This document shows, piece after piece, positions 1-62,360 of a DNA stretch of 62,360 bases. The stretch's first letter is position 1. Each line of letters begins with the position of its first letter. The notes below the pieces were generated by a model that saw only the letters and a list, made by a program, of their open reading frames with translations, was not told the DNA's origin and searched no databases. Location of the stretch: assembly GCA_020072765.1 (NCBI GenBank), contig JAIQGD010000023.1, positions 1-62,360 on the forward strand. The letters run 5' to 3'. The position numbers were made by a program, and so were the translations under genes. Origin of the DNA: Terriglobia bacterium. GTDB taxonomy: Bacteria > Acidobacteriota > Terriglobia > Acidiferrales > UBA7541.

Positions 1-428
1 TCGATGCGGCGCGGGTCGTCGATCACGCCCCGGCCTGCTGCTTGTTGGTTCGAAAAGAGGTCTTCGCGCGCATCGGACTTATGGACAGCCGCTATTTCGT
101 TTACCTCGATGATACGGATTTCTGCTACCGTGCAAAGCGAGCAGGCTTAAGACTTTTCTACCTCCCCTCCGCTAGACTGCTCCACAAAGCGAGCAGTCTC
201 ACGGGCGGGCCGGAATCCGACTTCAGCGTAAGATACCGCACGCGCAACCAGATCTATTTCATGCTGAAGCATCTCGGGCTTTGGCGTGGACTGTACTATC
301 TTCCCGCCTTTCAGATTTTTCTCGTCCTAAAACTGATTTTCCGAGAAATTGACCTATCTGGATTCTTCCTGCGCGAAAAAGCATTCGCCGAAGGTTTGAG
401 AGTCTGGAGGCATTCGGTCGCGCAATAG
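1..428 (+). CDS. Glycosyltransferase family 2, C-terminal part (5' end outside window)
   Basis: The reading frame is open from the left edge of the window, so only the C-terminal ~141 residues are seen. The segment with Leu-Val-Arg-Lys-Glu-Val-Phe, then Tyr-Leu-Asp-Asp-Thr-Asp-Phe-Cys, is the family 2 acceptor-binding region in which an acidic ED/DD pair supplies the catalytic base. The tail is amphipathic and membrane-associated, as in rhamnosyl- and galactofuranosyl-type transferases. It would add a sugar to a lipid-linked glycan at the inner face of the membrane. It heads the polysaccharide cluster and is followed after 86 bases by a family 4 transferase. The substrate cannot be told from the sequence. 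Confidence 0.85.
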   Translation, partial: DAARVVDHAPACCLLVRKEVFARIGLMDSRYFVYLDDTDFCYRAKRAGLRLFYLPSARLLHKASSLTGGPESDFSVRYRTRNQIYFMLKHLGLWRGLYYLPAFQIFLVLKLIFREIDLSGFFLREKAFAEGLRVWRHSVAQ

Positions 429-514
429 ATCCGGCCAGAAAGCCTATTGTCTTATTGTAGTTACGGGGCACTGGCGGTGGACATGAGGTAGCGAGTGGCA
501 ACTCAGTTCGGAAG

Positions 515-1648
515 ATGAAAAAACTCCTCTTCATAACGCCAAGTCCGATTCAGAGCGCGAGCGAGCGCTACCGGATCTATCAGTTTCTGCCTTACCTGGA
601 ACGTGCCGGATATGCTTGTACGGTGCGCCCATTTGCCACTCGCGCGCTCCATCGAGCCATCCAGGCGGAACGGCTCGCGCCTAAGCTTCTTTATACGCCG
701 TTCTGCTACGTGCGCCGGATGCTCCACTTGGCGGAGATCTCGCAGTATGATGTCGTGATAGTGCATCGCGGGATTTTCCCCTTTCCGTGGCCGGCACTCG
801 AAAAGATGGTCATTCGCCGGCACGCCAAAGTGATCTTCGATTTTGACGACGCCATTCACATTGGCCACCGAAACACGGCCGCCACGAAATATCCCTGGAT
901 CTACAAGCTCAAGTACGGTCCCGGTGTAAACGAAATGTTGCGAGAATGCGCCCACGTTATTGCCGGCAACCGAACCTTAGCGGAGCACGCGCTGCAGTTC
1001 AATTCGCACGTCAGCATCATCCCGACGGTCGTTGACCTGGACCAGTATGCTTATCGGCCATCGCGTCCCTCAAGCGACGTGCTCACAATCGGTTGGATGG
1101 GCAGCCGCTCCACCAGCCCGTACCTTTTGGAAATCGAGCCCGCATTACGCCGGCTCAGCGAAGCGCATCCAGGCAAGATCCGATTCCGACTTTACGGTCA
1201 TTCACGACGAAAATTGAATTTGCCAAATTGTGAATCGCTGCCTTTCTCGTTGGCTTCGGAGATCGAGGATCTGCGAACCTTCAATATCGGGATCATGCCC
1301 ATGCCGGACAATGACTGGACGCGCGGGAAGTGCGCGTTTAAGGCTATTCAGTACATGGCACTAGGCATCCCCACGGTGACTTCGCCGGTGGGCATGGCGA
1401 CTGAGCTTGTCCAGAACAATGCGAACGGACTCTGGGCGCGAACTTCGGAGGAATGGTTTGAAGCGTTGGACCGTCTGGTTACTGATGCAGAGCTTCGTAG
1501 GCGATTCGCCGAACAGGGACGCAAAACTGTGGAGGCGCGCTACTCGCTGCAAACCTGGGGACCCCGGCTAGCAGAATTGTTGGAACAAGTTCAAGAGGAG
1601 CCTTCCGCCGTTCCATCATCGGTGAATGCCATGCGTGCGAGAAGCTAG
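515..1648 (+). CDS. Glycosyltransferase family 4 (GT-B fold)
   Basis: This is a 377-residue protein with the two Rossmann halves of a GT-B enzyme. The N-terminal half opens with a beta strand and a Pro-Ser-Pro loop. The C-terminal half has the GWMGS nucleotide-sugar loop near residue 194, and the Gly-Ile-Met-Pro-Met-Pro and Lys-Ala-Ile-Gln-Tyr-Met-Ala-Leu-Gly-Ile-Pro segments that normally hold the donor-binding E-x7-E region. Here the first acidic residue of that motif is not obvious (Asp-Asn-Asp...Lys-Cys-Ala-Phe-Lys). GGAAG sits just upstream of the ATG. It lies 4 bases before the next transferase, so the two are probably co-translated. Sugar and linkage are unknown. Confidence 0.85.
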   Translation: MKKLLFITPSPIQSASERYRIYQFLPYLERAGYACTVRPFATRALHRAIQAERLAPKLLYTPFCYVRRMLHLAEISQYDVVIVHRGIFPFPWPALEKMVIRRHAKVIFDFDDAIHIGHRNTAATKYPWIYKLKYGPGVNEMLRECAHVIAGNRTLAEHALQFNSHVSIIPTVVDLDQYAYRPSRPSSDVLTIGWMGSRSTSPYLLEIEPALRRLSEAHPGKIRFRLYGHSRRKLNLPNCESLPFSLASEIEDLRTFNIGIMPMPDNDWTRGKCAFKAIQYMALGIPTVTSPVGMATELVQNNANGLWARTSEEWFEALDRLVTDAELRRRFAEQGRKTVEARYSLQTWGPRLAELLEQVQEEPSAVPSSVNAMRARS

Positions 1649-1652
1649 CAAG

Positions 1653-2849
1653 ATGCGCATTGCGTTTATATGTGGTTTCGCGTGGGAGCCGAAGGGTACG
1701 GTACGAGCGCGGGCTTTCCCTCTAGCAGCGGAGTTGGTGAAGAGGGGACACCAGGTCACAATATTTCTGGTTCCTTACGACAACCCCAATGATTCGAGCA
1801 AAGAGGAAGTATTGGAAGGGGTCCGTATCGTGAACGTGCAAGTGGGCCGAGTTTCAAGCTTGAGTCAGGCGCCAGTGCTTGTTAGGAGGCTGTGCAATGC
1901 CGTGGAGCGTTATTCAGCCGACGTGGTTCACGCATTCAAGCCGAAAGGATACGCTGGGGCAGCCTGTTCATTATTGTCGATGAAGGGATTCCGCAGTCTT
2001 GTTCTGGATTGTGACGATTGGGAAGGCTGGGGAGGATGGAACGATGTCAAGGCCTATCCGTGGATCGTCAAGGAATACATAGACCGCCAGGAGAAATGGC
2101 TGATCCGGCGCGTGCCGGTAGTGACAGCCGCAAGTCGGGTTCTGGAGCGCCGTGCAGTTGAACTGCGGGCCTCGTCCAACGGAGTGTTTTACATTCCTAA
2201 TTGTGGTGCCTCCCGGAAGACAGATATGGCAGCTGGGTCTGCGCCTTCCGCGACGAGAGACGGGGCGAAAAAATCATTCGGACTTCCCGACGGAGCAGCG
2301 ATTTTCTACGGAGGACATTTTGATCCGGCAGACGACATCATGTTCTTTTGCCGGACCGCCGAGCACGCCGCGCGCCGAGTCGGAGCAACGATAGTGTTCG
2401 TAGGAGATGGCCCCCAGCTCTCAGATGTAAAGGACTTTTTCGCGCGACGAGAAGGAGTTATCGTGCGATTTTTCCCGCGACTCCCCTACGAACAATTCCT
2501 CCAATTGGTTGCCGCGTCGGACGTTGCTGCATTCCCCTTTCCCGACACTCCGATTTATCGGGCCAAATGCTCGGCCCGCATCGTGGACTACATGTCGATG
2601 GGGAAAGCGATCGTAACGACTGCGATCGGTCAGAATAGCGATTACATCGTTGACGGCGTGAGCGGCATCTTGGCCCCTCCAGGGGACGAAGCGAATTTCG
2701 GACGTGAACTGGAGAAATTACTCCAAGACCCGCAACTACGGGCCAGGCTGGGCCAAAACGCCAAGGAGCGGGTCGAGACAATGTTCTCCTGGGGCGGCGC
2801 TGCAGTGGATAACTGTCTGGCAGCATATCGACAACTTTGCGGATCTTGA
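1653..2849 (+). CDS. Glycosyltransferase family 4 (GT-B fold)
   Basis: A 398-residue retaining glycosyltransferase. The N-terminus (MRIAFICG) is the usual first strand of the fold. A longer start at 1626 would overlap the upstream gene by 23 bases, so 1653 is preferred. The C-terminal half shows the donor-binding stretch Phe-Pro-Phe-Pro-Asp-Thr-Pro followed by Cys-Ser-Ala-Arg-Ile-Val-Asp-Tyr-Met-Ser-Met-Gly-Lys-Ala-Ile-Val, typical of family 4. It probably extends the repeat unit of the exopolysaccharide or O-antigen made by this cluster. Donor and acceptor cannot be assigned. Confidence 0.85.
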   Translation: MRIAFICGFAWEPKGTVRARAFPLAAELVKRGHQVTIFLVPYDNPNDSSKEEVLEGVRIVNVQVGRVSSLSQAPVLVRRLCNAVERYSADVVHAFKPKGYAGAACSLLSMKGFRSLVLDCDDWEGWGGWNDVKAYPWIVKEYIDRQEKWLIRRVPVVTAASRVLERRAVELRASSNGVFYIPNCGASRKTDMAAGSAPSATRDGAKKSFGLPDGAAIFYGGHFDPADDIMFFCRTAEHAARRVGATIVFVGDGPQLSDVKDFFARREGVIVRFFPRLPYEQFLQLVAASDVAAFPFPDTPIYRAKCSARIVDYMSMGKAIVTTAIGQNSDYIVDGVSGILAPPGDEANFGRELEKLLQDPQLRARLGQNAKERVETMFSWGGAAVDNCLAAYRQLCGS

Positions 2850-2864
2850 TCTGTGCTGCAATCG

Positions 2865-2883
2865 GGGAGTGCTTCTCCCTTTT
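2865..2883 (+). terminator. Possible weak terminator after the glycosyltransferase pair
   Basis: A 5-bp GGGAG/CTCCC stem with a 5-base loop is followed by TTTT, 15 bases after the stop codon of the second glycosyltransferase. The stem is short, so termination is uncertain. Confidence 0.3.
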
Positions 2884-3013
2884 GCCCGTGAGTTCTTACT
2901 TTAAGGGATTCGGCGAGAAAGAATGGTGGCGATGATGGCCGGGTCCATCTCTTATAAGCTCCCCACTTTCAGGGTTCTTCGCTTGGCTTGAAACTGCAAT
3001 CCGTTGACATCGA

Positions 3014-3745
3014 ATGGATATCAGCGTTGGCGTGTTTCACGCAGAATGCGATCTGAGGTCGTTGGCGGATTCTGAACGCTTCTGTGCCTTCAAAATGTCC
3101 CGACACACTCTCGCCGGTCAAGAACTCGCTGAAATTACGAATGAGAGAAAACAATTGGTCCTAAAGCGTGCATTGGACCTTTTTGGCGCCGCGATCCTCC
3201 TTCTTCTCCTCTCGCCTCTTTTCGTCCTGTTGTGTCTGCTTGTGGCGCTTGAAGATGGATGGCCGGTTTTCTATCGAAGGCGGGTGGTCGGGGAAAACGG
3301 TGAATTCGATGCTTACAAGTTTCGCAGCATGCGGCAGAACGCCGATGCCATCCTGGCTGCGGATCCAGTCTTGAAACAGGAATTTGAGCGCAACTTCAAA
3401 CTTAAGCACGACCCCCGGGTGACAACAGTCGGGAGTGCGCTCAGAAAGCTCAGTCTGGACGAGTTGCCGCAGTTGTTCAACGTGTTGAAAGGCCAGATGA
3501 GTCTTGTGGGCCCGAGAATGATTTCGCCGCCGGAACTTGAAAAATACGGCTCGCACAAAGAACTGCTGCTCACTGTCAAACCTGGGCTTACAGGGTATTG
3601 GCAGGTAAATGGAAGGCAAAAAGTCGGTTATGACGAACGCGTGAAGATGGATCTGCACTACATCAACAATTGGAGTCTCGCGATGGATTTGAAGATTCTT
3701 TTCAAGACTCCTTATGCGGTTCTGAAAAGAGAAGGTGCCTACTGA
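3014..3745 (+). CDS. Monotopic polyprenyl-phosphate sugar-phosphate transferase (WcaJ/PglC-type, short form)
   Basis: A 243-residue member of the bacterial sugar transferase family, which moves a sugar-1-phosphate from a nucleotide sugar onto undecaprenyl phosphate and so starts a glycan. One re-entrant membrane segment lies at about residues 54-80. Then come the basic FYRRR/KFRSMR stretch, the catalytic dyad Asp149-Glu150 in SLDELPQL, and MSLVGPR and KPGLTGYWQVNGR. All hallmark residues are present, so it looks active. It lacks the large N-terminal four-helix domain found in the second transferase of this cluster at 5695. An internal Met (base 3095) is an alternative start. Its stop overlaps the ATG of galE by one base (TGATG). 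Confidence 0.88.
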   Translation: MDISVGVFHAECDLRSLADSERFCAFKMSRHTLAGQELAEITNERKQLVLKRALDLFGAAILLLLLSPLFVLLCLLVALEDGWPVFYRRRVVGENGEFDAYKFRSMRQNADAILAADPVLKQEFERNFKLKHDPRVTTVGSALRKLSLDELPQLFNVLKGQMSLVGPRMISPPELEKYGSHKELLLTVKPGLTGYWQVNGRQKVGYDERVKMDLHYINNWSLAMDLKILFKTPYAVLKREGAY

Positions 3746-4734
3746 TGACGTCGATCCTAGTTACTGGTGGTGCAGGGTACATCGGCTCCGCTTGCTGTCG
3801 GCAACTCTTGGAGAAGGGCTACAGAGTCACCGTTGTTGATGATCTGTCGACCGGACATGCCGAGGCAGTGCCGTCAGGTGTGTCACTCCATCGCATTGAT
3901 ATCGGCGATAGCGACTCCCTGGCGGCAATCCTGTCGACAAGTGAGATTGATGCCGTGTTCCATTTTGCTGCAAAAGCTCTGATCCCTGAATCCGTCATGA
4001 ATCCAGGAGTGTTTTTCGATGTAAACGTTGCGCGTGGTATCGCGATGTTAGAGACTCTGAGATCGCACGGCATTCGAAAAGTCGTGTTTTCCTCGACCGC
4101 TGCCGTGTACGGTACGCCGACCATTGTTCCGATCCCCGAGGATCACAGTAAAGATCCGATCAATTCCTACGGCGAGAGCAAGCTGGTTTTCGAACGAATT
4201 CTTCAGTGGTATGCCGCGGCCTATGGCTGGAGCGTAGTGGCGTTCCGTTATTTCAACGCCTGCGGAGGCGCTTCGGACTGGGGCGAACGCCATGAGCCCG
4301 AAACGCATATCATCCCTCTTCTCCTGCAAACCGCGTCGGGACGCCGTCCGATTTTCGAGATACACGGGACCGATTACCCCACACCAGACGGCACCTGCTT
4401 GCGCGACTATGTCCACGTCGTTGACATCGCCGAGGCCCACCTACTTGCCCTGCAAAAAATGGATGGGTCTGGATTCCACGCCTACAACATCGGCACCGGC
4501 AGAAGTCATTCTGTAAAGGAGATTTGCCAGGCTGCGGAAAGCATTACAAAACAGAAAATCCATGTGCGCGCCGGGCAGCGTCGACCTGGAGATCCCTCCG
4601 TGTTGTGTGCGAGCCCCAAGAAACTAATGGATGAATTTTGTTGGGCGCCAAAACACTCAGACTTGGACGAAATCATAGCGGGTGCCTGGGAGTGGGAACA
4701 GACACAGTGTAGCAAGCTCGTCGCACGCCCCTAA
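3745..4734 (+). CDS. galE: UDP-glucose 4-epimerase
   Basis: GalE interconverts UDP-glucose and UDP-galactose with bound NAD. The 329-residue protein starts with the TGGAGYIGS NAD-binding loop and has the catalytic Ser-Ser-Thr-Ala-Ala-Val-Tyr-Gly region and the SYGESK (Tyr-x3-Lys) pair. FRYFNACGG and the RDYVHVVDIA segment near the C-terminus are specific for GalE-like epimerases. Its length is normal for the family. The start at 3745 overlaps the upstream stop by one base, indicating translational coupling with the initiating sugar transferase. UDP-galactose or a related sugar is therefore a likely precursor of the polysaccharide. Confidence 0.9.
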   Translation: MTSILVTGGAGYIGSACCRQLLEKGYRVTVVDDLSTGHAEAVPSGVSLHRIDIGDSDSLAAILSTSEIDAVFHFAAKALIPESVMNPGVFFDVNVARGIAMLETLRSHGIRKVVFSSTAAVYGTPTIVPIPEDHSKDPINSYGESKLVFERILQWYAAAYGWSVVAFRYFNACGGASDWGERHEPETHIIPLLLQTASGRRPIFEIHGTDYPTPDGTCLRDYVHVVDIAEAHLLALQKMDGSGFHAYNIGTGRSHSVKEICQAAESITKQKIHVRAGQRRPGDPSVLCASPKKLMDEFCWAPKHSDLDEIIAGAWEWEQTQCSKLVARP

Positions 4735-4769
4735 GTTACGTCGTAAATCAACTACAAAAACGTCCGTTG

Positions 4770-4787
4770 GGCGATTTCGAAATCGCC
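4770..4787. promoter_or_regulatory. Perfect 18-bp palindrome in the galE-gmhA gap
   Basis: The 18 bases from 4770 to 4787 are identical to their own reverse complement (GGCGATTTC/GAAATCGCC). The site lies in the 158-base gap between galE and the heptose isomerase gene. No T tract follows, so it does not look like an intrinsic terminator. An operator for a dimeric regulator is possible, but this is inference. Confidence 0.35.
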
Positions 4788-4892
4788 AGTCCCGCGCTTT
4801 CTCCATCTTGCTTAGAACCCAGATTGGAGCCTCATTGTTAGAACGGCCTGAGAGAGTCTTAGGAACTCTAATTGCACACTTTGGGGGAATGC

Positions 4893-5501
4893 ATGAATGA
4901 CGGCATAGAGATTTTGGACGCCAAGCAGTATTTTGAGGAATTACAGCGCGTTATGGTTAGTCTTCCCAAGGATGGTATCGACCAAATCGCTGATACCCTC
5001 GTGAGAGCTTATGACGCCGGGCGAACGGTGTACCTGTGCGGGAATGGGGGAAGCGCCGCGCTCGCGTCCCATTTTGCTTGTGATCTCGGAAAAGGCACAG
5101 CTTACTGTAATGGAGGGAAGAGGTTCCGCGTCCTCTCTCTTACCGACAATCTGCCTACTTTGACAGCTTGGGCAAACGACTGCAGTTATGAAGACGTCTT
5201 TTCGGAACAACTAAGGAATTTCGTCCAGCCGCACGATGTTGCGTTTGCCATAAGCGGAAGCGGCAACTCCACAAATGTTCTGAATGCTCTGCAAGTCGCG
5301 CGAGAGGCGGGGGCGACGACGGTTGGCATCTCGGGTTTCCACGGCGGGGCAATGAAGTCCCTGTGTGACCTCTGCGTAATCGTCCCTTCCAATAACATGC
5401 AAGTCATCGAGGACTTGCATCTTGCGATAGCTCATTCGCTTTTTCGGATTGTCTACACCCGAATGTCGCGTCGCACGATGACGGCGTCTTGCCCAGGATA
5501 G
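4893..5501 (+). CDS. gmhA: SIS-domain isomerase, D-sedoheptulose 7-phosphate isomerase type
   Basis: The 202-residue protein is one sugar isomerase (SIS) domain. GmhA converts sedoheptulose 7-phosphate to D-glycero-D-manno-heptose 7-phosphate, the first step of nucleotide-heptose synthesis. Visible features are the CGNGGSAALASHFACDL phosphate-binding stretch, the Ser-Gly-Ser-Gly-Asn-Ser loop, and the C-terminal QVIEDLHLAIAH segment with the catalytic His. The start at 4893 is preferred because GGGGGA lies just upstream; a TTG at 4872 would add 7 residues. The HddA- and HddC-like genes downstream strengthen the heptose assignment over other SIS functions. Confidence 0.85.
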   Translation: MNDGIEILDAKQYFEELQRVMVSLPKDGIDQIADTLVRAYDAGRTVYLCGNGGSAALASHFACDLGKGTAYCNGGKRFRVLSLTDNLPTLTAWANDCSYEDVFSEQLRNFVQPHDVAFAISGSGNSTNVLNALQVAREAGATTVGISGFHGGAMKSLCDLCVIVPSNNMQVIEDLHLAIAHSLFRIVYTRMSRRTMTASCPG

Positions 5502-5694
5502 ACCGGGAACGAAGCGTCCAGAAAGCCGAGGCAAGGCTCCGCCGCACGCAATAGGTTCAGCGGCAATCGATTCTTTTAACTAAGTCTGACAGACCGGGAT
5601 TTCCGACCCAGTTGAGGGTTGGTTTTCGTGGAAAGCTGAACTGGGAAGTCTTGGCTGCGCTCCAGAAGAATTGTGAGTTTGTTTCGACTCGAAA

Positions 5695-7122
5695 ATGAAA
5701 AGTAAAACCATTTCCTACTGGATACTGACTGCCGATTTGTTATGGATGCTCGGGGCTTTGGGTCTCAGCATCTACCTGCGATATGCGGGTATGAAAGAAA
5801 CGGCCTATTTCACCGTACATTTTCAGACGTACTCTCTGATGATCCTCGCTGCCGTAGTAGTGTGGACTCTTCTTTACTTTGGCATGAGCCTGGACGGCTT
5901 CAAAGGTGGCTGGCATCTCTTTGCAATGTTCTCTCAGCTCATCGTGGCCATCTCGCTTTTTATGATCGTTCTGTTGGCCTTCGGTTTCCTCACCGGACAT
6001 TACTATTCCCGGCTCGTTCTGCTTTACTTCGCGTTTTTCTTCTTTCTTGGGCTTGTTGGCTTACGTTGTATAGCGCGCTTTCTGGCTACCTCCAAGCTGA
6101 GGAACATGGCGGATTATCGCTGTGTCATTCTTGGACACGGGCCAGTAGCTAGAGAGCTTGCCAGTAAGATTGCTTCACACCCCGAACTTCCATTTCAAAT
6201 CGTCGGATTCCTATTCCCTAGCGAATCGGAGGCATTCAACGGATTCGCTAGCTCACTTGAGGCACCCTTCACCTCGGTTAAGACTCTGCAGGTCTTAGAA
6301 CTCCTGGTGCAGCAAAAGGTCCAGAAGCTCATTATCGCGATGTCGCAGCCCAACGGCGCAGAGATCCGGAAACTGATTTCCAGATGTCGAGAGGCAGCGA
6401 TCCAGGTGTATCTGGTTCCGCAGTGGTACGACCTGTATCTGTCAAAGGCGGAATTAGTAGAGATCGATGGCCTTCCACTACTCTCGCTGCAGGAGCGACA
6501 TCCGCCCGCCATAAACTTTGCGCTTAAGCGAATCATGGACTTTGTAGTGAGCTTGGGAATTCTGTTCTTGGTATCGCCGATACTGGCAGTCGCTGCTTTT
6601 GTCGTGTACAGCAGAAAGGGTAGGGCATTGCGGACTGAACTCCGTTGCGGCAAGGACGGAATTCCTTTCCGGATGTATCGGCTAAACGTGGAGCGTCACC
6701 CAACCAGTCCGGAGCGCTACGAGAGGCTGTTGATCAGATGGAGCCTGACGGAACTGCCCCAGCTGTGGAACGTGCTGAGCGGTGATATGTCCCTGGTTGG
6801 TCCGCGACCCGAGGCGCCCGAGAGGGTCAAATATTACTCAGAGTGGCAGCGGCAGCGATTGAAGGTTCATGCCGGCGTCACGGGTCTTGCTCAGGTCCAC
6901 GGGCTTCGGGATCAGCATTCCTCGGAGGACAAAGCACGTTTTGATTTGCAGTACATCTTCAACTGGTCCCTACTTCTGGACCTCAGCCTTATGTTGCAGA
7001 CGGTATGGACTTTGCTCTTTAGAGGTTTGAGCCGGGAGCCCGTCCCATCTCAAGCCGCCAGTCTGGTCAGCACGTCGAACGATTTCGTGGGCAGGGAGGT
7101 GGCCGATGTTAATCGTTCGTAG
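5695..7122 (+). CDS. Polyprenyl glycosylphosphotransferase, long form, altered catalytic dyad
   Basis: A 475-residue protein of the WbaP/WcaJ long form. It has four to five hydrophobic helices in residues 8-130, a Rossmann-like CoA-binding-type domain (about 140-270, with VILGHGPVARELA), and a C-terminal sugar-transferase domain from about 275. The MSLVGPRPE and GVTGLAQVHG motifs are intact. The segment equivalent to the FRSM...TRVGRFLRK region is shortened, and the catalytic Asp-Glu dyad reads Thr352-Glu353 (SLTELPQL). It may still act, with altered chemistry, or may be a structural partner of the transferase at 3014. It overlaps the heptose kinase gene by 17 bases. Confidence 0.85.
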   Translation: MKSKTISYWILTADLLWMLGALGLSIYLRYAGMKETAYFTVHFQTYSLMILAAVVVWTLLYFGMSLDGFKGGWHLFAMFSQLIVAISLFMIVLLAFGFLTGHYYSRLVLLYFAFFFFLGLVGLRCIARFLATSKLRNMADYRCVILGHGPVARELASKIASHPELPFQIVGFLFPSESEAFNGFASSLEAPFTSVKTLQVLELLVQQKVQKLIIAMSQPNGAEIRKLISRCREAAIQVYLVPQWYDLYLSKAELVEIDGLPLLSLQERHPPAINFALKRIMDFVVSLGILFLVSPILAVAAFVVYSRKGRALRTELRCGKDGIPFRMYRLNVERHPTSPERYERLLIRWSLTELPQLWNVLSGDMSLVGPRPEAPERVKYYSEWQRQRLKVHAGVTGLAQVHGLRDQHSSEDKARFDLQYIFNWSLLLDLSLMLQTVWTLLFRGLSREPVPSQAASLVSTSNDFVGREVADVNRS

Positions 7123-8218
7123 CCCTGTGCGGATCAGCTTCGGAGGCGGTGGCACGGATCTTCCTTCCTATTACGAAAGATTCGGCGGTGCTGTCCTCAG
7201 CGCAGCCATCAACAAACATTTCTATACCGTGCTTCAGAAGAGGGGCGACGGGAAAATACAAATCATTTCCGCGGACCTTCGCACGATGGAAACTTGGCAA
7301 AACATTGCGCGAATGGACATTCGCGGCAATGCTTTAGAAATTCCTCTTGCAGTACTCAAAGAGTTTGGGTGCGAGGTCTCGGTGAACCTTTTTCTTGCTT
7401 CTGAGATTCCTCCGGGGACGGGGCTCGGCTCTTCCGCGAGCGTTTGCGTCAATCTGACAAAGGTGCTTGCAGCCTATAATCACATCTCTCTTTCGAAATA
7501 TGAGCTCGCCGAGCGAGCCTTCCACATTGCCCGCAATGTTTTGGGCCGGCCTGTTGGCAAGCAGGACGAATACGCCTCTGCGTTTGGTGGCTTGAATTTC
7601 ATTTCATTCCATCAGGACGGCACGACTCACGTCGAGCCCTTGAATCTCCAGCCCGACCTTGTCCGGGAGCTGCAGTCGAGCCTGCTGCTGTTTTTCACCG
7701 GCGCATCGCATCACTCCTGGACGATTCTTCAGGAACAAGAAGAGTCCACGCGAAAGACTGACGGCGGGACAATCGAATACTTGCACGAAATTCGAAAACT
7801 GGCGGAACCGATGAAGGCCGCTCTGTTGGCCGGAGAACTAAGGCAGTTTGGTCTTTTGCTTCACGAAGGCTGGGAGATCAAGAAGCAGCTTTCTTCAAAG
7901 ATCTCCAATAGTCACATCAATGAGATGTATGAAGCCGCACTTCGGAACGGAGCCGTGGGAGGCAAGATCACGGGAGCGGGAGGAGGCGGATTCCTTCTTC
8001 TGTTTTGCCAGCAGGGGTACCAGCAGAACGTGCGTGAGTCCTTGGTTGCGCTGGGCGCCCAGGAGACGGGTTTTGAATTTGACTTCCAGGGTGCCCAAGT
8101 TGTCGCCGACGACCCTTTCATTGATGGCGATGAAAACGGCGGGATGCGCTGGACCTTCGCTCCGGTTGGTAACACGGCTCTTGCCAATAAATATGTGTCA
8201 GCAAAGAGTTCTTCGTGA
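7106..8218 (+). CDS. hddA: GHMP kinase, D-glycero-D-manno-heptose 7-phosphate kinase type
   Basis: The 370-residue protein has the GHMP kinase layout. N-terminal PVRISFGGGGTDLPSYYE is typical of HddA and related sugar kinases, IPPGTGLGSSASVCVNL is the ATP-binding loop, and GKITGAGGGGFLLLF is motif 3. HddA phosphorylates heptose 7-phosphate at C1 to give the alpha-1,7-bisphosphate for the GDP-heptose branch. The gene overlaps the upstream transferase by 17 bases and is followed after 37 bases by the nucleotidyltransferase. L-fucose kinase-like and other GHMP sugar kinases share these motifs; the gmhA neighbour favours a heptose substrate. Confidence 0.82.
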   Translation: MLIVRSPVRISFGGGGTDLPSYYERFGGAVLSAAINKHFYTVLQKRGDGKIQIISADLRTMETWQNIARMDIRGNALEIPLAVLKEFGCEVSVNLFLASEIPPGTGLGSSASVCVNLTKVLAAYNHISLSKYELAERAFHIARNVLGRPVGKQDEYASAFGGLNFISFHQDGTTHVEPLNLQPDLVRELQSSLLLFFTGASHHSWTILQEQEESTRKTDGGTIEYLHEIRKLAEPMKAALLAGELRQFGLLLHEGWEIKKQLSSKISNSHINEMYEAALRNGAVGGKITGAGGGGFLLLFCQQGYQQNVRESLVALGAQETGFEFDFQGAQVVADDPFIDGDENGGMRWTFAPVGNTALANKYVSAKSSS

Positions 8219-8255
8219 ATGTTAATCGGGCGTCTTCACAGATGGAGTTCTCCGA

Positions 8256-8981
8256 ATGAAAGCCTTCCTCTTGGCGGGCGGTCTGGGGACTCGCCTGCGA
8301 CCGCTGACCGACAGCACACCAAAGTGTCTTCTGCCGGTTCAGGGCACACCCCTGTTGCAGATTTGGTTCGATATATGTCGCCAGTACGGTATCGACGAAG
8401 TGTTGATCAATGTTCATTCGCACGGCGATGCCGTCCGCAGGTTCATTGACGAACACAAAGACAGCCTAAGGGTGCGCCTTTTCGAGGAGACCACGCTCCT
8501 TGGCAGCGCAGGAACGGTTCTGGCCAACCGAGAATGGGTCGATAAAGAGCGGTCCTTTTGGGTGTTTTATGCGGATGTCCTCACCACGGCCAATCTAAAC
8601 CAAATGCTAGCTTTTCATTGCAGCCGCGGCCAGATCGCTACGATAGGTGTCTATGAAGTGCCGGAACCATCGCGATGCGGCATCGTTCAAGTGGATGAGA
8701 GAGGTGTGGTCTTTGATTTTGTCGAAAAGCCTAAAGCACCAGTCGGTAATTTAGCCTTCTCTGGATTGATGTTGGCCACGCCGGCTCTATTGAAGTTCAT
8801 TCCGGACAACTATCCGGTCGATTTGGGATTTCACGTCTTGCCTCAAATTGTCGGTCGAATGGCGGCGTATCGAATCCCGGAGTTTCTCATTGATATCGGA
8901 ACGCTAGAGACTTACCGGGCAGCCCAAGACATCTGGCCAGGTCGTTCTCCATCACAAGAGCAAGGTGGTTTTCGTGTTTAG
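8256..8981 (+). CDS. hddC: Sugar-phosphate nucleotidyltransferase, heptose-1-phosphate guanylyltransferase (HddC) type
   Basis: A 241-residue nucleotidyltransferase with the signature LAGGLGTRLRPLTDSTPKC at the N-terminus, followed by the Pro-Val-Gln-Gly-Thr-Pro-Leu sugar-binding start. The Asp in VFYADVL and the EKPKAP stretch fit the metal- and sugar-phosphate-binding parts of the family. It would join GTP (or another NTP) to a sugar 1-phosphate, here probably D-glycero-alpha-D-manno-heptose 1-phosphate. The 3' end overlaps the following HAD phosphatase gene by 17 bases, so the two are coupled. Mannose-1-phosphate guanylyltransferase is the main alternative. Confidence 0.78.
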   Translation: MKAFLLAGGLGTRLRPLTDSTPKCLLPVQGTPLLQIWFDICRQYGIDEVLINVHSHGDAVRRFIDEHKDSLRVRLFEETTLLGSAGTVLANREWVDKERSFWVFYADVLTTANLNQMLAFHCSRGQIATIGVYEVPEPSRCGIVQVDERGVVFDFVEKPKAPVGNLAFSGLMLATPALLKFIPDNYPVDLGFHVLPQIVGRMAAYRIPEFLIDIGTLETYRAAQDIWPGRSPSQEQGGFRV

Positions 8982-9630
8982 AGGGGCCGTCTTCGATTTT
9001 GATGGAGTGATCGTAGACAGCCACCCTGTGCATGCACGCGCATGGAAGAGGTTTCTTGACTCTGTGGGAAGAAGAGTTTCCGAAGAACAGCTGCAATTCG
9101 TCTTAGACGGAAGAAAGCGCGACGACATCCTGCGGCACTTTATGGGTGAGCTGGAAGCAGACCAGATTGTCGAATACGGCCACCGAAAAGAGCAATATTT
9201 TCGAGATGAAGCAGCACACGTGCAGACGGCAGACGGTTTGCGGGGTTTCCTGGAGGACCTCGAATACGAGCAGCTGGCCCTAGCCATTGCCAGCTCAGGA
9301 AGCAAAAGTAGGATTCACTTTCTTCTCGATAGGCTCGATTTGAAAAAGTTCTTTCGAGTGGTCATCACCGGAGACGAAGTGGAACAGGGCAAGCCCCATC
9401 CGGCCGTTTTTCTCAAGGCCGCTCATCAATTGGGAGTGGATCCTTCCGAGTTGATGGCATTCGAAGATGCTGTTTCAGGTGTGAGAGCCGCGAGATCTGC
9501 CGGAATGATGTGCGTCGGGATTGCCCAGCCTGACCGCGCCGCCATTCTAGTTGATGCCGGCGCGAAGTATGTGGTGCCGGATTTCCGGCCCCTGTCCTAT
9601 TCGAAACTCCAGCAAATGTTTGTTCAATGA
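8965..9630 (+). CDS. HAD superfamily IA phosphatase/phosphomutase (beta-phosphoglucomutase-like)
   Basis: The 221-residue protein has all four HAD motifs: DFDGV near the N-terminus (nucleophile and acid/base Asp), the Ser of SSGSKS, GKPHP with the Lys, and FEDAVSGV. An alpha-helical C1 cap lies between motifs I and II, which places it in subfamily IA with beta-phosphoglucomutase-like enzymes. It is not the capless GmhB type that normally removes the 7-phosphate from heptose bisphosphate. Its overlap with hddC suggests that it supplies this missing phosphatase step, but that is inference. It starts at a GTG codon; another in-frame GTG lies at 8974. Confidence 0.75.
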   Translation: MVFVFRGAVFDFDGVIVDSHPVHARAWKRFLDSVGRRVSEEQLQFVLDGRKRDDILRHFMGELEADQIVEYGHRKEQYFRDEAAHVQTADGLRGFLEDLEYEQLALAIASSGSKSRIHFLLDRLDLKKFFRVVITGDEVEQGKPHPAVFLKAAHQLGVDPSELMAFEDAVSGVRAARSAGMMCVGIAQPDRAAILVDAGAKYVVPDFRPLSYSKLQQMFVQ

Positions 9631-9721
9631 TTGAGAAATCTTGCCGCCTGGCGATAGAAACCGCCAGAGGTGTATTTCGGGATGACCTGCTGTTCTTCCC
9701 TCCCGCTCGCAGGTTAACACA

Positions 9722-10975
9722 TTGAAATTCCGGCGCGTTGGTTTGTCGATCTCGATTGCCTCGGTTGCTCTATTCGTGTGCTCGTTTTCCGCCAGAGGAG
9801 TCGTCAGTACGGCGAGATCGATGCTGACCGATAACAAACCACTGAATGCCTCGACACGAGTTCAGCCCATCGACACACTCACGCGTGATGCTTTCGGATA
9901 CTTCTACAACATGCAGTACGATGCTGCGATCCACGATTGTGAGCTTGCGCTCCAAGCGCATCCTGATGACCCCTTCGCCGTCAACCACCTTTTGCAGGCT
10001 ATATTCACCCGCGAGCTCGACCGTGAAGGGGCACTGAATGCAGAGCTATATCTCGGCGATAGATTCTTTCACTCGCAGAGGGTCCCGGTAGATCCAAACG
10101 CGGAAGCGCGAATCAAGAACCTGACTGAACGTTCCCTTCAGCTTTGCGCAAGGCGCCTGATAAGCAACCCTAATGACGTGGACGCACTCTATGCGCGCGG
10201 CGTAACCCGCGCTATACGTGCCAGCTATATGGCGCTGGTGGAGAAGGCTTGGTTTGCGGCGCTGCGCAGCGCCCTCGGATCGTATGACGACCACGAGGAA
10301 GTTCTCCACCTTTCGCCCGATTATACGGATGCCAAGTTTGTGGTTGGCCTTTATACCTACGCCATCGGAAGCCTCCCTTGGCCCGAGAGGGCGGTAACCT
10401 TCGTGCTTCCCGTTACGGGGAACAAATCCAAGGGAAGCGAAGACGTTGAAAAAGCGGCCGATGGCGGCGGAGAAACCAGCGCGGACGGCCAGATTGCTCT
10501 GGCACTCATCCTGGCGCGCGAGCGGCATTATTCGGAGGCTATCTCGCTGATGCATGGGCTTTACCGCTCTTATCCCCACAATTTCTTTTTTGCAATGACA
10601 GAAGGCGACTTCTTCAAGACTTCCGGGCGCCTGCCTGAAGCAATTGCATCCTACCGAGAGCTCCTCCGTTTGGAGCAGGGGGAAATGTTTCCAGGGGCTC
10701 GGTTCGGACTAGTGGCCTACAAGCTAGGCGAAGCCCTCCGGCTCCACGGGGACTACTCTGGTGCCCTCGAAGTGTACGGATCTGTTTCGGGCTATCCGTG
10801 CGCCGATCGCGAACTTGTTTCCAAAGCCATTCTGAGTGCGGGAGAAATGTACGATTTGCTCGGACAACGCAACTCAGCGGTGAAGAAATACCAGGAAGTC
10901 ATCGCGGCTCAAGATGATTCCCCAGGGGCTAAGACTGCGCGTCAACTCTTAAAACATCCCTACCGCATGCAGTGA
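9722..10975 (+). CDS. Exported TPR-repeat protein of unknown function
   Basis: A 417-residue protein with a basic start and a hydrophobic stretch (about residues 8-26) that looks like a signal peptide or N-terminal anchor. The rest is alpha-helical with tetratricopeptide-like repeats, for example the Tyr-Asp-Ala-Ala-Ile-His-Asp unit, the helix pairs around Tyr-Ser-Glu-Ala-Ile-Ser, and the C-terminal Gly-Asp-Tyr-Ser-Gly-Ala-Leu unit. Such proteins are scaffolds; no catalytic motif is seen. The start is a TTG after a purine-rich stretch. The position after the heptose genes suggests a link with envelope or polysaccharide assembly, unproven. Confidence 0.65.
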   Translation: MKFRRVGLSISIASVALFVCSFSARGVVSTARSMLTDNKPLNASTRVQPIDTLTRDAFGYFYNMQYDAAIHDCELALQAHPDDPFAVNHLLQAIFTRELDREGALNAELYLGDRFFHSQRVPVDPNAEARIKNLTERSLQLCARRLISNPNDVDALYARGVTRAIRASYMALVEKAWFAALRSALGSYDDHEEVLHLSPDYTDAKFVVGLYTYAIGSLPWPERAVTFVLPVTGNKSKGSEDVEKAADGGGETSADGQIALALILARERHYSEAISLMHGLYRSYPHNFFFAMTEGDFFKTSGRLPEAIASYRELLRLEQGEMFPGARFGLVAYKLGEALRLHGDYSGALEVYGSVSGYPCADRELVSKAILSAGEMYDLLGQRNSAVKKYQEVIAAQDDSPGAKTARQLLKHPYRMQ

Positions 10976-11321
10976 CCCAAATCTGCAAAACTGAACCAAA
11001 GCTATGTTGAGGAGGTGGCTGAAACAGATCGCCGACGATTGTAACTTTGAGCGGTTGGGCAATCTGCCCTCGGATGACAGCCACTCAGGAAAGCTGCTCG
11101 TGACCACTCCATCCACCCAGCTCACCAAAGTATCGTTCAATAAGTGGGGAGACTGGGATCAAACGAGGCCTCCAGCGGAGCGACAGCACATGCGCCTGAG
11201 TCCTTGGTTCATGCGAAGAAGGAATGTATGATGCAAACACTCTTGCGAGACGCCAGGAATGGCCGCTATTGGCCAGCGCACCGACCTGGCGGAATCCCCT
11301 GAGCATCGAGGACAAGAAATC
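10976..11321. other. 346-base intergenic stretch without a supported gene
   Basis: A 75-codon open frame (11004-11231, +) lies here, but it has no recognisable motif and no convincing ribosome binding site, so it is not called as a gene. The stretch presumably carries the promoter of the GT21 gene that follows. Nothing else stands out. Confidence 0.5.
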
Positions 11322-12545
11322 ATGCCATCGGCCCTGCGCTTAATCCTACTCATCCTCGCCGTTGCTCCACTGGTGTATTACCTCCTGTCGATCTATTGCG
11401 TCGTGGGATATTTCCGGGCGCAGCGTAAGGAGAAACCGCGAAGGCCTCAGGCCACGCCACCGGCAAGCATTCTCAAGCCCGTGCGCGGCATGGACCTTGA
11501 GGCCTACGAAAATTTTGCAAGCTATTGCCGGCTCGACTACCCGGAATACGAGATGGTTTTCGCGGTGGCGGATCCTGACGATCCCGCGATTCCCGTGATT
11601 AAGAAGCTGCAGCGCGATTTTCCAGATCGGGTGATCCGTCTGGTCACGAACGTGCCGCACCTGGGGGCGAATAGAAAAACAAACAACCTGTGCCAGTTGG
11701 TGCGAGAGGCCAAATATGACCTGGTGGTGATGGCTGACAGCGACGTGCGCGTCGAGAGTGATTACCTGCAGGACGTCGCAGCCCCCTTCGAGGACCCCAA
11801 GGTGGGTGCAGTCACGGCGTTCCGCCGCATCGTCGGCGGAGCAAATCTTGCGGTGTACCTGGATCAGTTAGAGTGCGCGGATTCAGCGGCCAGTGGGCTC
11901 GTCGCACGAAGGTTGGAAGGCAAGATGCAATTCGCGTTCGGTTGGACGATGGCAACGACGAAGAAGCACCTTACAGAGATCGGCGGATGGGAAGCCATGG
12001 TGGACTATCACTCGGACGATTTCGAGCTGGGGAACCGTATCGCGCGCCATGGTTATCGCGTGGAATTGATGCGCAGGCCGGTGTGGGTAGTATCTCCGCG
12101 GGAAACGCTCGATGAGTTTTTGAAACATGAGCTGCGCTGGTCTATCGGACTGAGAAACGTACGCCCGGTTGCGTATGTGGGGATGATTTTCACGCACGGG
12201 CTGCCGTGGGCGATGGTCGGAGCACTCGCGGCTCCATCGCGCCACATCGCGATGGCGTACCTACTCGCCTACCTTGTACTGCGGTTGGGTATGGCGTGGA
12301 CGGCGGGTGTCAGGGGACTAGGCGACACGACGATGGCGGAGAGGCTATGGCTTCTGCCACTGCGCGACGCACTGAACTTTGCCATTTGGACGGCAGGATT
12401 GTTTTTGGACAAGATTGTCTGGCGCGGGCTTGTCTATCGTGTGAGGAAAGGACGGCTGGTGCCAGAGGCGGATGTGATGCAACAGACTCGACCGCACCGA
12501 GTGGCGGACATTGACCAGCCCGAGTTTTCGTACCACGGCGAATGA
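11322..12545 (+). CDS. Family 21 (ceramide glucosyltransferase-like) glycosyltransferase, HpnI-like
   Basis: The 407-residue protein has an N-terminal membrane helix, a GT-A catalytic domain and C-terminal membrane helices. The catalytic marks of the GT21/HpnI group are visible: ILKPVRGMD, FAVADPDDP, ADSDVRV (metal-binding DxD), a DDFELGNR acidic pair, and HELRWSIG for the (Q/R)xxRW motif. HpnI adds N-acetylglucosamine to bacteriohopanetetrol; ceramide glucosyltransferase acts on sphingolipids. No other hopanoid genes lie nearby, so the lipid acceptor is open. The ATG at 11322 is chosen because the hydrophobic helix follows at once. An upstream in-frame start (11259) would add 21 polar residues. 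Confidence 0.8.
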   Translation: MPSALRLILLILAVAPLVYYLLSIYCVVGYFRAQRKEKPRRPQATPPASILKPVRGMDLEAYENFASYCRLDYPEYEMVFAVADPDDPAIPVIKKLQRDFPDRVIRLVTNVPHLGANRKTNNLCQLVREAKYDLVVMADSDVRVESDYLQDVAAPFEDPKVGAVTAFRRIVGGANLAVYLDQLECADSAASGLVARRLEGKMQFAFGWTMATTKKHLTEIGGWEAMVDYHSDDFELGNRIARHGYRVELMRRPVWVVSPRETLDEFLKHELRWSIGLRNVRPVAYVGMIFTHGLPWAMVGALAAPSRHIAMAYLLAYLVLRLGMAWTAGVRGLGDTTMAERLWLLPLRDALNFAIWTAGLFLDKIVWRGLVYRVRKGRLVPEADVMQQTRPHRVADIDQPEFSYHGE

Positions 12546-12551
12546 GAGAGT

Positions 12552-13050
12552 TTACATCACAGCTAGGGCCTGTGAAATTGAGTTTGGTGGCATCAGGGGG
12601 CTACAGGCCGCTGGCGCCGGTGGTTTATAGCCCGGCGCGGAATGTGGGCGCCTGGTGTGGTATTCTACCCGCCACCGTTTGATCACGATCTGTGCCTTCT
12701 TCAGCGAGTACAAGGTCTCCCCATTCAAGCACTCGTCCCGCAGCTTCCCGTTGAAGCTTGCGCAGTAGCCGTTCTCCCAGGGACTTCCCGGCTCGATGTA
12801 CAACGTTCCGGTCCCCACATTTCCCAGCCACTTCCGCAGTTCCTTTGCCACGAATTCCGGGCCGTTGTCGGACCGAATGTTCTCCGGAATTCCTCACCAT
12901 AGGATTGCATCCGCCAGCGCTTCGATGACCTCGTAGCCCCCAAGCTTCCGAGCCACCCGAATCGCCAGGCACTCTCCCGCGTGTATTCATCGATCATCGT
13001 TAGCATGCGGATCATTCTGCCATCATGGGTCATGGCGCTCAAAAGAAGTC
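12552..13050 (-). pseudogene. IS3-family transposase OrfB (integrase core), decayed
   Basis: Read on the minus strand, the pieces spell an IS3-family DDE integrase core: MTHDGR..LTMIDEYTRE, then CLAIRVARKLGGYEVIEAL, IRSDNGPEF, and EPGSPWENGYCASFNGKLRDE cut into several frames. The first catalytic Asp (MIDEY), the second (SDNGPE) and the Glu (ENGYCASF...) are all readable. At least three lesions are visible: a frame change upstream of MTHDGR near 13040, a 2-base insertion after TRE near 12955, and an in-frame TGA directly before GIPEN near 12893. The N-terminal part and OrfA are missing. It is a dead remnant; no clear terminal inverted repeats were found. Confidence 0.85.
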
Positions 13051-13150
13051 GTTGGAGAAGCTCTCGGCCAAGACTGGAGCACCGGTCGCCGCGCTCATGC
13101 GCCGCGCCATCGATAACTACCTTACGATGAGGGAGAAGCAACTAAGATGA
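13025..13150 (+). pseudogene. Remnant of a ribbon-helix-helix (CopG/antitoxin-like) protein
   Basis: A 41-codon frame starts at ATG 13025. From residue 8 it reads as a ribbon-helix-helix helix pair (Ser-Leu-Glu-Lys-Leu-Ser-Ala-Lys-Thr-Gly-Ala-Pro, then Leu-Met-Arg-Arg-Ala-Ile-Asp-Asn-Tyr-Leu). The usual DNA-contacting beta strand before the helices is missing, because the sequence runs into the transposase remnant. The stop codon overlaps the ATG of the recombinase fragment (ATGA), the arrangement of a coupled gene pair. It is probably a truncated regulator or antitoxin-like gene. Confidence 0.5.
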
Positions 13151-13250
13151 CGAAGCGCGCAGGACTCTATCGCAGGGTTTCGACTGCTGGCCAACATCCG
13201 GAAACGCAGCTGTATGATCTTCGGGATATGGCAAAACAACGCGGATATGG
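13147..13250 (+). pseudogene. Serine recombinase (resolvase), N-terminal fragment
   Basis: Starting at 13147, the first ~34 codons match the N-terminus of serine site-specific recombinases: TKRAGLYRRVSTAGQHPETQ followed by LYDLRDMAKQRGY. The Ser of the RVST motif is the catalytic nucleophile. Similarity stops abruptly at about base 13248, where the frame continues into the antisense of the convergent glycosyltransferase. The rest of the catalytic domain and the DNA-binding part are absent, so the fragment is non-functional. Confidence 0.75.
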
Positions 13251-15104
13251 TCACTTCCTTCCAGGACTCTGCGGCAAGACGGAAGCTTCCAGCGCGTGGT
13301 TGGTTAACAGGAGCTTTCCGCCGCTCGCCGCCACCGTCTGGAGCTGCGTGGCCCCGACCCAGTCTTGGTAGCGGGAGAGATCGGGCTGGGAGGTGACCAA
13401 ATAGCAGCGGCTTGGCGCCAGCCAGAGGTCCTTGAATTGCGATTCGTCGATGAAAACTCGCGGTGCTCCCGGGGCATTGGAGCCGTATTCCAGGTTGACC
13501 CGGCGATCCGCAAGAAGCAGCCCGGTACGATTCGTATAAAAAAAGACCGACGAGAATGGATAGTAGTGGTCTTGGGTGATCAGCGTTCCCTCCGGGGCTT
13601 GCATCAGCGCTATCGCCAGCGGTCGCGAAGACAGAAACGGGTCGAACACCACCATCGCCAGGCGCGCGGCATGGAAGAACAGAACCATCATCAGCGCCGC
13701 GGCCAGGAATGCGCGTTCGCGCGCCGCTCGCATCGTCCCCAGCGCGCCCGCCAGGAATGCCACTCCCGCCAGAGCCAGCGGCAGGCGCAGGTAGGCGAAT
13801 GATTCCAGCGTCAGGTCCAGCATGTGGCCCAGCGACAGCGAATACGCATTGGGATGATGGCTCAGCGCCGCGGAGATATCTCCGGGCGTGGCCACATGTC
13901 GCACTAGAAAGAACAGCGTGAACGCCGCGGCGGCCGCGCATGCGGTGATCACCGTGAGCGCGCGCGTTCCCCGGCGCACCCAATCGCCTCCCGCCGCGAT
14001 CGCCGAGCCCAGCAGCAAGGCCAGGGCCGGGTAGCAGGGCATCGAGTAGTATTCCTGCGTCGTCGAAAAGGTGAAGAAGATCAGCACGAAGCCGGTCCAG
14101 CAAAGCGCCAGCAGGCGGGTTCGTCCGGCGCGATCGACGGGCTTGAACGAAAGCTTCGCCACCGCCGGCAAATACACGCTCCAGGGAAACAGCCAGACCA
14201 GATGCAGCAGCCAGAACCACAGTCGCGGCACGGTGTTGTAATCGCGCGGGTAACGCAGGTTCAGAAAGCGCAACAGCTGCTCGTTGATGAAAAAGAACCA
14301 GAGAAATCCGTGATACTGCCCGGGGCCGCTGTGCAGCGTGAATGCAAAGTAGGGAGGGTTCCGAAAAGTGGCCAGGATGTGCCACGGCGCCGCGATCAGC
14401 ATCACCACCAATGTCCCGCTGACGAGATGAAGCCTCTGCCAGGTTCGGGCGGCAAACAATTGCCGCGTCAGCAAAAGATAGAGCAGTCCCGCCCCGGCCG
14501 GAAACACGACGGCGATCAGGCTCTTCAGCAGCAGCCCGGTTCCCATGCTGGCCGCGAAAATAAACGCCCAGAGGCGCGGATGCCGCTCCTCCTCATCGAG
14601 CGCGCGCAGAAACGCCCACATCGCCAGCGCAATCGTCAAGGTCTGCATCGCGTCCGGAATGATGATGCGCGTAAACAGAAACAGTCCGACGCAGGTGGAT
14701 ATGCATAAGCCCGCGTAGAAGCCGGCGCGCTTGCCAAACGCCCACATCCCGAACGCCGCCGTCAGCCAGCTCAGGCCGATGACCGACACGGCGTTGGGCA
14801 GGCGTGCGGACCAGTCGTGCACGCCGAAAATCTTGTAGGAAACCGCCATCGCCCAGTAGACCAGCGGCGGCTTTTCCAGGTAGGGAATGCCATCAATGTG
14901 CGCCGTCACCCAGTCGCCCGACGTCAGCATATTGCGCGCAATCTGCGCCTGCACCGCGTCCACGTCGTCCATCAGCGACGGCGGGGACACCAGGCAGCCC
15001 AGATAGATGGCCGCGGCGATGAGCAGCAGGATTAGGTAGAGGTGAGAACGCTTCCCGTCACTGCGCGACCCGCTGAGGGAACCGCTCCCGTCTGAATTCG
15101 CCAT
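13251..15104 (-). CDS. GT39/ArnT-like membrane glycosyltransferase (dolichyl-phosphate-mannose mannosyltransferase family)
   Basis: A 617-residue integral membrane protein with about 12 hydrophobic segments. The first periplasmic loop carries the acidic DDVDA motif followed by AQIARNML..GDWVTAHIDGIP and YLEKPPLVYW, the mark of the PMT/ArnT superfamily. These enzymes move a sugar from a polyprenyl-phosphate donor to a protein or lipid A on the outer face of the inner membrane. The frame is open much further upstream, but that part is the antisense-frame reading of asnB. ATG 15104, after which the protein enters its first helix, is taken as the start. It overlaps the 3' end of asnB by 73 bases. 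Acceptor unknown. Confidence 0.82.
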   Translation of the reverse strand: MANSDGSGSLSGSRSDGKRSHLYLILLLIAAAIYLGCLVSPPSLMDDVDAVQAQIARNMLTSGDWVTAHIDGIPYLEKPPLVYWAMAVSYKIFGVHDWSARLPNAVSVIGLSWLTAAFGMWAFGKRAGFYAGLCISTCVGLFLFTRIIIPDAMQTLTIALAMWAFLRALDEEERHPRLWAFIFAASMGTGLLLKSLIAVVFPAGAGLLYLLLTRQLFAARTWQRLHLVSGTLVVMLIAAPWHILATFRNPPYFAFTLHSGPGQYHGFLWFFFINEQLLRFLNLRYPRDYNTVPRLWFWLLHLVWLFPWSVYLPAVAKLSFKPVDRAGRTRLLALCWTGFVLIFFTFSTTQEYYSMPCYPALALLLGSAIAAGGDWVRRGTRALTVITACAAAAAFTLFFLVRHVATPGDISAALSHHPNAYSLSLGHMLDLTLESFAYLRLPLALAGVAFLAGALGTMRAARERAFLAAALMMVLFFHAARLAMVVFDPFLSSRPLAIALMQAPEGTLITQDHYYPFSSVFFYTNRTGLLLADRRVNLEYGSNAPGAPRVFIDESQFKDLWLAPSRCYLVTSQPDLSRYQDWVGATQLQTVAASGGKLLLTNHALEASVLPQSPGRK

Positions 15105-16957
15105 TTCTTCATCCACAGAAACAAGATCATCAAACCCCACAGATGGTAGCCGAGATTGGCCCGCCGCTCGAGATGATCCCGCACGAACTGTTCCATCGCC
15201 TCCGCCCGGAACAGCCCGGCGTGTTCCGCCGCCCCGCTCTTCAGCGCCTCGACCAGCAGCGAGCGAAGCGGCCCGCGCAGCCATTCGTGCGCCGGGATAT
15301 CCAGGCCGGTCTTCTTCCGTTGCAGGACCGAAGCCGGCAGCTTTTCCCGCATCAGTTCCTTGAGCAGCACCTTCTGGCGCGATCCCCGGATCTTGAGCGA
15401 AGAGGGCAGCGCCGCCGCAAATTCCACGATGCGGTGATCGAGAAGCGGCGGCCGCGCCTCCAGCGAATGCGCCATGCTCATGCGGTCCACCTTCGTCAAG
15501 ATGTCGTCCGGCAGAAAATATCTCTGATCGAACCACATGTAGGGGGACAGTCCGTCGCCCCCGAGCGACTTCTCGCGCAGTTCGCCCAGAACGTGATCGA
15601 GCGCGCCCGGAACCGGCCCTTGCAGCAGCGCCCCTTTCTGCGCCTCGGAGAAAGTCCCATTCCAATGGACATGCGCGCGCTCCGGCGGCAGCAGGCAGCC
15701 CTCCAGAAATCGCTTCGCCATGTACTCCAGGCTGATCTTGTCGTCCGACACCGGCCAGAGGCGCAGCGCGGAAATCGCCAGGCGCGTCGCTCCCTGCGGC
15801 AGTCCGCGCATCAGGCGCGCGAGCAGGTTCGCCCGATACGTCAGATAACCGCCGAACAGTTCGTCGCCACCCTCGCCGCTGAGCGAAACCGTGACCTGCG
15901 TCCGGCTCAGCTTCGTCAGGAACCACACCGGAAGAGCGCCCGCATCGGCGACCGGGTCGTCCATGTAATAGGCGAACTCCTCGATCGCCCCCTGCAAGTT
16001 TTCCCCGGGATTGAGGTCCAGCTCGTAATGATCCGTGCCGTAGCGCGACGCGATTTCCCGGATGTATTCGGTCTCATCGAAGCTGCGCCCCCGAAACGAA
16101 ATCGAAAAGGTCTTCAGTCGCGAGCTCGACGCTTTCGTCGCGTAATGCAGAATCGTCGACGAGTCGATCCCTCCGCTCAGCCACACGCCCAGCGGAACAT
16201 CCGAAAGCAGATGCTCGCGCACCGATTGTTGCAGCAGCGCGTCCAGTTCTTCCTTGGCGCTCTCCAGGGTGATGCCGCGGCGTGTGCCGTATGGCAGCCG
16301 CCAGTACGCCTCCGACCGAATCTTGCCGTCGCGCCATTCCAGCCAGTGCCCGGGCGTAAGCTTCTCGATGCCCTCCACCAGCGTCCACGGGCATGGCACG
16401 TAGTTCAACGACAGATAGCAGTCCAGACCCGCCAGGCTCAGGCGGCGCTCGATTTCCGGATGGATGAAAAGAGCCTTCAGCTCGGAGCCGAAAAAAAGAT
16501 CCTCGCCCTGGCGCGAAATGTAGAGAGGCTTGATGCCCAGACGGTCGCGGGCCAGCACCAGACGCCGCGTGGATTGCGTCCACAGCCCGATGGCAAACAT
16601 CCCGCGCAGCCGGGTGAACGCTTCCGTGTCCCACTCCAGAAAGGCGTGCAGGACCGCTTCCGTGTCTGAATGCGTGTGAAATTTGTGGCCGCGCCGCGCC
16701 AGCTCCGCGCGCAGCTCGAGATGATTGTAAATCTCGCCGTTGAAGACGATCGTCGTGTCGCCATCGTCCGCGGTGATCGGCTGATCGCCGGTTCCCAGGT
16801 CGATGATTTTCAACCGGGCGGTGCCGATCGAACAGACCGGCGAGCGGAAAACGCCCTGCTGATCCGGCCCGCGGTGGATCAGCGTGGCGACGGCGCTCGC
16901 GATGCGATCCGGATCAGGATGCCAATTTTTGTGGGTGAAGCCGGCGATTCCGCACAC
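15032..16957 (-). CDS. asnB: Asparagine synthase (glutamine-hydrolysing)
   Basis: A 641-residue AsnB-type enzyme making asparagine from aspartate, ATP and glutamine. The start is the GTG at 16957, because it puts the catalytic Cys at position 2 (V/M-CGIAGF), which is required for the glutaminase domain. NGEIYNH, HRGPD, and SDTEAVLHAF belong to that N-terminal domain. The synthetase domain shows the LSGGIDSS ATP-pyrophosphatase loop and SGEGGDELFGGY. An upstream ATG at 16999 is rejected, since it would bury Cys2. It is likely co-transcribed with the GT39 glycosyltransferase; AsnB homologues in glycan clusters can also amidate sugars or peptides. Confidence 0.92.
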   Translation of the reverse strand: MCGIAGFTHKNWHPDPDRIASAVATLIHRGPDQQGVFRSPVCSIGTARLKIIDLGTGDQPITADDGDTTIVFNGEIYNHLELRAELARRGHKFHTHSDTEAVLHAFLEWDTEAFTRLRGMFAIGLWTQSTRRLVLARDRLGIKPLYISRQGEDLFFGSELKALFIHPEIERRLSLAGLDCYLSLNYVPCPWTLVEGIEKLTPGHWLEWRDGKIRSEAYWRLPYGTRRGITLESAKEELDALLQQSVREHLLSDVPLGVWLSGGIDSSTILHYATKASSSRLKTFSISFRGRSFDETEYIREIASRYGTDHYELDLNPGENLQGAIEEFAYYMDDPVADAGALPVWFLTKLSRTQVTVSLSGEGGDELFGGYLTYRANLLARLMRGLPQGATRLAISALRLWPVSDDKISLEYMAKRFLEGCLLPPERAHVHWNGTFSEAQKGALLQGPVPGALDHVLGELREKSLGGDGLSPYMWFDQRYFLPDDILTKVDRMSMAHSLEARPPLLDHRIVEFAAALPSSLKIRGSRQKVLLKELMREKLPASVLQRKKTGLDIPAHEWLRGPLRSLLVEALKSGAAEHAGLFRAEAMEQFVRDHLERRANLGYHLWGLMILFLWMKKWRIQTGAVPSAGRAVTGSVLTST

Positions 16958-17054
16958 GGTACCCTGCTCCTCGATGCTAGCCGCCGCCGGCGGCCACACG
17001 GCCGCCTTCAGCGCGCTCTTCCCATCGTCTCACAACCGGCGAGGCGGCTTCTAT

Positions 17055-18242
17055 TCATTCATAGCGCAGAGATTCGACGGGCTGCAGCCGCGCGGCGGTC
17101 TTCGCGGGCAGGTAGCCGAACAGCACGCCCGTGGCGGCCGAGACCACAAGCGCCAGCACCACCGACAGCCACGAAATCGGAATGGTCACCCCGCCCGGCA
17201 CGGGCAGGAATCGCACCAGCGTCTCGATGAAGAAGGGAATCGCGATGGCCAGGGTGATGCCGGCAATGGCCCCGGTCCCGCTGATCAGCACCGCTTCGAG
17301 CAGAAATTGGTAGAGGATCTCTTTTTGCCGCGCCCCGATCGCCTTGCGAATCCCGATTTCGCGCGTCCGCTCCGTCACGCTCACCAGCATGATGTTCATG
17401 ATTCCCACGCCGCTGATGAACAGCGCCAGCAGCGCCACCAGCAGCAGCACGATCGTCATCGCCAGCGAGATGCGCCGCGACGTCTCCAGAATCGAGGAGA
17501 GGTTCTCGACCACGTACTCCGCCTCGGGCCGGTGGCGCGCCTTCAAGATCTCGCTGACCTCCCGCGTCGCCAGCGCTACATTCTCGGGCCGGTTCGCCTG
17601 CGCGTACAGCGTCACGATGAAGGCGTCTCCCGTGTAGTACTTGATCAGCCCGTACGGCACCAGCACCGAATCCGTGCGAATCTCCGACTGGCCGAATGTT
17701 CCGATGCGCTCCCGGAACACCCCAATCACGGTCAGGCTCAGCTCGCCTACATGGAGGCTTTGTCCGATCCGGTTGCCCGGCTGCAGCCCGGTTTCCGCCA
17801 GGTGCTCCGAAATCACGCACACCTTGCTCACCGCCGAAAAGTCGCTGTCGTCGAAATACCGCCCGCGCTCGATGACCAGGTTGCGGATCTTTTGAAATCC
17901 CGGTGTCACGCCGATCAAGCCTACCGGCCACGCCTTCCCGTTGGCCACCACGGTCATGGGCAGATCGTTCGTGCCGGCCACCTCCACGACGTGGCGGGCG
18001 CTTTGCTGGATCGCCTCCACGTCGCTCAGCGAGATCTGGTCGGCCAGGCTGATCGTTTGCGAGGAACTGGATTGCGCCAGCGACGCATACACGATGTTGG
18101 ACCCCACCGCCTCGATCTGCGCGCTCACATACTTCTTGCCGGTCAGCGCCACCGTCACCACCAGCACGATGCAGGCGCTCCCGATCACGACGCCCAGCAT
18201 CGTCAGCGCGGCGCGCACTTTATTCGCCCGCAGCGCTTCCAC
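17055..18242 (-). CDS. MacB-like ABC transporter permease (FtsX/MacB_PCD)
   Basis: The 395-residue protein has one membrane helix at the N-terminus (LTMLGVVIGSACIVLVV), a periplasmic MacB core domain of about 220 residues, and three C-terminal helices. ERTREIGIRKAIGARQKEIL is the cytoplasmic coupling segment that contacts the ATPase. No ATP-binding subunit gene lies beside it. The GTG at 18242 has GGAG seven bases upstream. However, residues in frame further upstream also look like the usual N-terminal helix, without any ATG before the stop codon inside the adjacent inverted-repeat element. The N-terminus may have been altered by that insertion. Confidence 0.78.
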   Translation of the reverse strand: MEALRANKVRAALTMLGVVIGSACIVLVVTVALTGKKYVSAQIEAVGSNIVYASLAQSSSSQTISLADQISLSDVEAIQQSARHVVEVAGTNDLPMTVVANGKAWPVGLIGVTPGFQKIRNLVIERGRYFDDSDFSAVSKVCVISEHLAETGLQPGNRIGQSLHVGELSLTVIGVFRERIGTFGQSEIRTDSVLVPYGLIKYYTGDAFIVTLYAQANRPENVALATREVSEILKARHRPEAEYVVENLSSILETSRRISLAMTIVLLLVALLALFISGVGIMNIMLVSVTERTREIGIRKAIGARQKEILYQFLLEAVLISGTGAIAGITLAIAIPFFIETLVRFLPVPGGVTIPISWLSVVLALVVSAATGVLFGYLPAKTAARLQPVESLRYE

Positions 18243-18323
18243 CGCCAGGCTCCACGTCTCCGGCCAGCTGATGCGTGTATCCGCCAGAACTCCCCCTTCC
18301 GGTCTTCCCGCAGGACTCTTCGA

Positions 18324-18493
18324 TTAACAGGATGCTGAAAAACTCTGCGAGGTTTGTGGGTCGCGGCTTCAGCGCGCCGTTTGCGTCCCGGACAGCCGTC
18401 GGGACCGCGACATAAGCACTGCACAATCCATGGGGCTTTAGCCCCTGAAGCTCCCTGAAGCTCCCTGAAGCGTCTGTTTCAGCACCCTGTTAA
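18324..18493. repeat. 170-bp MITE-like element with 17-bp terminal inverted repeats
   Basis: The ends are TTAACAGGATGCTGAAA (18324-18340) and, inverted, TTAACAGGGTGCTGAAA (18477-18493), differing at one base. The interior has a GGGGCTTTAGCCCC palindrome and three tandem copies of a 10-base CTCCCTGAAG-type unit (18444-18473). No open frame codes for a transposase. A diverged relative occurs at 27655-27841. Such elements move with enzymes supplied from elsewhere. Confidence 0.75.
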
Positions 18494-18530
18494 GATGCAG
18501 CGTCTCACCCGGAGATGCTTGCGGGATGAT

Positions 18531-19847
18531 CTATCCCGCCGCCGCTTCTTCGGTCGCCAGCTCGGGGATCTCGATACGAATCTGCGTCCCCGTTCCTTCT
18601 TGGCTGTGAATGTTCATCGCAAACTGATTCCCGTAGAGAAGCCGCAACCGCTCGTGCACGTTGCTGATCCCGATGCCGCCTCCGTACACCTCCGCCAGGC
18701 GCTCGGGCGGCATCCCCATCCCGTTATCGTCAATTTCAATGAACAGCCGGCCGTCGCGCCGCTCGGTGCGAAGATGGATTTGCCCTCCCTCCAGGCGCGG
18801 CGCCAGCCCGTGCTTGATCGCATTCTCGACAATGGGCTGCAGCAACATGCTGGGCACAAACCAATCCAGCGATGCTTCGTCGATCTCTTTGAAGAACTGC
18901 AGCTTGTCCCGCCCGAAGCGGATCACTTCGATGTCCAGGTAGTCGTCGATGAACGCCAGCTCTTCCCGCAACGGAACGAACGTCTCATGCTTCCGCAGCA
19001 GCCGCCGCAGGATGTTCGATAGCTTCAGCACCACGCCCCGCGCCATGTCCGGATCGAAACGGATCAGCGACGACACGGTGTTCAGCGTGTTGAACAGGAA
19101 GTGGGGATTGATCTGGCTGGTCAGCGCGTCCATACGCGCTCTCAGAAGCAGCTGCTGGTTCTGCTCCAGGTTCATCTCGATGCGCGTGTTGTTCCAGATC
19201 TTGACGGCCATGGCCACGCACATCACCGAGGAGAGAACCACCAGCGCTGCGTAGCCCCAGTTGCTGGGCCGAATCAGGAAGACCCAGTTCGAAGGAAGCG
19301 CGTTGGCCATCTCGATCAACGCCACTTCGAACGCCACGCACGCAAACAGCGGCAGCATGGCCCAGTGCCCCTTGCGATCCCGCACCAGCCTCCACAGCCA
19401 CTGCGGGATGCCCAAAAAAAGAAACGGCCCGAAGTGCCAGATGTCTTCTTTCTCCGGCATCCCGTCGCGAATCACGCCCGCCAGCAAACCCACCAGGGCC
19501 GCCATCGGGGCCGACAACCATTCATGGAATCCAAACGGGAGCAGGCTGATGAGCGACCCACCGAGCAGGCCGACAATCCGGCCGCCGATCAAACCCATCA
19601 GAAACGAGCCTTCCAGCGTCAGATCGAAGAACCGGTAACCCCCGACCAGGCGCAGCATCACGCCGATGGCCAACGGCGGCACCAGGAACAGCAGCAACAT
19701 CACTTTCTGATCGGAGTCGCGCTCCTCGGTAAACACCAGCTTGCGAAAAGACCGGAACCGCACCAGCAGCGCCGCCAGCGCCGCGGCGAAGCCCACCTTC
19801 AGGACCAGCGTGAACAGCAGGTCCCGCCCTTCCAGAAGTGTGTCCAT
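18531..19847 (-). CDS. LytS-type sensor histidine kinase
   Basis: A 438-residue membrane sensor kinase. Residues 10-215 hold about six hydrophobic segments of the 5TM LytS/YehU type with the Gly-rich LMGLIGGRIVGLLGG stretch. A short coiled segment leads to the His_kinase domain, whose phospho-acceptor is His249 in INPHFLFNTLN. The ATP-binding part shows PIVENAIKHGL (N box) and GGGIGISNVHERL (G box). It would pass phosphate to a LytTR response regulator, but none lies in this neighbourhood. The start codon is an ATG at 19847, 86 bases from the end of the upstream kinase gene. Confidence 0.88.
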   Translation of the reverse strand: MDTLLEGRDLLFTLVLKVGFAAALAALLVRFRSFRKLVFTEERDSDQKVMLLLFLVPPLAIGVMLRLVGGYRFFDLTLEGSFLMGLIGGRIVGLLGGSLISLLPFGFHEWLSAPMAALVGLLAGVIRDGMPEKEDIWHFGPFLFLGIPQWLWRLVRDRKGHWAMLPLFACVAFEVALIEMANALPSNWVFLIRPSNWGYAALVVLSSVMCVAMAVKIWNNTRIEMNLEQNQQLLLRARMDALTSQINPHFLFNTLNTVSSLIRFDPDMARGVVLKLSNILRRLLRKHETFVPLREELAFIDDYLDIEVIRFGRDKLQFFKEIDEASLDWFVPSMLLQPIVENAIKHGLAPRLEGGQIHLRTERRDGRLFIEIDDNGMGMPPERLAEVYGGGIGISNVHERLRLLYGNQFAMNIHSQEGTGTQIRIEIPELATEEAAAG

Positions 19848-19949
19848 TGCACCCGTAGTCCGCTGCGATGTGAAGTCTGAAGCTAACTTAGCGAATGCCG
19901 CCGGGGATGTAAAGAGAGGCCGCGCAATGTCGGAACGCCGGAACGATTT

Positions 19950-22900
19950 TCATTCGACTCGGCCCAGATATTTGTCCAACCAACCAAGGACCTCTTTCAC
20001 CAGTTGGGGCCGTTGCTCGGTTACGTCGTGCGGGGCCTCCAGCACCACGTGCCGTTTGTCGGCCTCCGGCGTGCCGAGCATTCGAAACAGCGGCTTTTGC
20101 GCCCTCTCGAGCGAAAACGTGAAGTCGTACCGGCCGTTCACCATCAGCACCGGTTTCTTCATGCGCGGCGCAAAATCAGCCTGATCGGCTCCCGTCGGTT
20201 GCGGGTTCAGGAAAAAGCCGCCATCCAGGAACACCGCCGTTCGTAGCTTGTCTTGCAGAAGGGCCGTGTAGATCACGCCTTCGGCGGTACCCATGCTCAC
20301 GCCCAGGTAGGCGAGCTTGTCCTTGGCAAGATCCGGGCGGGTGGCCAGGTAATCGACCGAACGCCCCAGGTCCTTAAAGCGCTCCGTCATTAACTCCACT
20401 GCCTTGGAGGTGCCGGGAAGCGTGACATGGTCTTGCCGCTCGTACGTGCCCTTGTAGATGGGGTAAAGAACCGCGCGGCCGCTCTGGACAACATAGTCGA
20501 AAAACTTGATGTCTCCCAGTGTTTGGCTGTTGGGAATATCCAGAACCCGCGCACTCGGGAAGAACACCACCGTTTGATACGGCGGGCGGACCTTTTTCGG
20601 CAGGAAAAGATATGCGGCCATGCGCTCGTTGTTGTAAGCCGTGTCGAAGGTAATCTTTTCTTCCCGCCAGTCCGCCGACTCCTGCACTACGCCTTCCACC
20701 TTCGCGTGCAACGGCGTTTGGTCGTAGGAATACAGGGCCTGGTAGGCATGAAACACGTCATCCGATGCGGGTTTGGCCCTGGAAAAGTCGCGACCGGAAA
20801 TCTTCATGGGGCTCCTGGCTTCCGGCGGCAGCGGAGCTATGTTTCGTACGCACCGAAAGCCGTTCTCAGGCGAGCGGTCGAAAGGCGGGAGAGCCTCGGG
20901 TTCTTCGTACAAATACGTCTGTGATTTCCACGCGCCCCCCAGAAGGAACCGCAGGTTGTCGCCGACAGGGTTCTCGATCCATTCTTTGACGTTGCCCGCC
21001 ATGTCATAGGTCCCATACGGTCCCAAACCCTGGAACATGCCCACCGGCGCCAGTTTGGAAAGCGAGATATTGCTCGCCGGAATGATGTATCGGGCGGCTT
21101 CCTCCGGCGCGGCTTCATACCACTGGGCCACGGTGGGCAGGCTCTTGCCCACGAACGCCGCATAGGCGGACGCCTCGTACCAGCTGACTCCTGACACCGG
21201 ATAGTCCGCTTGCCCCTCCGGATAGTGGCCGCCTTCCCAGGTCGATGGTCCCGCGCGTCCCGTGCTGTCCCGCAAGAGCGCCATGGCCTCGTCCCACTTC
21301 ACTTCACGGCCGTTCTGCACGAACTTCTCTTTCCAATACTCCCGCTGGTCGTAGCCGCCCTGGTCCACGAACTCCTGGTATTGCCGGTTCGTCACCTCGA
21401 ATCGGTCCATGTAGTAAGGCGGCAGGTTGTGAATGCCGACCCATCCAACAAGATCAATCAGCGCCACCCACGGGCCCCCGCCGACCGAAACCATTCCCTG
21501 CGGAGCTCCCTGCGCCGCGTCCAGCGCGAAATTCATCTCCTTCCCCGTGATAGGAGCGGTGATGTACTCTCCCACGCCCGTTTTGGAGACCTTCCAGCGA
21601 AAGTAGCCGTTCGGAATCCGGATGTTGTTCAGTGGCGTGGTGCCCAAGCGCAACCAGGTACTATCCGGTGACACGTAGTCCTGTATTTCAACAGTAGCGC
21701 CCGCAGGGGAAGACGTGACCGACACGACGCGTGTGTTTTCTTCGGCCATCTGCGCGACTTGTGCATCGCCCGGCAGATATCGCTTCGCTTTCTCCAGCAA
21801 CAAGGACGCCGCCAGGGATTTGCCTTCACCCTGAAGCTTGACGATCCCGGGAATCGCCTCCTCTCGCGCCCAATGGCGTTTCTCGGATCGCTGGTAGAAC
21901 CAGATCCCGGACGCCCCGAAAAGTATCAGCAACAGTGCCACCGGAGCGGCATACACGGGCGATAGCCTCAGCTCTCGGCTCGCCGGCGGCAGCGCAGGAC
22001 TGCTGAGCCGCACCAGCACGGCGGAAAGATCCCGAGACATCTCCGATGCCGATTGGTAGCGCTTTGACACATCCTTTTCCAGCGCATGCGACACGATGCG
22101 CTCCGCTTCTTCCGGCGTGTCCGGACACACTTCCCGCAGCGGTTTCGCATTCTCGTCGGTCACCGCGCGGAGCAGCGCCAGCGCGCTACCTCCTTCAAAC
22201 GGCGCCTTGCCGGCCAGCAATTCATACAGCACCACGCCCAAACTCCACAAATCCGTGCGCGAGTCGACGATCTTGCCCTCGGCCTGTTCGGGCGACATAT
22301 ACAACACCGTGCCCACGGGGCCTCGCGTGTCCGCGAATGACACCGTCACGTCGCTCGCCTCGGCTGGCGCCAGCAGTTTCGCCAATCCGAAGTCCAGCAC
22401 CTTGGCGTGCCCCTTCGGCGTGACCATGATGTTTCCCGGCTTCAGGTCGCGGTGCACGACGCCTTGTTCGTGGGCTTCCTCCAGGGCCGCGGCGATCTGC
22501 ACGCCCAACGACATCACTTCCTTGGCCGGCAGCGGTCCCGATTTCAGCTTTTCCCCCAGCGACTGGCCCGGGACGCACTCCATCACCAGATAGTCCACGC
22601 CCTCGTGCTCGCCCACGTCATACACCGCGGCAATATTCGGATGGCTGAGCCGGGCCAGCGCCAGGGCTTCGGTGCGGAAGCGCCTCCGCGCCGGTTCGTC
22701 GGTCAGCAGCCCTGGCGGGAGCACCTTGATGGCGACATCGCGCTCCAGCCGTTCATCCCGCGCGCGATACACCACCCCCATCCCGCCCGCGCCCAGCCGC
22801 GCCACAATTTCGTACGGCCCCAGCTTGGCGCCGCTCTTCAGCGCCCCTTGCTTTGCCGCCGGCTGTTCCATAATGCTGCTGTCCCCTTGCTCGTGCGCGG

Positions 22901-23036
22901 CGATCAGCGACTCCACCTCGCGGCGCAGCCCCGGTTCCGTGCACGCCTGATCGAGATAGACGCTCCGCTCCTCCGGCGCTCGTTCCAGCGCCGCGGCCAG
23001 CAACTTCTTCACCACTTGCCACCGTTCCGGAGTCAC
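19950..23036 (-). CDS. Serine/threonine protein kinase fused to SUMF1-like and alpha/beta-hydrolase domains
   Basis: A 1028-residue three-part protein. Residues 73-340 are a Hanks kinase with GAGGMG, Lys104, HRDLKPGN (Asp197) and DFG (215-217). One membrane helix lies at 361-381, so the rest is probably outside. Residues ~437-510 look like a PEGA-type segment, and ~514-732 are a SUMF1/FGE-like domain (YDMAGNVKEW, NGFRCVRN). Residues ~795-1028 are a dienelactone-hydrolase-like domain with a full triad: Ser914 in GVSMG, Asp971 and His1003. GTG 23036 is taken as start because it overlaps the stop of the decayed sigma factor (GTGA), as in intact pairs. A longer frame to 23114 would only read the sigma tail in the wrong frame. 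Confidence 0.85.
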   Translation of the reverse strand: MTPERWQVVKKLLAAALERAPEERSVYLDQACTEPGLRREVESLIAAHEQGDSSIMEQPAAKQGALKSGAKLGPYEIVARLGAGGMGVVYRARDERLERDVAIKVLPPGLLTDEPARRRFRTEALALARLSHPNIAAVYDVGEHEGVDYLVMECVPGQSLGEKLKSGPLPAKEVMSLGVQIAAALEEAHEQGVVHRDLKPGNIMVTPKGHAKVLDFGLAKLLAPAEASDVTVSFADTRGPVGTVLYMSPEQAEGKIVDSRTDLWSLGVVLYELLAGKAPFEGGSALALLRAVTDENAKPLREVCPDTPEEAERIVSHALEKDVSKRYQSASEMSRDLSAVLVRLSSPALPPASRELRLSPVYAAPVALLLILFGASGIWFYQRSEKRHWAREEAIPGIVKLQGEGKSLAASLLLEKAKRYLPGDAQVAQMAEENTRVVSVTSSPAGATVEIQDYVSPDSTWLRLGTTPLNNIRIPNGYFRWKVSKTGVGEYITAPITGKEMNFALDAAQGAPQGMVSVGGGPWVALIDLVGWVGIHNLPPYYMDRFEVTNRQYQEFVDQGGYDQREYWKEKFVQNGREVKWDEAMALLRDSTGRAGPSTWEGGHYPEGQADYPVSGVSWYEASAYAAFVGKSLPTVAQWYEAAPEEAARYIIPASNISLSKLAPVGMFQGLGPYGTYDMAGNVKEWIENPVGDNLRFLLGGAWKSQTYLYEEPEALPPFDRSPENGFRCVRNIAPLPPEARSPMKISGRDFSRAKPASDDVFHAYQALYSYDQTPLHAKVEGVVQESADWREEKITFDTAYNNERMAAYLFLPKKVRPPYQTVVFFPSARVLDIPNSQTLGDIKFFDYVVQSGRAVLYPIYKGTYERQDHVTLPGTSKAVELMTERFKDLGRSVDYLATRPDLAKDKLAYLGVSMGTAEGVIYTALLQDKLRTAVFLDGGFFLNPQPTGADQADFAPRMKKPVLMVNGRYDFTFSLERAQKPLFRMLGTPEADKRHVVLEAPHDVTEQRPQLVKEVLGWLDKYLGRVE

Positions 23037-23337
23037 TTGCGTTCCGCCCTCTTCAAATCGCGCTGCAGCCACGCCCGGGCCCTCGCCCATTCGCGTTTCA
23101 CCGTGGCCGGCCAAATCCCCACCACGACGGCTCCTTGCGGAGCAGGCGCAGATACGCCTCGTTCACGAGCGCCGCGCTCTGCAGGGTGTGATCGGGACGC
23201 CCACGGCCCAGGTGCTGGCGGGCGATGCGGCGCAACTCATTGTAAATCAGCGGTAGCAGCGCGTCCCGCGCAGCCTGATCGCCCTGGCCGCACTCGGCCA
23301 GCAGCCTCGTGATCTGTGAGGATGAATCTGGGCACAA
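23033..23337 (-). pseudogene. ECF sigma factor with internal deletion and frameshift
   Basis: The N-terminal part reads as an ECF sigma factor of the kinase-linked type: Ser-Ser-Ser-Gln-Ile-Thr-Arg-Leu-Leu, then LPLIYNELRRIARQHL and DHTLQSAALVNEAYLRLL. After Lys-Glu-Pro-Ser-Trp-Trp it leaves frame and stops at 23098. In another frame, immediately after, the sequence reads the C-terminal end of the same family (PATVKREWARARAWLQRDL), ending in TGA at 23033. About 80 residues covering most of regions 2 and 4 are gone. A TTG at 23337 fits the family start; an ATG at 23409 is the alternative. The tail overlaps the kinase start. Confidence 0.8.
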
Positions 23338-23493
23338 CTTGCCTTGTCCTCCATCGTGCGACCCGCCAAAAATTACTGACAAGGTACAGTCCAAGGCCAG
23401 CAAAGTCAATTAGGGGCAGGGGGGATCTCCTCTCTGGAGACGAACTCGAATCAGCGGAAAAAGTGCCCGTCGTGAAACAGCCCCAACGGCCAT

Positions 23494-24465
23494 TTACTGT
23501 TGCTGGGCGGGTTGCTGCGGACGCTCCAAAATCGAGGGTGCCACGAGCGGTGGTGCGGCGCTTTCGTTGAGCTGCTCACGCCCTTCGTCGTCCAGAGCAG
23601 GGCGCACGCGCACATCAACCGCCAGGCGCTGTCCGGCATGGCCTCGGTACACGCCGCGGACCGGCGCCACGTCGCCGTAGTCCCGCCCGTGCGCCACGCG
23701 GATGTGCCGCAAGGCCACCGGCCGGCCCAGCGTGGGATCGAATCCCATCCAGCCTTGCTGGGGAATCATGGCTTCCGCCCACGCGTGCGATGCCTGTCCG
23801 CCGATGACTTCCTCTTGCTTCGCATCCACCGAAGCCGTGCTCCCCGGAACCAGGTACCCGGAAACGTAGCGCGCAGGGATTCCCCGCATGCGCAACATTC
23901 CGAGAAGCAGGTGCGCGAAATCCTGACAGACCCCCGCGCCAATGGACAGCGAATCCCGGATCGAAGAGTGTACGTGCGTGGCTCCCTGGACGTAGCGAAA
24001 CCGCTCGTGAATCAGGTTCGAGGCCGCCTGTGCGAACCCTTGGACCGTCCCGTCGCTTGCGCGTGTGGCCACTTCGAGTAGTTCGGCAAGGCCGGTGAGG
24101 TGGGGTACATACGCCGTCGGCGCAACGAAATCGAAGTAGGTGTCGTCCAGCTCCTCCCGGAGCGAATCGAACTCCGCGAGCAGCAGAGGATCAGCAACCC
24201 CACCTGAAGGCTCGTGAGCCAGCACCACCGACTCCGCTTCCACCTTGAGGTGGCGGTGCTCGGAGAGCACGTTGAACTGATGCACCCAGTTCCCGAACGA
24301 ATCGCGATACGCCGTGCCGTGCGAACCCGGAGTGGTGTGGAGACGGAACGACAGGCAGCTCTGCTGCTCATCGTGTATGGGTCGCAGGCGAACTTCGTTG
24401 TAGCTCTCCGAGACGGGCCCGTCATATAGAAATTCGGTTGTGTGCACCAGGCGATATCGGTTCAT
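23494..24465 (-). CDS. Transglutaminase-like cysteine peptidase family protein
   Basis: The 323-residue protein has the bacterial transglutaminase N-terminal beta region (Tyr-Arg-Leu-Val-His-Thr-Thr) and a transglutaminase-like core with a complete triad: Cys180 in GAGVCQDFAH, His227 in ASHAWAE and Asp243 in GFDPT. It has no signal peptide, so it should act in the cytoplasm. It is the last gene of a three-gene operon with a circularly permuted ATP-grasp protein and an alpha-E protein, overlapping the latter by 4 bases. Comparative genomics has linked such clusters to a peptide or amide synthesis and modification system, but the substrate is unknown. Confidence 0.88.
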   Translation of the reverse strand: MNRYRLVHTTEFLYDGPVSESYNEVRLRPIHDEQQSCLSFRLHTTPGSHGTAYRDSFGNWVHQFNVLSEHRHLKVEAESVVLAHEPSGGVADPLLLAEFDSLREELDDTYFDFVAPTAYVPHLTGLAELLEVATRASDGTVQGFAQAASNLIHERFRYVQGATHVHSSIRDSLSIGAGVCQDFAHLLLGMLRMRGIPARYVSGYLVPGSTASVDAKQEEVIGGQASHAWAEAMIPQQGWMGFDPTLGRPVALRHIRVAHGRDYGDVAPVRGVYRGHAGQRLAVDVRVRPALDDEGREQLNESAAPPLVAPSILERPQQPAQQQ

Positions 24466-25418
24466 GCCACCACCGCATAGTAAAAGTAGCTTCGCGCGAT
24501 ATCTTCTCCGATGGACCCGCAGATGCGCAGCAGATCGTCCAGGTACCCATGCAATCCCTGCCGGAAGATTTCGTCCACCGTATCGTAACTGAGTCGTTCG
24601 ACCACGCGGCCCGCGAGCCGTTCGGCTTCGTTGGCGTACGTCCCCGGCCCGCTGCCGCTGACCGCGCGGAGGCCGGCCCGCACCGTCTCGATATTGAAGC
24701 GAATCGAGTGCGGGTGCTGGGGCTTGAGCATGAGCATCGCGGCGACCTTCTCCGGCTCGATGGGCGCGTGGTACTCGCGCTGATAGGCCTCATACGCCCC
24801 GACCGACCTCAGTACCGCCATCCATTGATGGTTGTCCAGCACGTCGGCTGCCGACGGTCCGTCGAGAAGGTTGTGGTACTGCACATCGACCAGACGCGCC
24901 GTCATCTCCGCGCGTTCCAGTGACCATCCGATCCGCAAAAACTCCCAGCCCTCGTCATGCGGCAGCGTGGCGTCCGTCACGCCGTGAAAACGGTGCGCGC
25001 CGAATTTGATCCGGTCGCAGAATCGGTGCGGACCGGCGGCAATTTCGTCCTGCGGACTGAATTGGCTCACCATGTGATACAGCCCGTTAATGTCTTCCCA
25101 CATTTCTCGGGAAATGCAGTCGCGGATCGTGCGGGCGTTTTCACGGGCCTTCGCGATGCACTGGACGATCGAGCTGGGATTGTCCGGCCGGAACGCGAGG
25201 AACTCAAAAACGTTCTCGGCATTCACCTCCGGGTACAGCTTCCGGAACCGGTCCGCTTCCCCGGCCATCACAATCAGCGGCTCCCACCGCAATCGATACG
25301 ACGGCTGCGATTGCTCCAGCAGCATGTGGTAATTGACGTCCAGGACGCGCGCCGTGCCCTCCGCGCGCTCGATGTAGCGCGCCAGCCAGAACAGCGAGTC
25401 CGCGATGCGCGACAGCAT
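24462..25418 (-). CDS. Alpha-E domain-containing protein
   Basis: A 318-residue all-helical protein of the alpha-E family. It begins MLSRIADSLFWLARYIERAE, the diagnostic start, and has repeated Glu/Arg-rich helices such as SRMW/SREMWEDINGLY and the WSLERAEMTARLVDVQYH segment. The family has no known enzymatic role and is found almost only with CP-ATP-grasp and transglutaminase genes. It starts one base after the stop of the ATP-grasp gene and overlaps the transglutaminase gene by 4 bases. The three products probably work as one complex or pathway. Confidence 0.88.
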   Translation of the reverse strand: MLSRIADSLFWLARYIERAEGTARVLDVNYHMLLEQSQPSYRLRWEPLIVMAGEADRFRKLYPEVNAENVFEFLAFRPDNPSSIVQCIAKARENARTIRDCISREMWEDINGLYHMVSQFSPQDEIAAGPHRFCDRIKFGAHRFHGVTDATLPHDEGWEFLRIGWSLERAEMTARLVDVQYHNLLDGPSAADVLDNHQWMAVLRSVGAYEAYQREYHAPIEPEKVAAMLMLKPQHPHSIRFNIETVRAGLRAVSGSGPGTYANEAERLAGRVVERLSYDTVDEIFRQGLHGYLDDLLRICGSIGEDIARSYFYYAVVA

Positions 25419-25419
25419 C

Positions 25420-26904
25420 TCAGTCCTCTCCCCGCAAGACCCACGTATCCTTGCTTCCCCCGCCTTGCGACGAATTCACCACCAGGGAATTCTTCTGGAG
25501 AGCGACCCGCGTTAATCCCCCCGGCACAATCGTGACTTTCTCTCCGTCGTACAGGCAGTACGGCCGCAAGTCCACGTGGCGCCCGCCCATGCATCCCCCC
25601 TCGGAATCATAGGACGGCACGCGCGAAAGCGGCACCACCGGCTGCGCGATGTAATTCCGTGGGTTGGCCTGGATGCAGCGGCGAAACTCCTCGATTCTCT
25701 TGGCGTCGGAAGCGGGCCCGATCAGCATGCCGTAACCCCCCGATTCTCCGGCGGGTTTCACCACCAGTTCCGGGAGATGATCGAGCACGTAGGCCAGGTC
25801 CTCCGCCTTGCCGCACAGGTAGGTTTTCACCGTCCCCAAAATGGGTTCTTCCGCAAGATAGTAGCGGATGAACTCGGGGACGTACGAGTAGATGGCCTTG
25901 TCGTCCGCCACCCCGTTTCCAATCGCGTTGGCCAGGGCCACGTTCCCGGCCCGGTACGCCGCCAGAAGTCCGGGCACTCCGAGAAACGAGTCGGGCCGGA
26001 AGCTCAGCGGGTCCAGAAACTCGTCATCCACGCGGCGGTAGATGACGTCGACGCGTTTCAACCCCCGGATCGTCTTCGTGTACACCATGCCGCCGTCCAC
26101 AATCAGATCGCGCCCCTCCACCAGCCCAATCCCCATTTGTCGCGCCAGAAAGCTGTGTTCGAAATAGGCGCTGTTGTATATGCCCGGCGTTAACAGCACG
26201 ATCTGGGCCTCGGCTTCGCCCCGGGGCGAAAGGCTGCGCAGGATCCGGGACAGCTCCGCCGGATAATGGTCCACCGGAAGCACCTCGTGGGCCCGGAAAA
26301 CATCGGGAAGCGTACGGGTCATGACCAGCCGGTTTTCCAGCACGTAGGAAATGCCGCTGGGCGTGCGCACGTTGTCCTCGAGCACGCAGAACTCGCCCGT
26401 CTTCGAGTCGCGCACCAGGTCGATTCCGCAGATGTGCGTGTGGATTCCCCGCGGGACTTCCACCCCGATCATTTCCCGCCGAAATTGAGGACACGAATAC
26501 ACCAGAGAGCGGGGGATTCGGCGATCCTTGAAGATACACTGCCGGCCGTAGACGTCCTGCAGAAACAGGTTGAGCGCCACCACCCGCTGGGACAGCCCCC
26601 GGTTGATCCGCTCCCATTCCGAACGCGCCAGGATGCGTGGGATGAGATCGAACGGAAACAGCCGCTCCGTGCCCTGGCCATCGCTGTAAACGGTGAACGT
26701 GATGCCCTGGATCAAAAACGCCAGGTCGGCAAGTTTCCGCTTCTCCTCAAACTGCCCGGGCGCCATGCTGGCGAGCTTTTGAAAAAGCTTCCGGTATTGG
26801 GGACGCGGCTGGCCGGGAGCGGCAAACATCTCGTCGTAGAAAGCCCCCGGGTCGTAGCCCTCAAACAGGGCTGATTGGAGCATGTGTGCGGGCGCCGCTG
26901 GCAT
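25420..26904 (-). CDS. Circularly permuted type 2 ATP-grasp protein
   Basis: The 494-residue protein belongs to the circularly permuted ATP-grasp type 2 family (DUF404/DUF407). Features are PGAFYDEMF near the N-terminus, the [17 protein letters not shown] stretch in the middle, [12 protein letters not shown], and the C-terminal [16 protein letters not shown] nucleotide-binding segment. These enzymes are thought to form peptide-like bonds at the cost of ATP; none has a firmly known substrate. It is the first gene of the operon with alpha-E and transglutaminase, divergent from ribA. A second ATG at 26883 is an equally good start. Confidence 0.88.
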
Positions 26905-27022
26905 GGGAGGACTTTAGCAGGGCCGTCAAAATAGCTCTCACGCAAAAAGTTGATGGAACGAATCAGAGATTCCCCGTCTGGCATTTCCCGGCGAGCGATG
27001 CGAGATGGGATGGCGAACCTGC

Positions 27023-27028
27023 TATAAT
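27023..27028 (+). promoter_or_regulatory. TATAAT -10 box of ribA
   Basis: A consensus TATAAT lies 11 bases before the ribA ATG; the -35 region is not clear. It would give a 5' leader of only about five bases, so ribA may be translated from a nearly leaderless mRNA. Confidence 0.5.
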
Positions 27029-27039
27029 GACCGATTCCT

Positions 27040-27654
27040 ATGAAGCGTCGAAAGCCAACCAGCAAAGCGCGCGTCGTGGCACGGGCCAAATTGCCCACGC
27101 GTTTCGGGCGATTCACCATCGCCGGCATCCAGGGCCGCGGCCCGGCCGAAGAGGCCGTGGCCATCCAGCACGGCCGGCTTTCGCCGGGCAAGGCCCCCCT
27201 CGTGCGGATTCACTCGCAGTGTCTTACCGGAGATGTCTTTACCTCCCAGCGATGCGATTGCCGCGCCCAGCTCGAACTCTCGCTCCGCAAAATTGCCCGC
27301 GAACCCTCCGGCATCGTTCTCTATTTGCCGCAGGAGGGCCGCGGCATCGGCCTCATCAACAAGGTGAAGGCCTACGAACTCCAGGACGGGGGACTTGATA
27401 CGGTGGAAGCGAACCGCCGGCTGGGATTCGCGGCCGATTCGCGGGACTACGATTTCGCGGCCGCCGCTCTGAAGGCCCTGGGCGTCCGCTCCGTGCGATT
27501 GCTCTCCAACAACCCCGACAAAGTCCAGCAGCTCGAACAGGGCGGAATTCGCGTCGTCCGGCGCATCCCCTGCCGCCCGCCCACGAGCCATCATTCCCGC
27601 GCTTACCTGCGCACCAAAAAGGACAAGCTCGGCCACCTGCTCGCCGGCATCTAG
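27040..27654 (+). CDS. ribA: GTP cyclohydrolase II
   Basis: RibA opens GTP to 2,5-diamino-6-ribosylamino-4-pyrimidinone 5'-phosphate, the first step of riboflavin synthesis. The 204-residue protein is the stand-alone form, without the RibB domain. It shows HSQCLTGDVFTSQRCDCRAQ with the three zinc-binding Cys, LPQEGRGIGLINK with the catalytic region, and LLSNNPDK and the C-terminal Arg/Tyr-Leu-Arg-Thr-Lys-Lys-Asp-Lys-Leu-Gly-His segment. It is a single-gene unit between the divergent ATP-grasp operon and the repeat at 27655, and no other rib gene is nearby. Confidence 0.92.
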   Translation: MKRRKPTSKARVVARAKLPTRFGRFTIAGIQGRGPAEEAVAIQHGRLSPGKAPLVRIHSQCLTGDVFTSQRCDCRAQLELSLRKIAREPSGIVLYLPQEGRGIGLINKVKAYELQDGGLDTVEANRRLGFAADSRDYDFAAAALKALGVRSVRLLSNNPDKVQQLEQGGIRVVRRIPCRPPTSHHSRAYLRTKKDKLGHLLAGI

Positions 27655-27841
27655 CAGGATGCTTGCCCGCCTTTGTAGCAGCCGCCTTTAGGCGGGCGCT
27701 TTGGTCTTGTGCGTCGCGGCTTTACAGCATGAGGGAAAAGGGCGATTTTTAGGAGGCCGGGGCTTCAGCCCGGGCGTAACTTGCCTGGAATCAGGAGGCC
27801 TTAGCCCCTCAAGCTCCCGGAACCGTCTCTTTCAGCACCCA
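27655..27841. repeat. Diverged relative of the 18324 element, with palindromic insert
   Basis: The right half (27803-27841) aligns with the right end of the element at 18324-18493, including the AGCCCCT-CAAGCTCCC and CTTTCAGCACCC stretches, and the left edge has the matching CAGGATGCT. Inside lie a GCCCGCC/GGCGGGC hairpin (27664-27697) and a TTTGTAGCAGCCG segment akin to repeats at 52 and 61 kb. The terminal repeats are no longer intact. No gene is seen. Confidence 0.6.
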
Positions 27842-27847
27842 GCGAGC

Positions 27848-28048
27848 TTATCCCCCGCCGACGAAGTGAACGATCTCAAAACTATCGTTGGATAACACCG
27901 CGGTGTCTTGCCAGCGCGCCCGAGGAAGAATGTCGCGATTGCGTTCGATCGCCAGCCGGTCGCCCGCCAGTCCCAGGTGCTCGACCAGCGTAACCACCGT
28001 CAGCCCCTCGGGCACCTCGCGGCGCTCTCCGTTGATCGTGATATGCAT
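27848..28048 (-). CDS. thiS: ThiS-type sulfur carrier protein
   Basis: A 66-residue ubiquitin-fold protein with N-terminal MHITINGERREVPEG and a C-terminal Val-Gly-Gly-Gly end. The terminal Gly-Gly is the site that is adenylated and then carries sulfur as a thiocarboxylate for thiazole synthesis. The final Gly is one more than the usual Gly-Gly. No thiG, thiF or thiE lies beside it, so the thiamine role is inferred from the family only. A MoaD-like role is less likely given the sequence but not excluded. It follows the upstream gene by 2 bases. Confidence 0.82.
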   Translation of the reverse strand: MHITINGERREVPEGLTVVTLVEHLGLAGDRLAIERNRDILPRARWQDTAVLSNDSFEIVHFVGGG

Positions 28049-28050
28049 GA

Positions 28051-28683
28051 CTACGAGCTTGGCGCCGCGCTGGCCGGCGGAGCCTTGGCGCGCGACCTCA
28101 TGGTGAAGCGAATCTCGTCGCGCCCGGCATCCGTCTTCGCGGTAATCACCAGCGCCAGGTCGCCCGATCCCAGCGGCGGCAGCGGAAACTGAATTTTCAC
28201 GCGCCCCGCTTCGTCGGTCGTGCCCGTGTGCAGCGCGTTGGCCAGCGCGCCTTCGATCGCCGCTTCCACTTGCGCGCCCGCCTGCGGCTTCTGGTCCGCG
28301 CGCCCCAGAATTTCCACCTCCAGCGAGACGCGCCCCGCCGAAAGCCACGACCCGGTATTGAGTAGTTGCACTTGGATCCCGCCCGCCGGGTTTGTCTGTC
28401 CCCCCGCCGACGCCAGCTCGGCCGCCAGCGCGCCGGAGCGCAGGTCACCAATCACGTTGCTGTGTTGCAGTTCCACGCGCTCGCGCAACGCCTCCGCGCT
28501 GAAGGCCGGCGAAGCCGCGAATTGTTCGTAGTTCGAGGACCGCCGCAGCAGCACTCGGCCACTCTGGTACACGGCGGTGTCGATCACCGGGCGGCTGGGT
28601 CCCCGGTCTTCGGTCTGCACGTGGAAGACCTGATCGCCCACCCGGACGTCGGTGTTGAATCCGGAACTCATTGGCCGCTGCAT
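28051..28683 (-). CDS. Conserved hypothetical protein upstream of thiS
   Basis: A 210-residue protein; a second ATG at 28671 (MSSGFNTDV) may be the true start. The N-terminal part (Asp-Val-Arg-Val-Gly-Asp-Gln-Val-Phe-His-Val-Gln-Thr-Glu-Asp) and following strands look like a small beta domain. Residues ~100-200 resemble an Ig-like/beta-sandwich segment of the kind found in surface or adhesive proteins (Ser-Leu-Glu-Val-Glu-Ile-Leu, Asp-Glu-Ala-Gly-Arg-Val). No signal peptide or catalytic motif is seen. It ends 2 bases before the start of thiS, so the two form an operon. Function unknown. Confidence 0.6.
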   Translation of the reverse strand: MQRPMSSGFNTDVRVGDQVFHVQTEDRGPSRPVIDTAVYQSGRVLLRRSSNYEQFAASPAFSAEALRERVELQHSNVIGDLRSGALAAELASAGGQTNPAGGIQVQLLNTGSWLSAGRVSLEVEILGRADQKPQAGAQVEAAIEGALANALHTGTTDEAGRVKIQFPLPPLGSGDLALVITAKTDAGRDEIRFTMRSRAKAPPASAAPSS

Positions 28684-28738
28684 CCCTCCTGAACTGCCCG
28701 GCGCGCTTCCGCATCGTAAAAAATGTTTTCGGAGTTCA

Positions 28739-28767
28739 TTGACCGCCGCGCACCTGGACGTTATTAT
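28739..28767 (+). promoter_or_regulatory. Sigma70-type promoter of the nuo operon
   Basis: TTGACC (28739-28744) and TATTAT (28762-28767) are separated by 17 bases, close to the sigma70 consensus. The nuoA ATG follows 15 bases after the -10 box, so the leader is only about 8-10 bases long. Confidence 0.65.
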
Positions 28768-28782
28768 ATCAGCGCCTTGAAC

Positions 28783-29151
28783 ATGGATAGCAGCTACCTC
28801 GACATTTATGCGCCGCTTTTGCTGATGTTTATACTAGCGGCCGGACTGGCCGGAGTCTTGGTCGCCGCGTCCACCCTGGTGGGACGGCACAAGCACACCC
28901 GCGAAAAGGATCAGCCCTATGAGTGCGGCATCACCCCCACAGGTGACGCTCGTGCTCCCTTTTCCGTGCATTTCTATCTCGTGGCGTTGATTTTCATCCT
29001 GTTTGATATTGAGGCCATCTTTCTCTACCCATGGGCATTGGTCTACCACGAGCTGAAAGTATTTGGCTTTGTGGAGATGATGCTCTACATTATGATTCTG
29101 CTGGTCGGTTACATTTTCCTCTGGAAAAAGGGAGCGCTCGACTGGAGTTAG
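28783..29151 (+). CDS. nuoA: NADH-quinone oxidoreductase subunit A
   Basis: NuoA is a small membrane subunit of complex I at the quinone cavity. The 122-residue protein has three helices, and its first loop contains YECGITPTGDARAPF followed by HFYLVALIFILFDIEAIFL, the family signature with the conserved acidic residues. The ATG at 28783 is chosen because a promoter lies just upstream; a start at 28723 would put the promoter inside the gene. It heads the operon, but it is followed by nuoC and not by nuoB. Confidence 0.93.
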   Translation: MDSSYLDIYAPLLLMFILAAGLAGVLVAASTLVGRHKHTREKDQPYECGITPTGDARAPFSVHFYLVALIFILFDIEAIFLYPWALVYHELKVFGFVEMMLYIMILLVGYIFLWKKGALDWS

Positions 29152-29182
29152 CGGCCGGCTGCCCTCCAGAAGCGGACGTATA

Positions 29183-29659
29183 GTGGAACCCCAGGAAAAC
29201 GACAAACTTCCGGTGGTGCGCAAGCTCCGCGAGTGGGATGCCCAGGCGATCGCCCAGGTCACCCAGTTCCGGGGCGAGGTCACCCTCGTTGTGTCCCGCG
29301 AGCAACTCCGCCGCGTCGCCGAGTACCTCGCGTCCGAGCCCTCGCTGCAGTTTTCCTTCTTGTCGGACATTACCACCGTCGACCGCTTTCCCATCGAGCC
29401 CCGCTTCGAAGTCAATTACCACCTGGTTTCGCTGGACCGCCACGAGCGCCTGCGCCTCAAGGTGTGCTTGCCGGGGACCGATGCCGTCGTCCCGACCCTG
29501 ACTTCCGTCTGGCCCACGGCCAACTGGCACGAACGCGAGAATTTCGATCTCTTCGGCATTCGCTTTGACGGCCATCCCGATCTCTGCCGCATTCTCCTGC
29601 CGGACGAATGGGAAGGCCACCCGCTGCGCAAGGACTATCCGGTCGAGGGGTATCGCTAA
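29183..29659 (+). CDS. nuoC: NADH-quinone oxidoreductase subunit C
   Basis: The 158-residue protein is the 30-kDa subunit of the connecting module of complex I. The C-terminal region (WPTANWHERENFDLFGI, then HPDLCRILLPDEWEGHPLRKDYP) is the diagnostic signature. It is separate from nuoD, not fused. It starts with GTG 31 bases after nuoA; nuoB, which normally lies between these genes, is absent. The stop is five bases before nuoD. Confidence 0.93.
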   Translation: MEPQENDKLPVVRKLREWDAQAIAQVTQFRGEVTLVVSREQLRRVAEYLASEPSLQFSFLSDITTVDRFPIEPRFEVNYHLVSLDRHERLRLKVCLPGTDAVVPTLTSVWPTANWHERENFDLFGIRFDGHPDLCRILLPDEWEGHPLRKDYPVEGYR

Positions 29660-29663
29660 GGCC

Positions 29664-30881
29664 ATGGACACTACCCGCCCCATGGCGACCACCATTGAAA
29701 CCGCGGCAGGCGCCGCCCAGTCCATGGTCCTCAACATGGGGCCGCAGCACCCCTCTACCCACGGCGTGCTCCGCGTGATCCTCGAACTCGACGGCGAAAT
29801 CGTTCTTAAGGCCCGGCCGGTGATCGGTTACCTCCACACCGGCATCGAGAAGTCCTGCGAATCGAAGACCTTTTCTCAGGCCATCACGCTCACCGATCGC
29901 ATTGACTACCTCGCGCCTCTGTCCAACAACCTGTGCTATTGCCTGGCGGCGGAAAGGCTCCTTGGGCTCGAGGTGCCCAAGCGCGCGCAGTATATCCGCG
30001 TGCTGCTCACCGAGCTCACCCGCATCGCCTCGCACCTGGTATGGCTCGGCACCCATGCCATCGACCTGGGCGCGATGTCCGTCTTCCTTTACACCTTCCG
30101 CGAGCGTGAAGAGATCGTCAAAATTTTCGAGTATGTCGGCGGCCAGCGGATGATGACCAGCTACTTCCGCATCGGCGGCCTCGCCCTCGAGCCTCCCCCG
30201 GACTGGCTCGACCGCGTCCGCCGCGTCGTCGATTCCATGCCTGCCCATATCGACGAATACGAAGGCCTGCTCACCCAGAATCGCATCTGGCTTGCCCGCA
30301 CCAAGGGCGTCGGACTCCTGAGCGCCGCCGATGCCATTGCCATGGGCGTTTCCGGCCCTTTGCTCCGCGCCAGCGGCGTGCCCTACGACGTTCGCAAGGC
30401 CTTCCCGTATTCCAGTTACGACGAGTTTGATTTCAACGTGCAGACCCAAACCGCGGGCGATTGTTTCGCGCGCTACCAGGTGCGCGTGGCCGAGATGCGC
30501 GAGAGCCTCAAAATCATCCGCCAGGCCATGGACAAGATCCCGGCCGAGGGGCCCTTCGTGGCCGAAGCCAAGGGCATCGTCCCGCCCTCCCGCGAGGAGA
30601 TGAAGACCTCCATCGAGGGCCTCATCTACCATTTCAAACTTTTCACCGAAGGATTTGCTCCGCCCCCCGGCGAAGTCTATCAGGCCATCGAATCGCCCCG
30701 GGGAGAGCTGGGAGTCTTTTTGGTCAGCGACGGCTCCGCCAAACCGTACCGCGTGAAGTTCCGCACGCCGTCGTTTGTGAATTTGCAGTCGCTGCCCAAT
30801 CTGTGTGAAGGACGACTGATTGCCGATGTCGTCGCCTGTATCGGCACCACCGACATTGTGCTCGGAGAAGTGGACCGCTAG
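29664..30881 (+). CDS. nuoD: NADH-quinone oxidoreductase subunit D
   Basis: The 405-residue protein is the 49-kDa subunit, related to the large subunit of NiFe hydrogenases, and forms one wall of the quinone site. NMGPQHPSTHGVLR, YLHTGIEKSCES and SPRGELGVFLVSDG are the family signatures; the His and the Tyr-equivalent residues near the quinone are in these segments. The ATG at 29664, five bases after nuoC, fits the normal N-terminus. It needs NuoB as a partner, which this cluster lacks. Confidence 0.95.
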   Translation: MDTTRPMATTIETAAGAAQSMVLNMGPQHPSTHGVLRVILELDGEIVLKARPVIGYLHTGIEKSCESKTFSQAITLTDRIDYLAPLSNNLCYCLAAERLLGLEVPKRAQYIRVLLTELTRIASHLVWLGTHAIDLGAMSVFLYTFREREEIVKIFEYVGGQRMMTSYFRIGGLALEPPPDWLDRVRRVVDSMPAHIDEYEGLLTQNRIWLARTKGVGLLSAADAIAMGVSGPLLRASGVPYDVRKAFPYSSYDEFDFNVQTQTAGDCFARYQVRVAEMRESLKIIRQAMDKIPAEGPFVAEAKGIVPPSREEMKTSIEGLIYHFKLFTEGFAPPPGEVYQAIESPRGELGVFLVSDGSAKPYRVKFRTPSFVNLQSLPNLCEGRLIADVVACIGTTDIVLGEVDR

Positions 30882-30887
30882 CTGGGG

Positions 30888-32696
30888 ATGAGCGAAAACC
30901 GGACCATGCAACTGCCGCCGCTGCTCGAAGCAAAATTTACCGAGATTATCGCGCGCTATCCCGTCAAGCGCTCGGCCCTGATCCCCATGATGCTCTACGC
31001 CCAGGATCAGTTCGGATTCCTGAGCGATGAGCTCCTGGGCGAAATCGCCGGCCGCCTCGACCTGAACATTACCCAGGTCGCCGAAACTCTCGAGTATTAC
31101 TCCATGCTCCGGCGCAAGCCCGCCGGGCGCTATCACGTCCAGGTCTGCACCAACATCTCCTGCATGCTCCGCGGCGGCAAGGAGATCTACGACCACGTCG
31201 AAAAGCGCCTCGGCATTGGACACAAGCAAGTTTCGCCCAACGGCACCTTCTCGCTCGAGGAAGTCGAATGCATGGGCGCCTGCACCGGCGCGCCCGCCAT
31301 GCAGGTCAACTACGACTTCTACGAGAATCTCGATCCCGCCAAAGTGGACGCCATTCTCGAGCAGCTCCAGCAGGGCAGCCGGCCCAAGCCCGTCCCGGTC
31401 ATCTCCGGCGCGCTGCACGAACGCCATCCCGCTGAAGTCCCTGTCATCAGCAAGCGCTTCGGAATTCCCGACTCGCGCACCATCGGCGTCTACCTCCAGC
31501 ACGAAGGCTATCAGGCCCTGGAAAAGGCCCTGAAGCAGATGACCCCGGATCAGATCATCGACGAAGTGAAGAAGTCGAATCTGCGAGGCCGCGGTGGCGC
31601 GGGATTCCCCGCCGGCATGAAGTGGAGCTTCGTCCCCAAGGACATCAACAAGCCCAAATACGTCCTCGCCAACGGCGATGAGAGCGAGCCGGGCACCTCC
31701 AAGGACCGCCCGCTCATGGAAATGGACCCGCACCAGCTCATCGAAGGCATGGTCATCGCGGGCCGCGCCATTGGCTCGCATCAGGGCTACGTCTACATCC
31801 GCGGCGAATATCGCTATGTCATCGACCTCGTCGAGGCCGCCATTGCCGAAGCCTACGCCAAGGGCTATCTCGGCAAGAACATTCTCGGCAGCGGATTTGA
31901 TTTCGACCTCGCCGCGCATACCGGCGCCGGCGCCTACGAGTGCGGCGAAGAATCCGCGCTGATGGAATCCCTCGAGGGCAAGCGCGGCTATCCGCGCATC
32001 AAGCCGCCATTCCCGGCCGTGGTGGGACTCTACGGTTGCCCCACCATCATCAACAACATCGAAACGCTCAGCACCGTTCCGGCGATCATTCGCCAGGGTG
32101 GCGAATGGTACGCCGGTCTGGGCACGCCGAGAAACGGCGGGACGCGCCTCTACTCGATTTCCGGACACGTCAACCGCCCCGGAATTTACGAGCTGCCGCT
32201 CGGTTTTCCGCTCCGCCGCCTGATTGAAGATGTGGCCGGCGGCGTGCGCGGCGGCAAGAAGCTCAAGGCCGTCATCCCCGGCGGAAGTTCCTGCCCGATG
32301 CTTTCCGCCGACGACTCGGTCGCCAAGATCGGCTCGATGCTGGGCTCCGGCGGCACCGTCGTGATCGACGAAGACACCTGCATGGTCGACGTCGCGCGCC
32401 GCATCATGCATTTCTACGCCCACGAATCCTGCGGCTGGTGCATTCCGTGCCGCGAGGGTACCACCTGGCTGCGCAAACTGCTCGACCGCTTCCACGCCGG
32501 CGGCGGAACGCCGGAAGACATCCCGATGATCGATGAGCTGGCCAAAAACATTCTCGGGCGGACGTTCTGCCCGCTGGGCGACGCCGCCGCGATGCCTACG
32601 ATCAGTATCGTCAACAAGTGGCGGCATGAATTTGAAGAACACCTCCAGGGCAAGTGCGCCTATAAGCCTGCCGAGATGATTTCCGGAGCGCGTTAG
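30888..32696 (+). CDS. nuoEF: NuoE-NuoF fusion (24-kDa plus 51-kDa NADH dehydrogenase subunits)
   Basis: One uninterrupted 602-residue frame holds two complex I subunits. Residues 1-165 are NuoE, with the [2Fe-2S] ligands Cys87, Cys92, Cys128 and Cys132. Residues ~185-602 are NuoF, which binds FMN and NADH: LRGRGGAGFPAG, the ANGDESEPGTSKDR segment, YECGEES, and ESCGWCIPCREGT plus a later Cys in GRTFCPLGD for the N3 cluster. The linker (about 165-185) is Pro-rich. The start is close to the nuoD stop (6 bases), and nuoG follows after 7 bases. The fusion should guarantee 1:1 stoichiometry in the NADH module. Confidence 0.93.
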   Translation: MSENRTMQLPPLLEAKFTEIIARYPVKRSALIPMMLYAQDQFGFLSDELLGEIAGRLDLNITQVAETLEYYSMLRRKPAGRYHVQVCTNISCMLRGGKEIYDHVEKRLGIGHKQVSPNGTFSLEEVECMGACTGAPAMQVNYDFYENLDPAKVDAILEQLQQGSRPKPVPVISGALHERHPAEVPVISKRFGIPDSRTIGVYLQHEGYQALEKALKQMTPDQIIDEVKKSNLRGRGGAGFPAGMKWSFVPKDINKPKYVLANGDESEPGTSKDRPLMEMDPHQLIEGMVIAGRAIGSHQGYVYIRGEYRYVIDLVEAAIAEAYAKGYLGKNILGSGFDFDLAAHTGAGAYECGEESALMESLEGKRGYPRIKPPFPAVVGLYGCPTIINNIETLSTVPAIIRQGGEWYAGLGTPRNGGTRLYSISGHVNRPGIYELPLGFPLRRLIEDVAGGVRGGKKLKAVIPGGSSCPMLSADDSVAKIGSMLGSGGTVVIDEDTCMVDVARRIMHFYAHESCGWCIPCREGTTWLRKLLDRFHAGGGTPEDIPMIDELAKNILGRTFCPLGDAAAMPTISIVNKWRHEFEEHLQGKCAYKPAEMISGAR

Positions 32697-32703
32697 GAAA
32701 TAC

Positions 32704-34983
32704 ATGGCGGAACAGAAACAAGTCGTCTTCACGATCGATGGCCAGCAGGTGGCCACCTCTCCGGGGACCCTCGTCATCGAGGCGGCCAAGAAGCAGGGCA
32801 TTGAGGTCCCGTCGTTCTGCTACCACCCCGGACTTTCGCTCCAGGCGGCCTGCCGGATGTGTCTGGTCGAAGTTGAAAAGATGCCCAAGCTGCAAACCGC
32901 CTGCACCCTGGTCGCCACCGACGGCATGGTGGTTAAGACCGACACGCCCACGGTCCACAAAGCGCGCAAGGACATGATCGAGTTCCTGCTCTCGAACCAT
33001 CCCCTCGATTGTCCCGTCTGCGACAAGGGCGGCGAGTGCGAACTCCAGGACATGACCTTCCGCTACGGCCTCGATAAGAGCCGTTTCGCCGAGGAGAAGC
33101 TCCACCACCCCGAGGAAAAATGGTCTCCGCTGGTCTATTACGATGCGCCGCGCTGCATCCTCTGTTTCCGCTGCGTGCGCGTCTGCGATGAGGGCATGGA
33201 CGTCAAGGCGCTTGGCGTCGGTTCCCGCGGCATCAACTCCGTCATCCTACCCAACCGCCCCGGCGAGCTGGCCTGCGAGGAGTGCGGCGCGTGCATCGAT
33301 ATCTGTCCCGTCGGCGCGCTCACCAGCGGCACCTACCGCTACCACACGCGCCCCTGGGAGATGACCTACGTCCCCAGCCCTTGCGCGCACTGCTCCAACG
33401 GCTGCAAGACCACGCTGGGCGTTCGCAACAACGAAATCCTGCGCGCCAATAACCGCGACCGCTCCGGCGTCAACGGCGAGTTCCTCTGCGGCAAGGGCCG
33501 TTTCGGCTTTGATTTCACCGCCCATGCCGAACGCATCCGCCAGCCGTTGATTCGCCGCAATGGCACGCTTCAGCCCGCCACCTGGGAGGAAGCGCTCGAG
33601 GAAATCGCGCGCCGCCTGAAGCAGGTGCGCGACGCGCACGGCCCCGCCTCACTCGGCGTGATCGGCTCGAACCACACCACCAACGAAGAAAATTATCTAC
33701 TCAATCGTTTCGCCCGCGTCACCCTGGGCACCAACAATCTCGACCATCATCGCACCGCCGACTATGCGGGGCTGGCCGCTTTGCTCGGGCCCCAGGCAAA
33801 AGGCTCGCTGGCCACGATGGCGGACGTCTACAACGCCGACGCCGTTCTGTTGATCGCCAACGACGTCACCCAGCAGAATCCTCTGGTCGCCTGGCAGATT
33901 CGCACCGCCGTGCGCCATCGCAATGCGCGCCTCTACGTTCTCAACGGCCGCCCCAGCAAGATTCACCGCAAGGCCAAGCTGCTCGCTGAAGTCCCCAAGG
34001 GCGCCGAGCGCGACGCCCTGCGCTGGCTCGCCACCGAGCAGGGACAGCTGGACGCGAAAACCATCGAATCTCTCGTGCACCTCAAGGCCGCGCTGGAAGC
34101 CGAAAAGGATGTCGTCGTGCTCTTCGGCGCCGAGATCAACGGCGCGGCCCTGCGCGACCTGCTTTCCCTCGCTGCGCGTTTCGGCGGTAAAACCAAGTTC
34201 ATGGCCCTGGGCGACTACGCCAATTCCCGCGGCGCCGCCGATATGGGACTTTTGCCCGACCGCTTGCCCGGCTACGCGCCGTTGTCCGACGCCGTCGAGC
34301 GGGCGCGCTTCGGCAAGTTGTGGGGCGGGGAAGTTCCCGCTGCTCCGGGCCTCACGGCGCGCGCCATGATGGAAGCCGCCGTGGCCGGAAAGTTGAAGGC
34401 TCTCTACGTCGTCGGCGCCAATCCCGTGAAGACCTTCGGCCTCACCGCGCCCGGCCGCATCGCCGGACTCGATCTGCTCGTCGTGCACGATCTGTTCCTC
34501 ACCGAAACCGCCGAACGCGCCGACGTCGTCCTGCCCGCCGCCTCCAGTTATGAAAAGGATGGCACCCTCACCAACACGGCCGGCGAAGTCCAGTTGACCC
34601 ATCGCTCCGTCGACCCGCAGGGCCCGCGCAGCGATTTCGATTTGATTCGCATTCTTTCGCACCAGTTGGGCATACTCGGGCTCGGCTCCGCGATCCGCCA
34701 TCGCACGCCCGAGGCGGCCTTCGACGAGATTCGCCAGCACGTCGCCGGTTATGCTCTCTCGCATGCCCAGTTGCTCGGCGGCGGCGCGGAAGTTTCCGCC
34801 GCGGCGTGCAAATCTGTAGATCCGTCGCACGACGTGCCCCCGGGCGCGGTTTTCTCTTCTCACGATTCTTTGTTTACCAGCGGCACCATGGGGCGTTACT
34901 GTTCCAGACTCAATTCGACTAACGAGGCAAAAGATACGCCGTGGAGTTCATCACCCAGCACCCAGTCCTGGTGGTATCGCTAG
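32704..34983 (+). CDS. nuoG: NADH-quinone oxidoreductase subunit G
   Basis: The 759-residue protein carries several iron-sulfur clusters: an N-terminal [2Fe-2S] ferredoxin domain (FCYHPGLSLQAACRMC), a His-Cys cluster region (DCPVCDKGGECELQ), and two [4Fe-4S] sets (CILCFRCVRVC and CEECGACIDICPVG). The molybdopterin-oxidoreductase-like part begins with the CAHCSNGC motif and a later Cys (FLCGKGRFGF), so the extra N7 cluster is probably present. The C-terminal ~30 residues run over the start of nuoH by 43 bases and look unlike the usual end of the family. Confidence 0.93.
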   Translation: MAEQKQVVFTIDGQQVATSPGTLVIEAAKKQGIEVPSFCYHPGLSLQAACRMCLVEVEKMPKLQTACTLVATDGMVVKTDTPTVHKARKDMIEFLLSNHPLDCPVCDKGGECELQDMTFRYGLDKSRFAEEKLHHPEEKWSPLVYYDAPRCILCFRCVRVCDEGMDVKALGVGSRGINSVILPNRPGELACEECGACIDICPVGALTSGTYRYHTRPWEMTYVPSPCAHCSNGCKTTLGVRNNEILRANNRDRSGVNGEFLCGKGRFGFDFTAHAERIRQPLIRRNGTLQPATWEEALEEIARRLKQVRDAHGPASLGVIGSNHTTNEENYLLNRFARVTLGTNNLDHHRTADYAGLAALLGPQAKGSLATMADVYNADAVLLIANDVTQQNPLVAWQIRTAVRHRNARLYVLNGRPSKIHRKAKLLAEVPKGAERDALRWLATEQGQLDAKTIESLVHLKAALEAEKDVVVLFGAEINGAALRDLLSLAARFGGKTKFMALGDYANSRGAADMGLLPDRLPGYAPLSDAVERARFGKLWGGEVPAAPGLTARAMMEAAVAGKLKALYVVGANPVKTFGLTAPGRIAGLDLLVVHDLFLTETAERADVVLPAASSYEKDGTLTNTAGEVQLTHRSVDPQGPRSDFDLIRILSHQLGILGLGSAIRHRTPEAAFDEIRQHVAGYALSHAQLLGGGAEVSAAACKSVDPSHDVPPGAVFSSHDSLFTSGTMGRYCSRLNSTNEAKDTPWSSSPSTQSWWYR

Positions 34984-36149
34984 GAAAGATCGCCGTCCTG
35001 CTGTTTGTCATTATGACGGTCCTGGCGTACCTGTCCTGGTTTGAACGGAAGGTCATCGCGCACATCCAATCGCGATGGGGGCCGTACTATGTCGGCGCGC
35101 ACGGATTGCTTCAGCCGCTCGCCGACGGCATCAAGTTCCTGTTCAAGGAGGACCTCACGCCTCCGGTCGCCGACCGCCTGGTCTTCACGCTGGCGCCGTT
35201 CCTCGCCCTGGCCCTGGCCCTGACGGCCATTGCCCTGATCCCCTTCGGCCCGCCGATGCAACTGCTCGGCCAGCAGGTCTTTGTCGTCTCCAATTCCGAG
35301 ATCGGCTTGCTCTTCCTGTTCGCCATCACTTCCATCGGCGTCTACGGCATCGTGCTGGCTGGCTGGTCGTCCAACAGCAAATATGCTTTGCTCGGCGGCC
35401 TCCGCAGTTCGGCCCAGATGATCAGCTACGAAGTCTCGCTCACGCTGTCGGTCGTCGGCGTGCTCCTCCTGGCCGGAACGCTCAATTTCAACGGCATCAT
35501 CGCGGGCCAGCAGGGCTACTGGTGGCACCTGATCCCCCGGTGGCACATCTTCCCGCAGATCATCGGGTTTTTCTGCTACCTCACCGCCGCCATCGCGGAG
35601 ACCAACCGCGTTCCCTTCGATCTGCCCGAGGCCGAAACCGAACTCGTCGCCGGATTCCATACCGAGTACTCCAGCTTCAAGTTCGCCATGTTCTTCATGG
35701 CTGAGTACGCCAACATGATTACGGTCTCCTGCCTGGCCACCATTCTGTTTTTCGGCGGATGGCTCTCTCCCTTCCCGGACCGCTGGACCTGGCAGCTGTT
35801 TCTTCCCGGCGCGGCCTTGCTCGCCACCGGCGTCTACACCGCCTTTGACACCGTCGCGCAGATGCGCGGCCTCAAGCGCCTTCAGATGACCATCGTCACC
35901 CTCCTGGCCCTGGGCATCGGATCGCTCTGCTTGATTCCCGTCGTCGCCCACGTCATCCAGGGACCCTTCTGGTTTTCCGTCAAGGTCTTCCTGTTCATGT
36001 TCTTCTACGTCTGGATTCGCGCCACGCTGCCGCGCTTCCGCTACGACCAGTTGATGTCGTTCGGCTGGAAGCTGCTGCTGCCCGTTTCGCTCGCCAATCT
36101 GGTGGGAACGGCCGCATGGTTCGTGTGGGGCTGGATGAGGCACGGATGA
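34941..36149 (+). CDS. nuoH: NADH-quinone oxidoreductase subunit H
   Basis: The 402-residue protein is the membrane subunit that forms the entry to the quinone chamber. It has eight to nine helices. WFERKVIAHIQSRWGP and AETNRVPFDLPEAETELVAG are the conserved cytoplasmic loops that touch the quinone site. The GTG start at 34941 lies within the last codons of nuoG. NuoI, which normally follows, is missing; the stop overlaps the start of nuoJ (ATGA). Confidence 0.95.
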   Translation: MEFITQHPVLVVSLGKIAVLLFVIMTVLAYLSWFERKVIAHIQSRWGPYYVGAHGLLQPLADGIKFLFKEDLTPPVADRLVFTLAPFLALALALTAIALIPFGPPMQLLGQQVFVVSNSEIGLLFLFAITSIGVYGIVLAGWSSNSKYALLGGLRSSAQMISYEVSLTLSVVGVLLLAGTLNFNGIIAGQQGYWWHLIPRWHIFPQIIGFFCYLTAAIAETNRVPFDLPEAETELVAGFHTEYSSFKFAMFFMAEYANMITVSCLATILFFGGWLSPFPDRWTWQLFLPGAALLATGVYTAFDTVAQMRGLKRLQMTIVTLLALGIGSLCLIPVVAHVIQGPFWFSVKVFLFMFFYVWIRATLPRFRYDQLMSFGWKLLLPVSLANLVGTAAWFVWGWMRHG

Positions 36150-36652
36150 GCATACCGCTGATCGTATTCTTCGCCTGTGCCCTGCTGGCCGTGGCCGGCG
36201 CGGTCACCCTGATCCTGGCGCGCGAGCCGGTTCACAGCGCCCTCGCCCTGATCGTGGTGATGCTGTCGCTCGCCATCCTGTACCTGCTGCTGGGTTCCGA
36301 CTTCATCGCCGCCGTGCAGATCCTGGTCTACGGCGGCGCCATCATGGTGCTGTTCGTCTACGTCATCATGCTGCTCAACGCGGGCGCCGAGGAACGCACT
36401 GATTTCAGCAAGCTGGCCAAATTTGCCGGCGTGCCTCTCGGATTCTTCCTGCTGCTCTGGACCGCTCACTGGCTGGCCCATTCCCCCGCCGGACGCGCGG
36501 CCGGGACCGGCGGCGCGGCCCGCCACGGAGTTTCCACCATCGATCTGTCCCTGCTGATTTTCCGGAAGTACCTGTTCCCGTTTGAAGCGACCTCCATTCT
36601 GATCCTGGTCGCCATTCTGGGCGCGCTGGTTCTGGCGAGGAAAAGCGAATGA
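36146..36652 (+). CDS. nuoJ: NADH-quinone oxidoreductase subunit J
   Basis: The 168-residue protein has five hydrophobic helices. The third contains LVYGGAIMVLFVYVIMLLN, the pi-bulge segment involved in coupling proton pumping to quinone chemistry. The ATG overlaps the stop of nuoH by four bases, and its own stop overlaps nuoK in the same way. Length and motifs are normal. Confidence 0.93.
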   Translation: MSIPLIVFFACALLAVAGAVTLILAREPVHSALALIVVMLSLAILYLLLGSDFIAAVQILVYGGAIMVLFVYVIMLLNAGAEERTDFSKLAKFAGVPLGFFLLLWTAHWLAHSPAGRAAGTGGAARHGVSTIDLSLLIFRKYLFPFEATSILILVAILGALVLARKSE

Positions 36653-36957
36653 GCATGATTCCCGTTTCCTGGTATCTGGTGCTGAGCGCCATCCTGTTCG
36701 GGCTGGGCGTGGTGGCCTTCGTCTTCAAGCGCAATATCATCACGATTTTCATGTCCATCGAGCTAATGCTCAATGCCGTGAATCTCGCGTTTGTGGCTTT
36801 CGCCCGGGCCCACAATCAGCTCGATGGCCTGGTGTTCGTCTTTTTCGTGATCGTGGTGGCCGCGGCCGAGGCGGCCGTGGGCCTGGCCATCATCATCATG
36901 CTCGCGCAGAATCGCGAGTCGCTCAATATTGAACGCGTGAACCTGCTCAAATTCTAA
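36649..36957 (+). CDS. nuoK: NADH-quinone oxidoreductase subunit K
   Basis: The 102-residue protein is the MrpC-like membrane subunit with three helices. The two conserved Glu of the proton channel are visible in helix 2 (MSIELMLNAVNL) and helix 3 (AAAEAAVGLAIII). The start overlaps nuoJ by four bases, and the stop shares one base with the nuoL start (TAATG). Confidence 0.94.
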   Translation: MSMIPVSWYLVLSAILFGLGVVAFVFKRNIITIFMSIELMLNAVNLAFVAFARAHNQLDGLVFVFFVIVVAAAEAAVGLAIIIMLAQNRESLNIERVNLLKF

Positions 36958-38939
36958 TGCTGCTACTCGAACATCTCTGGATCATTCTCGCCCTGCCGCT
37001 GGCCGGCGCGGCCATCAATGGCCTGTGCGGCAAGCGCTGGCCCAAGTCCGCCGTCAACTCCGTGGCCATCGGCTCGGTCTCGCTGGCCTTTCTCGCCGCC
37101 GCGGAAACCGTCCGCGAATTCTCGCACCTCGCCGCCGCCCAGATTCCCTACGTGAAGAGCTATTTCACTTGGATCGTCGCCGGGCCGTTCAAGGTCGATT
37201 TCGCCCTCCAGGTGGACCAGCTCACCGTCGTCATGCTGCTGACCGTTTCCTTCGTCGGCATGCTCATCCACATCTATTCCACCGGCTACATGGCACACGA
37301 AGGCGGCTATTACCGCTTCTTCTCCTATCTCAATCTCTTCAAGTTCTTCATGCTGACCCTGGTGCTGGCGGCCAATCTCATCGTGATGTTCGTCGGATGG
37401 GAAGGCGTCGGCCTGTGCAGCTACCTGCTCATCGGGTTCTGGTTCCTGAAAAAATCCGCGGCCGACGCTGGCAAGAAAGCCTTCATCACCACGCGCATCG
37501 GCGATTTCGGTTTCACCGTCGGTGTGTTGCTGGTCTTCTGGACCTTCGGCTCGGTCAATTTCGGCGACATCTTCAAAAGCGTTTCGGGCATGCCCGCCGA
37601 AAGCATGGCGCAGATGGGCATCCTCACGGTGATCTGCCTGCTGCTCTTCACCGGCGCGGTCGGCAAATCGGCCCAGTTGCCTCTCTACGTCTGGCTGCCC
37701 GACGCCATGGAAGGCCCCACGCCGGTCAGCGCGCTGATTCACGCCGCCACGATGGTCACCGCCGGCGTCTATATGGTGGCGCGCATGCACCCGCTGTTCT
37801 CCCGCGCTCCCATCGCCATGCTCGTCGTCGCCATCGTCGGCGCTCTCACGGCCTTCTACTCCGCCACCATCGGCCTCGTCCAGACCGACATCAAAAAAGT
37901 CCTCGCCTATTCCACCGTCTCGCAGCTCGGCTACATGTTCCTGGCCTGCGGCGTGGGCGCCTATGGCGCGGGCATCTTTCATCTGATGACCCACGCGTTT
38001 TTCAAGGGACTCCTCTTCCTGGCCGCCGGCAGCGTCATCCACGCCATGGGCGGCGAGCAGGACATGCGCCAGATGGGCGGCCTGCGCAAAAAGATTCCCT
38101 TCACCTACTGGACGATGTTCATCGCCACCCTGGCCATCGCCGGCATTCCCGGCTTCGCCGGATTCTTCAGCAAGGACCAGATCCTCGAGGCCGTGCAGTC
38201 CGGACCTCACGCCAATCCCTTGCTCTGGCTGCTCGGCGTGGTCGGCGCCGCCCTCACGTCGTTTTATATGTTCCGCCTCGTCTTCCTCACCTTCTTCGGC
38301 GCGCCGCGTTACGACGAACACAAGGTCCACGTCCACGAATCGCCCGTGAACATGACCGTGCCGCTGATGATCCTGGCCTTCCTCTCCATCTTCGGCGGCT
38401 GGTTTGCCGCGCCCAAGCTGGTGGGCGGCGTCGATCACTTCACAAAATTTCTGGATCCTGTCTTCTCGTCCTACGCGCTACCTGGAGCCGAAGTGGCGGC
38501 GGAAGTGCCTGCCGAGGCGGCTGCTACCCCAGCTACGGAATTGCTGCACGCCCTGACGGGAGTGCCCGTGATCGTGGGCATCCTCGGATTGCTCCTGGCG
38601 TGGTGGTTCTACATCAAGAACCCGGAAACGCCCAAGCGCCTGGCGCAGAAGGCGCGCGGCCTGCACGCGCTCCTGCTCAACAAGTATTACGTCGACGAAA
38701 TTTACGCCGCGCTGATCGTCCGCCCGCTGCTCTGGCTTTCCACCAACGTCTTCTGGCACGCCGTGGACGAAGGCGTGATCGACGCCGCCGTCAACGGCAC
38801 GGCGAGCGTGGCGCGCGCCTCGGGCGGGCAGGTGCGCAAGCTGCAGTCCGGCAACGCGCGCAGCTACGCCGCGTGGATCATCATCGGCGCCGTGGGTTTC
38901 ACCGTGCTCTTGCTCGGACTCCTGGGGGTGGTGCGCTAG
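36957..38939 (+). CDS. nuoL: NADH-quinone oxidoreductase subunit L
   Basis: The 660-residue protein is the distal antiporter-like subunit. About 16 helices are visible, and GWEGVGLCSYLLIGFW and the LPDAMEGPTPVSALIHAAT stretch are diagnostic, with the conserved Lys/His/Glu residues of the proton channel. The C-terminal portion holds the long amphipathic lateral helix and the extra end helix. Normal length; one base precedes nuoM. Confidence 0.95.
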   Translation: MLLLEHLWIILALPLAGAAINGLCGKRWPKSAVNSVAIGSVSLAFLAAAETVREFSHLAAAQIPYVKSYFTWIVAGPFKVDFALQVDQLTVVMLLTVSFVGMLIHIYSTGYMAHEGGYYRFFSYLNLFKFFMLTLVLAANLIVMFVGWEGVGLCSYLLIGFWFLKKSAADAGKKAFITTRIGDFGFTVGVLLVFWTFGSVNFGDIFKSVSGMPAESMAQMGILTVICLLLFTGAVGKSAQLPLYVWLPDAMEGPTPVSALIHAATMVTAGVYMVARMHPLFSRAPIAMLVVAIVGALTAFYSATIGLVQTDIKKVLAYSTVSQLGYMFLACGVGAYGAGIFHLMTHAFFKGLLFLAAGSVIHAMGGEQDMRQMGGLRKKIPFTYWTMFIATLAIAGIPGFAGFFSKDQILEAVQSGPHANPLLWLLGVVGAALTSFYMFRLVFLTFFGAPRYDEHKVHVHESPVNMTVPLMILAFLSIFGGWFAAPKLVGGVDHFTKFLDPVFSSYALPGAEVAAEVPAEAAATPATELLHALTGVPVIVGILGLLLAWWFYIKNPETPKRLAQKARGLHALLLNKYYVDEIYAALIVRPLLWLSTNVFWHAVDEGVIDAAVNGTASVARASGGQVRKLQSGNARSYAAWIIIGAVGFTVLLLGLLGVVR

Positions 38940-38940
38940 C

Positions 38941-40539
38941 ATGGCAACGGAATCTCATTTGCTGACGGTCATCACGTTTCTGCCGCTGTTGAGCGTGGTG
39001 GCGCTGCTCTTCCTGAGCTCCGACGATCACGTCTGGATTCGCCGGATCGCCCTCGCGGCTTCCCTCGCGGAATTTGCCGTCTCGTTGCTGCTTCTGCGCG
39101 GTTTCGTGGCGAGCAGCCCCGACTATCAGTTCCAGGAAAATCACGATTGGATCGGCAGCGTGATCCATTACCACGTCGGCGTGGACGGCATCAGCCTGTT
39201 TCTCGTGCTGCTCACGACGTTCCTCACGCCCGTCGCCATCCTGTGCTCCTGGCAGTCCATTCGCGAAAACGTCAAGGGTTTCTTCATCGCCCTGCTGGTG
39301 ATCGAGACGGCCATGATCGGCGTTTTCGTCTCTCTCGACCTCTTCCTCTTCTTCGTTTTCTGGGAGCTCACGCTCATCCCCATGTATTTCATGATCGGGA
39401 TGTGGGGCCACGACCGCCGCATCTACGCCGCCGTCAAATTCATTCTGTACACCATGTTTGGCTCCATCCTCATGCTGATCGCCATCCTGTGGCTGTACAA
39501 CAAGGCCGGCACGTTTGACCTGCTCGAAATCCAGGGATTGCTGCAAGCGGGCCATGTCGTGTTTGCGCCCCGCACCGAGCTTTTGATGTTCGGCGCGTTT
39601 TTCCTCGCCTTCGCGATCAAGGTTACGCTGTTCCCGTTGAACTCCTGGCTGCCCGACGCGCACACCGAGGCGCCCACCGCCGGATCGGTCATCCTCGCCG
39701 GCGTCATGCTGAAGCTGGGCACCTACGGCATCCTGCGCTTCTGCCTGCCGCTATTTCCCGATGCCGCGCACCGCATGGCCCCGTTCATCGCCGTGCTCGC
39801 GATTATCGGCATCGTCTATGGAGCGCTGGTCGCCACCGTTCAGCACGATCTCAAGCGTCTGGTCGCTTACACGTCGGTGAGCCACCTCGGCTTCGTCGTC
39901 CTCGGAATTTTCGCCTTCAGCACCGTATCGATCCAGGGTGCCATCTACCAGATGCTCAGCCACGGCATTTCCACCGGCGCACTCTTCCTCGGCGTCGGCA
40001 TGCTCTACGACCGCCGCCACACCCACGAGATCAAGGAATATGGCGGGCTGGCCACGCCCATGCCCGTGCTGATGTCCTTCTTCTTGTTCATTTGCCTGTC
40101 GTCGCTCGCGCTGCCCCCGCTCAACGGCTTTATCGGCGAATTCCTGATTCTGGTCGGAACATTCCAGAACCATCACGCCTGGGCTTCCTGGGCCGCCAGC
40201 GGCGCGGTGCTCTCCGCGATCTACCTGCTGTGGGCCTACCAGCGCGTCGCGCTCGGCGATGTCACGGTCGAAAAAAATAAGACGCTGCCGGACGCTTCGG
40301 CCCGCGAGCGCGTCATTCTGGCCACCATGGCCCTTGCGATTATCGTGATGGGCATTGCTTCGCCCGTGTTTACCCGCCGCATGGAAGCTTCCACCAACGC
40401 CGTGCTCCAGCAGATGGAGCGCGTGCAGAACGCCTCGCACCGCGCCGCCGTTGCGAATGGCGCGCGCGCGGCGTTGCTGCCGGAGCCGCCACAGCCTTCG
40501 GCCGCAGTGACCCTGGCGGAAAGGCGGGTGCAGCCGTGA
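38941..40539 (+). CDS. nuoM: NADH-quinone oxidoreductase subunit M
   Basis: The 532-residue protein is the second antiporter-like subunit, with 14 helices. FWELTLIPMYFMIGMWG holds the key Glu, and LPDAHTEAPTAGSVILAGV plus KLGTYGILRF are the family signature with the channel Lys. The last ~50 residues are an Ala/Arg-rich extension. It overlaps nuoN by four bases. Confidence 0.95.
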   Translation: MATESHLLTVITFLPLLSVVALLFLSSDDHVWIRRIALAASLAEFAVSLLLLRGFVASSPDYQFQENHDWIGSVIHYHVGVDGISLFLVLLTTFLTPVAILCSWQSIRENVKGFFIALLVIETAMIGVFVSLDLFLFFVFWELTLIPMYFMIGMWGHDRRIYAAVKFILYTMFGSILMLIAILWLYNKAGTFDLLEIQGLLQAGHVVFAPRTELLMFGAFFLAFAIKVTLFPLNSWLPDAHTEAPTAGSVILAGVMLKLGTYGILRFCLPLFPDAAHRMAPFIAVLAIIGIVYGALVATVQHDLKRLVAYTSVSHLGFVVLGIFAFSTVSIQGAIYQMLSHGISTGALFLGVGMLYDRRHTHEIKEYGGLATPMPVLMSFFLFICLSSLALPPLNGFIGEFLILVGTFQNHHAWASWAASGAVLSAIYLLWAYQRVALGDVTVEKNKTLPDASARERVILATMALAIIVMGIASPVFTRRMEASTNAVLQQMERVQNASHRAAVANGARAALLPEPPQPSAAVTLAERRVQP

Positions 40540-42017
40540 TTCCTCTCCCCGCTGAACAGCTTCTCAATCTTCACCGCGTCGCGCCGGAAGTAGTTCTGTG
40601 CGTGTTCGGCATCGTCATTATGGTGGTGGACCCCTTCGTCCAGGCCGCCGGCCGGCGCGCCCTCGGATGGCTCGCGTTCATCGGAGCGCTCACCGCGCTG
40701 GCCTCGGTCCACCTCGCCGCCCACTTTCCCGGACGCGCCTACAGCGATCTGGTTAACGTAGACCGCTTCAGCATTTTTGTTCATGTGGTCGTCATCGGAG
40801 CCGCCTCGCTCGCCATTCTCGGCTCGCTCGATTACCTCGAAGGCGAAGGCCTGCAGCGCGGCGAATACTACGCCCTGGTGTTGTTCGCCACCGCGGGCAT
40901 GGGCATTCTGGCCGGCGCCAACGAACTCGTCACCGCCTTCATCGGCCTCGAGATGAGCTCGATTTCGAGTTACGTCCTGGCCGGGTTCCGCCGCCGCGCT
41001 CTGCCGTCCAACGAAGCGTCCGTAAAATATTTCCTGCTGGGTTCCTTCGCCACGGCGTTCTTCCTCTATGGCATTGCCATGGTGTACGGCGCCACCGGCA
41101 CGACGCTCATCAGCGGGATTCAGACGTTCCTTGTTTCTCTTCCTCCCTCCCAGCATCTGCCCGCGCTCGCCATCCTGGGCCTGGGGCTGATTTTCGTCGG
41201 TTTGGGTTTCAAGGTGGTGGTCGCGCCCTTCCAGGCCTACGCGCCCGATGTGTACGAAGGCGCGCCCACGCCCGTCACCGCGCTACTGGCGTCGGCCCCC
41301 AAAGTCGCCACCTTCGCGCTGATGCTGCGGGTTTTCTACGTCTCCTTCGGCTCGGCCCAGCACCTCTGGTTCTGGGTCATCTGGATTTCCGCCGTGCTGA
41401 CCATGTTCATCGGCAATCTCGGCGCGCTCATGCAGACCAACGTTAAGCGCATGCTCGGGTATTCCTCGATCGCCCACGCCGGCTATATCCTCGTCGCCTT
41501 TGCGGCCTCCACCGACCTGGGCATTGCCGCCGCGCTCTTCTATCTTTCCGCGTACGTGCTGATGAAGGTGGGCGCTTTCCTGGTGGTCACGCATCTGGGC
41601 CAGCAGGGCGAACGCCGCCTCGCCGTCGCGGACTACGCCGGGCTGGGCATGAAGCAGCCGGTTCTGGCGGCGTGCTTCTCGTTGTTCCTGTTCTCGCTGC
41701 TCGGCTTGCCGGTTACGGGCGGCTTTCTTGGAAAGTTCTTCGCCTTCCAATCGGCGCTCGACGCGAAGATCGTTTGGCTGGTGGTGATCGCCGGCATCAA
41801 CAGCGTCATCGGCGCCTACTACTACCTGCGCGTCATCATCGCCATGTATTTCTGGGAGCCGTCGCAGGACTACACGCCCACGCCGGTTGCTCCGGCGCTC
41901 AGCGCCGCCCTTCTGGTCGCCGCCGCCGGCACGCTCTATCTCGGCCTTCTCCCCACCCGCGTCCTCGTTCTCGCCAAAGCCGCCGCCGATTCGCTGTCGC
42001 TCCTCTCGCTCCGCTAA
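40536..42017 (+). CDS. nuoN: NADH-quinone oxidoreductase subunit N
   Basis: The 493-residue protein is the third antiporter-like subunit. YAPDVYEGAPTPVTALLAS and KRMLGYSSIAHAGYIL are diagnostic, and the central Glu and Lys residues of the proton path lie in the usual segments (GLEMSSISSYVLAGF). It starts with GTG, overlapping the end of nuoM. It is the last gene of the operon; no strong terminator for this strand was found downstream. Confidence 0.95.
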   Translation: MIPLPAEQLLNLHRVAPEVVLCVFGIVIMVVDPFVQAAGRRALGWLAFIGALTALASVHLAAHFPGRAYSDLVNVDRFSIFVHVVVIGAASLAILGSLDYLEGEGLQRGEYYALVLFATAGMGILAGANELVTAFIGLEMSSISSYVLAGFRRRALPSNEASVKYFLLGSFATAFFLYGIAMVYGATGTTLISGIQTFLVSLPPSQHLPALAILGLGLIFVGLGFKVVVAPFQAYAPDVYEGAPTPVTALLASAPKVATFALMLRVFYVSFGSAQHLWFWVIWISAVLTMFIGNLGALMQTNVKRMLGYSSIAHAGYILVAFAASTDLGIAAALFYLSAYVLMKVGAFLVVTHLGQQGERRLAVADYAGLGMKQPVLAACFSLFLFSLLGLPVTGGFLGKFFAFQSALDAKIVWLVVIAGINSVIGAYYYLRVIIAMYFWEPSQDYTPTPVAPALSAALLVAAAGTLYLGLLPTRVLVLAKAAADSLSLLSLR

Positions 42018-42267
42018 TCCGCGCAGTTCGCGAAAAGCGTCAAAAGAGATTCGTTAGCCGCAGCCGCGCAGATCTTCTCGCTGTGAACTCGCTCTCCCGC
42101 TGTGGCGATGCGATACGGCCCTCGTATCGATCCGTAGGGGCACGGCACCGCCGTGCCCGCGCCGCTGTGGCGAAATCTCTCCCTCGATTCCCGCACCGCC
42201 GCTCGGGCCACATGTTGGCCTGTTCAGCATCGTGGTGAAAAAGAACGCCCGCACATAGCCGCGTCCC
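42018..42267. other. Intergenic region between nuoN and the atp terminator
   Basis: The stretch between the convergent nuo and atp operons holds no gene. It has a perfect 9-bp GGGCACGGC/GCCGTGCCC hairpin (42138-42158) of the palindromic type seen elsewhere in the window. Confidence 0.55.
42138..42158. repeat. Palindromic hairpin GGGCACGGC/GCCGTGCCC
   Basis: A perfect 9-bp stem with a 3-base loop. No T tract follows on either strand, so it resembles a dispersed intergenic palindrome, not a terminator. Confidence 0.5.
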
Positions 42268-42315
42268 CAAAAACAAAAACGCCCGGGAACTCGCTGCTCG
42301 CGAACTCCCGGGCGT
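42268..42315 (-). terminator. Rho-independent terminator of the atp transcript
   Basis: On the minus strand, a stem of ACGCCCGGGA with its complement (42279-42315, with a 2-base internal mismatch and a further GCGA/TCGC pairing) is followed by TTTTTGTTTTT. It lies 17 bases after the atpE stop codon. Confidence 0.85.
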
Positions 42316-42332
42316 CTGGAAAAACGATTCGC

Positions 42333-42659
42333 TTAGTATCCGACTTTGAGAACCACCATGACCAGCGTAAACAGCACCAGGGTCTCGATGAACACCAGCC
42401 CCAGAATCATGGCCGTCCGAATGGCGCCGGCCGCTCCCGGGTTCCGCGCAATGGCTTCGCAGGCTGCCGCGCCGACTTTCCCCTGACCGAGACCGCAAAG
42501 CCCCGCCGCGATGGCCATCGAAAAGCCCGCTGCGATCACAATGGCGGTAGCCACGTGCTCCGGCGGCTTCCCGGCTTCCGCTGCGCCCTGGGCAAACGCC
42601 GGGCCAGCGACGATTCCGACGATCAACAACAACAGAACAACCGCTCCGATCTTCTTCAT
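42333..42659 (-). CDS. atpE: ATP synthase Fo subunit c, with signal-peptide-like N-terminus
   Basis: Subunit c forms the rotor ring. The 108-residue protein is longer than the usual 70-90: residues 1-23 look like a signal peptide (Lys-Lys start, Leu-rich core, AFA|Q). The two helices follow, with the polar loop ARNP at 71-74. Ion-binding residues are Glu92 in helix 2 and, by alignment with sodium-binding rings, Gln59 in helix 1 and Thr93. The ATG 42659 is chosen because a good purine-rich ribosome site lies upstream (GAGGAGAAAAGG). It follows atpB after 106 bases and ends before a strong terminator. Confidence 0.9.
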   Translation of the reverse strand: MKKIGAVVLLLLIVGIVAGPAFAQGAAEAGKPPEHVATAIVIAAGFSMAIAAGLCGLGQGKVGAAACEAIARNPGAAGAIRTAMILGLVFIETLVLFTLVMVVLKVGY

Positions 42660-42765
42660 CCTTTTCTCCTCGTATGAAAGATCCGCCAGGAGGTGGTTCC
42701 GGACCGCCTGGGGAGGCCGCCGGCTCACGCTGTAACGGTCACTGCACAACCGAACGATGCCCGGG

Positions 42766-43581
42766 CTAGTGCGATTCCGATGTGGCCAGCCCAATATAAA
42801 CCGCGGGAAGAATCGTGAACACGAACGCCTGCACCACGGCCACGAACGCGTGGAGCAGGATGAACAGAACCGGAAAGGCCGCCGGGAAAACTCCCAGCAC
42901 GAAACCCAGCACCGGATGCGTTTGCCCCACGTGCATCGCCGGCGCCAGCAGCATGCCTAGGAAAATCACGTAGATCAGTTCGCTGGCGAAAATGTTGGCC
43001 CACAACCGGACGGTCAGCGAGATCAGCCGCGCCAGGTTGCTGATTATTTCCACCACAAAAATCAGCGGCGAAAGCGCCGGGACCGGGCCGGCGAACGTCT
43101 TGGCGTAGCCCAGCGGGCCCAGCGCGCGGAATCCCGAATAGTTGTAGTAGAGGAACACCAGGATGGCGCAGGCCAGCGGAACGCTCTTTTCTCCCGTGGG
43201 CGACGTGAAGGCCGGAATAATGCTGATCGCGTTGGCCATCAGAATAAAAATCGAAATGGACCCGACCATCGGCAGGTACTGCCGGGAGTGGTGGTCCACG
43301 TTGTCATCCAGAAGATCGGCGATGCCCACCTGCATCGGATTGGTGAGCAGATATTCCATCACCTGCTGCGTGCCGCCGGGCTTGTCCGCCGAGATTCGGG
43401 GGCGCAGCCACAGGAAAAACGCGATGGCGATCAGGAACACGGCGATGGACATCGCCACGTGGTTCGGAATTGGGTGCAGCCGGTCGTTGGGCGTGATATG
43501 CAGCGCGGTCAGAAGGCCCAGCGCCGCGCCGCCAAACCACTTGTTCAGCAGGATGGTGAACCAGTTCAAGTGCTCAGTCAT
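42766..43581 (-). CDS. atpB: ATP synthase Fo subunit a
   Basis: The 271-residue membrane protein has five to six helices. The SLTVRLWANIFASELI segment holds the essential Arg that faces the c-ring carboxylate, and the last helix has the LLHAFVAVVQAFVFTIL signature with the conserved Gln. It overlaps the upstream atpI-like gene by four bases. The subunit b and F1 genes are not in this window. Confidence 0.93.
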   Translation of the reverse strand: MTEHLNWFTILLNKWFGGAALGLLTALHITPNDRLHPIPNHVAMSIAVFLIAIAFFLWLRPRISADKPGGTQQVMEYLLTNPMQVGIADLLDDNVDHHSRQYLPMVGSISIFILMANAISIIPAFTSPTGEKSVPLACAILVFLYYNYSGFRALGPLGYAKTFAGPVPALSPLIFVVEIISNLARLISLTVRLWANIFASELIYVIFLGMLLAPAMHVGQTHPVLGFVLGVFPAAFPVLFILLHAFVAVVQAFVFTILPAVYIGLATSESH

Positions 43582-44009
43582 TCGCTATCCGGTCCCCGGA
43601 AGATTTCGTACAGGCCCTCGGCCATGGCCCCCGCTCCCAGCGCGAGCAGGCCCAGCAGAACGGCCAAAAGAGGCACACCAAAGTAGGTAACGATACCATA
43701 GACGGCCAGGCCTATCAACAAATAGCGGCCTCCGAATTTTACATACACGCTCAGCGGAACGCGCGGCTGCGGGCGCCCCTGTTGCGCCAGCGCCGCCATT
43801 TCCAGCGCCCCGAGGCCCTGGTCGAGCCACCGAAAGTTCAGCCAGGCCAGCAGCGCCCCGGCCGCCACGCCGCAGGCGGAGCGCCCGGACTTGAGGAATA
43901 CGGCGGCGATGGCCGCCGCGGCACCGAATCCGATCGTCAGCCATTGGATCCGGTGCGAGAACCGCGCGTGCTCTTTACGGTCCGGATTTGGTAGGGATGT
44001 CAGGGTCAT
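43578..44009 (-). CDS. atpI: ATP synthase I-like membrane protein
   Basis: The 143-residue protein has four hydrophobic helices (about 26-40, 45-62, 95-108, 110-130), the layout of the ATP synthase subunit I family (AtpI), which helps c-ring assembly. Its position between the AtpZ-like gene and atpB fits this role. Sequence similarity is only at the family level, so the name rests on helices and neighbours. It overlaps atpB by four bases and the upstream gene by 35 bases. Confidence 0.75.
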   Translation of the reverse strand: MTLTSLPNPDRKEHARFSHRIQWLTIGFGAAAAIAAVFLKSGRSACGVAAGALLAWLNFRWLDQGLGALEMAALAQQGRPQPRVPLSVYVKFGGRYLLIGLAVYGIVTYFGVPLLAVLLGLLALGAGAMAEGLYEIFRGPDSE

Positions 44010-44235
44010 CCTTTTGCAGTCTTCTGAGCAGGTCGCGCAGGCTTACGAAGAATCCCACGGCGCCCAGCAGGATCATCAGCACGGGCTTGGTGTGCCACCA
44101 GCGGTCCAGCAGATAGCCCAGGAATCCCCCGGCCACCACGCCGCCCACCAGCAGGAACGGCAATTCCGTCGCCAGCGCAAATTGCCGCGCCACGGAACCG
44201 GGGCGCTTGCCGGGTTCGGAACCTTGCGAGGCCAT
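43975..44235 (-). CDS. atpZ: AtpZ/AtpI-family small membrane protein
   Basis: The 86-residue protein has two helices separated by a short loop with a basic/Asp turn (Leu-Leu-Asp-Arg-Trp-Trp), the core of the AtpZ/AtpQ family. These proteins are encoded just before atpI in ATP synthase operons, and have been proposed to take part in magnesium handling or synthase assembly. The ATG at 44235 gives the normal N-terminus. It follows the Mog gene by 20 bases. Confidence 0.78.
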   Translation of the reverse strand: MASQGSEPGKRPGSVARQFALATELPFLLVGGVVAGGFLGYLLDRWWHTKPVLMILLGAVGFFVSLRDLLRRLQKDDPDIPTKSGP

Positions 44236-44255
44236 GGTGGCTCCTGTGTGGCGAA

Positions 44256-44732
44256 TCAATCGTGGCGGGCGCCGTGGAGGACGTCGACGGCGTGCGGCAG
44301 CAGGTCGGCGATCGCATCCAGCGAATCGACCGCGCCCCGCGGGCTGCCCGGCAAATTGACGATCAGCGTTTTTCCGCGAACGCCGGCCACGCTGCGCGAC
44401 AGCAGCGCCCGGCGCGTCTTCTCGACGCCGGCGGCGCGGATATGTTCGGGAAGTCCGGGAATGAGCCGGTCCACGACGGCGGTAGTGGCTTCGGGGGTCA
44501 CGTCCCGCGGGCCGAGTCCGGTTCCGCCGGTGGTCAGGATGAGGTCCGCGTCGTTGGAATCGGCGGTCTCTTTGAGAAACGCCTCGATGGCGGGGCGGTC
44601 ATCAGGACGCAGCGACGAAGACACGATTCTCCAGCCCAGCTCGCGGCAACGTTCGACGAGCGACTGCCCGGAGCGATCCTCGGCCTTGCCCCCGGACACC
44701 GAATCGCTGATGGTGAGAATGGCAACACGCAT
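44256..44732 (-). CDS. mog: Molybdopterin adenylyltransferase (MogA/MoaB family)
   Basis: MogA-type enzymes adenylylate molybdopterin before the metal is inserted. The 158-residue protein starts with VAILTISDSVS..DRSG, and has TTGGTGLGPRDVTPEAT and the VNLPGSP motif, all of the substrate-binding pocket. The family includes both MogA and MoaB; the two cannot be separated from sequence alone. It lies between a response regulator gene and atpZ, all in one direction with short gaps. Confidence 0.88.
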   Translation of the reverse strand: MRVAILTISDSVSGGKAEDRSGQSLVERCRELGWRIVSSSLRPDDRPAIEAFLKETADSNDADLILTTGGTGLGPRDVTPEATTAVVDRLIPGLPEHIRAAGVEKTRRALLSRSVAGVRGKTLIVNLPGSPRGAVDSLDAIADLLPHAVDVLHGARHD

Positions 44733-44756
44733 GGCATGGCTCCGGGAACGCTTCGC

Positions 44757-45521
44757 TTACCCCTTGGCGGTCTCCACGCCTTCGGCGCTGCCGTCGCGCT
44801 GACTTTCGTCCATCAGGCGCAGCGCTTCCATCAGCAGCCCGGTGGTCGAGCGGGAAATGGTTGCGGTGACCGGCGGCGCGTTGAAGTCGATTTCAAACTC
44901 GCCCGCCGGCCAGGCGATCACTTTGTACACCGCCTCTTCCCCGTGCAGCGCGCCCAGGTGCGCGTCGGCGCACTGGCCGGAAGTGAAAAACAGCTCGCCG
45001 GTCTGGTCGCCGTTGCGGATGGTGAGGCGGCAGGATTTCTGCCCCATTTCCAGCGACTGCATCAGGTCGATCATGCTCATTTCCTCGAGCCGCCCCTGGA
45101 TGACGCCCGGGCGCACGGCGCGGTTCTGCAGCTTTTCCAGGTGCAGGCGGTCGATCACTTTCTTGGCGATGCGCACCAGATCCTTCAGAAAAAACGGCTT
45201 GGGGATGAATTCCTCGACGCCTTCGACCATCGGCCGCAGCTTTTCCTCGATGTCGCCGCGGCTGGCGAGAAAGATGAAGGGAATCTGCTTGGTCTGCTGG
45301 CGGGCGCGCAATTTGTCGTAGAGCTGCCGCCCGTCGAGGCCGGGGATGCGGTAATCGCACAGGATCAGGTCGGGGGGATCGTCCACGACCTTCATCAGCG
45401 CGTCGCCTCCATCGGCTGCGGCGGACGCTTCGCAATGCGGCCCCAGACCCTTCATCAGGAGGTCGAGGATCAGCGCATTGTCCTCCACCACCAGGACTTT
45501 GACGCTCTTTACCGCTGCCAT
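44757..45521 (-). CDS. Response regulator with DUF4388 (PATAN-type) output domain
   Basis: A 254-residue protein. Residues 1-125 are a receiver domain with the Asp of LILCDYRIPG as phosphorylation site, acidic Glu-Asp near the N-terminus, and Lys in FIPKPF. The C-terminal part (~145-240) contains RLEEMSMIDLMQSLEMGQKS and GELFFTSGQCADAHLG, the DUF4388 signature, and has no DNA-binding motif. It therefore probably works through protein contacts. It overlaps moaC by 13 bases and is followed by mog, an unusual place for a regulator. The ATG at 45521 gives a normal receiver start. Confidence 0.87.
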   Translation of the reverse strand: MAAVKSVKVLVVEDNALILDLLMKGLGPHCEASAAADGGDALMKVVDDPPDLILCDYRIPGLDGRQLYDKLRARQQTKQIPFIFLASRGDIEEKLRPMVEGVEEFIPKPFFLKDLVRIAKKVIDRLHLEKLQNRAVRPGVIQGRLEEMSMIDLMQSLEMGQKSCRLTIRNGDQTGELFFTSGQCADAHLGALHGEEAVYKVIAWPAGEFEIDFNAPPVTATISRSTTGLLMEALRLMDESQRDGSAEGVETAKG

Positions 45522-46018
45522 TTCTTCCCGCTCTTTCCGGGGCCGATGCCCGCCCGCACGTAGGTGCCGCTCCGCCCGCCCGACTTCTTCACGACGTGCA
45601 ACGCCGTTATCTCCATGCCGCGCTCCAGCGCCTTGCACATGTCGTAGATCGTGAGCGCCGCCGTGGCCGCCGCCACCAGCGCCTCCATCTCGACGCCGGT
45701 CGGCCCGGTCGCGGTGGCCTCCGCGATAATCTCAATTCCATTCTGGCATAGCTTGGGGCGGACATCCACGTGCGTCAAGGACAGGGGGTGACAAAGCGGA
45801 ATCAGCTCGGAGGTGCGCTTGGCCGCCGTGATTCCGGCGATCCGCGCAATTTCCAGCGGGCTTCCTTTCGGCGACTTGAGCCGCCGCACGCTGGCCAGCG
45901 TGGCGCGCTGCATGCGCACAAAGGCGTGGGCGACCGCGGTGCGCGAGGTGGCGGGCTTGGCGGTGACGTCCACCATGCGGACGCGGCCGGCTTTGTCGTA
46001 GTGCGAAAGTTTCTTCAT
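45509..46018 (-). CDS. moaC: Cyclic pyranopterin monophosphate synthase
   Basis: MoaC works with MoaA to convert GTP to cyclic pyranopterin phosphate, the first intermediate of molybdenum cofactor. The 169-residue protein shows MVDVTAKPATSRTAVA, the AKRTSELIPLCHPL segment with the substrate-binding His, and GVEMEALVAAATAALTIYDM with ALERGMEI. All are highly conserved in MoaC. The end overlaps the response regulator by 13 bases. MoaA, MoaD and MoaE are not in this window. Confidence 0.95.
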   Translation of the reverse strand: MKKLSHYDKAGRVRMVDVTAKPATSRTAVAHAFVRMQRATLASVRRLKSPKGSPLEIARIAGITAAKRTSELIPLCHPLSLTHVDVRPKLCQNGIEIIAEATATGPTGVEMEALVAAATAALTIYDMCKALERGMEITALHVVKKSGGRSGTYVRAGIGPGKSGKKWQR

Positions 46019-46449
46019 GGATTCGTGGTTTTGCGGTTCAAAACAGGGCGGCGCGCTTCGCGCAAAGTGTTGCGATTAGAACGGGTCGTCGCCGTTTGTT
46101 TCCAATGACTTAGGCCGATTTCTGTTTCCGCCTGTGTAGCGATTAGAATGCGGGCGCCGGAGGCCGGGGAAGTGCCGCTGGAACCACGCGCAACGGCCGG
46201 TGCGAGCCAGGGGCGGGCATAGAATCCAGCTTCGCATCGCGGAGCGAGCAGGGAACGCCGACCAGCTTGCGGATTGCCGCTCCGCCTTCGCTCCCATGGC
46301 GCCCGTGTAAAACCGCGCACTGCGCACCTCCAATCTCCACGCTGCCATATTGGGAAGGGCATCGCAAGCGGTTGTTGGTGTAAACATCCGGCCGGTTGCC
46401 CGTGGCGAGCCCACGGGCAACCCGGCGGAGTATGGCAGGCGGAAGTGCG
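46019..46449. other. 431-base intergenic region without a supported gene
   Basis: Several frames are open, but none gives a protein with a recognisable motif or a good start. A perfect 11-bp hairpin lies at 46395-46421. The region upstream of moaC should hold the operon promoter. Confidence 0.5.
46395..46421. repeat. Palindromic hairpin GTTGCCCGTGG/CCACGGGCAAC
   Basis: Perfect 11-bp stem with a 5-base loop, in the gap downstream of the SnoaL-like gene. No T tract follows, so it is probably another dispersed palindrome. Confidence 0.5.
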
Positions 46450-46962
46450 TCAGTTGGCCTTGGGCGGAGGGGGCGGGGTGATCGTGGCACCGTCCCAGTG
46501 CTCGTCGGCCTTGCCGTCCTTGATGCGCCACATGTCGAACCACGACGTGGTGTAGGTCTTGCCCGGAGTTCTGGGATCAGGGAACTGGCGAGCGATGACC
46601 ACGACCACGAGGTCGCCATCCGCGATCACGGCCACAACCGGGGTTTTCATGTGCTCGGGAACGGGCGAGGGTTTGGTGAAGGACTTGAAAAATTTCACCA
46701 CCGGGGCGAGCCCGGAGCCCACGTTGGGGTTGTGTTGGAGGTAGCGGTCGCTGAGATATTTGCCCGCGTCGTCCCAGTGATTGGCCTCCAGCAGGTCGCG
46801 CATGATGTGGAGGGCGACCTGTTTGTTTGCGTTCAGCCGGGGATCGGGGCTGGTGAACAGAGATTCAGGGTTGGCGACGCCGACGACGGGTTCCTGAGCA
46901 ATCGCCGGGACGCAGGAAAACAGAGTCGCGAGTGTGACGAGCAAGCCTATGCGTAGTTTCAT
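46450..46962 (-). CDS. Exported SnoaL/NTF2-like protein
   Basis: A 170-residue protein with a clear signal peptide (Met-Lys-Leu-Arg, Leu-rich core, AIA|QE near residue 22). The mature part fits the SnoaL-like alpha+beta cone: Asn-His-Trp-Asp-Asp-Ala-Gly-Lys-Tyr-Leu-Ser-Asp, then Tyr-Leu-Gln-His-Asn-Pro, and the Trp-Phe-Asp-Met-Trp-Arg-Ile-Lys-Asp-Gly-Lys strand pair. Such proteins are polyketide cyclases, isomerases or scaffolds; the substrate is unknown. The C-terminal Pro-Pro-Pro-Pro-Pro tail is odd. It stands alone. Confidence 0.72.
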   Translation of the reverse strand: MKLRIGLLVTLATLFSCVPAIAQEPVVGVANPESLFTSPDPRLNANKQVALHIMRDLLEANHWDDAGKYLSDRYLQHNPNVGSGLAPVVKFFKSFTKPSPVPEHMKTPVVAVIADGDLVVVVIARQFPDPRTPGKTYTTSWFDMWRIKDGKADEHWDGATITPPPPPKAN

Positions 46963-47064
46963 GCGCGGTAGATTTAATCAGGTGCGGGCGGATGTCAAGA
47001 GAAGTGATACGCGATCGCGAGTGCCGTGGCGAAGCATGCCCGGTCGGCAGAAGGCAGGAGCACC

Positions 47065-47084
47065 GCCAGGAGTGGCTGTGCCAC
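47065..47084. repeat. Short GCCAGGAGTGGCTGTGCCAC-type repeat
   Basis: This 20-base stretch matches, with one change, the repeat at 60974-60993. It lies between moeA and the SnoaL-like gene and resembles dispersed intergenic repeats. Confidence 0.45.
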
Positions 47085-47100
47085 CAGGAGCAGGCTCCCG

Positions 47101-48357
47101 TTAGAGGGTGCCGCGGCGGAGCAGGACGTCGACCCATTCCTCGGCCTGCATTTGCAGGTGCGAGGCGTGCACCAGCAGGAAGCAATTGGCGCGCACCACG
47201 GCGCCGATATCGCCCGAGCCTTCCCACAACAGCACTTGCACCGTGGGGACGCTGGGGGCCGCCGGCGCAGCGCCTGTATCCGTGGCGGGCGCGGTGAAGC
47301 GCGCGGGCAGGAAATGCGCGACGGGTCCTTTTTCGTCCACCGGATGGGAAAGCCGGGCCTTGAACAGGGGCAGGGGACGCGGTTGCGCGCCGCTGAGCAG
47401 GTCGATGGCGGGCACGGCGAACAGCTCGAAGGTGACCATGGTCGAAACGGGATTACCCGGCAGGCCGAACACTGGCTTGCCGCGGCACCATCCGAACACC
47501 GTGGGCCGGCCGGGACGCACGGCCACGGAATTAAAGAGAATTTCCGCGCCGAGTTCGCGCAGGACATCCTCGACGAAATCGTAGCTGCCCGCGGAGACGC
47601 CGCCGCTCAAGATCAGGGCGTCGCACTCGAGTCCTTGTTCAATCTGGGCGCGGAGTTTGGCGACGTCGTCCGGAGCCGTGCCGATGACGACGGGCTCGCC
47701 GCCGGCCAGGGAGACCTGCGTGGACAGCGAGATGTTGTTGCTGTCGCGGATTTGGTATCGGCCGGGCGCGGTTCCGACTGGCACAAGTTCATCGCCGGTC
47801 GCCAGGATGCCGATCCGCGGCCGGCGGTAGACTTCCAGCCGCGCGTGGCCCACTTCGGCGGCCATGGCCAGCTCGGCGTAACTGAGCCGCGAGCCGCGCA
47901 CGACCATCACTTCTCCCACGCGCGCTTCGGCGCCCGCCAGAACCAGATGCTGCCCGGGACGCGCCGCGTCTTCCAACACGACGAAATCGTCTTCGGTCCG
48001 TACATGCTCCTGCATCACGACGGTGTTGGCGCCCTTGGGCAGGGGCGCGCCGGTGAGGATCCGCACGCACTCGCCCGCGCCCACGGTTCCCGAAAAGCCC
48101 ACGCCGGCGCGGCTTTCGCCGATCCGGCGCAACCGGGCTCCGGGCGCGGCGGCATCGGCTGCGCGCAGGGCGAAACCATCACGGACCGAGCGATCAAAAG
48201 GGGGATAGTTGCGGTCGGCGACGATGTTTTCGGCCAGGACCCGGCCAAACGCCGCCGAAGTGTTCGGCACCAGATCGAGAACTTCGGTGCCCGAGGCGGA
48301 GACACGCGCGCTGAGCGTTTCGATGACCTTGGCGCGCGCCGATTCGAAGGAAAGCAT
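47101..48357 (-). CDS. moeA: Molybdopterin molybdenumtransferase
   Basis: MoeA inserts molybdenum into adenylylated molybdopterin. The 418-residue protein has the three-domain layout: N-terminal domain with DRSVRDGFALRA, a middle beta domain with GTVGAGECVRILTGAPLPKGANTV split around residues 90-115, and the MoaB/Mog-like domain with ATGDELV, LSGGVSAGSYDF and GLPGNPVS. The order and length are normal. It starts 6 bases after the purA stop. With moaC and mog it supplies part of the cofactor pathway. Confidence 0.94.
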   Translation of the reverse strand: MLSFESARAKVIETLSARVSASGTEVLDLVPNTSAAFGRVLAENIVADRNYPPFDRSVRDGFALRAADAAAPGARLRRIGESRAGVGFSGTVGAGECVRILTGAPLPKGANTVVMQEHVRTEDDFVVLEDAARPGQHLVLAGAEARVGEVMVVRGSRLSYAELAMAAEVGHARLEVYRRPRIGILATGDELVPVGTAPGRYQIRDSNNISLSTQVSLAGGEPVVIGTAPDDVAKLRAQIEQGLECDALILSGGVSAGSYDFVEDVLRELGAEILFNSVAVRPGRPTVFGWCRGKPVFGLPGNPVSTMVTFELFAVPAIDLLSGAQPRPLPLFKARLSHPVDEKGPVAHFLPARFTAPATDTGAAPAAPSVPTVQVLLWEGSGDIGAVVRANCFLLVHASHLQMQAEEWVDVLLRRGTL

Positions 48358-48363
48358 GACGGT

Positions 48364-49689
48364 TCAGAGCCAGGAAGCGAGCTTGGTGCCTCGCGCGATG
48401 ATGGTGGCGTCGCGCTCCGGCCCGGTGGAGATCATGCCGATTTCGACCTGGAGCTCGTTGGAAATGAAATCGAGATAGTCGCGCGCGGCGGCAGGCAGGT
48501 CCTTGACCTCGCGAGCACCCTGGGTGGAGGTTTTCCAGCCGGGCAGCGTGCGGTATTGCGGCTCGACTTGCGCGAGGGTCTCCGCATCCGGAGGAATCTC
48601 GGCGAGCGGACGCCCGTGCAGGAGGTAGCCGGTGCAGACTTTGATTTCGGGCTGTGCGTCGAAGACGTCGAGCTTGGTGACTACGAGCGAATCAATGCCG
48701 TTGAGCATCTTGGCGTAGCGCAGAACCACCAAATCGAGCCAGCCGCAGCGCCGGGGGCGTCCGGTGACCGCGCCGAATTCGTTGCCGCGCGCGCGCACTT
48801 CCTGGGCGTCCAGATCGGGCATCTCGGTGGGGAAGGGGCCTCCGCCGACGCGGGTGGTGTAGGCCTTGGTTACGCCGACGATGCCGGTCACGCGCGTGGG
48901 AGCGACGCCCAGTCCTGTGGCAGCGCCTCCGGAGATCGCGTTCGAGGACGTCACATAAGGATAAGTTCCGTGGTCAATGTCGAGCATCGTGCCCTGCGCG
49001 CCCTCGAAGAGCACCGATTCTCCCTGGTCGAGCGCGCGGTTCAGCAGGACGGCCGTATCGGCCACGAGCCCGCGAATCCTCCCGGCGATTTCCAGATACT
49101 GTTCGAGCATGCCGGCGGTCTCGAGTGGAACGCCGTAGGCCCCGCGGCTGATCTTGCTCTTTTCGGCCAGCACGCGCGCGAGCTTGACGCGGAAACGCTC
49201 CGGCTCGAGCAGGTCGCAGACGCGGATGCCGCGGCGCGCCATCTTATCCTCGTAGGCCGGGCCGATGCCGCGCGAGGTGGTGCCAATCTTGTCCGAGCCG
49301 AGAGCTGCTTCCGCTGCCTGGTCCAGGGCGCGATGGTAGGGGAAGATCAGATGGGCGCGATTGCTGAGGAACAGCCGGCCGTTAACGTCCACGCCGGACT
49401 TCTTGAGATTGTCGAGCTCGCCCAGCAGGGCCACCGGATCGACGACCGCGCCGGGGCCGATGACGGCTTTCTTGCCGGGCCGGAGGATGCCGCTGGGGAC
49501 CAGTTGCAGGACGTAGCGGTGGTCGTTGAACATGACCGTGTGGCCCGCGTTGTGCCCGCCCGCGTAGCGCGCCGTGTAGTCAAACGACGAGGCCAGGTAG
49601 TCGACGACCTTGCCCTTTCCTTCGTCGCCCCACTGGGCGCCCACCACGGCAATGCCTTTGGTTCGGATCTGTTCGGCCACCGCGACCAC
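48364..49689 (-). CDS. purA: Adenylosuccinate synthetase
   Basis: PurA joins IMP and aspartate using GTP, the first committed step to AMP. The 441-residue protein shows GAQWGDEGKGKVVD (GTP-binding and catalytic Asp), YAGGHNAGHTV with the catalytic His, TSRGIGPAYEDK, EGAQGTMLDIDHGTYPYVTSS and the C-terminal STGPERDATI. The N-terminal ~12 residues before the core are an extra segment; an internal start is possible. It is the first gene of a pair with moeA. Confidence 0.95.
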   Translation of the reverse strand: MVAVAEQIRTKGIAVVGAQWGDEGKGKVVDYLASSFDYTARYAGGHNAGHTVMFNDHRYVLQLVPSGILRPGKKAVIGPGAVVDPVALLGELDNLKKSGVDVNGRLFLSNRAHLIFPYHRALDQAAEAALGSDKIGTTSRGIGPAYEDKMARRGIRVCDLLEPERFRVKLARVLAEKSKISRGAYGVPLETAGMLEQYLEIAGRIRGLVADTAVLLNRALDQGESVLFEGAQGTMLDIDHGTYPYVTSSNAISGGAATGLGVAPTRVTGIVGVTKAYTTRVGGGPFPTEMPDLDAQEVRARGNEFGAVTGRPRRCGWLDLVVLRYAKMLNGIDSLVVTKLDVFDAQPEIKVCTGYLLHGRPLAEIPPDAETLAQVEPQYRTLPGWKTSTQGAREVKDLPAAARDYLDFISNELQVEIGMISTGPERDATIIARGTKLASWL

Positions 49690-49866
49690 TCCAGGACCAC
49701 ACGAGTCGCACTTGCTCCGCTCCGGCTCACAGATGAAACCTTACAGGAGGGCTAGTGCGGCAAACTCCAATGCAACATCCTACGCTGCACGTGGCTCGAA
49801 GGCAAGCACGGGCGCGCCGGGAGTTGTGCTTGGGCAGGGTGGCAGTCGCGAAGGGACAGGATGGGC

Positions 49867-49900
49867 GGCGTGGCGGGCGAGCGCATCCGCCCGCCACGCC
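49867..49900. repeat. 13-bp perfect hairpin upstream of purA
   Basis: GGCGTGGCGGGCG and its exact reverse complement are separated by 8 bases. The stem lies in the gap after the DUF4870 gene. A terminator is possible for that gene, but no T tract follows. Confidence 0.5.
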
Positions 49901-49927
49901 CGCCTGTCGCGCAGGATTTTAGGAATG

Positions 49928-50392
49928 TTAGAACTTGCCGAACAGTTTCTCGGCCAGATCCGCTGCCACCGGCACGCGGAATCGCTCGCCCTGGAATCCC
50001 TTGACCATCAGGAGGATCCAGAGGACGAAGGTCAGGAGGCTGACGACCCAAGAGATCATGATCCCCAGCGAGAATCCACCCAGGCCTCCGGCCAGCATGC
50101 TTAGCCCAAAGATGCTGAGGCAAAAGCTGACGATGTTCAGTCCGCCGAAGACGACGATGGACTGTGCGGCGTGGAAACGCACGTTGGGACGCTTGTCGAT
50201 CAGGAAGAAGATCAGCCCCGTCACCCAGCCGAGGACGTAGCAGAGCAAACTGGCGATGTTTTCCGCCATGGGGGCCTGGGTTGCGGTGCTGGCTGGTGCC
50301 GCGCCGGACGCTGCTGTCTGGGATGCTCCGCAACCGCCGCAGAAGGATGCGTTGTCGGCGACTTGTGCTCCGCACTTCGTGCAATGGGCCAT
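49928..50392 (-). CDS. Zinc-ribbon DUF4870 membrane protein
   Basis: The 154-residue protein begins with a zinc ribbon (MAHCTKCGAQVADNASFCGG, Cys pairs at 4/7 and 18/21), then a short Ala/Ser/Thr linker, and from residue 43 three to four helices of the DUF4870/Tic20-like type (LLCYVLGWVTGLIFFLIDKR and VRFHAAQS). Function is unknown. It is a single-gene unit on the minus strand, with a hairpin repeat on either side. Confidence 0.85.
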   Translation of the reverse strand: MAHCTKCGAQVADNASFCGGCGASQTAASGAAPASTATQAPMAENIASLLCYVLGWVTGLIFFLIDKRPNVRFHAAQSIVVFGGLNIVSFCLSIFGLSMLAGGLGGFSLGIMISWVVSLLTFVLWILLMVKGFQGERFRVPVAADLAEKLFGKF

Positions 50393-50497
50393 GATGTCCT
50401 CCTCCAGCTGTCTTTGCGGCGAAGCCTAGCAAAACCCGGCCGGGAGGGGCAAGGAGATTCGCGGACGAGCCGGGGCGCGCGGCGAGCAGCTCTTCGT

Positions 50498-50520
50498 GGC
50501 ACAGGCACTCTGCCTGTGCC
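50498..50520. repeat. Perfect hairpin GGCACAGGCA/TGCCTGTGCC
   Basis: A 10-bp stem with a 3-base loop, preceded by GT. It resembles the repeat units at 47065 and 60914. Confidence 0.55.
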
Positions 50521-50579
50521 CTTGCAGGTGTGCGGCAGGCTGAGCGGATGCGCGGCGATGGTATACTCGGATGCGCCGC

Positions 50580-50666
50580 GCGGAAGTGGCGGAATTGGCA
50601 GACGCGCCAGCCTTAGGAGCTGGTGGCCGAAAGGCCGTAGGGGTTCGAGTCCCTTCTTCCGCACCA
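50580..50666 (+). tRNA. tRNA-Leu (anticodon TAG)
   Basis: The 87-base sequence folds into a class II tRNA. The acceptor stem is GCGGAAG/CTTCCGC, the anticodon arm is CCAGC-CTTAGGA-GCTGG with anticodon TAG (reads CTA/CTG), the variable arm is long (TGGCCGAAAGGCCGT), and the T arm has GGTTCGAGTCC. A CCA end is encoded. The size and the long variable arm identify it as leucine. Confidence 0.96.
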
Positions 50667-50686
50667 GACAGGCATCGTCAGTGCCG

Positions 50687-50717
50687 GGTCCCGCCTCGCG
50701 GGACCGGCCGCTACAAT
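50687..50717 (-). repeat. Palindromic repeat unit, minus orientation, containing the -10 box of the gallate dioxygenase gene
   Basis: Twenty bases (50697-50716) are the exact reverse complement of 61006-61025. Inside lies a perfect GGTCCCGC/GCGGGACC hairpin (50687-50705). The TACAAT hexamer at the end of the unit serves as a possible -10 box for the next gene. Confidence 0.6.
50712..50717 (+). promoter_or_regulatory. TACAAT -10 box upstream of the gallate dioxygenase gene
   Basis: TACAAT lies 28 bases before the ATG, and AGGAGAG (50734-50740) forms the ribosome binding site. A -35 box is not evident, since the palindromic repeat occupies that place. Confidence 0.45.
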
Positions 50718-50744
50718 AGCGCGATATTTTTCCAGGAGAGATCA

Positions 50745-52055
50745 ATGGCCAGGATTATTGGAGCAGTGGCGACGTCGCATTCCCCGACGATCGGTTTCGC
50801 GCTGGACCGGAACAAGCAGAACGATCCGGATTGGGCGCCGATCTTCGAGGCCTACCAGCCGGTGCAGAAGTGGCTGGCCGAGAAGAAGCCCGACGTCATC
50901 TTTCTGATCTTCAACGACCACGTCACTTCCTTCTTCTTCAACCACTATTCGGCGTTCGCGCTGGGGATTGACGACGTCTATGGCGTGGCGGACGAAGGAG
51001 GAGGGCCGCGGGCCGTGCCTCCGGTCAAGGGACACGCCGCGCTGGCGCAGCACGTCGGGGCGTCGCTGGTGGCGGACGAATTCGACATGTCGTTCTTTCA
51101 GGACAAGCCGCTCGATCACGGCTGCTTTTCTCCGCTCTCGATGCTCTGGCCGCACGACGGAGGCTGGCCGGGTGCGATTGTTCCGCTGCAGGTGGGCGTG
51201 CTCCAGTTTCCGATTCCATCGCCGGCGCGCTGTTACAAGCTGGGCCAGGCCGTGCGGCGCGCCATCGAAAGCTATCCGGAAGATTTGTCGGTGGTGATCG
51301 CCGGAACGGGAGGGCTCTCGCATCAGGTGCACGGCGAGCGGGCGGGATTCAACAACACGCCGTGGGACAAGGAGTTTCTCGACCTCATTGAGAAGGACCC
51401 GGTGAGGCTGACGCAGATGACGGTGGCCGACTACGCGCGGCTGGGCGGGATGGAAGGCGCCGAGATCATCATGTGGCTGATCATGCGCGGCGCGCTCTCG
51501 AACAACGTCCGCAAGGTTCACCAGTCGTACTATCTGCCGACGATGACCGCCCTGGCGACGGCCATCTATGAGAACGAAGCCGAGGCGCCGAAGGCGGAGA
51601 ACTATCGGGAGCACCTGCACCACATGCAGTATCAATTGGCCGGCGCGGAGAAGCTCGAAGGGACCTATCCGTATACGCTGGCGCGGAGCCGCAAGGGATA
51701 TCGCCTCAACAAATTTCTGCACACCATGACCGACCCGAGTCACCGCAAGCGTTTCCTGGAAAATCCCGAGGCGCTGTTTGAGGAATGCGGGCTGCCCAGC
51801 GAAGAACGCGACTTGGTGCGCCGGCGCGACTGGCGGGGCATGATTCATTACGGCGTCAATTTCTTCATGCTGGAAAAGCTGGGCGCGGTGGTGGGCGTGT
51901 CGAATCTGCACATCTACGCCGCCATGCGCGGCCAGCCGTTCGAGGAATTTTTGAAGACGCGCAACAAGCCGGGCGCGCTCTACTCCGTGGCGGGCGCCAA
52001 CGCGCCGAAGCAGGATTGGGAGAAGGATGCGCCGGGCAAGCCCAAGGCCGGTTAA
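50745..52055 (+). CDS. galA: Gallate dioxygenase (class III extradiol dioxygenase, LigB plus LigA-like fusion)
   Basis: The enzyme cleaves gallate (3,4,5-trihydroxybenzoate) with ferrous iron to 4-oxalomesaconate. The 436-residue protein is the fused form found in GalA/DesB: residues 1-280 are LigB-like with metal ligands in SHSPT (His), FNDHVTSFFF (His) and GGLSHQVHGERAG, and residues ~310-420 are LigA-like (DPSHRKRFLENPEAL). The ATG 50745 has a good ribosome site. A longer frame starts inside the tRNA gene and is rejected. No other gallate or protocatechuate pathway gene is nearby. Protocatechuate 4,5-dioxygenase activity is the main alternative. Confidence 0.85.
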   Translation: MARIIGAVATSHSPTIGFALDRNKQNDPDWAPIFEAYQPVQKWLAEKKPDVIFLIFNDHVTSFFFNHYSAFALGIDDVYGVADEGGGPRAVPPVKGHAALAQHVGASLVADEFDMSFFQDKPLDHGCFSPLSMLWPHDGGWPGAIVPLQVGVLQFPIPSPARCYKLGQAVRRAIESYPEDLSVVIAGTGGLSHQVHGERAGFNNTPWDKEFLDLIEKDPVRLTQMTVADYARLGGMEGAEIIMWLIMRGALSNNVRKVHQSYYLPTMTALATAIYENEAEAPKAENYREHLHHMQYQLAGAEKLEGTYPYTLARSRKGYRLNKFLHTMTDPSHRKRFLENPEALFEECGLPSEERDLVRRRDWRGMIHYGVNFFMLEKLGAVVGVSNLHIYAAMRGQPFEEFLKTRNKPGALYSVAGANAPKQDWEKDAPGKPKAG

Positions 52056-52073
52056 GGCAATCCGGGGAATGCC

Positions 52074-52190
52074 GGGTCGGCAAATTCCGCCGACCCGCCT
52101 CTACAAAGGCATTGTCGGGACGGTTTTGTAGAGGCTGGTCGGCCGCCCTTGCCGGCCGGGCAAGATTTCCCGGCCGGGCGCGGTTGACGC
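52074..52190. repeat. Cluster of nested palindromes, two inverted TTTGTAGAGGC units
   Basis: A GGGTCGGC/GCCGACCC hairpin (52074-52096) is followed by GCCTCTACAAA (52097-52107) and its exact complement TTTGTAGAGGC (52125-52135). GC-rich pairs run to about 52180. The two units are head to head and akin to those at 50697 and 61006. No gene is present. Confidence 0.6.
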
Positions 52191-52339
52191 GCCGCGGGGG
52201 ATTCCCTATACTGAGGATGTTGATGGCGGCGCTGCACGGGGCCGCCGTTCCTGCCTTCTTCCTTCTCGGATTCCGAACAAGTGAAAGGCGGATTGAAACC
52301 AGGGTTTGTCACCAAATCACCCGTCGGGAAACTCTTCCT

Positions 52340-53629
52340 ATGACTGAAGCCACCTGCAGGCGCGAAATGGAGCTGGAAATACCAGCCGAGAACGTACAGA
52401 AGGCCACGGAAAAAGTGGCGCGCGACATCGCGCGGGTAGCCCGCATTCCGGGATTCCGTCCCGGCAAGGCGCCAGTGACCATCGTGCGGCGGCGTTTCGC
52501 CGACGACATCCAGGGCGAAGTGGTGCAGTCGCTGGTGCCGGAATATCTCGAGAAGGCGCTGGACGAGAAGAAACTCGTTCCGGTGGCGCGTCCCGAGGTC
52601 GATAAAGTCGAATACAAGGAAGGCGAGCCGCTGCGCTTCCGCGCCGTCTTCGAGGTTCTTCCGGAATTCGAGCTGGGCGACTACAAGAATCTGCACGTGC
52701 AGGTGGACGCGATCGAAGTCGGGGACGCGCAGGTGGACAAGGCGCTGGAAGAGATGCGCGAGCGCGTGGCCACGTTCGTGCCCATCGAAGGCCGCCCGGC
52801 GCAGGACGGCGATTACGCCCTCATCAAGATTGCGGGCATGCCCGCCGGGGGCGGCGAGCCGGTGCAGGCGGACAACATCATGTGCCATCTGGGCGCCGAG
52901 GAAACGGTCGCCAGCTTCACCGAAAACCTGCGCGGCGCGACGCCGGGCGAAACCAAAAAGTTTCAGACGGTCTACCCGGAGGATTTTCCGGACCCCAAGC
53001 TGGCCGGCAAGACCTACGATTATTCCGTCGAGCTGCAAGCGATCAAGGAAAAGAAGCTGCCGGAGCTGAACGACGAATTTGCCAAGGACGCGGCGAGCGA
53101 GCAGGGAAACGTCACCACGCTGGCCGAGCTGCGCCAGAAGATTCGCGAGAGCCTGGAGGCACACAAGCAGGAGCAGCAGTCGGCGCAGGGCCGCGAGAAG
53201 ATTCTCGAGCAGTTGGTGAAGCAGCATGATTTTCCGGTGCCCGAAGCGCTGATCGAACATCAGATGGACACGCGGCTGGAGCGCGTGGTGCGGTCGCTGG
53301 CGGCGCAGGGGATGGATCCGCGCGCCGCGAACATCGATTGGATGTCGCTCCGCCGGGGCCAGCGCGACCGGGCCGTGGCCGACGTGAAGGCCGAACTCCT
53401 GCTGGACCGCATTGCCACCGCCGAAAAGATTGAAGCCACCGAGGAAGACGTCGAAAAGGAGCTGGCGGAGGCCGCGCAGGGCAGTGGCGAATCGGCGACA
53501 TCGTTGCGCGCTCGCTTGACAAAGCAGGGGGCCCTCGATAGGATGAAATCGAAGTTGCGCAGCGAAAAAACAATCGAGTGGTTGTACCGCACCTCCCGAA
53601 TCGAGACGACAGCCCAACGTGAAACATAG
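52340..53629 (+). CDS. tig: Trigger factor (ribosome-bound chaperone and prolyl isomerase)
   Basis: The 429-residue protein has three parts: an N-terminal ribosome-binding domain with the [12 protein letters not shown] signature, a middle FKBP-like prolyl isomerase domain (from about residue 155, GDYALIK..), and a helical C-terminal chaperone domain (~260-429). The chosen ATG 52340 gives an N-terminus a few residues shorter than in E. coli. A longer open frame begins inside the upstream gene and is rejected. It starts the tig-clpP-clpX-lon order common to many bacteria. Confidence 0.9.
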
Positions 53630-53669
53630 CCTCGGATTCGGGTTCCTCCGCGCGCAAGAAACTTCCAAA

Positions 53670-54290
53670 ATGAGACAAAACGACGACGCCAGTCCCCGTG
53701 CCACAACGCTGGTTCCCATGGTGGTCGAACAGACCAACCGGGGCGAGCGGGCTTACGATATTTATTCCCGGCTGCTGAAGGACCACATCATTTTCATCGG
53801 CACGCCGATTGATGATCATGTGGCCAATCTGGTGACCGCCCAGCTGCTGTTCCTGGAGTCCGAGGACCCGGAGAAGGACATCTCCGTGTACATCAACTCC
53901 CCAGGCGGGTCGATTTCGGCGGGGATGGCCATTTACGACACCATGCAGTTCGTCCGCCCCGACGTGGTCACCTACTGCATCGGGCAGTCGGCTTCGATCG
54001 CGGCGCTGCTGCTGGCCGCGGGCACGGCCAAGAAGCGCTATGCGCTGCCCAACTCGCGCGTGCTGATTCATCAGCCGTGGATGTCGGGCCTTTCCGGCCA
54101 GGCCACGGACATTGATATTCACGCCAAGGAAATCATCCGCACGCGGGCGTCGCTCAATAACCTGCTGGCGTTTCACACCGGCCAGCCGGTGGAAAAGATC
54201 GAGAAGGACGTGGAGCGCGATTTCATCATGACCGCCGAACAGGCCAAGGCCTACGGCATCGTCGATGAAATCATCTCCAAGCACCGCTAA
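53670..54290 (+). CDS. clpP: ATP-dependent Clp protease proteolytic subunit
   Basis: ClpP is the serine protease chamber that works with ClpX or ClpA. The 206-residue protein has the catalytic Ser in [11 protein letters not shown], the His in VLIHQP, and the Asp in the [10 protein letters not shown] stretch. The start at 53670 (MRQNDDAS) is preferred. A GTG at 53619 would overlap the end of tig and add 17 residues. It precedes clpX by 119 bases, in which a TAGAAT hexamer (54353-54358) may be a -10 box. Confidence 0.93.
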
Positions 54291-54409
54291 TCGCGTTCCA
54301 AAGGGTTAGTAGCGCATGCGAGGAATCGCGCCGCGAGGGCCGGCTTTCGTCCTAGAATAGGGCACGGATTCAGAAGCGGTGTGGGTCGGACCAGAGGGGG
54401 GCCTCCTCA

Positions 54410-55660
54410 GTGAAACGGTTCACTCCAGAAGAGCCGTTACGTTGTTCCTTCTGCCATAAGACGCAGGAGCAGGTGGAGAAGCTCATCAGCTCTCCATCCG
54501 AGTATCCGCGCTCCTATATCTGCAACGAGTGCGTGGGCGTCTGCCAGCAGATTCTCGAGGACGAGAAGCGCGAGCAAGCCAGCCCCGTCAGCCGGCGCCT
54601 GCCGCGCCCGCCCGAGATCAAGGCCTTTCTCGACGGCTACGTCATCGGCCAGGACAAGACCAAGAAGAAGCTGGCCGTGGCGGTGTACAACCATTACAAG
54701 CGCGTCTTCCTGAACCGCCAGCCCGGCGACGTCGAGCTGACCAAGTCGAATATCCTGCTGATCGGGCCGACCGGCACGGGCAAGACGCTGCTGGCGCAGA
54801 CGCTGTCGCGCATGCTGGATGTGCCCTTCGCCATCGTCGACGCCACGACGCTCACCGAAGCCGGCTACGTCGGCGAGGACGTCGAAAACATCATTTTGAA
54901 GCTGCTGCAGGCCGCCGACGGAGACGTCCAGAAGGCCCAGCAGGGCATCATCTACATCGACGAGATCGACAAGATTTCCAAGAAGGACGAGAACCCCTCC
55001 ATCACCCGGGACGTTTCCGGCGAGGGAGTGCAGCAGGCGCTGCTGAAAATTCTCGAAGGCACGGTGGCCAACGTTCCCCCGCAGGGCGGACGCAAGCACC
55101 CGCACCAGGAATTCACGCCGGTGGACACGACCAACATCCTGTTCATCTGCGGCGGAGCCTTCGTGGGGCTGGAAAAGACCATCGAGCGCCGCGTGGGGCA
55201 GAAGTCGCTGGGTTTCAACGCTGATGCGCAGCCGGCGACGGTGACGCGCCGCAACATCGAGATGCTCGAACAGGTGCAGCCCACCGACCTGATCCGCTAC
55301 GGCTTGATCCCGGAATTCGTCGGGCGGCTGCCGGTGATGGGCGTGCTGAGCGATCTGGACAAGGGCGCGCTGGTCCGCATCCTGACCGAGCCCAAGAATT
55401 CGCTGGTGCGCCAGTATCAGAGGCTGTTCGAGTTTGAGAACGTCCGGCTGCGCTTCACCGACGACGCGCTGGAAACGGTGGCGGAGCTGGCGCTGCAGCG
55501 CAAGGTGGGAGCGCGCGGCCTGCGCATGATTCTCGAGGATTTGATGCTGGAAATGATGTACCACTTGCCGGCGCAGCGGAAGTTGCGCGACTTCGTGGTG
55601 ACGGGGGAGATGGTCAAGAGCCGCGAAATCAACTGGAGCCTGCTGGAAAAGGCGGGCTAG
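54410..55660 (+). CDS. clpX: ATP-dependent Clp protease ATP-binding subunit ClpX
   Basis: The 416-residue unfoldase has an N-terminal zinc-binding domain ([15 protein letters not shown] and ICNECVGVC), then an AAA+ domain with the [16 protein letters not shown] Walker [11 protein letters not shown] Walker B and VGEDVEN pore-1 segment. [23 protein letters not shown] fits sensor and arginine-finger parts. The GTG start has a purine-rich AGAGGGGGG region upstream. It feeds substrates to ClpP. Confidence 0.95.
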
Positions 55661-55707
55661 TTTTCCGGTTTTGCCTGCGCGATCCAGCCAGGCGCCAAGG
55701 AAATTCG

Positions 55708-58116
<2,409 letters not shown>

Positions 58117-58297
58117 GTCCCTTCGGTCACCCCACTCCCTGCACGGCAGGTTCGGCCCGCGACCGGAGCATGAAAATTATCTGTCGGGAAGCCCGTTTGA
58201 CAATCTGGGAAAGCGTGCCTCAAGCAACGCGCCCGCCCCGGATCAATTTCAAAGCAAGTTCGTGCCTGCAAACCAGGCTGGAGAAGGAAAGAACGCG

Positions 58298-59557
58298 ATG
58301 AGCATTAGCCTTGCAGAACTGAAAGACAAAAACATCACCGACCTGGCGAAAATCGCCAAGGAGCTCAATATTCCCGGCTCCTCCGGCATGCGCAAGCAGG
58401 AGCTGATCTTCCAGATCCTCCGCGCGCAGACCGAAAAGAACGGCCTCATCTTCTCCGAGGGCGTTCTGGAGTGCCTGCCCGACGGCTTCGGCTTCCTGCG
58501 CGCCCCGGAATACAACTACCTGCCGGGACCGGACGACATCTACGTCTCGCCGTCGCAGATCCGCAAGTTCGACCTGCGCACCGGCGACACCGTCTCCGGC
58601 CAGGTCCGCCCGCCCAAGGACGGCGAGCGCTATTTCGCGCTCATCAAGGTCGAGGCCATCAATTTCGAAGACCCGGAAATCACGCGCACCAAGATTTTCT
58701 TCGACAACCTGACGCCGCTCTACCCCCAGGACCGCATTCGCCTGGAGACCACCAAGGAAAATCTCACCGGGCGCGTGCTGGACATGCTCTGCCCGGTCGG
58801 CAAGGGACAGCGCGGCCTGATCGTCGCGCCCCCGCGCACCGGCAAGACCATGATGCTGCAGTCCATCGCCAATTCCATCACCACCAACCACCCGGAGATC
58901 GCGCTGATCGTCCTGCTGATCGACGAGCGGCCCGAGGAAGTCACCGACATGCAGCGCACGGTGAAGGGCGAGGTCATCAGCTCGACTTTCGACGAGCCGC
59001 CCCAGCGCCACATCCAGGTGGCGGAAATGGTGCTCGAGAAGGCCAAGCGCCTGGTCGAGCACAAGCGCGACGTCGTGATTCTGCTCGACTCGCTCACCCG
59101 CCTGGGCCGCGCCTATAACGCCGTCACGCCGCCGTCCGGCAAGGTCCTCTCCGGCGGTATCGACGCCAACGCCCTGCAGCGGCCGCGCCGCTTCTTCGCC
59201 GCGGCCCGCAACGTCGAGGAGGGCGGCTCGCTCACCATCATGGCCACCGCGCTGATCGATACCGGCAGCCGCATGGACGACGTCATCTTCGAGGAATTCA
59301 AGGGCACCGGCAACATGGAAATCAACCTGGACCGCCGCCTCGTTGACAAGCGCGTCTTCCCGACCATCGACATCAACCGCTCGGGCACCCGTAAGGACGA
59401 ACTGCTGCTGCCCGCCGACGAGCTGAACCGCATCTGGGTGCTGCGCAAGGTGCTCAGCCCGCTTTCGACCGTCGAAGCGATGGAGCTTCTCCTGGGCCGC
59501 CTGTCGAAGACCAAGACCAACGCGGAATTCCTGGCTTCGATGTCCAGCCCGGCGTAG
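58298..59557 (+). CDS. rho: Transcription termination factor Rho
   Basis: The 419-residue protein is the RNA-dependent helicase. It has the N-terminal [16 protein letters not shown] helices, the RNA-binding GFGFLR in an OB-fold, the [14 protein letters not shown] Walker A and [16 protein letters not shown] Walker B, and the secondary RNA-binding loop ([14 protein letters not shown]). The ATG 58298 is used; a GTG-like start at 58262 would add 12 unrelated residues. No upstream ORF overlaps. Confidence 0.95.
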
Positions 59558-59647
59558 GATTGTTTACGGGGCCACCGGGCCCCTGTCCCCTTCCAGAAAG
59601 CACCCGCCTGCCCGGCGCGTGTGCGGTGACGGAAGGAGGCAGCGCCC

Positions 59648-60883
59648 GTGGAAAAATTTCTCGCCCGCCAACCCATCTTCAATTCCAAGCTCGGCGTGTA
59701 CGGATACGAGTTGTTGTATCGCGCCGGGGCGGAAAACCGTTTCTTTCCAGGCCAGACCGACGTGGCCAGCGCCTCGGCCGCCGATAATCTGCTTCTGTTC
59801 GGGCTGGACCGTCTCACGCAGGGGCGCCGCGCGTTTGTCAACTGCACGCGCGACTTCCTGCTCCGGGATTACCCCGCGCTGCTGCCCAAGGACCGCGTGG
59901 TGCTGGAGATTCTCGAGGACGTCGTCATCGACGAGAGTCTCCTCGACGCCTGCCGCCGCCTGAAGCAGGCCGGGTATCTTCTGGCTCTAGACGACTACCA
60001 GGAATCGCCCGACTGGCAACGCCTGGTGTCGCTGGCGGATTTCATCAAGGTGGACCTGCTGGCCACGCCCCCGGCCGAACAGCTGCGCCTGGCGCGCCAG
60101 TTCGCGCACCACAACGTCCGGCTGGTGGCCGAAAAGGTCGAAACCCACGAGGATTTTCAGCGCACGCTCCGCTGGGGCTACTCCTTCTTTCAGGGCTACT
60201 TTTTCAGCCGGCCGCAGATGGTGACGCACCACGACATCCCCGCGTCCAAGATGAATTACCTGGCGGTCCTGCAGACCGTGAACCGCTCGCCCCTGGACAT
60301 GGAGCAGGTGGGCCAGCAGATCAAGGCCGAAGCGTCGCTCAGCTACCGCCTGTTGCGCTACCTGAATTCGCCGGCCTTTTTCCTGGCCGCCGAAATCCAC
60401 TCCATCCCGCACGCGCTGGCCCTGCTGGGCGAACGCGGCGTGCGCAAATGGGTGTCGCTGGTCGCCGTGGCCTGCCTGGCCGAGGAAAAGCCCGAGGAAC
60501 TGATCCTGTTGCCGCTGGTGCGCGCTCGTTTTTGCGAGAAAATGGCTCGTTCCACGGGGCACGCCGGCGCCGCCAACGACCTCTTCCTTCTGGGCCTGCT
60601 CTCGGCCATGGACGCGATTCTGGATATGAAGATGGAGGAGGTGGTCCAGGAAGTTCCCGTGGGCCGGGAAATCCGCGAGGCGCTGCTCGGCGAGCCGAAC
60701 TCCCTGCGCCGCATCCTCGATCTCGTGCTGCTGTATGAAAAGGGCGCGTGGGAGGAGATCGAACGCGCCGGCGCGCGGCTGAAGATTCCCGAGGGCGTGA
60801 TTTCGTCCACCTACGTCGAGGCCACCATCTGGGCCCGCGAAATTCTCGCCGGCCATCCCGCCGGCCAAGCCGAGACCCGATGA
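59648..60883 (+). CDS. EAL and HDOD domain protein (YuxH-type)
   Basis: A 411-residue two-domain protein. The N-terminal ~200 residues are an EAL-like domain starting with ARQPIFNSKLGVYGYELLYR. The usual EAL triplet is Glu-Leu-Leu, and other metal-binding residues look incomplete, which is common in this family, so c-di-GMP hydrolysis is doubtful. The C-terminal ~200 residues are an HDOD domain (SLSYRLLRYLNSPAF, RGVRKWVSLV), a non-catalytic relative of HD hydrolases used in signalling. It follows rho by 90 bases and starts with GTG behind a GGAGG site. Confidence 0.87.
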   Translation: MEKFLARQPIFNSKLGVYGYELLYRAGAENRFFPGQTDVASASAADNLLLFGLDRLTQGRRAFVNCTRDFLLRDYPALLPKDRVVLEILEDVVIDESLLDACRRLKQAGYLLALDDYQESPDWQRLVSLADFIKVDLLATPPAEQLRLARQFAHHNVRLVAEKVETHEDFQRTLRWGYSFFQGYFFSRPQMVTHHDIPASKMNYLAVLQTVNRSPLDMEQVGQQIKAEASLSYRLLRYLNSPAFFLAAEIHSIPHALALLGERGVRKWVSLVAVACLAEEKPEELILLPLVRARFCEKMARSTGHAGAANDLFLLGLLSAMDAILDMKMEEVVQEVPVGREIREALLGEPNSLRRILDLVLLYEKGAWEEIERAGARLKIPEGVISSTYVEATIWAREILAGHPAGQAETR

Positions 60884-60913
60884 AGGGTTCCGGCGGGCCC
60901 GCTACGAGATACG

Positions 60914-61040
60914 GTTTTGTGGGACAGCCACTCTTGGCTGTCCAGGCGGGCGGAGTCGAAAGCGCGGGCGCACAGCCAGGAGTGGCTTTGCCACGCTGAA
61001 GAGTTTTGTAGCGGCCGGTCCCGCGCAGCGGGACCGGGCA
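60914..61040. repeat. Composite of three palindromic repeat units
   Basis: In order: GGACAGCCA/TGGCTGTCC, a perfect 9-bp hairpin (60921-60942) preceded by TTTTGTG; a GCACAGCCAGGAGTGGC unit (60970-60994) close to that at 47065; and TTGTAGCGGCCGGTCCCGCG (61006-61025), whose reverse complement occurs at 50697-50716, with its own CGGTCCCGC/GCGGGACCG hairpin (61016-61036). No gene is seen between the EAL/HDOD gene and cmk. Confidence 0.65.
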
Positions 61041-61081
61041 TCTCGTGCTAACTGACAGCGTGTTCCTGGGAGAAGTTCCGG

Positions 61082-61765
61082 TTAGCCGGTCTTGCCGGCC
61101 GCCTGGCCCTTGGCCAGCAGGACGATCAGCCGCGCGACTTCCTCGGGTTCCATGGCCGTGCTGTCCACCACCACGGCGTCGGGGGCGCGGACCAGCGGCG
61201 AGGAGCTGCGCTCGCGGTCGCGCCGGTCGCGTTCGTGGACTTCTTCCAGCGTGCGCGCCAGGTCGATCGCGTCGCCCTTCTGCTGGTGCTCGCGCCAGCG
61301 CCGCTCCGCGCGGACTTCCGCCGAGGCCGTCAGGAAAATCTTCAGCTGCGCATCCGGGAAAACCACGCTGCCGATGTCGCGCCCCTCCATCACCACGCCG
61401 CCGCGCTCGCCCGCGCGGCGCTGCTCGGCCACCAGGACGTGACGCACGCCGGGCACCACGGCGATCTTCGAGGCCGACTGCGACACTTCCGGCGTGCGAA
61501 TCGCGGCGGTCACGTCTTCGCCATCGAGAAACACCCGCTGCGCGCCATCCTGCACGCGCAAGTCGATGTGTGTGGCTTGCGCGAGCGCCGTCAGTGCGCC
61601 CGCATCGTCCAGCGAGACGCCTCGCCGCAGCGCCTTGAGCGCCACCGCCCGGTACATCGCCCCCGAGTCAATGTAGACGTAGCCCAGCAGCGCCGCCACG
61701 CGCCGCGCCACCGTGCTCTTGCCCGAGCCCACCGGGCCGTCAATTGCTATGATCAGCTTTTGCAT
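61082..61765 (-). CDS. cmk: Cytidylate kinase
   Basis: CMP/dCMP kinase recycles and makes nucleotides. The 227-residue protein has IAIDGPVGSGKSTVARRVA (Walker A), YIDSGAMYRAVAL, the GRDIGSVVFPDA region with the substrate-binding Arg/Asp, and RDRRDRERSSSPL near the end. The length is normal for the bacterial form. It is the last gene of a short minus-strand operon behind the small membrane protein and mutL. Confidence 0.95.
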   Translation of the reverse strand: MQKLIIAIDGPVGSGKSTVARRVAALLGYVYIDSGAMYRAVALKALRRGVSLDDAGALTALAQATHIDLRVQDGAQRVFLDGEDVTAAIRTPEVSQSASKIAVVPGVRHVLVAEQRRAGERGGVVMEGRDIGSVVFPDAQLKIFLTASAEVRAERRWREHQQKGDAIDLARTLEEVHERDRRDRERSSSPLVRAPDAVVVDSTAMEPEEVARLIVLLAKGQAAGKTG

Positions 61766-61773
61766 CGATAGAG

Positions 61774-62049
61774 CTACTTCGTCCTAAACACTATCCACAG
61801 TACAGTGACCAAGCCGATGCCTGCGAAAACTGCACTACCGATCGCCGAACCGGCGAAAATCTTGTGGATTGGACTGTTTGGAAACCGGCGCCTGTACAGT
61901 TCAACAACACGATTCCCTTCCCACGGCAAGAAAAGTCCTTTGGTTACTACTCCCATGGCACCGATGCAGCCCATCGCAACGAAGATACAAACGATGAAGG
62001 CTGTCCCGACCATCAACAGCAACCAGTTCGTTATGTGTGAGCCTTGCAT
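61774..62049 (-). CDS. Small two-helix membrane protein of unknown function
   Basis: A 91-residue protein with two hydrophobic stretches (about residues 9-34 and 66-88) separated by a polar loop containing Pro-Trp-Glu-Gly-Asn-Arg-Val-Val-Glu-Leu-Tyr-Arg-Arg-Arg-Phe. No family is recognised. It lies between mutL and cmk with gaps of 3 and 8 bases. Its sequence is visibly less GC-rich than its neighbours, which may mean recent acquisition. Function cannot be assigned. Confidence 0.55.
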   Translation of the reverse strand: MQGSHITNWLLLMVGTAFIVCIFVAMGCIGAMGVVTKGLFLPWEGNRVVELYRRRFPNSPIHKIFAGSAIGSAVFAGIGLVTVLWIVFRTK

Positions 62050-62052
62050 GAG

Positions 62053-62360
62053 CTAGATGCGCTTGAATGCGCGCTCGATCTCGCGCACCGAATAGCGCAG
62101 CACCACCGGCCGGCCGTGCGGGCAGCTCATGGGGTACTCGGTCCGGGCCAGCTCGCCGAGCAGCCATTCCATCTTCTTCGTGTCCAGCGGCGTGGTCACC
62201 TTGATGGCCGCGTGGCACGCCGTCGAAGCGGCGATCTTCGATTGCAGCGTGTCGATCGAGATGGACTGGTTCTCGCGCGCGATGCCGTCCAGAATCTCGA
62301 ACAGCAGCTTTTCCGCGTCGCCGCCGGCGATGCCCGCGGGCGCCGCCTGAATCGCCACGC
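62053..62360 (-). CDS. mutL: DNA mismatch repair protein MutL, C-terminal part (N-terminus beyond window)
   Basis: The reading frame runs to the right edge of the window, so only the C-terminal ~101 residues are present. It contains ACHAAIKVTTPL and the SCPHGRPVVLRYS motif of the MutL dimerisation/endonuclease domain, where the Cys/His pair helps bind metal. The ATPase domain is outside. MutL links MutS to nicking and excision in mismatch repair. It leads the small operon with the two-helix protein and cmk. Confidence 0.85.
   Translation of the reverse strand, partial: VAIQAAPAGIAGGDAEKLLFEILDGIARENQSISIDTLQSKIAASTACHAAIKVTTPLDTKKMEWLLGELARTEYPMSCPHGRPVVLRYSVREIERAFKRI

Follow-up and report, generated by a model that had tools for sequence, protein, structure and literature searches.

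A small IS5-type mobile element in the histidine kinase–permease intergenic spacer of a Terriglobia bacterium, and the recurrence of its two-palindrome interior under other ends

Background

In the stretch of Terriglobia DNA analysed here (62,360 nucleotides, referred to below as the window), a 170-base segment bounded by inverted repeats lies in the spacer that separates the genes of a histidine kinase and a permease. A first-pass annotation, made from the sequence alone, described it as an element with near-perfect 17-bp terminal inverted repeats that close on TTAA, and suggested that it may have altered the 5' end of the permease gene. This raises the question of what kind of element it is, how it would have been moved to this site and whether its arrival changed the neighbouring genes.

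Results

Anatomy of the element

The terminal arms at 18324–18340 and 18477–18493 were 17 nt each and 94% complementary, in agreement with the repeats first described for the 170-bp stretch. The closing TTAA was also present; it proved, however, to be a 4-bp target-site duplication instead of a part of the inverted repeat. With the outer TTAA assigned to the duplication, the inverted repeat proper becomes CAGGATGCTGAAAAA / CAGGGTGCTGAAACA and the element proper occupies 162 bp (18328–18489; Table 1). Its supposed lack of coding capacity was borne out, as no open reading frame of 80 or more amino acids was found inside the element, and the permease frame contained three stops across the element and its duplication. 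The interior tandem 10-base units were likewise found as described: the window copy corresponds to a 152-bp form of the family with one extra 10-nt unit (seen in 0 of 20 other aligned copies), which explains the tandem repeats.

Table 1. Positions of the element, its parts and neighbouring features in the window, and end sequences of related elements
Feature	Position	Strand	Basis or remark
MacB_PCD/FtsX permease gene	17055–18287	-	Pfam; likely CTG start at 18287, inferred from orthologue alignment
Left target-site duplication TTAA (YTAR type)	18324–18327		Flank identity peaks at four bases, 39 copies
Left terminal inverted repeat CAGGATGCTGAAAAA	18328–18342	+	
Hairpin 1, arms GTCGCGG / CCGCGAC, enclosing a 32-nt inner hairpin module (about 18374–18405)	18360–18411	+	Alignment of 120- and 152-bp copies; covariation over relatives
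Hairpin 2, GGGGC-TTTA-GCCCC	18432–18445	+	Alignment of copies; covariation over relatives
Three 10-nt units, one unit beyond the other 20 aligned copies	18443–18472	+	
Right terminal inverted repeat CAGGGTGCTGAAACA, read on the - strand	18475–18489	-	
Right target-site duplication TTAA	18490–18493		
Histidine kinase gene (His_kinase, HATPase_c)	18531–19847	-	Pfam
Second, composite copy	27655–27842	+	One element's left arm as far as the hairpin 1 loop, followed by a second element; by eye
B-type ends, GAGTCTGTGTG			
F-type ends, TAGTGTCCTGAGTCGTAAGTTC			
J-type ends, AAGCTGTTGCATAACC			

Copies of the family and their flanks

The genome is available as a draft assembly of 152 contigs (96.6% complete), in which the terminal 15-nt pattern occurred at 60 places with up to one mismatch, compared with 0 places for the same pattern read backwards as a control. 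Searches by blastn returned at least 46 matches including the element itself (40 of 152 first-look candidates scored), and a covariance model built from ten 120-bp copies returned at least 92 (150 of 3553 first-look candidates scored), 73 of them spanning the whole model; both counts are lower bounds because only part of the first-look candidates was scored. The genome-wide count proposed by the first-pass annotation thus gave far more than two copies. Members of the element's own subfamily were mostly of a 120-bp or a 152-bp form, with a few others of 83, 186 and 188 bp, and the 152-bp form differs from the 120-bp form by a 32-nt hairpin module that it carries within hairpin 1. The second copy in the window matched the covariance model at 27725–27842 and had outer flanks CTAG/CGAG.

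Outside this genome, a scan of an 84,980-species collection, from which the own record may be left out, matched a 29-base pattern (one free position) from the 152-bp form's module in a single record. This record (L063), an independent Acidobacteriota metagenome-assembled genome (MAG), carried a 152-bp copy with CTAA on both sides and further matches to the element elsewhere in its genome. No match was obtained in a plasmid collection. With 88 candidates scored in each of 41 genomes, the own one among them, model matches at 1e-4 were present in at least 30, and YTAR followed by the terminal pattern with up to one mismatch was present in 18 of 61 genomes, again including the own.

Target-site duplication was analysed in the 39 of 73 full-length matches that had IS5-type ends on both sides (each end within 4 mismatches of 12 scored positions). 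Left and right flanks were identical at the four adjacent bases in 31, 30, 28 and 26 of the 39 copies, as against 1 to 16 copies at the eleven other offsets tested. All four flanking bases were identical in 13 copies (permutation mean 4.0, maximum 11 in 20,000 permutations of right flanks), a further 17 matched at three of four bases and nine did worse. In the 14 copies with YTAR on both sides, the Y was the same in all 14 and the R in 12, a pattern that favours a true 4-bp duplication over a TA duplication with fixed end bases; IS5 is described as duplicating YTAR (PMC10359306). Flanking duplications, which the first-pass annotation had named as a point to check, are therefore present as TTAA on both sides of the element itself and are supported at 4 bp by the flank profile and the permutations. 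According to a simple gene caller for which four genes of the window served as training set, 23 of the 39 copies lay between co-directional genes, 11 between convergent and two between divergent genes, one was intragenic and two were at stretch edges.

A transposase with matching ends in relatives

The same annotation had suggested looking for a transposase with the same ends, and such genes were found in relatives, although not in the own genome. In one relative (L064), ends 1332 bp apart with flanks CTAA/CCAA enclosed a transposase gene with one in-frame stop (TAG); read through the TAG, its product matched NCBIfam NF033581 (IS5 family) at 290.7 bits (cut-off 140). A 1331-bp unit in L105, with CTAG on both sides, contained a transposase match without stops that was 61% identical to the L064 transposase, and a 437-bp unit in L073 had matching ends together with a transposase C-terminus. 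By eye, the miniature element and these insertion sequences (ISs) were similar only at the ends, their interiors being unrelated.

No matches to the L064 protein at 1e-10 or to NF033581 at E 1 were obtained in the own genome, so the source of the transposase is taken from the relatives; the source IS has presumably been lost from the own genome or was left unassembled. Such an IS in the same genome would be useful evidence but is not a requirement for a MITE. Two PF01609 matches in the own genome corresponded to an ISAs1-family protein and to a weak, broken one. The ISAs1 transposase was rejected as the mover, as no such ends were found at its locus within 4 mismatches.

Two further observations concern the terminal pattern. 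In genome G020 (L066, L067, L069), many terminal-pattern matches lay ~120 bases from a contig end and faced it; the three matches read had a sequence in common, suggesting that a multicopy IS was lost in assembly. In other genomes (L071, L072, L074, L076, L082, L083), the same ends enclosed a GTCATTCCGAG-type palindrome, not the two-hairpin core.

The kinase–permease spacer and the permease start

Nineteen loci from relatives (L123–L141) were examined. In ten of them, all of the same genus, the permease directly follows the kinase or the C-terminal part of it. The element was found in none of these ten loci (a model search of the ten plus the own locus matched the own locus only). Their spacers measured 101 to 236 bases; that of the window measured 291, which falls to 125 once the element and one duplication are subtracted.

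The location first described, between a permease with an uncertain start and a histidine kinase gene, was confirmed. In the window permease the first ATG, GTG or TTG is a GTG at 18242, and alignment by eye placed an NTG codon at the permease start in 11 of 11 loci, window copy included (CTG in seven, TTG in three, GTG in one), preceded in most of the 11 by a purine-rich, ribosome-binding-like stretch. Because an ATG (4/11) or a GTG (1/11) is also found a few codons downstream of this NTG, the start is an assigned one, and on the alignment the window permease likely begins with CTG at 18285–18287. A simple codon-usage caller with CTG allowed also placed the start at 18287.

The uncertain start is common to the genus and is thus not a product of the insertion. 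The CTG lies 36 bp from the duplication, which places the element upstream of the likely start. The proposed alteration of the permease 5' end was consequently not supported, given the element-free gene order in all ten relatives, the NTG start throughout and the distance to the duplication; we conclude from these comparisons that the insertion would have left the permease N-terminus unchanged. The neighbouring genes were left intact by the insertion.

Conserved interior hairpins

In an alignment of 21 copies, departures from the commonest letter made up 8 of 420 cells in hairpin 1 and 45 of 630 cells in the ends (Fisher p = 8e-5, with cells of related copies not being independent). The excess conservation also held for the 20 copies in which one end or both were near-perfect (7/400 versus 40/600). 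Hairpin 2 was no better conserved than the ends (25 of 294 cells), mainly on account of one pair that is split between G-C (11 copies) and C-G (10). Within these 21 family copies there was little covariation, with both-sided changes at 1 of 34 pairs; the strong signal comes only with the relatives.

A wider alignment comprised 95 matches, drawn from 87 chosen loci (27 in the own genome and 60 from relatives; two of the 95 are opposite-strand readings of counted copies). Pairing was seen in 98.3% of hairpin 1 cells and 95.8% of hairpin 2 cells, figures that lean towards the model to which the alignment was fitted. It fell to 37–52% when partners were slid by 1–3 columns. Both-sided changes affected 7 of 8 pairs in hairpin 1 and 4 of 5 in hairpin 2, and the observed covariation score was reached by 0 of 500 shuffles. 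Hairpin 1 summed to 112 both-sided versus 8 one-sided changes; this scarcity of wobble intermediates suggests a DNA palindrome more than an RNA.

These properties would also be compatible with a role as a functional RNA in the kinase–permease spacer (riboswitch, attenuator or terminator): hairpin 1 is better conserved than the ends, the stems covary, and the fold was stronger than that of shuffled sequences on both strands (z = -2.4 for +, -3.1 for -). Such an RNA would, however, be missing from all ten orthologous spacers, the only feature of the window to reach an Rfam gathering score was a tRNA, and no terminator-like or promoter-like site was found in 18240–18560. The 23 copies between co-directional genes were moreover evenly divided, with 11 on the gene strand and 12 against it, and we consider an RNA function very unlikely. 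Still less likely is a REP/BIME-type palindrome spread by a Y1 (RAYT) transposase, which the two interior palindromes and two Y1_Tnp matches in the own genome might suggest, but which does not agree with 4-bp duplications and IS5-type ends; in addition, perfect stems of seven or more pairs within about 350 bases of the two Y1 matches differed in sequence, and the single core-like hairpin in their vicinity was about 1.2 kb away. A chance inverted repeat or assembly artefact, for which the draft state of the genome is the sole argument, is refuted by the many dispersed copies with their own flanks, the CTAA-flanked copy of the independent MAG and the empty reversed-pattern control.

One core under several kinds of ends

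The two-palindrome interior recurs in relatives under at least four end types, with mixed-end and nested copies and a loop module of 32–34 nt. Loose end typing of the 73 full-length matches in the own genome gave IS5/IS5 in 41, B/B in four and F/F in three, mixed ends in six (F left/IS5 right in five, B left/IS5 right in one), and one or no typed end in 19. On inspection by eye, four of the F/IS5 copies (C31, C106, C123, C124) had a plausible IS5-type right end, while C72:22266 looked like a false call. Sixty matches from relatives were typed as B/B (18), IS5/IS5 (9), J/J (6), B/IS5 (1), one typed end (13) and none (13); they were picked among the full-length matches listed, the first 20 for genome spread and the other 40 roughly in list order, and hence are not a random sample. 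In 4,000 random windows, single-end calls numbered 537 for IS5-type, 35 for B, 16 for F and 4 for J ends, which marks the end typing as loose and one-ended IS5 calls as weak. The same hairpin 1 stem, GTCGCGGC, was found under both IS5 and B ends, and another, GCCGGGGC, under both F/F and F/IS5 ends.

Nested copies were observed inside the hairpin 2 loop of another element (C68:97198) and inside hairpin 1 loops (C12:43735, C76:5623). Composites, including C39:2670, C12:42292 and the second window copy, ran by eye from a left arm to a hairpin loop and then into a second element, and the outer flanks of these three agreed at three of four bases. The inner module pattern had 35 exact matches in the own genome, 18 of the GGACAG type; the 17 of these 18 that were listed all lay in hairpin 1. 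The remaining 17 of the 35 were all in hairpin 2 context, where a stem of at least five pairs closed across the module in 16 of 17 and the modules adjoined, by eye, right ends of several types.

General targeting of hairpins by IS5-type copies was not supported: 5 of 48 sites had at least 4 of 6 flanking pairs versus 10.2% of 3,085 control sites, a control inflated by the presence of these repeats in the control loci. In an earlier test, at least 5 of 8 pairs were seen at 2 of 39 sites (against 3.0% of 790 YTAR sites), and a shift-tolerant score gave 3 of 39 (against 4.4%). B-type ends showed a partial excess, with at least 4 of 6 flanking pairs at 11 of 28 sites and duplications agreeing at three or four of four bases in 14 of 28; of the two end types tested, the loop-centred excess was seen in the B type only. 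Elements with these GAGTCTGTGTG-type ends were noted in hairpin loops at five loci of relatives (L254, L240, L291, L247, L261), with flanks resembling TTTA, TTCA or TAAA.

Discussion

The 170-base stretch is a real small mobile element, an IS5-type miniature inverted-repeat element (MITE), and locally an ordinary one. It belongs to a dispersed family, has the ends and the 4-bp YTAR duplication of its type and is absent from orthologous sites, and a relative carries an IS with matching ends around an uninterrupted transposase frame. Very probably, then, it is a non-autonomous transposon that was moved by an IS5-family transposase and persists as a tolerated passenger. The transposase of an IS5-family IS would recognise the ~15-bp ends and insert the element at a YTAR site and thereby duplicate four bases; in this case the landing site would have been a TTAA in the kinase–permease spacer, upstream of the likely permease start, where the element would have remained as a tolerated passenger. 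Movement by this kind of transposase is deduced from sequence comparison, and we infer that the insertion was neutral.

The interest of the family lies in its shared core and not in the local insertion. It is possible, and we propose it tentatively, that the core is itself the mobile unit, served by different transposases: carried under IS5, B, F and J ends within one order (probable Acidobacteriota) and in at least one member of the wider class, it would swap ends by recombination or nested insertion and be kept palindromic by a DNA-level process, its loops serving as landing sites for the next element and for the 32–34-nt hairpin module. Either recombination or a nested insertion in which half an element is lost could bring about such an end swap. 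MITEs of IS5 type are already known. The novelty would lie in a core that moves between end types, themselves presumably recognised by different transposases, and whose own hairpins act as targets. If true, this would explain how MITE families diversify without a lasting relation to one parent IS, and would offer a testable system in which a DNA palindrome, rather than an RNA, is the conserved part.

Among the titles listed in a search of the open literature, none dealt with such elements in Acidobacteria; those returned included one on IS6/IS26 and one on a bioreactor. The term 'MITE' is absent from the text of the Solibacter genome paper (PMC3174227). Tyrosine-transposase genes flanked by inverted repeats are described for Koribacter in a survey of palindromic repeats (PMC3733652); we regard these as a different thing.

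With IS5-family ISs the element shares the 4-bp YTAR duplication (PMC10359306) and ends that match those of relatives' ISs with an NF033581-type transposase; it differs in being without a transposase, in measuring 120–162 bp in most copies and in an interior unrelated to that of the IS. The Correia/NEMIS elements of Neisseria are similarly non-coding and dispersed, and come in two related sizes set apart by an internal block (about 107 and 155 bp, PMC2229807, compared with 120 and 152 here). Their ends, however, carry TA according to a table in that source, whereas ours carry YTAR, and the internal block described here is a hairpin module that lies in the loop of a hairpin. In Streptococcus pneumoniae, RUP is also short, and its ends match IS630-Spn1, which is thought to be its mover, but it is of IS630 type with TA, and a core shared across end types is not mentioned for RUP in the relevant passages (PMC2229807). 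Insertion of mobile DNA into palindromes has a parallel in the REP sequences targeted by IS1397, ISKpn1 and IS621 (PMC1525189), the difference being that the palindromes here are carried by the mobile elements themselves. Finally, the TIMEs, mosaic Tn3-derived miniature elements, resemble this family in placing non-autonomous ends around varied cores, but have Tn3 ends and 5–6-bp duplications; as described in PMC4133298, they combine varied cores with one end type, whereas the family described here combines one core type with several end types.
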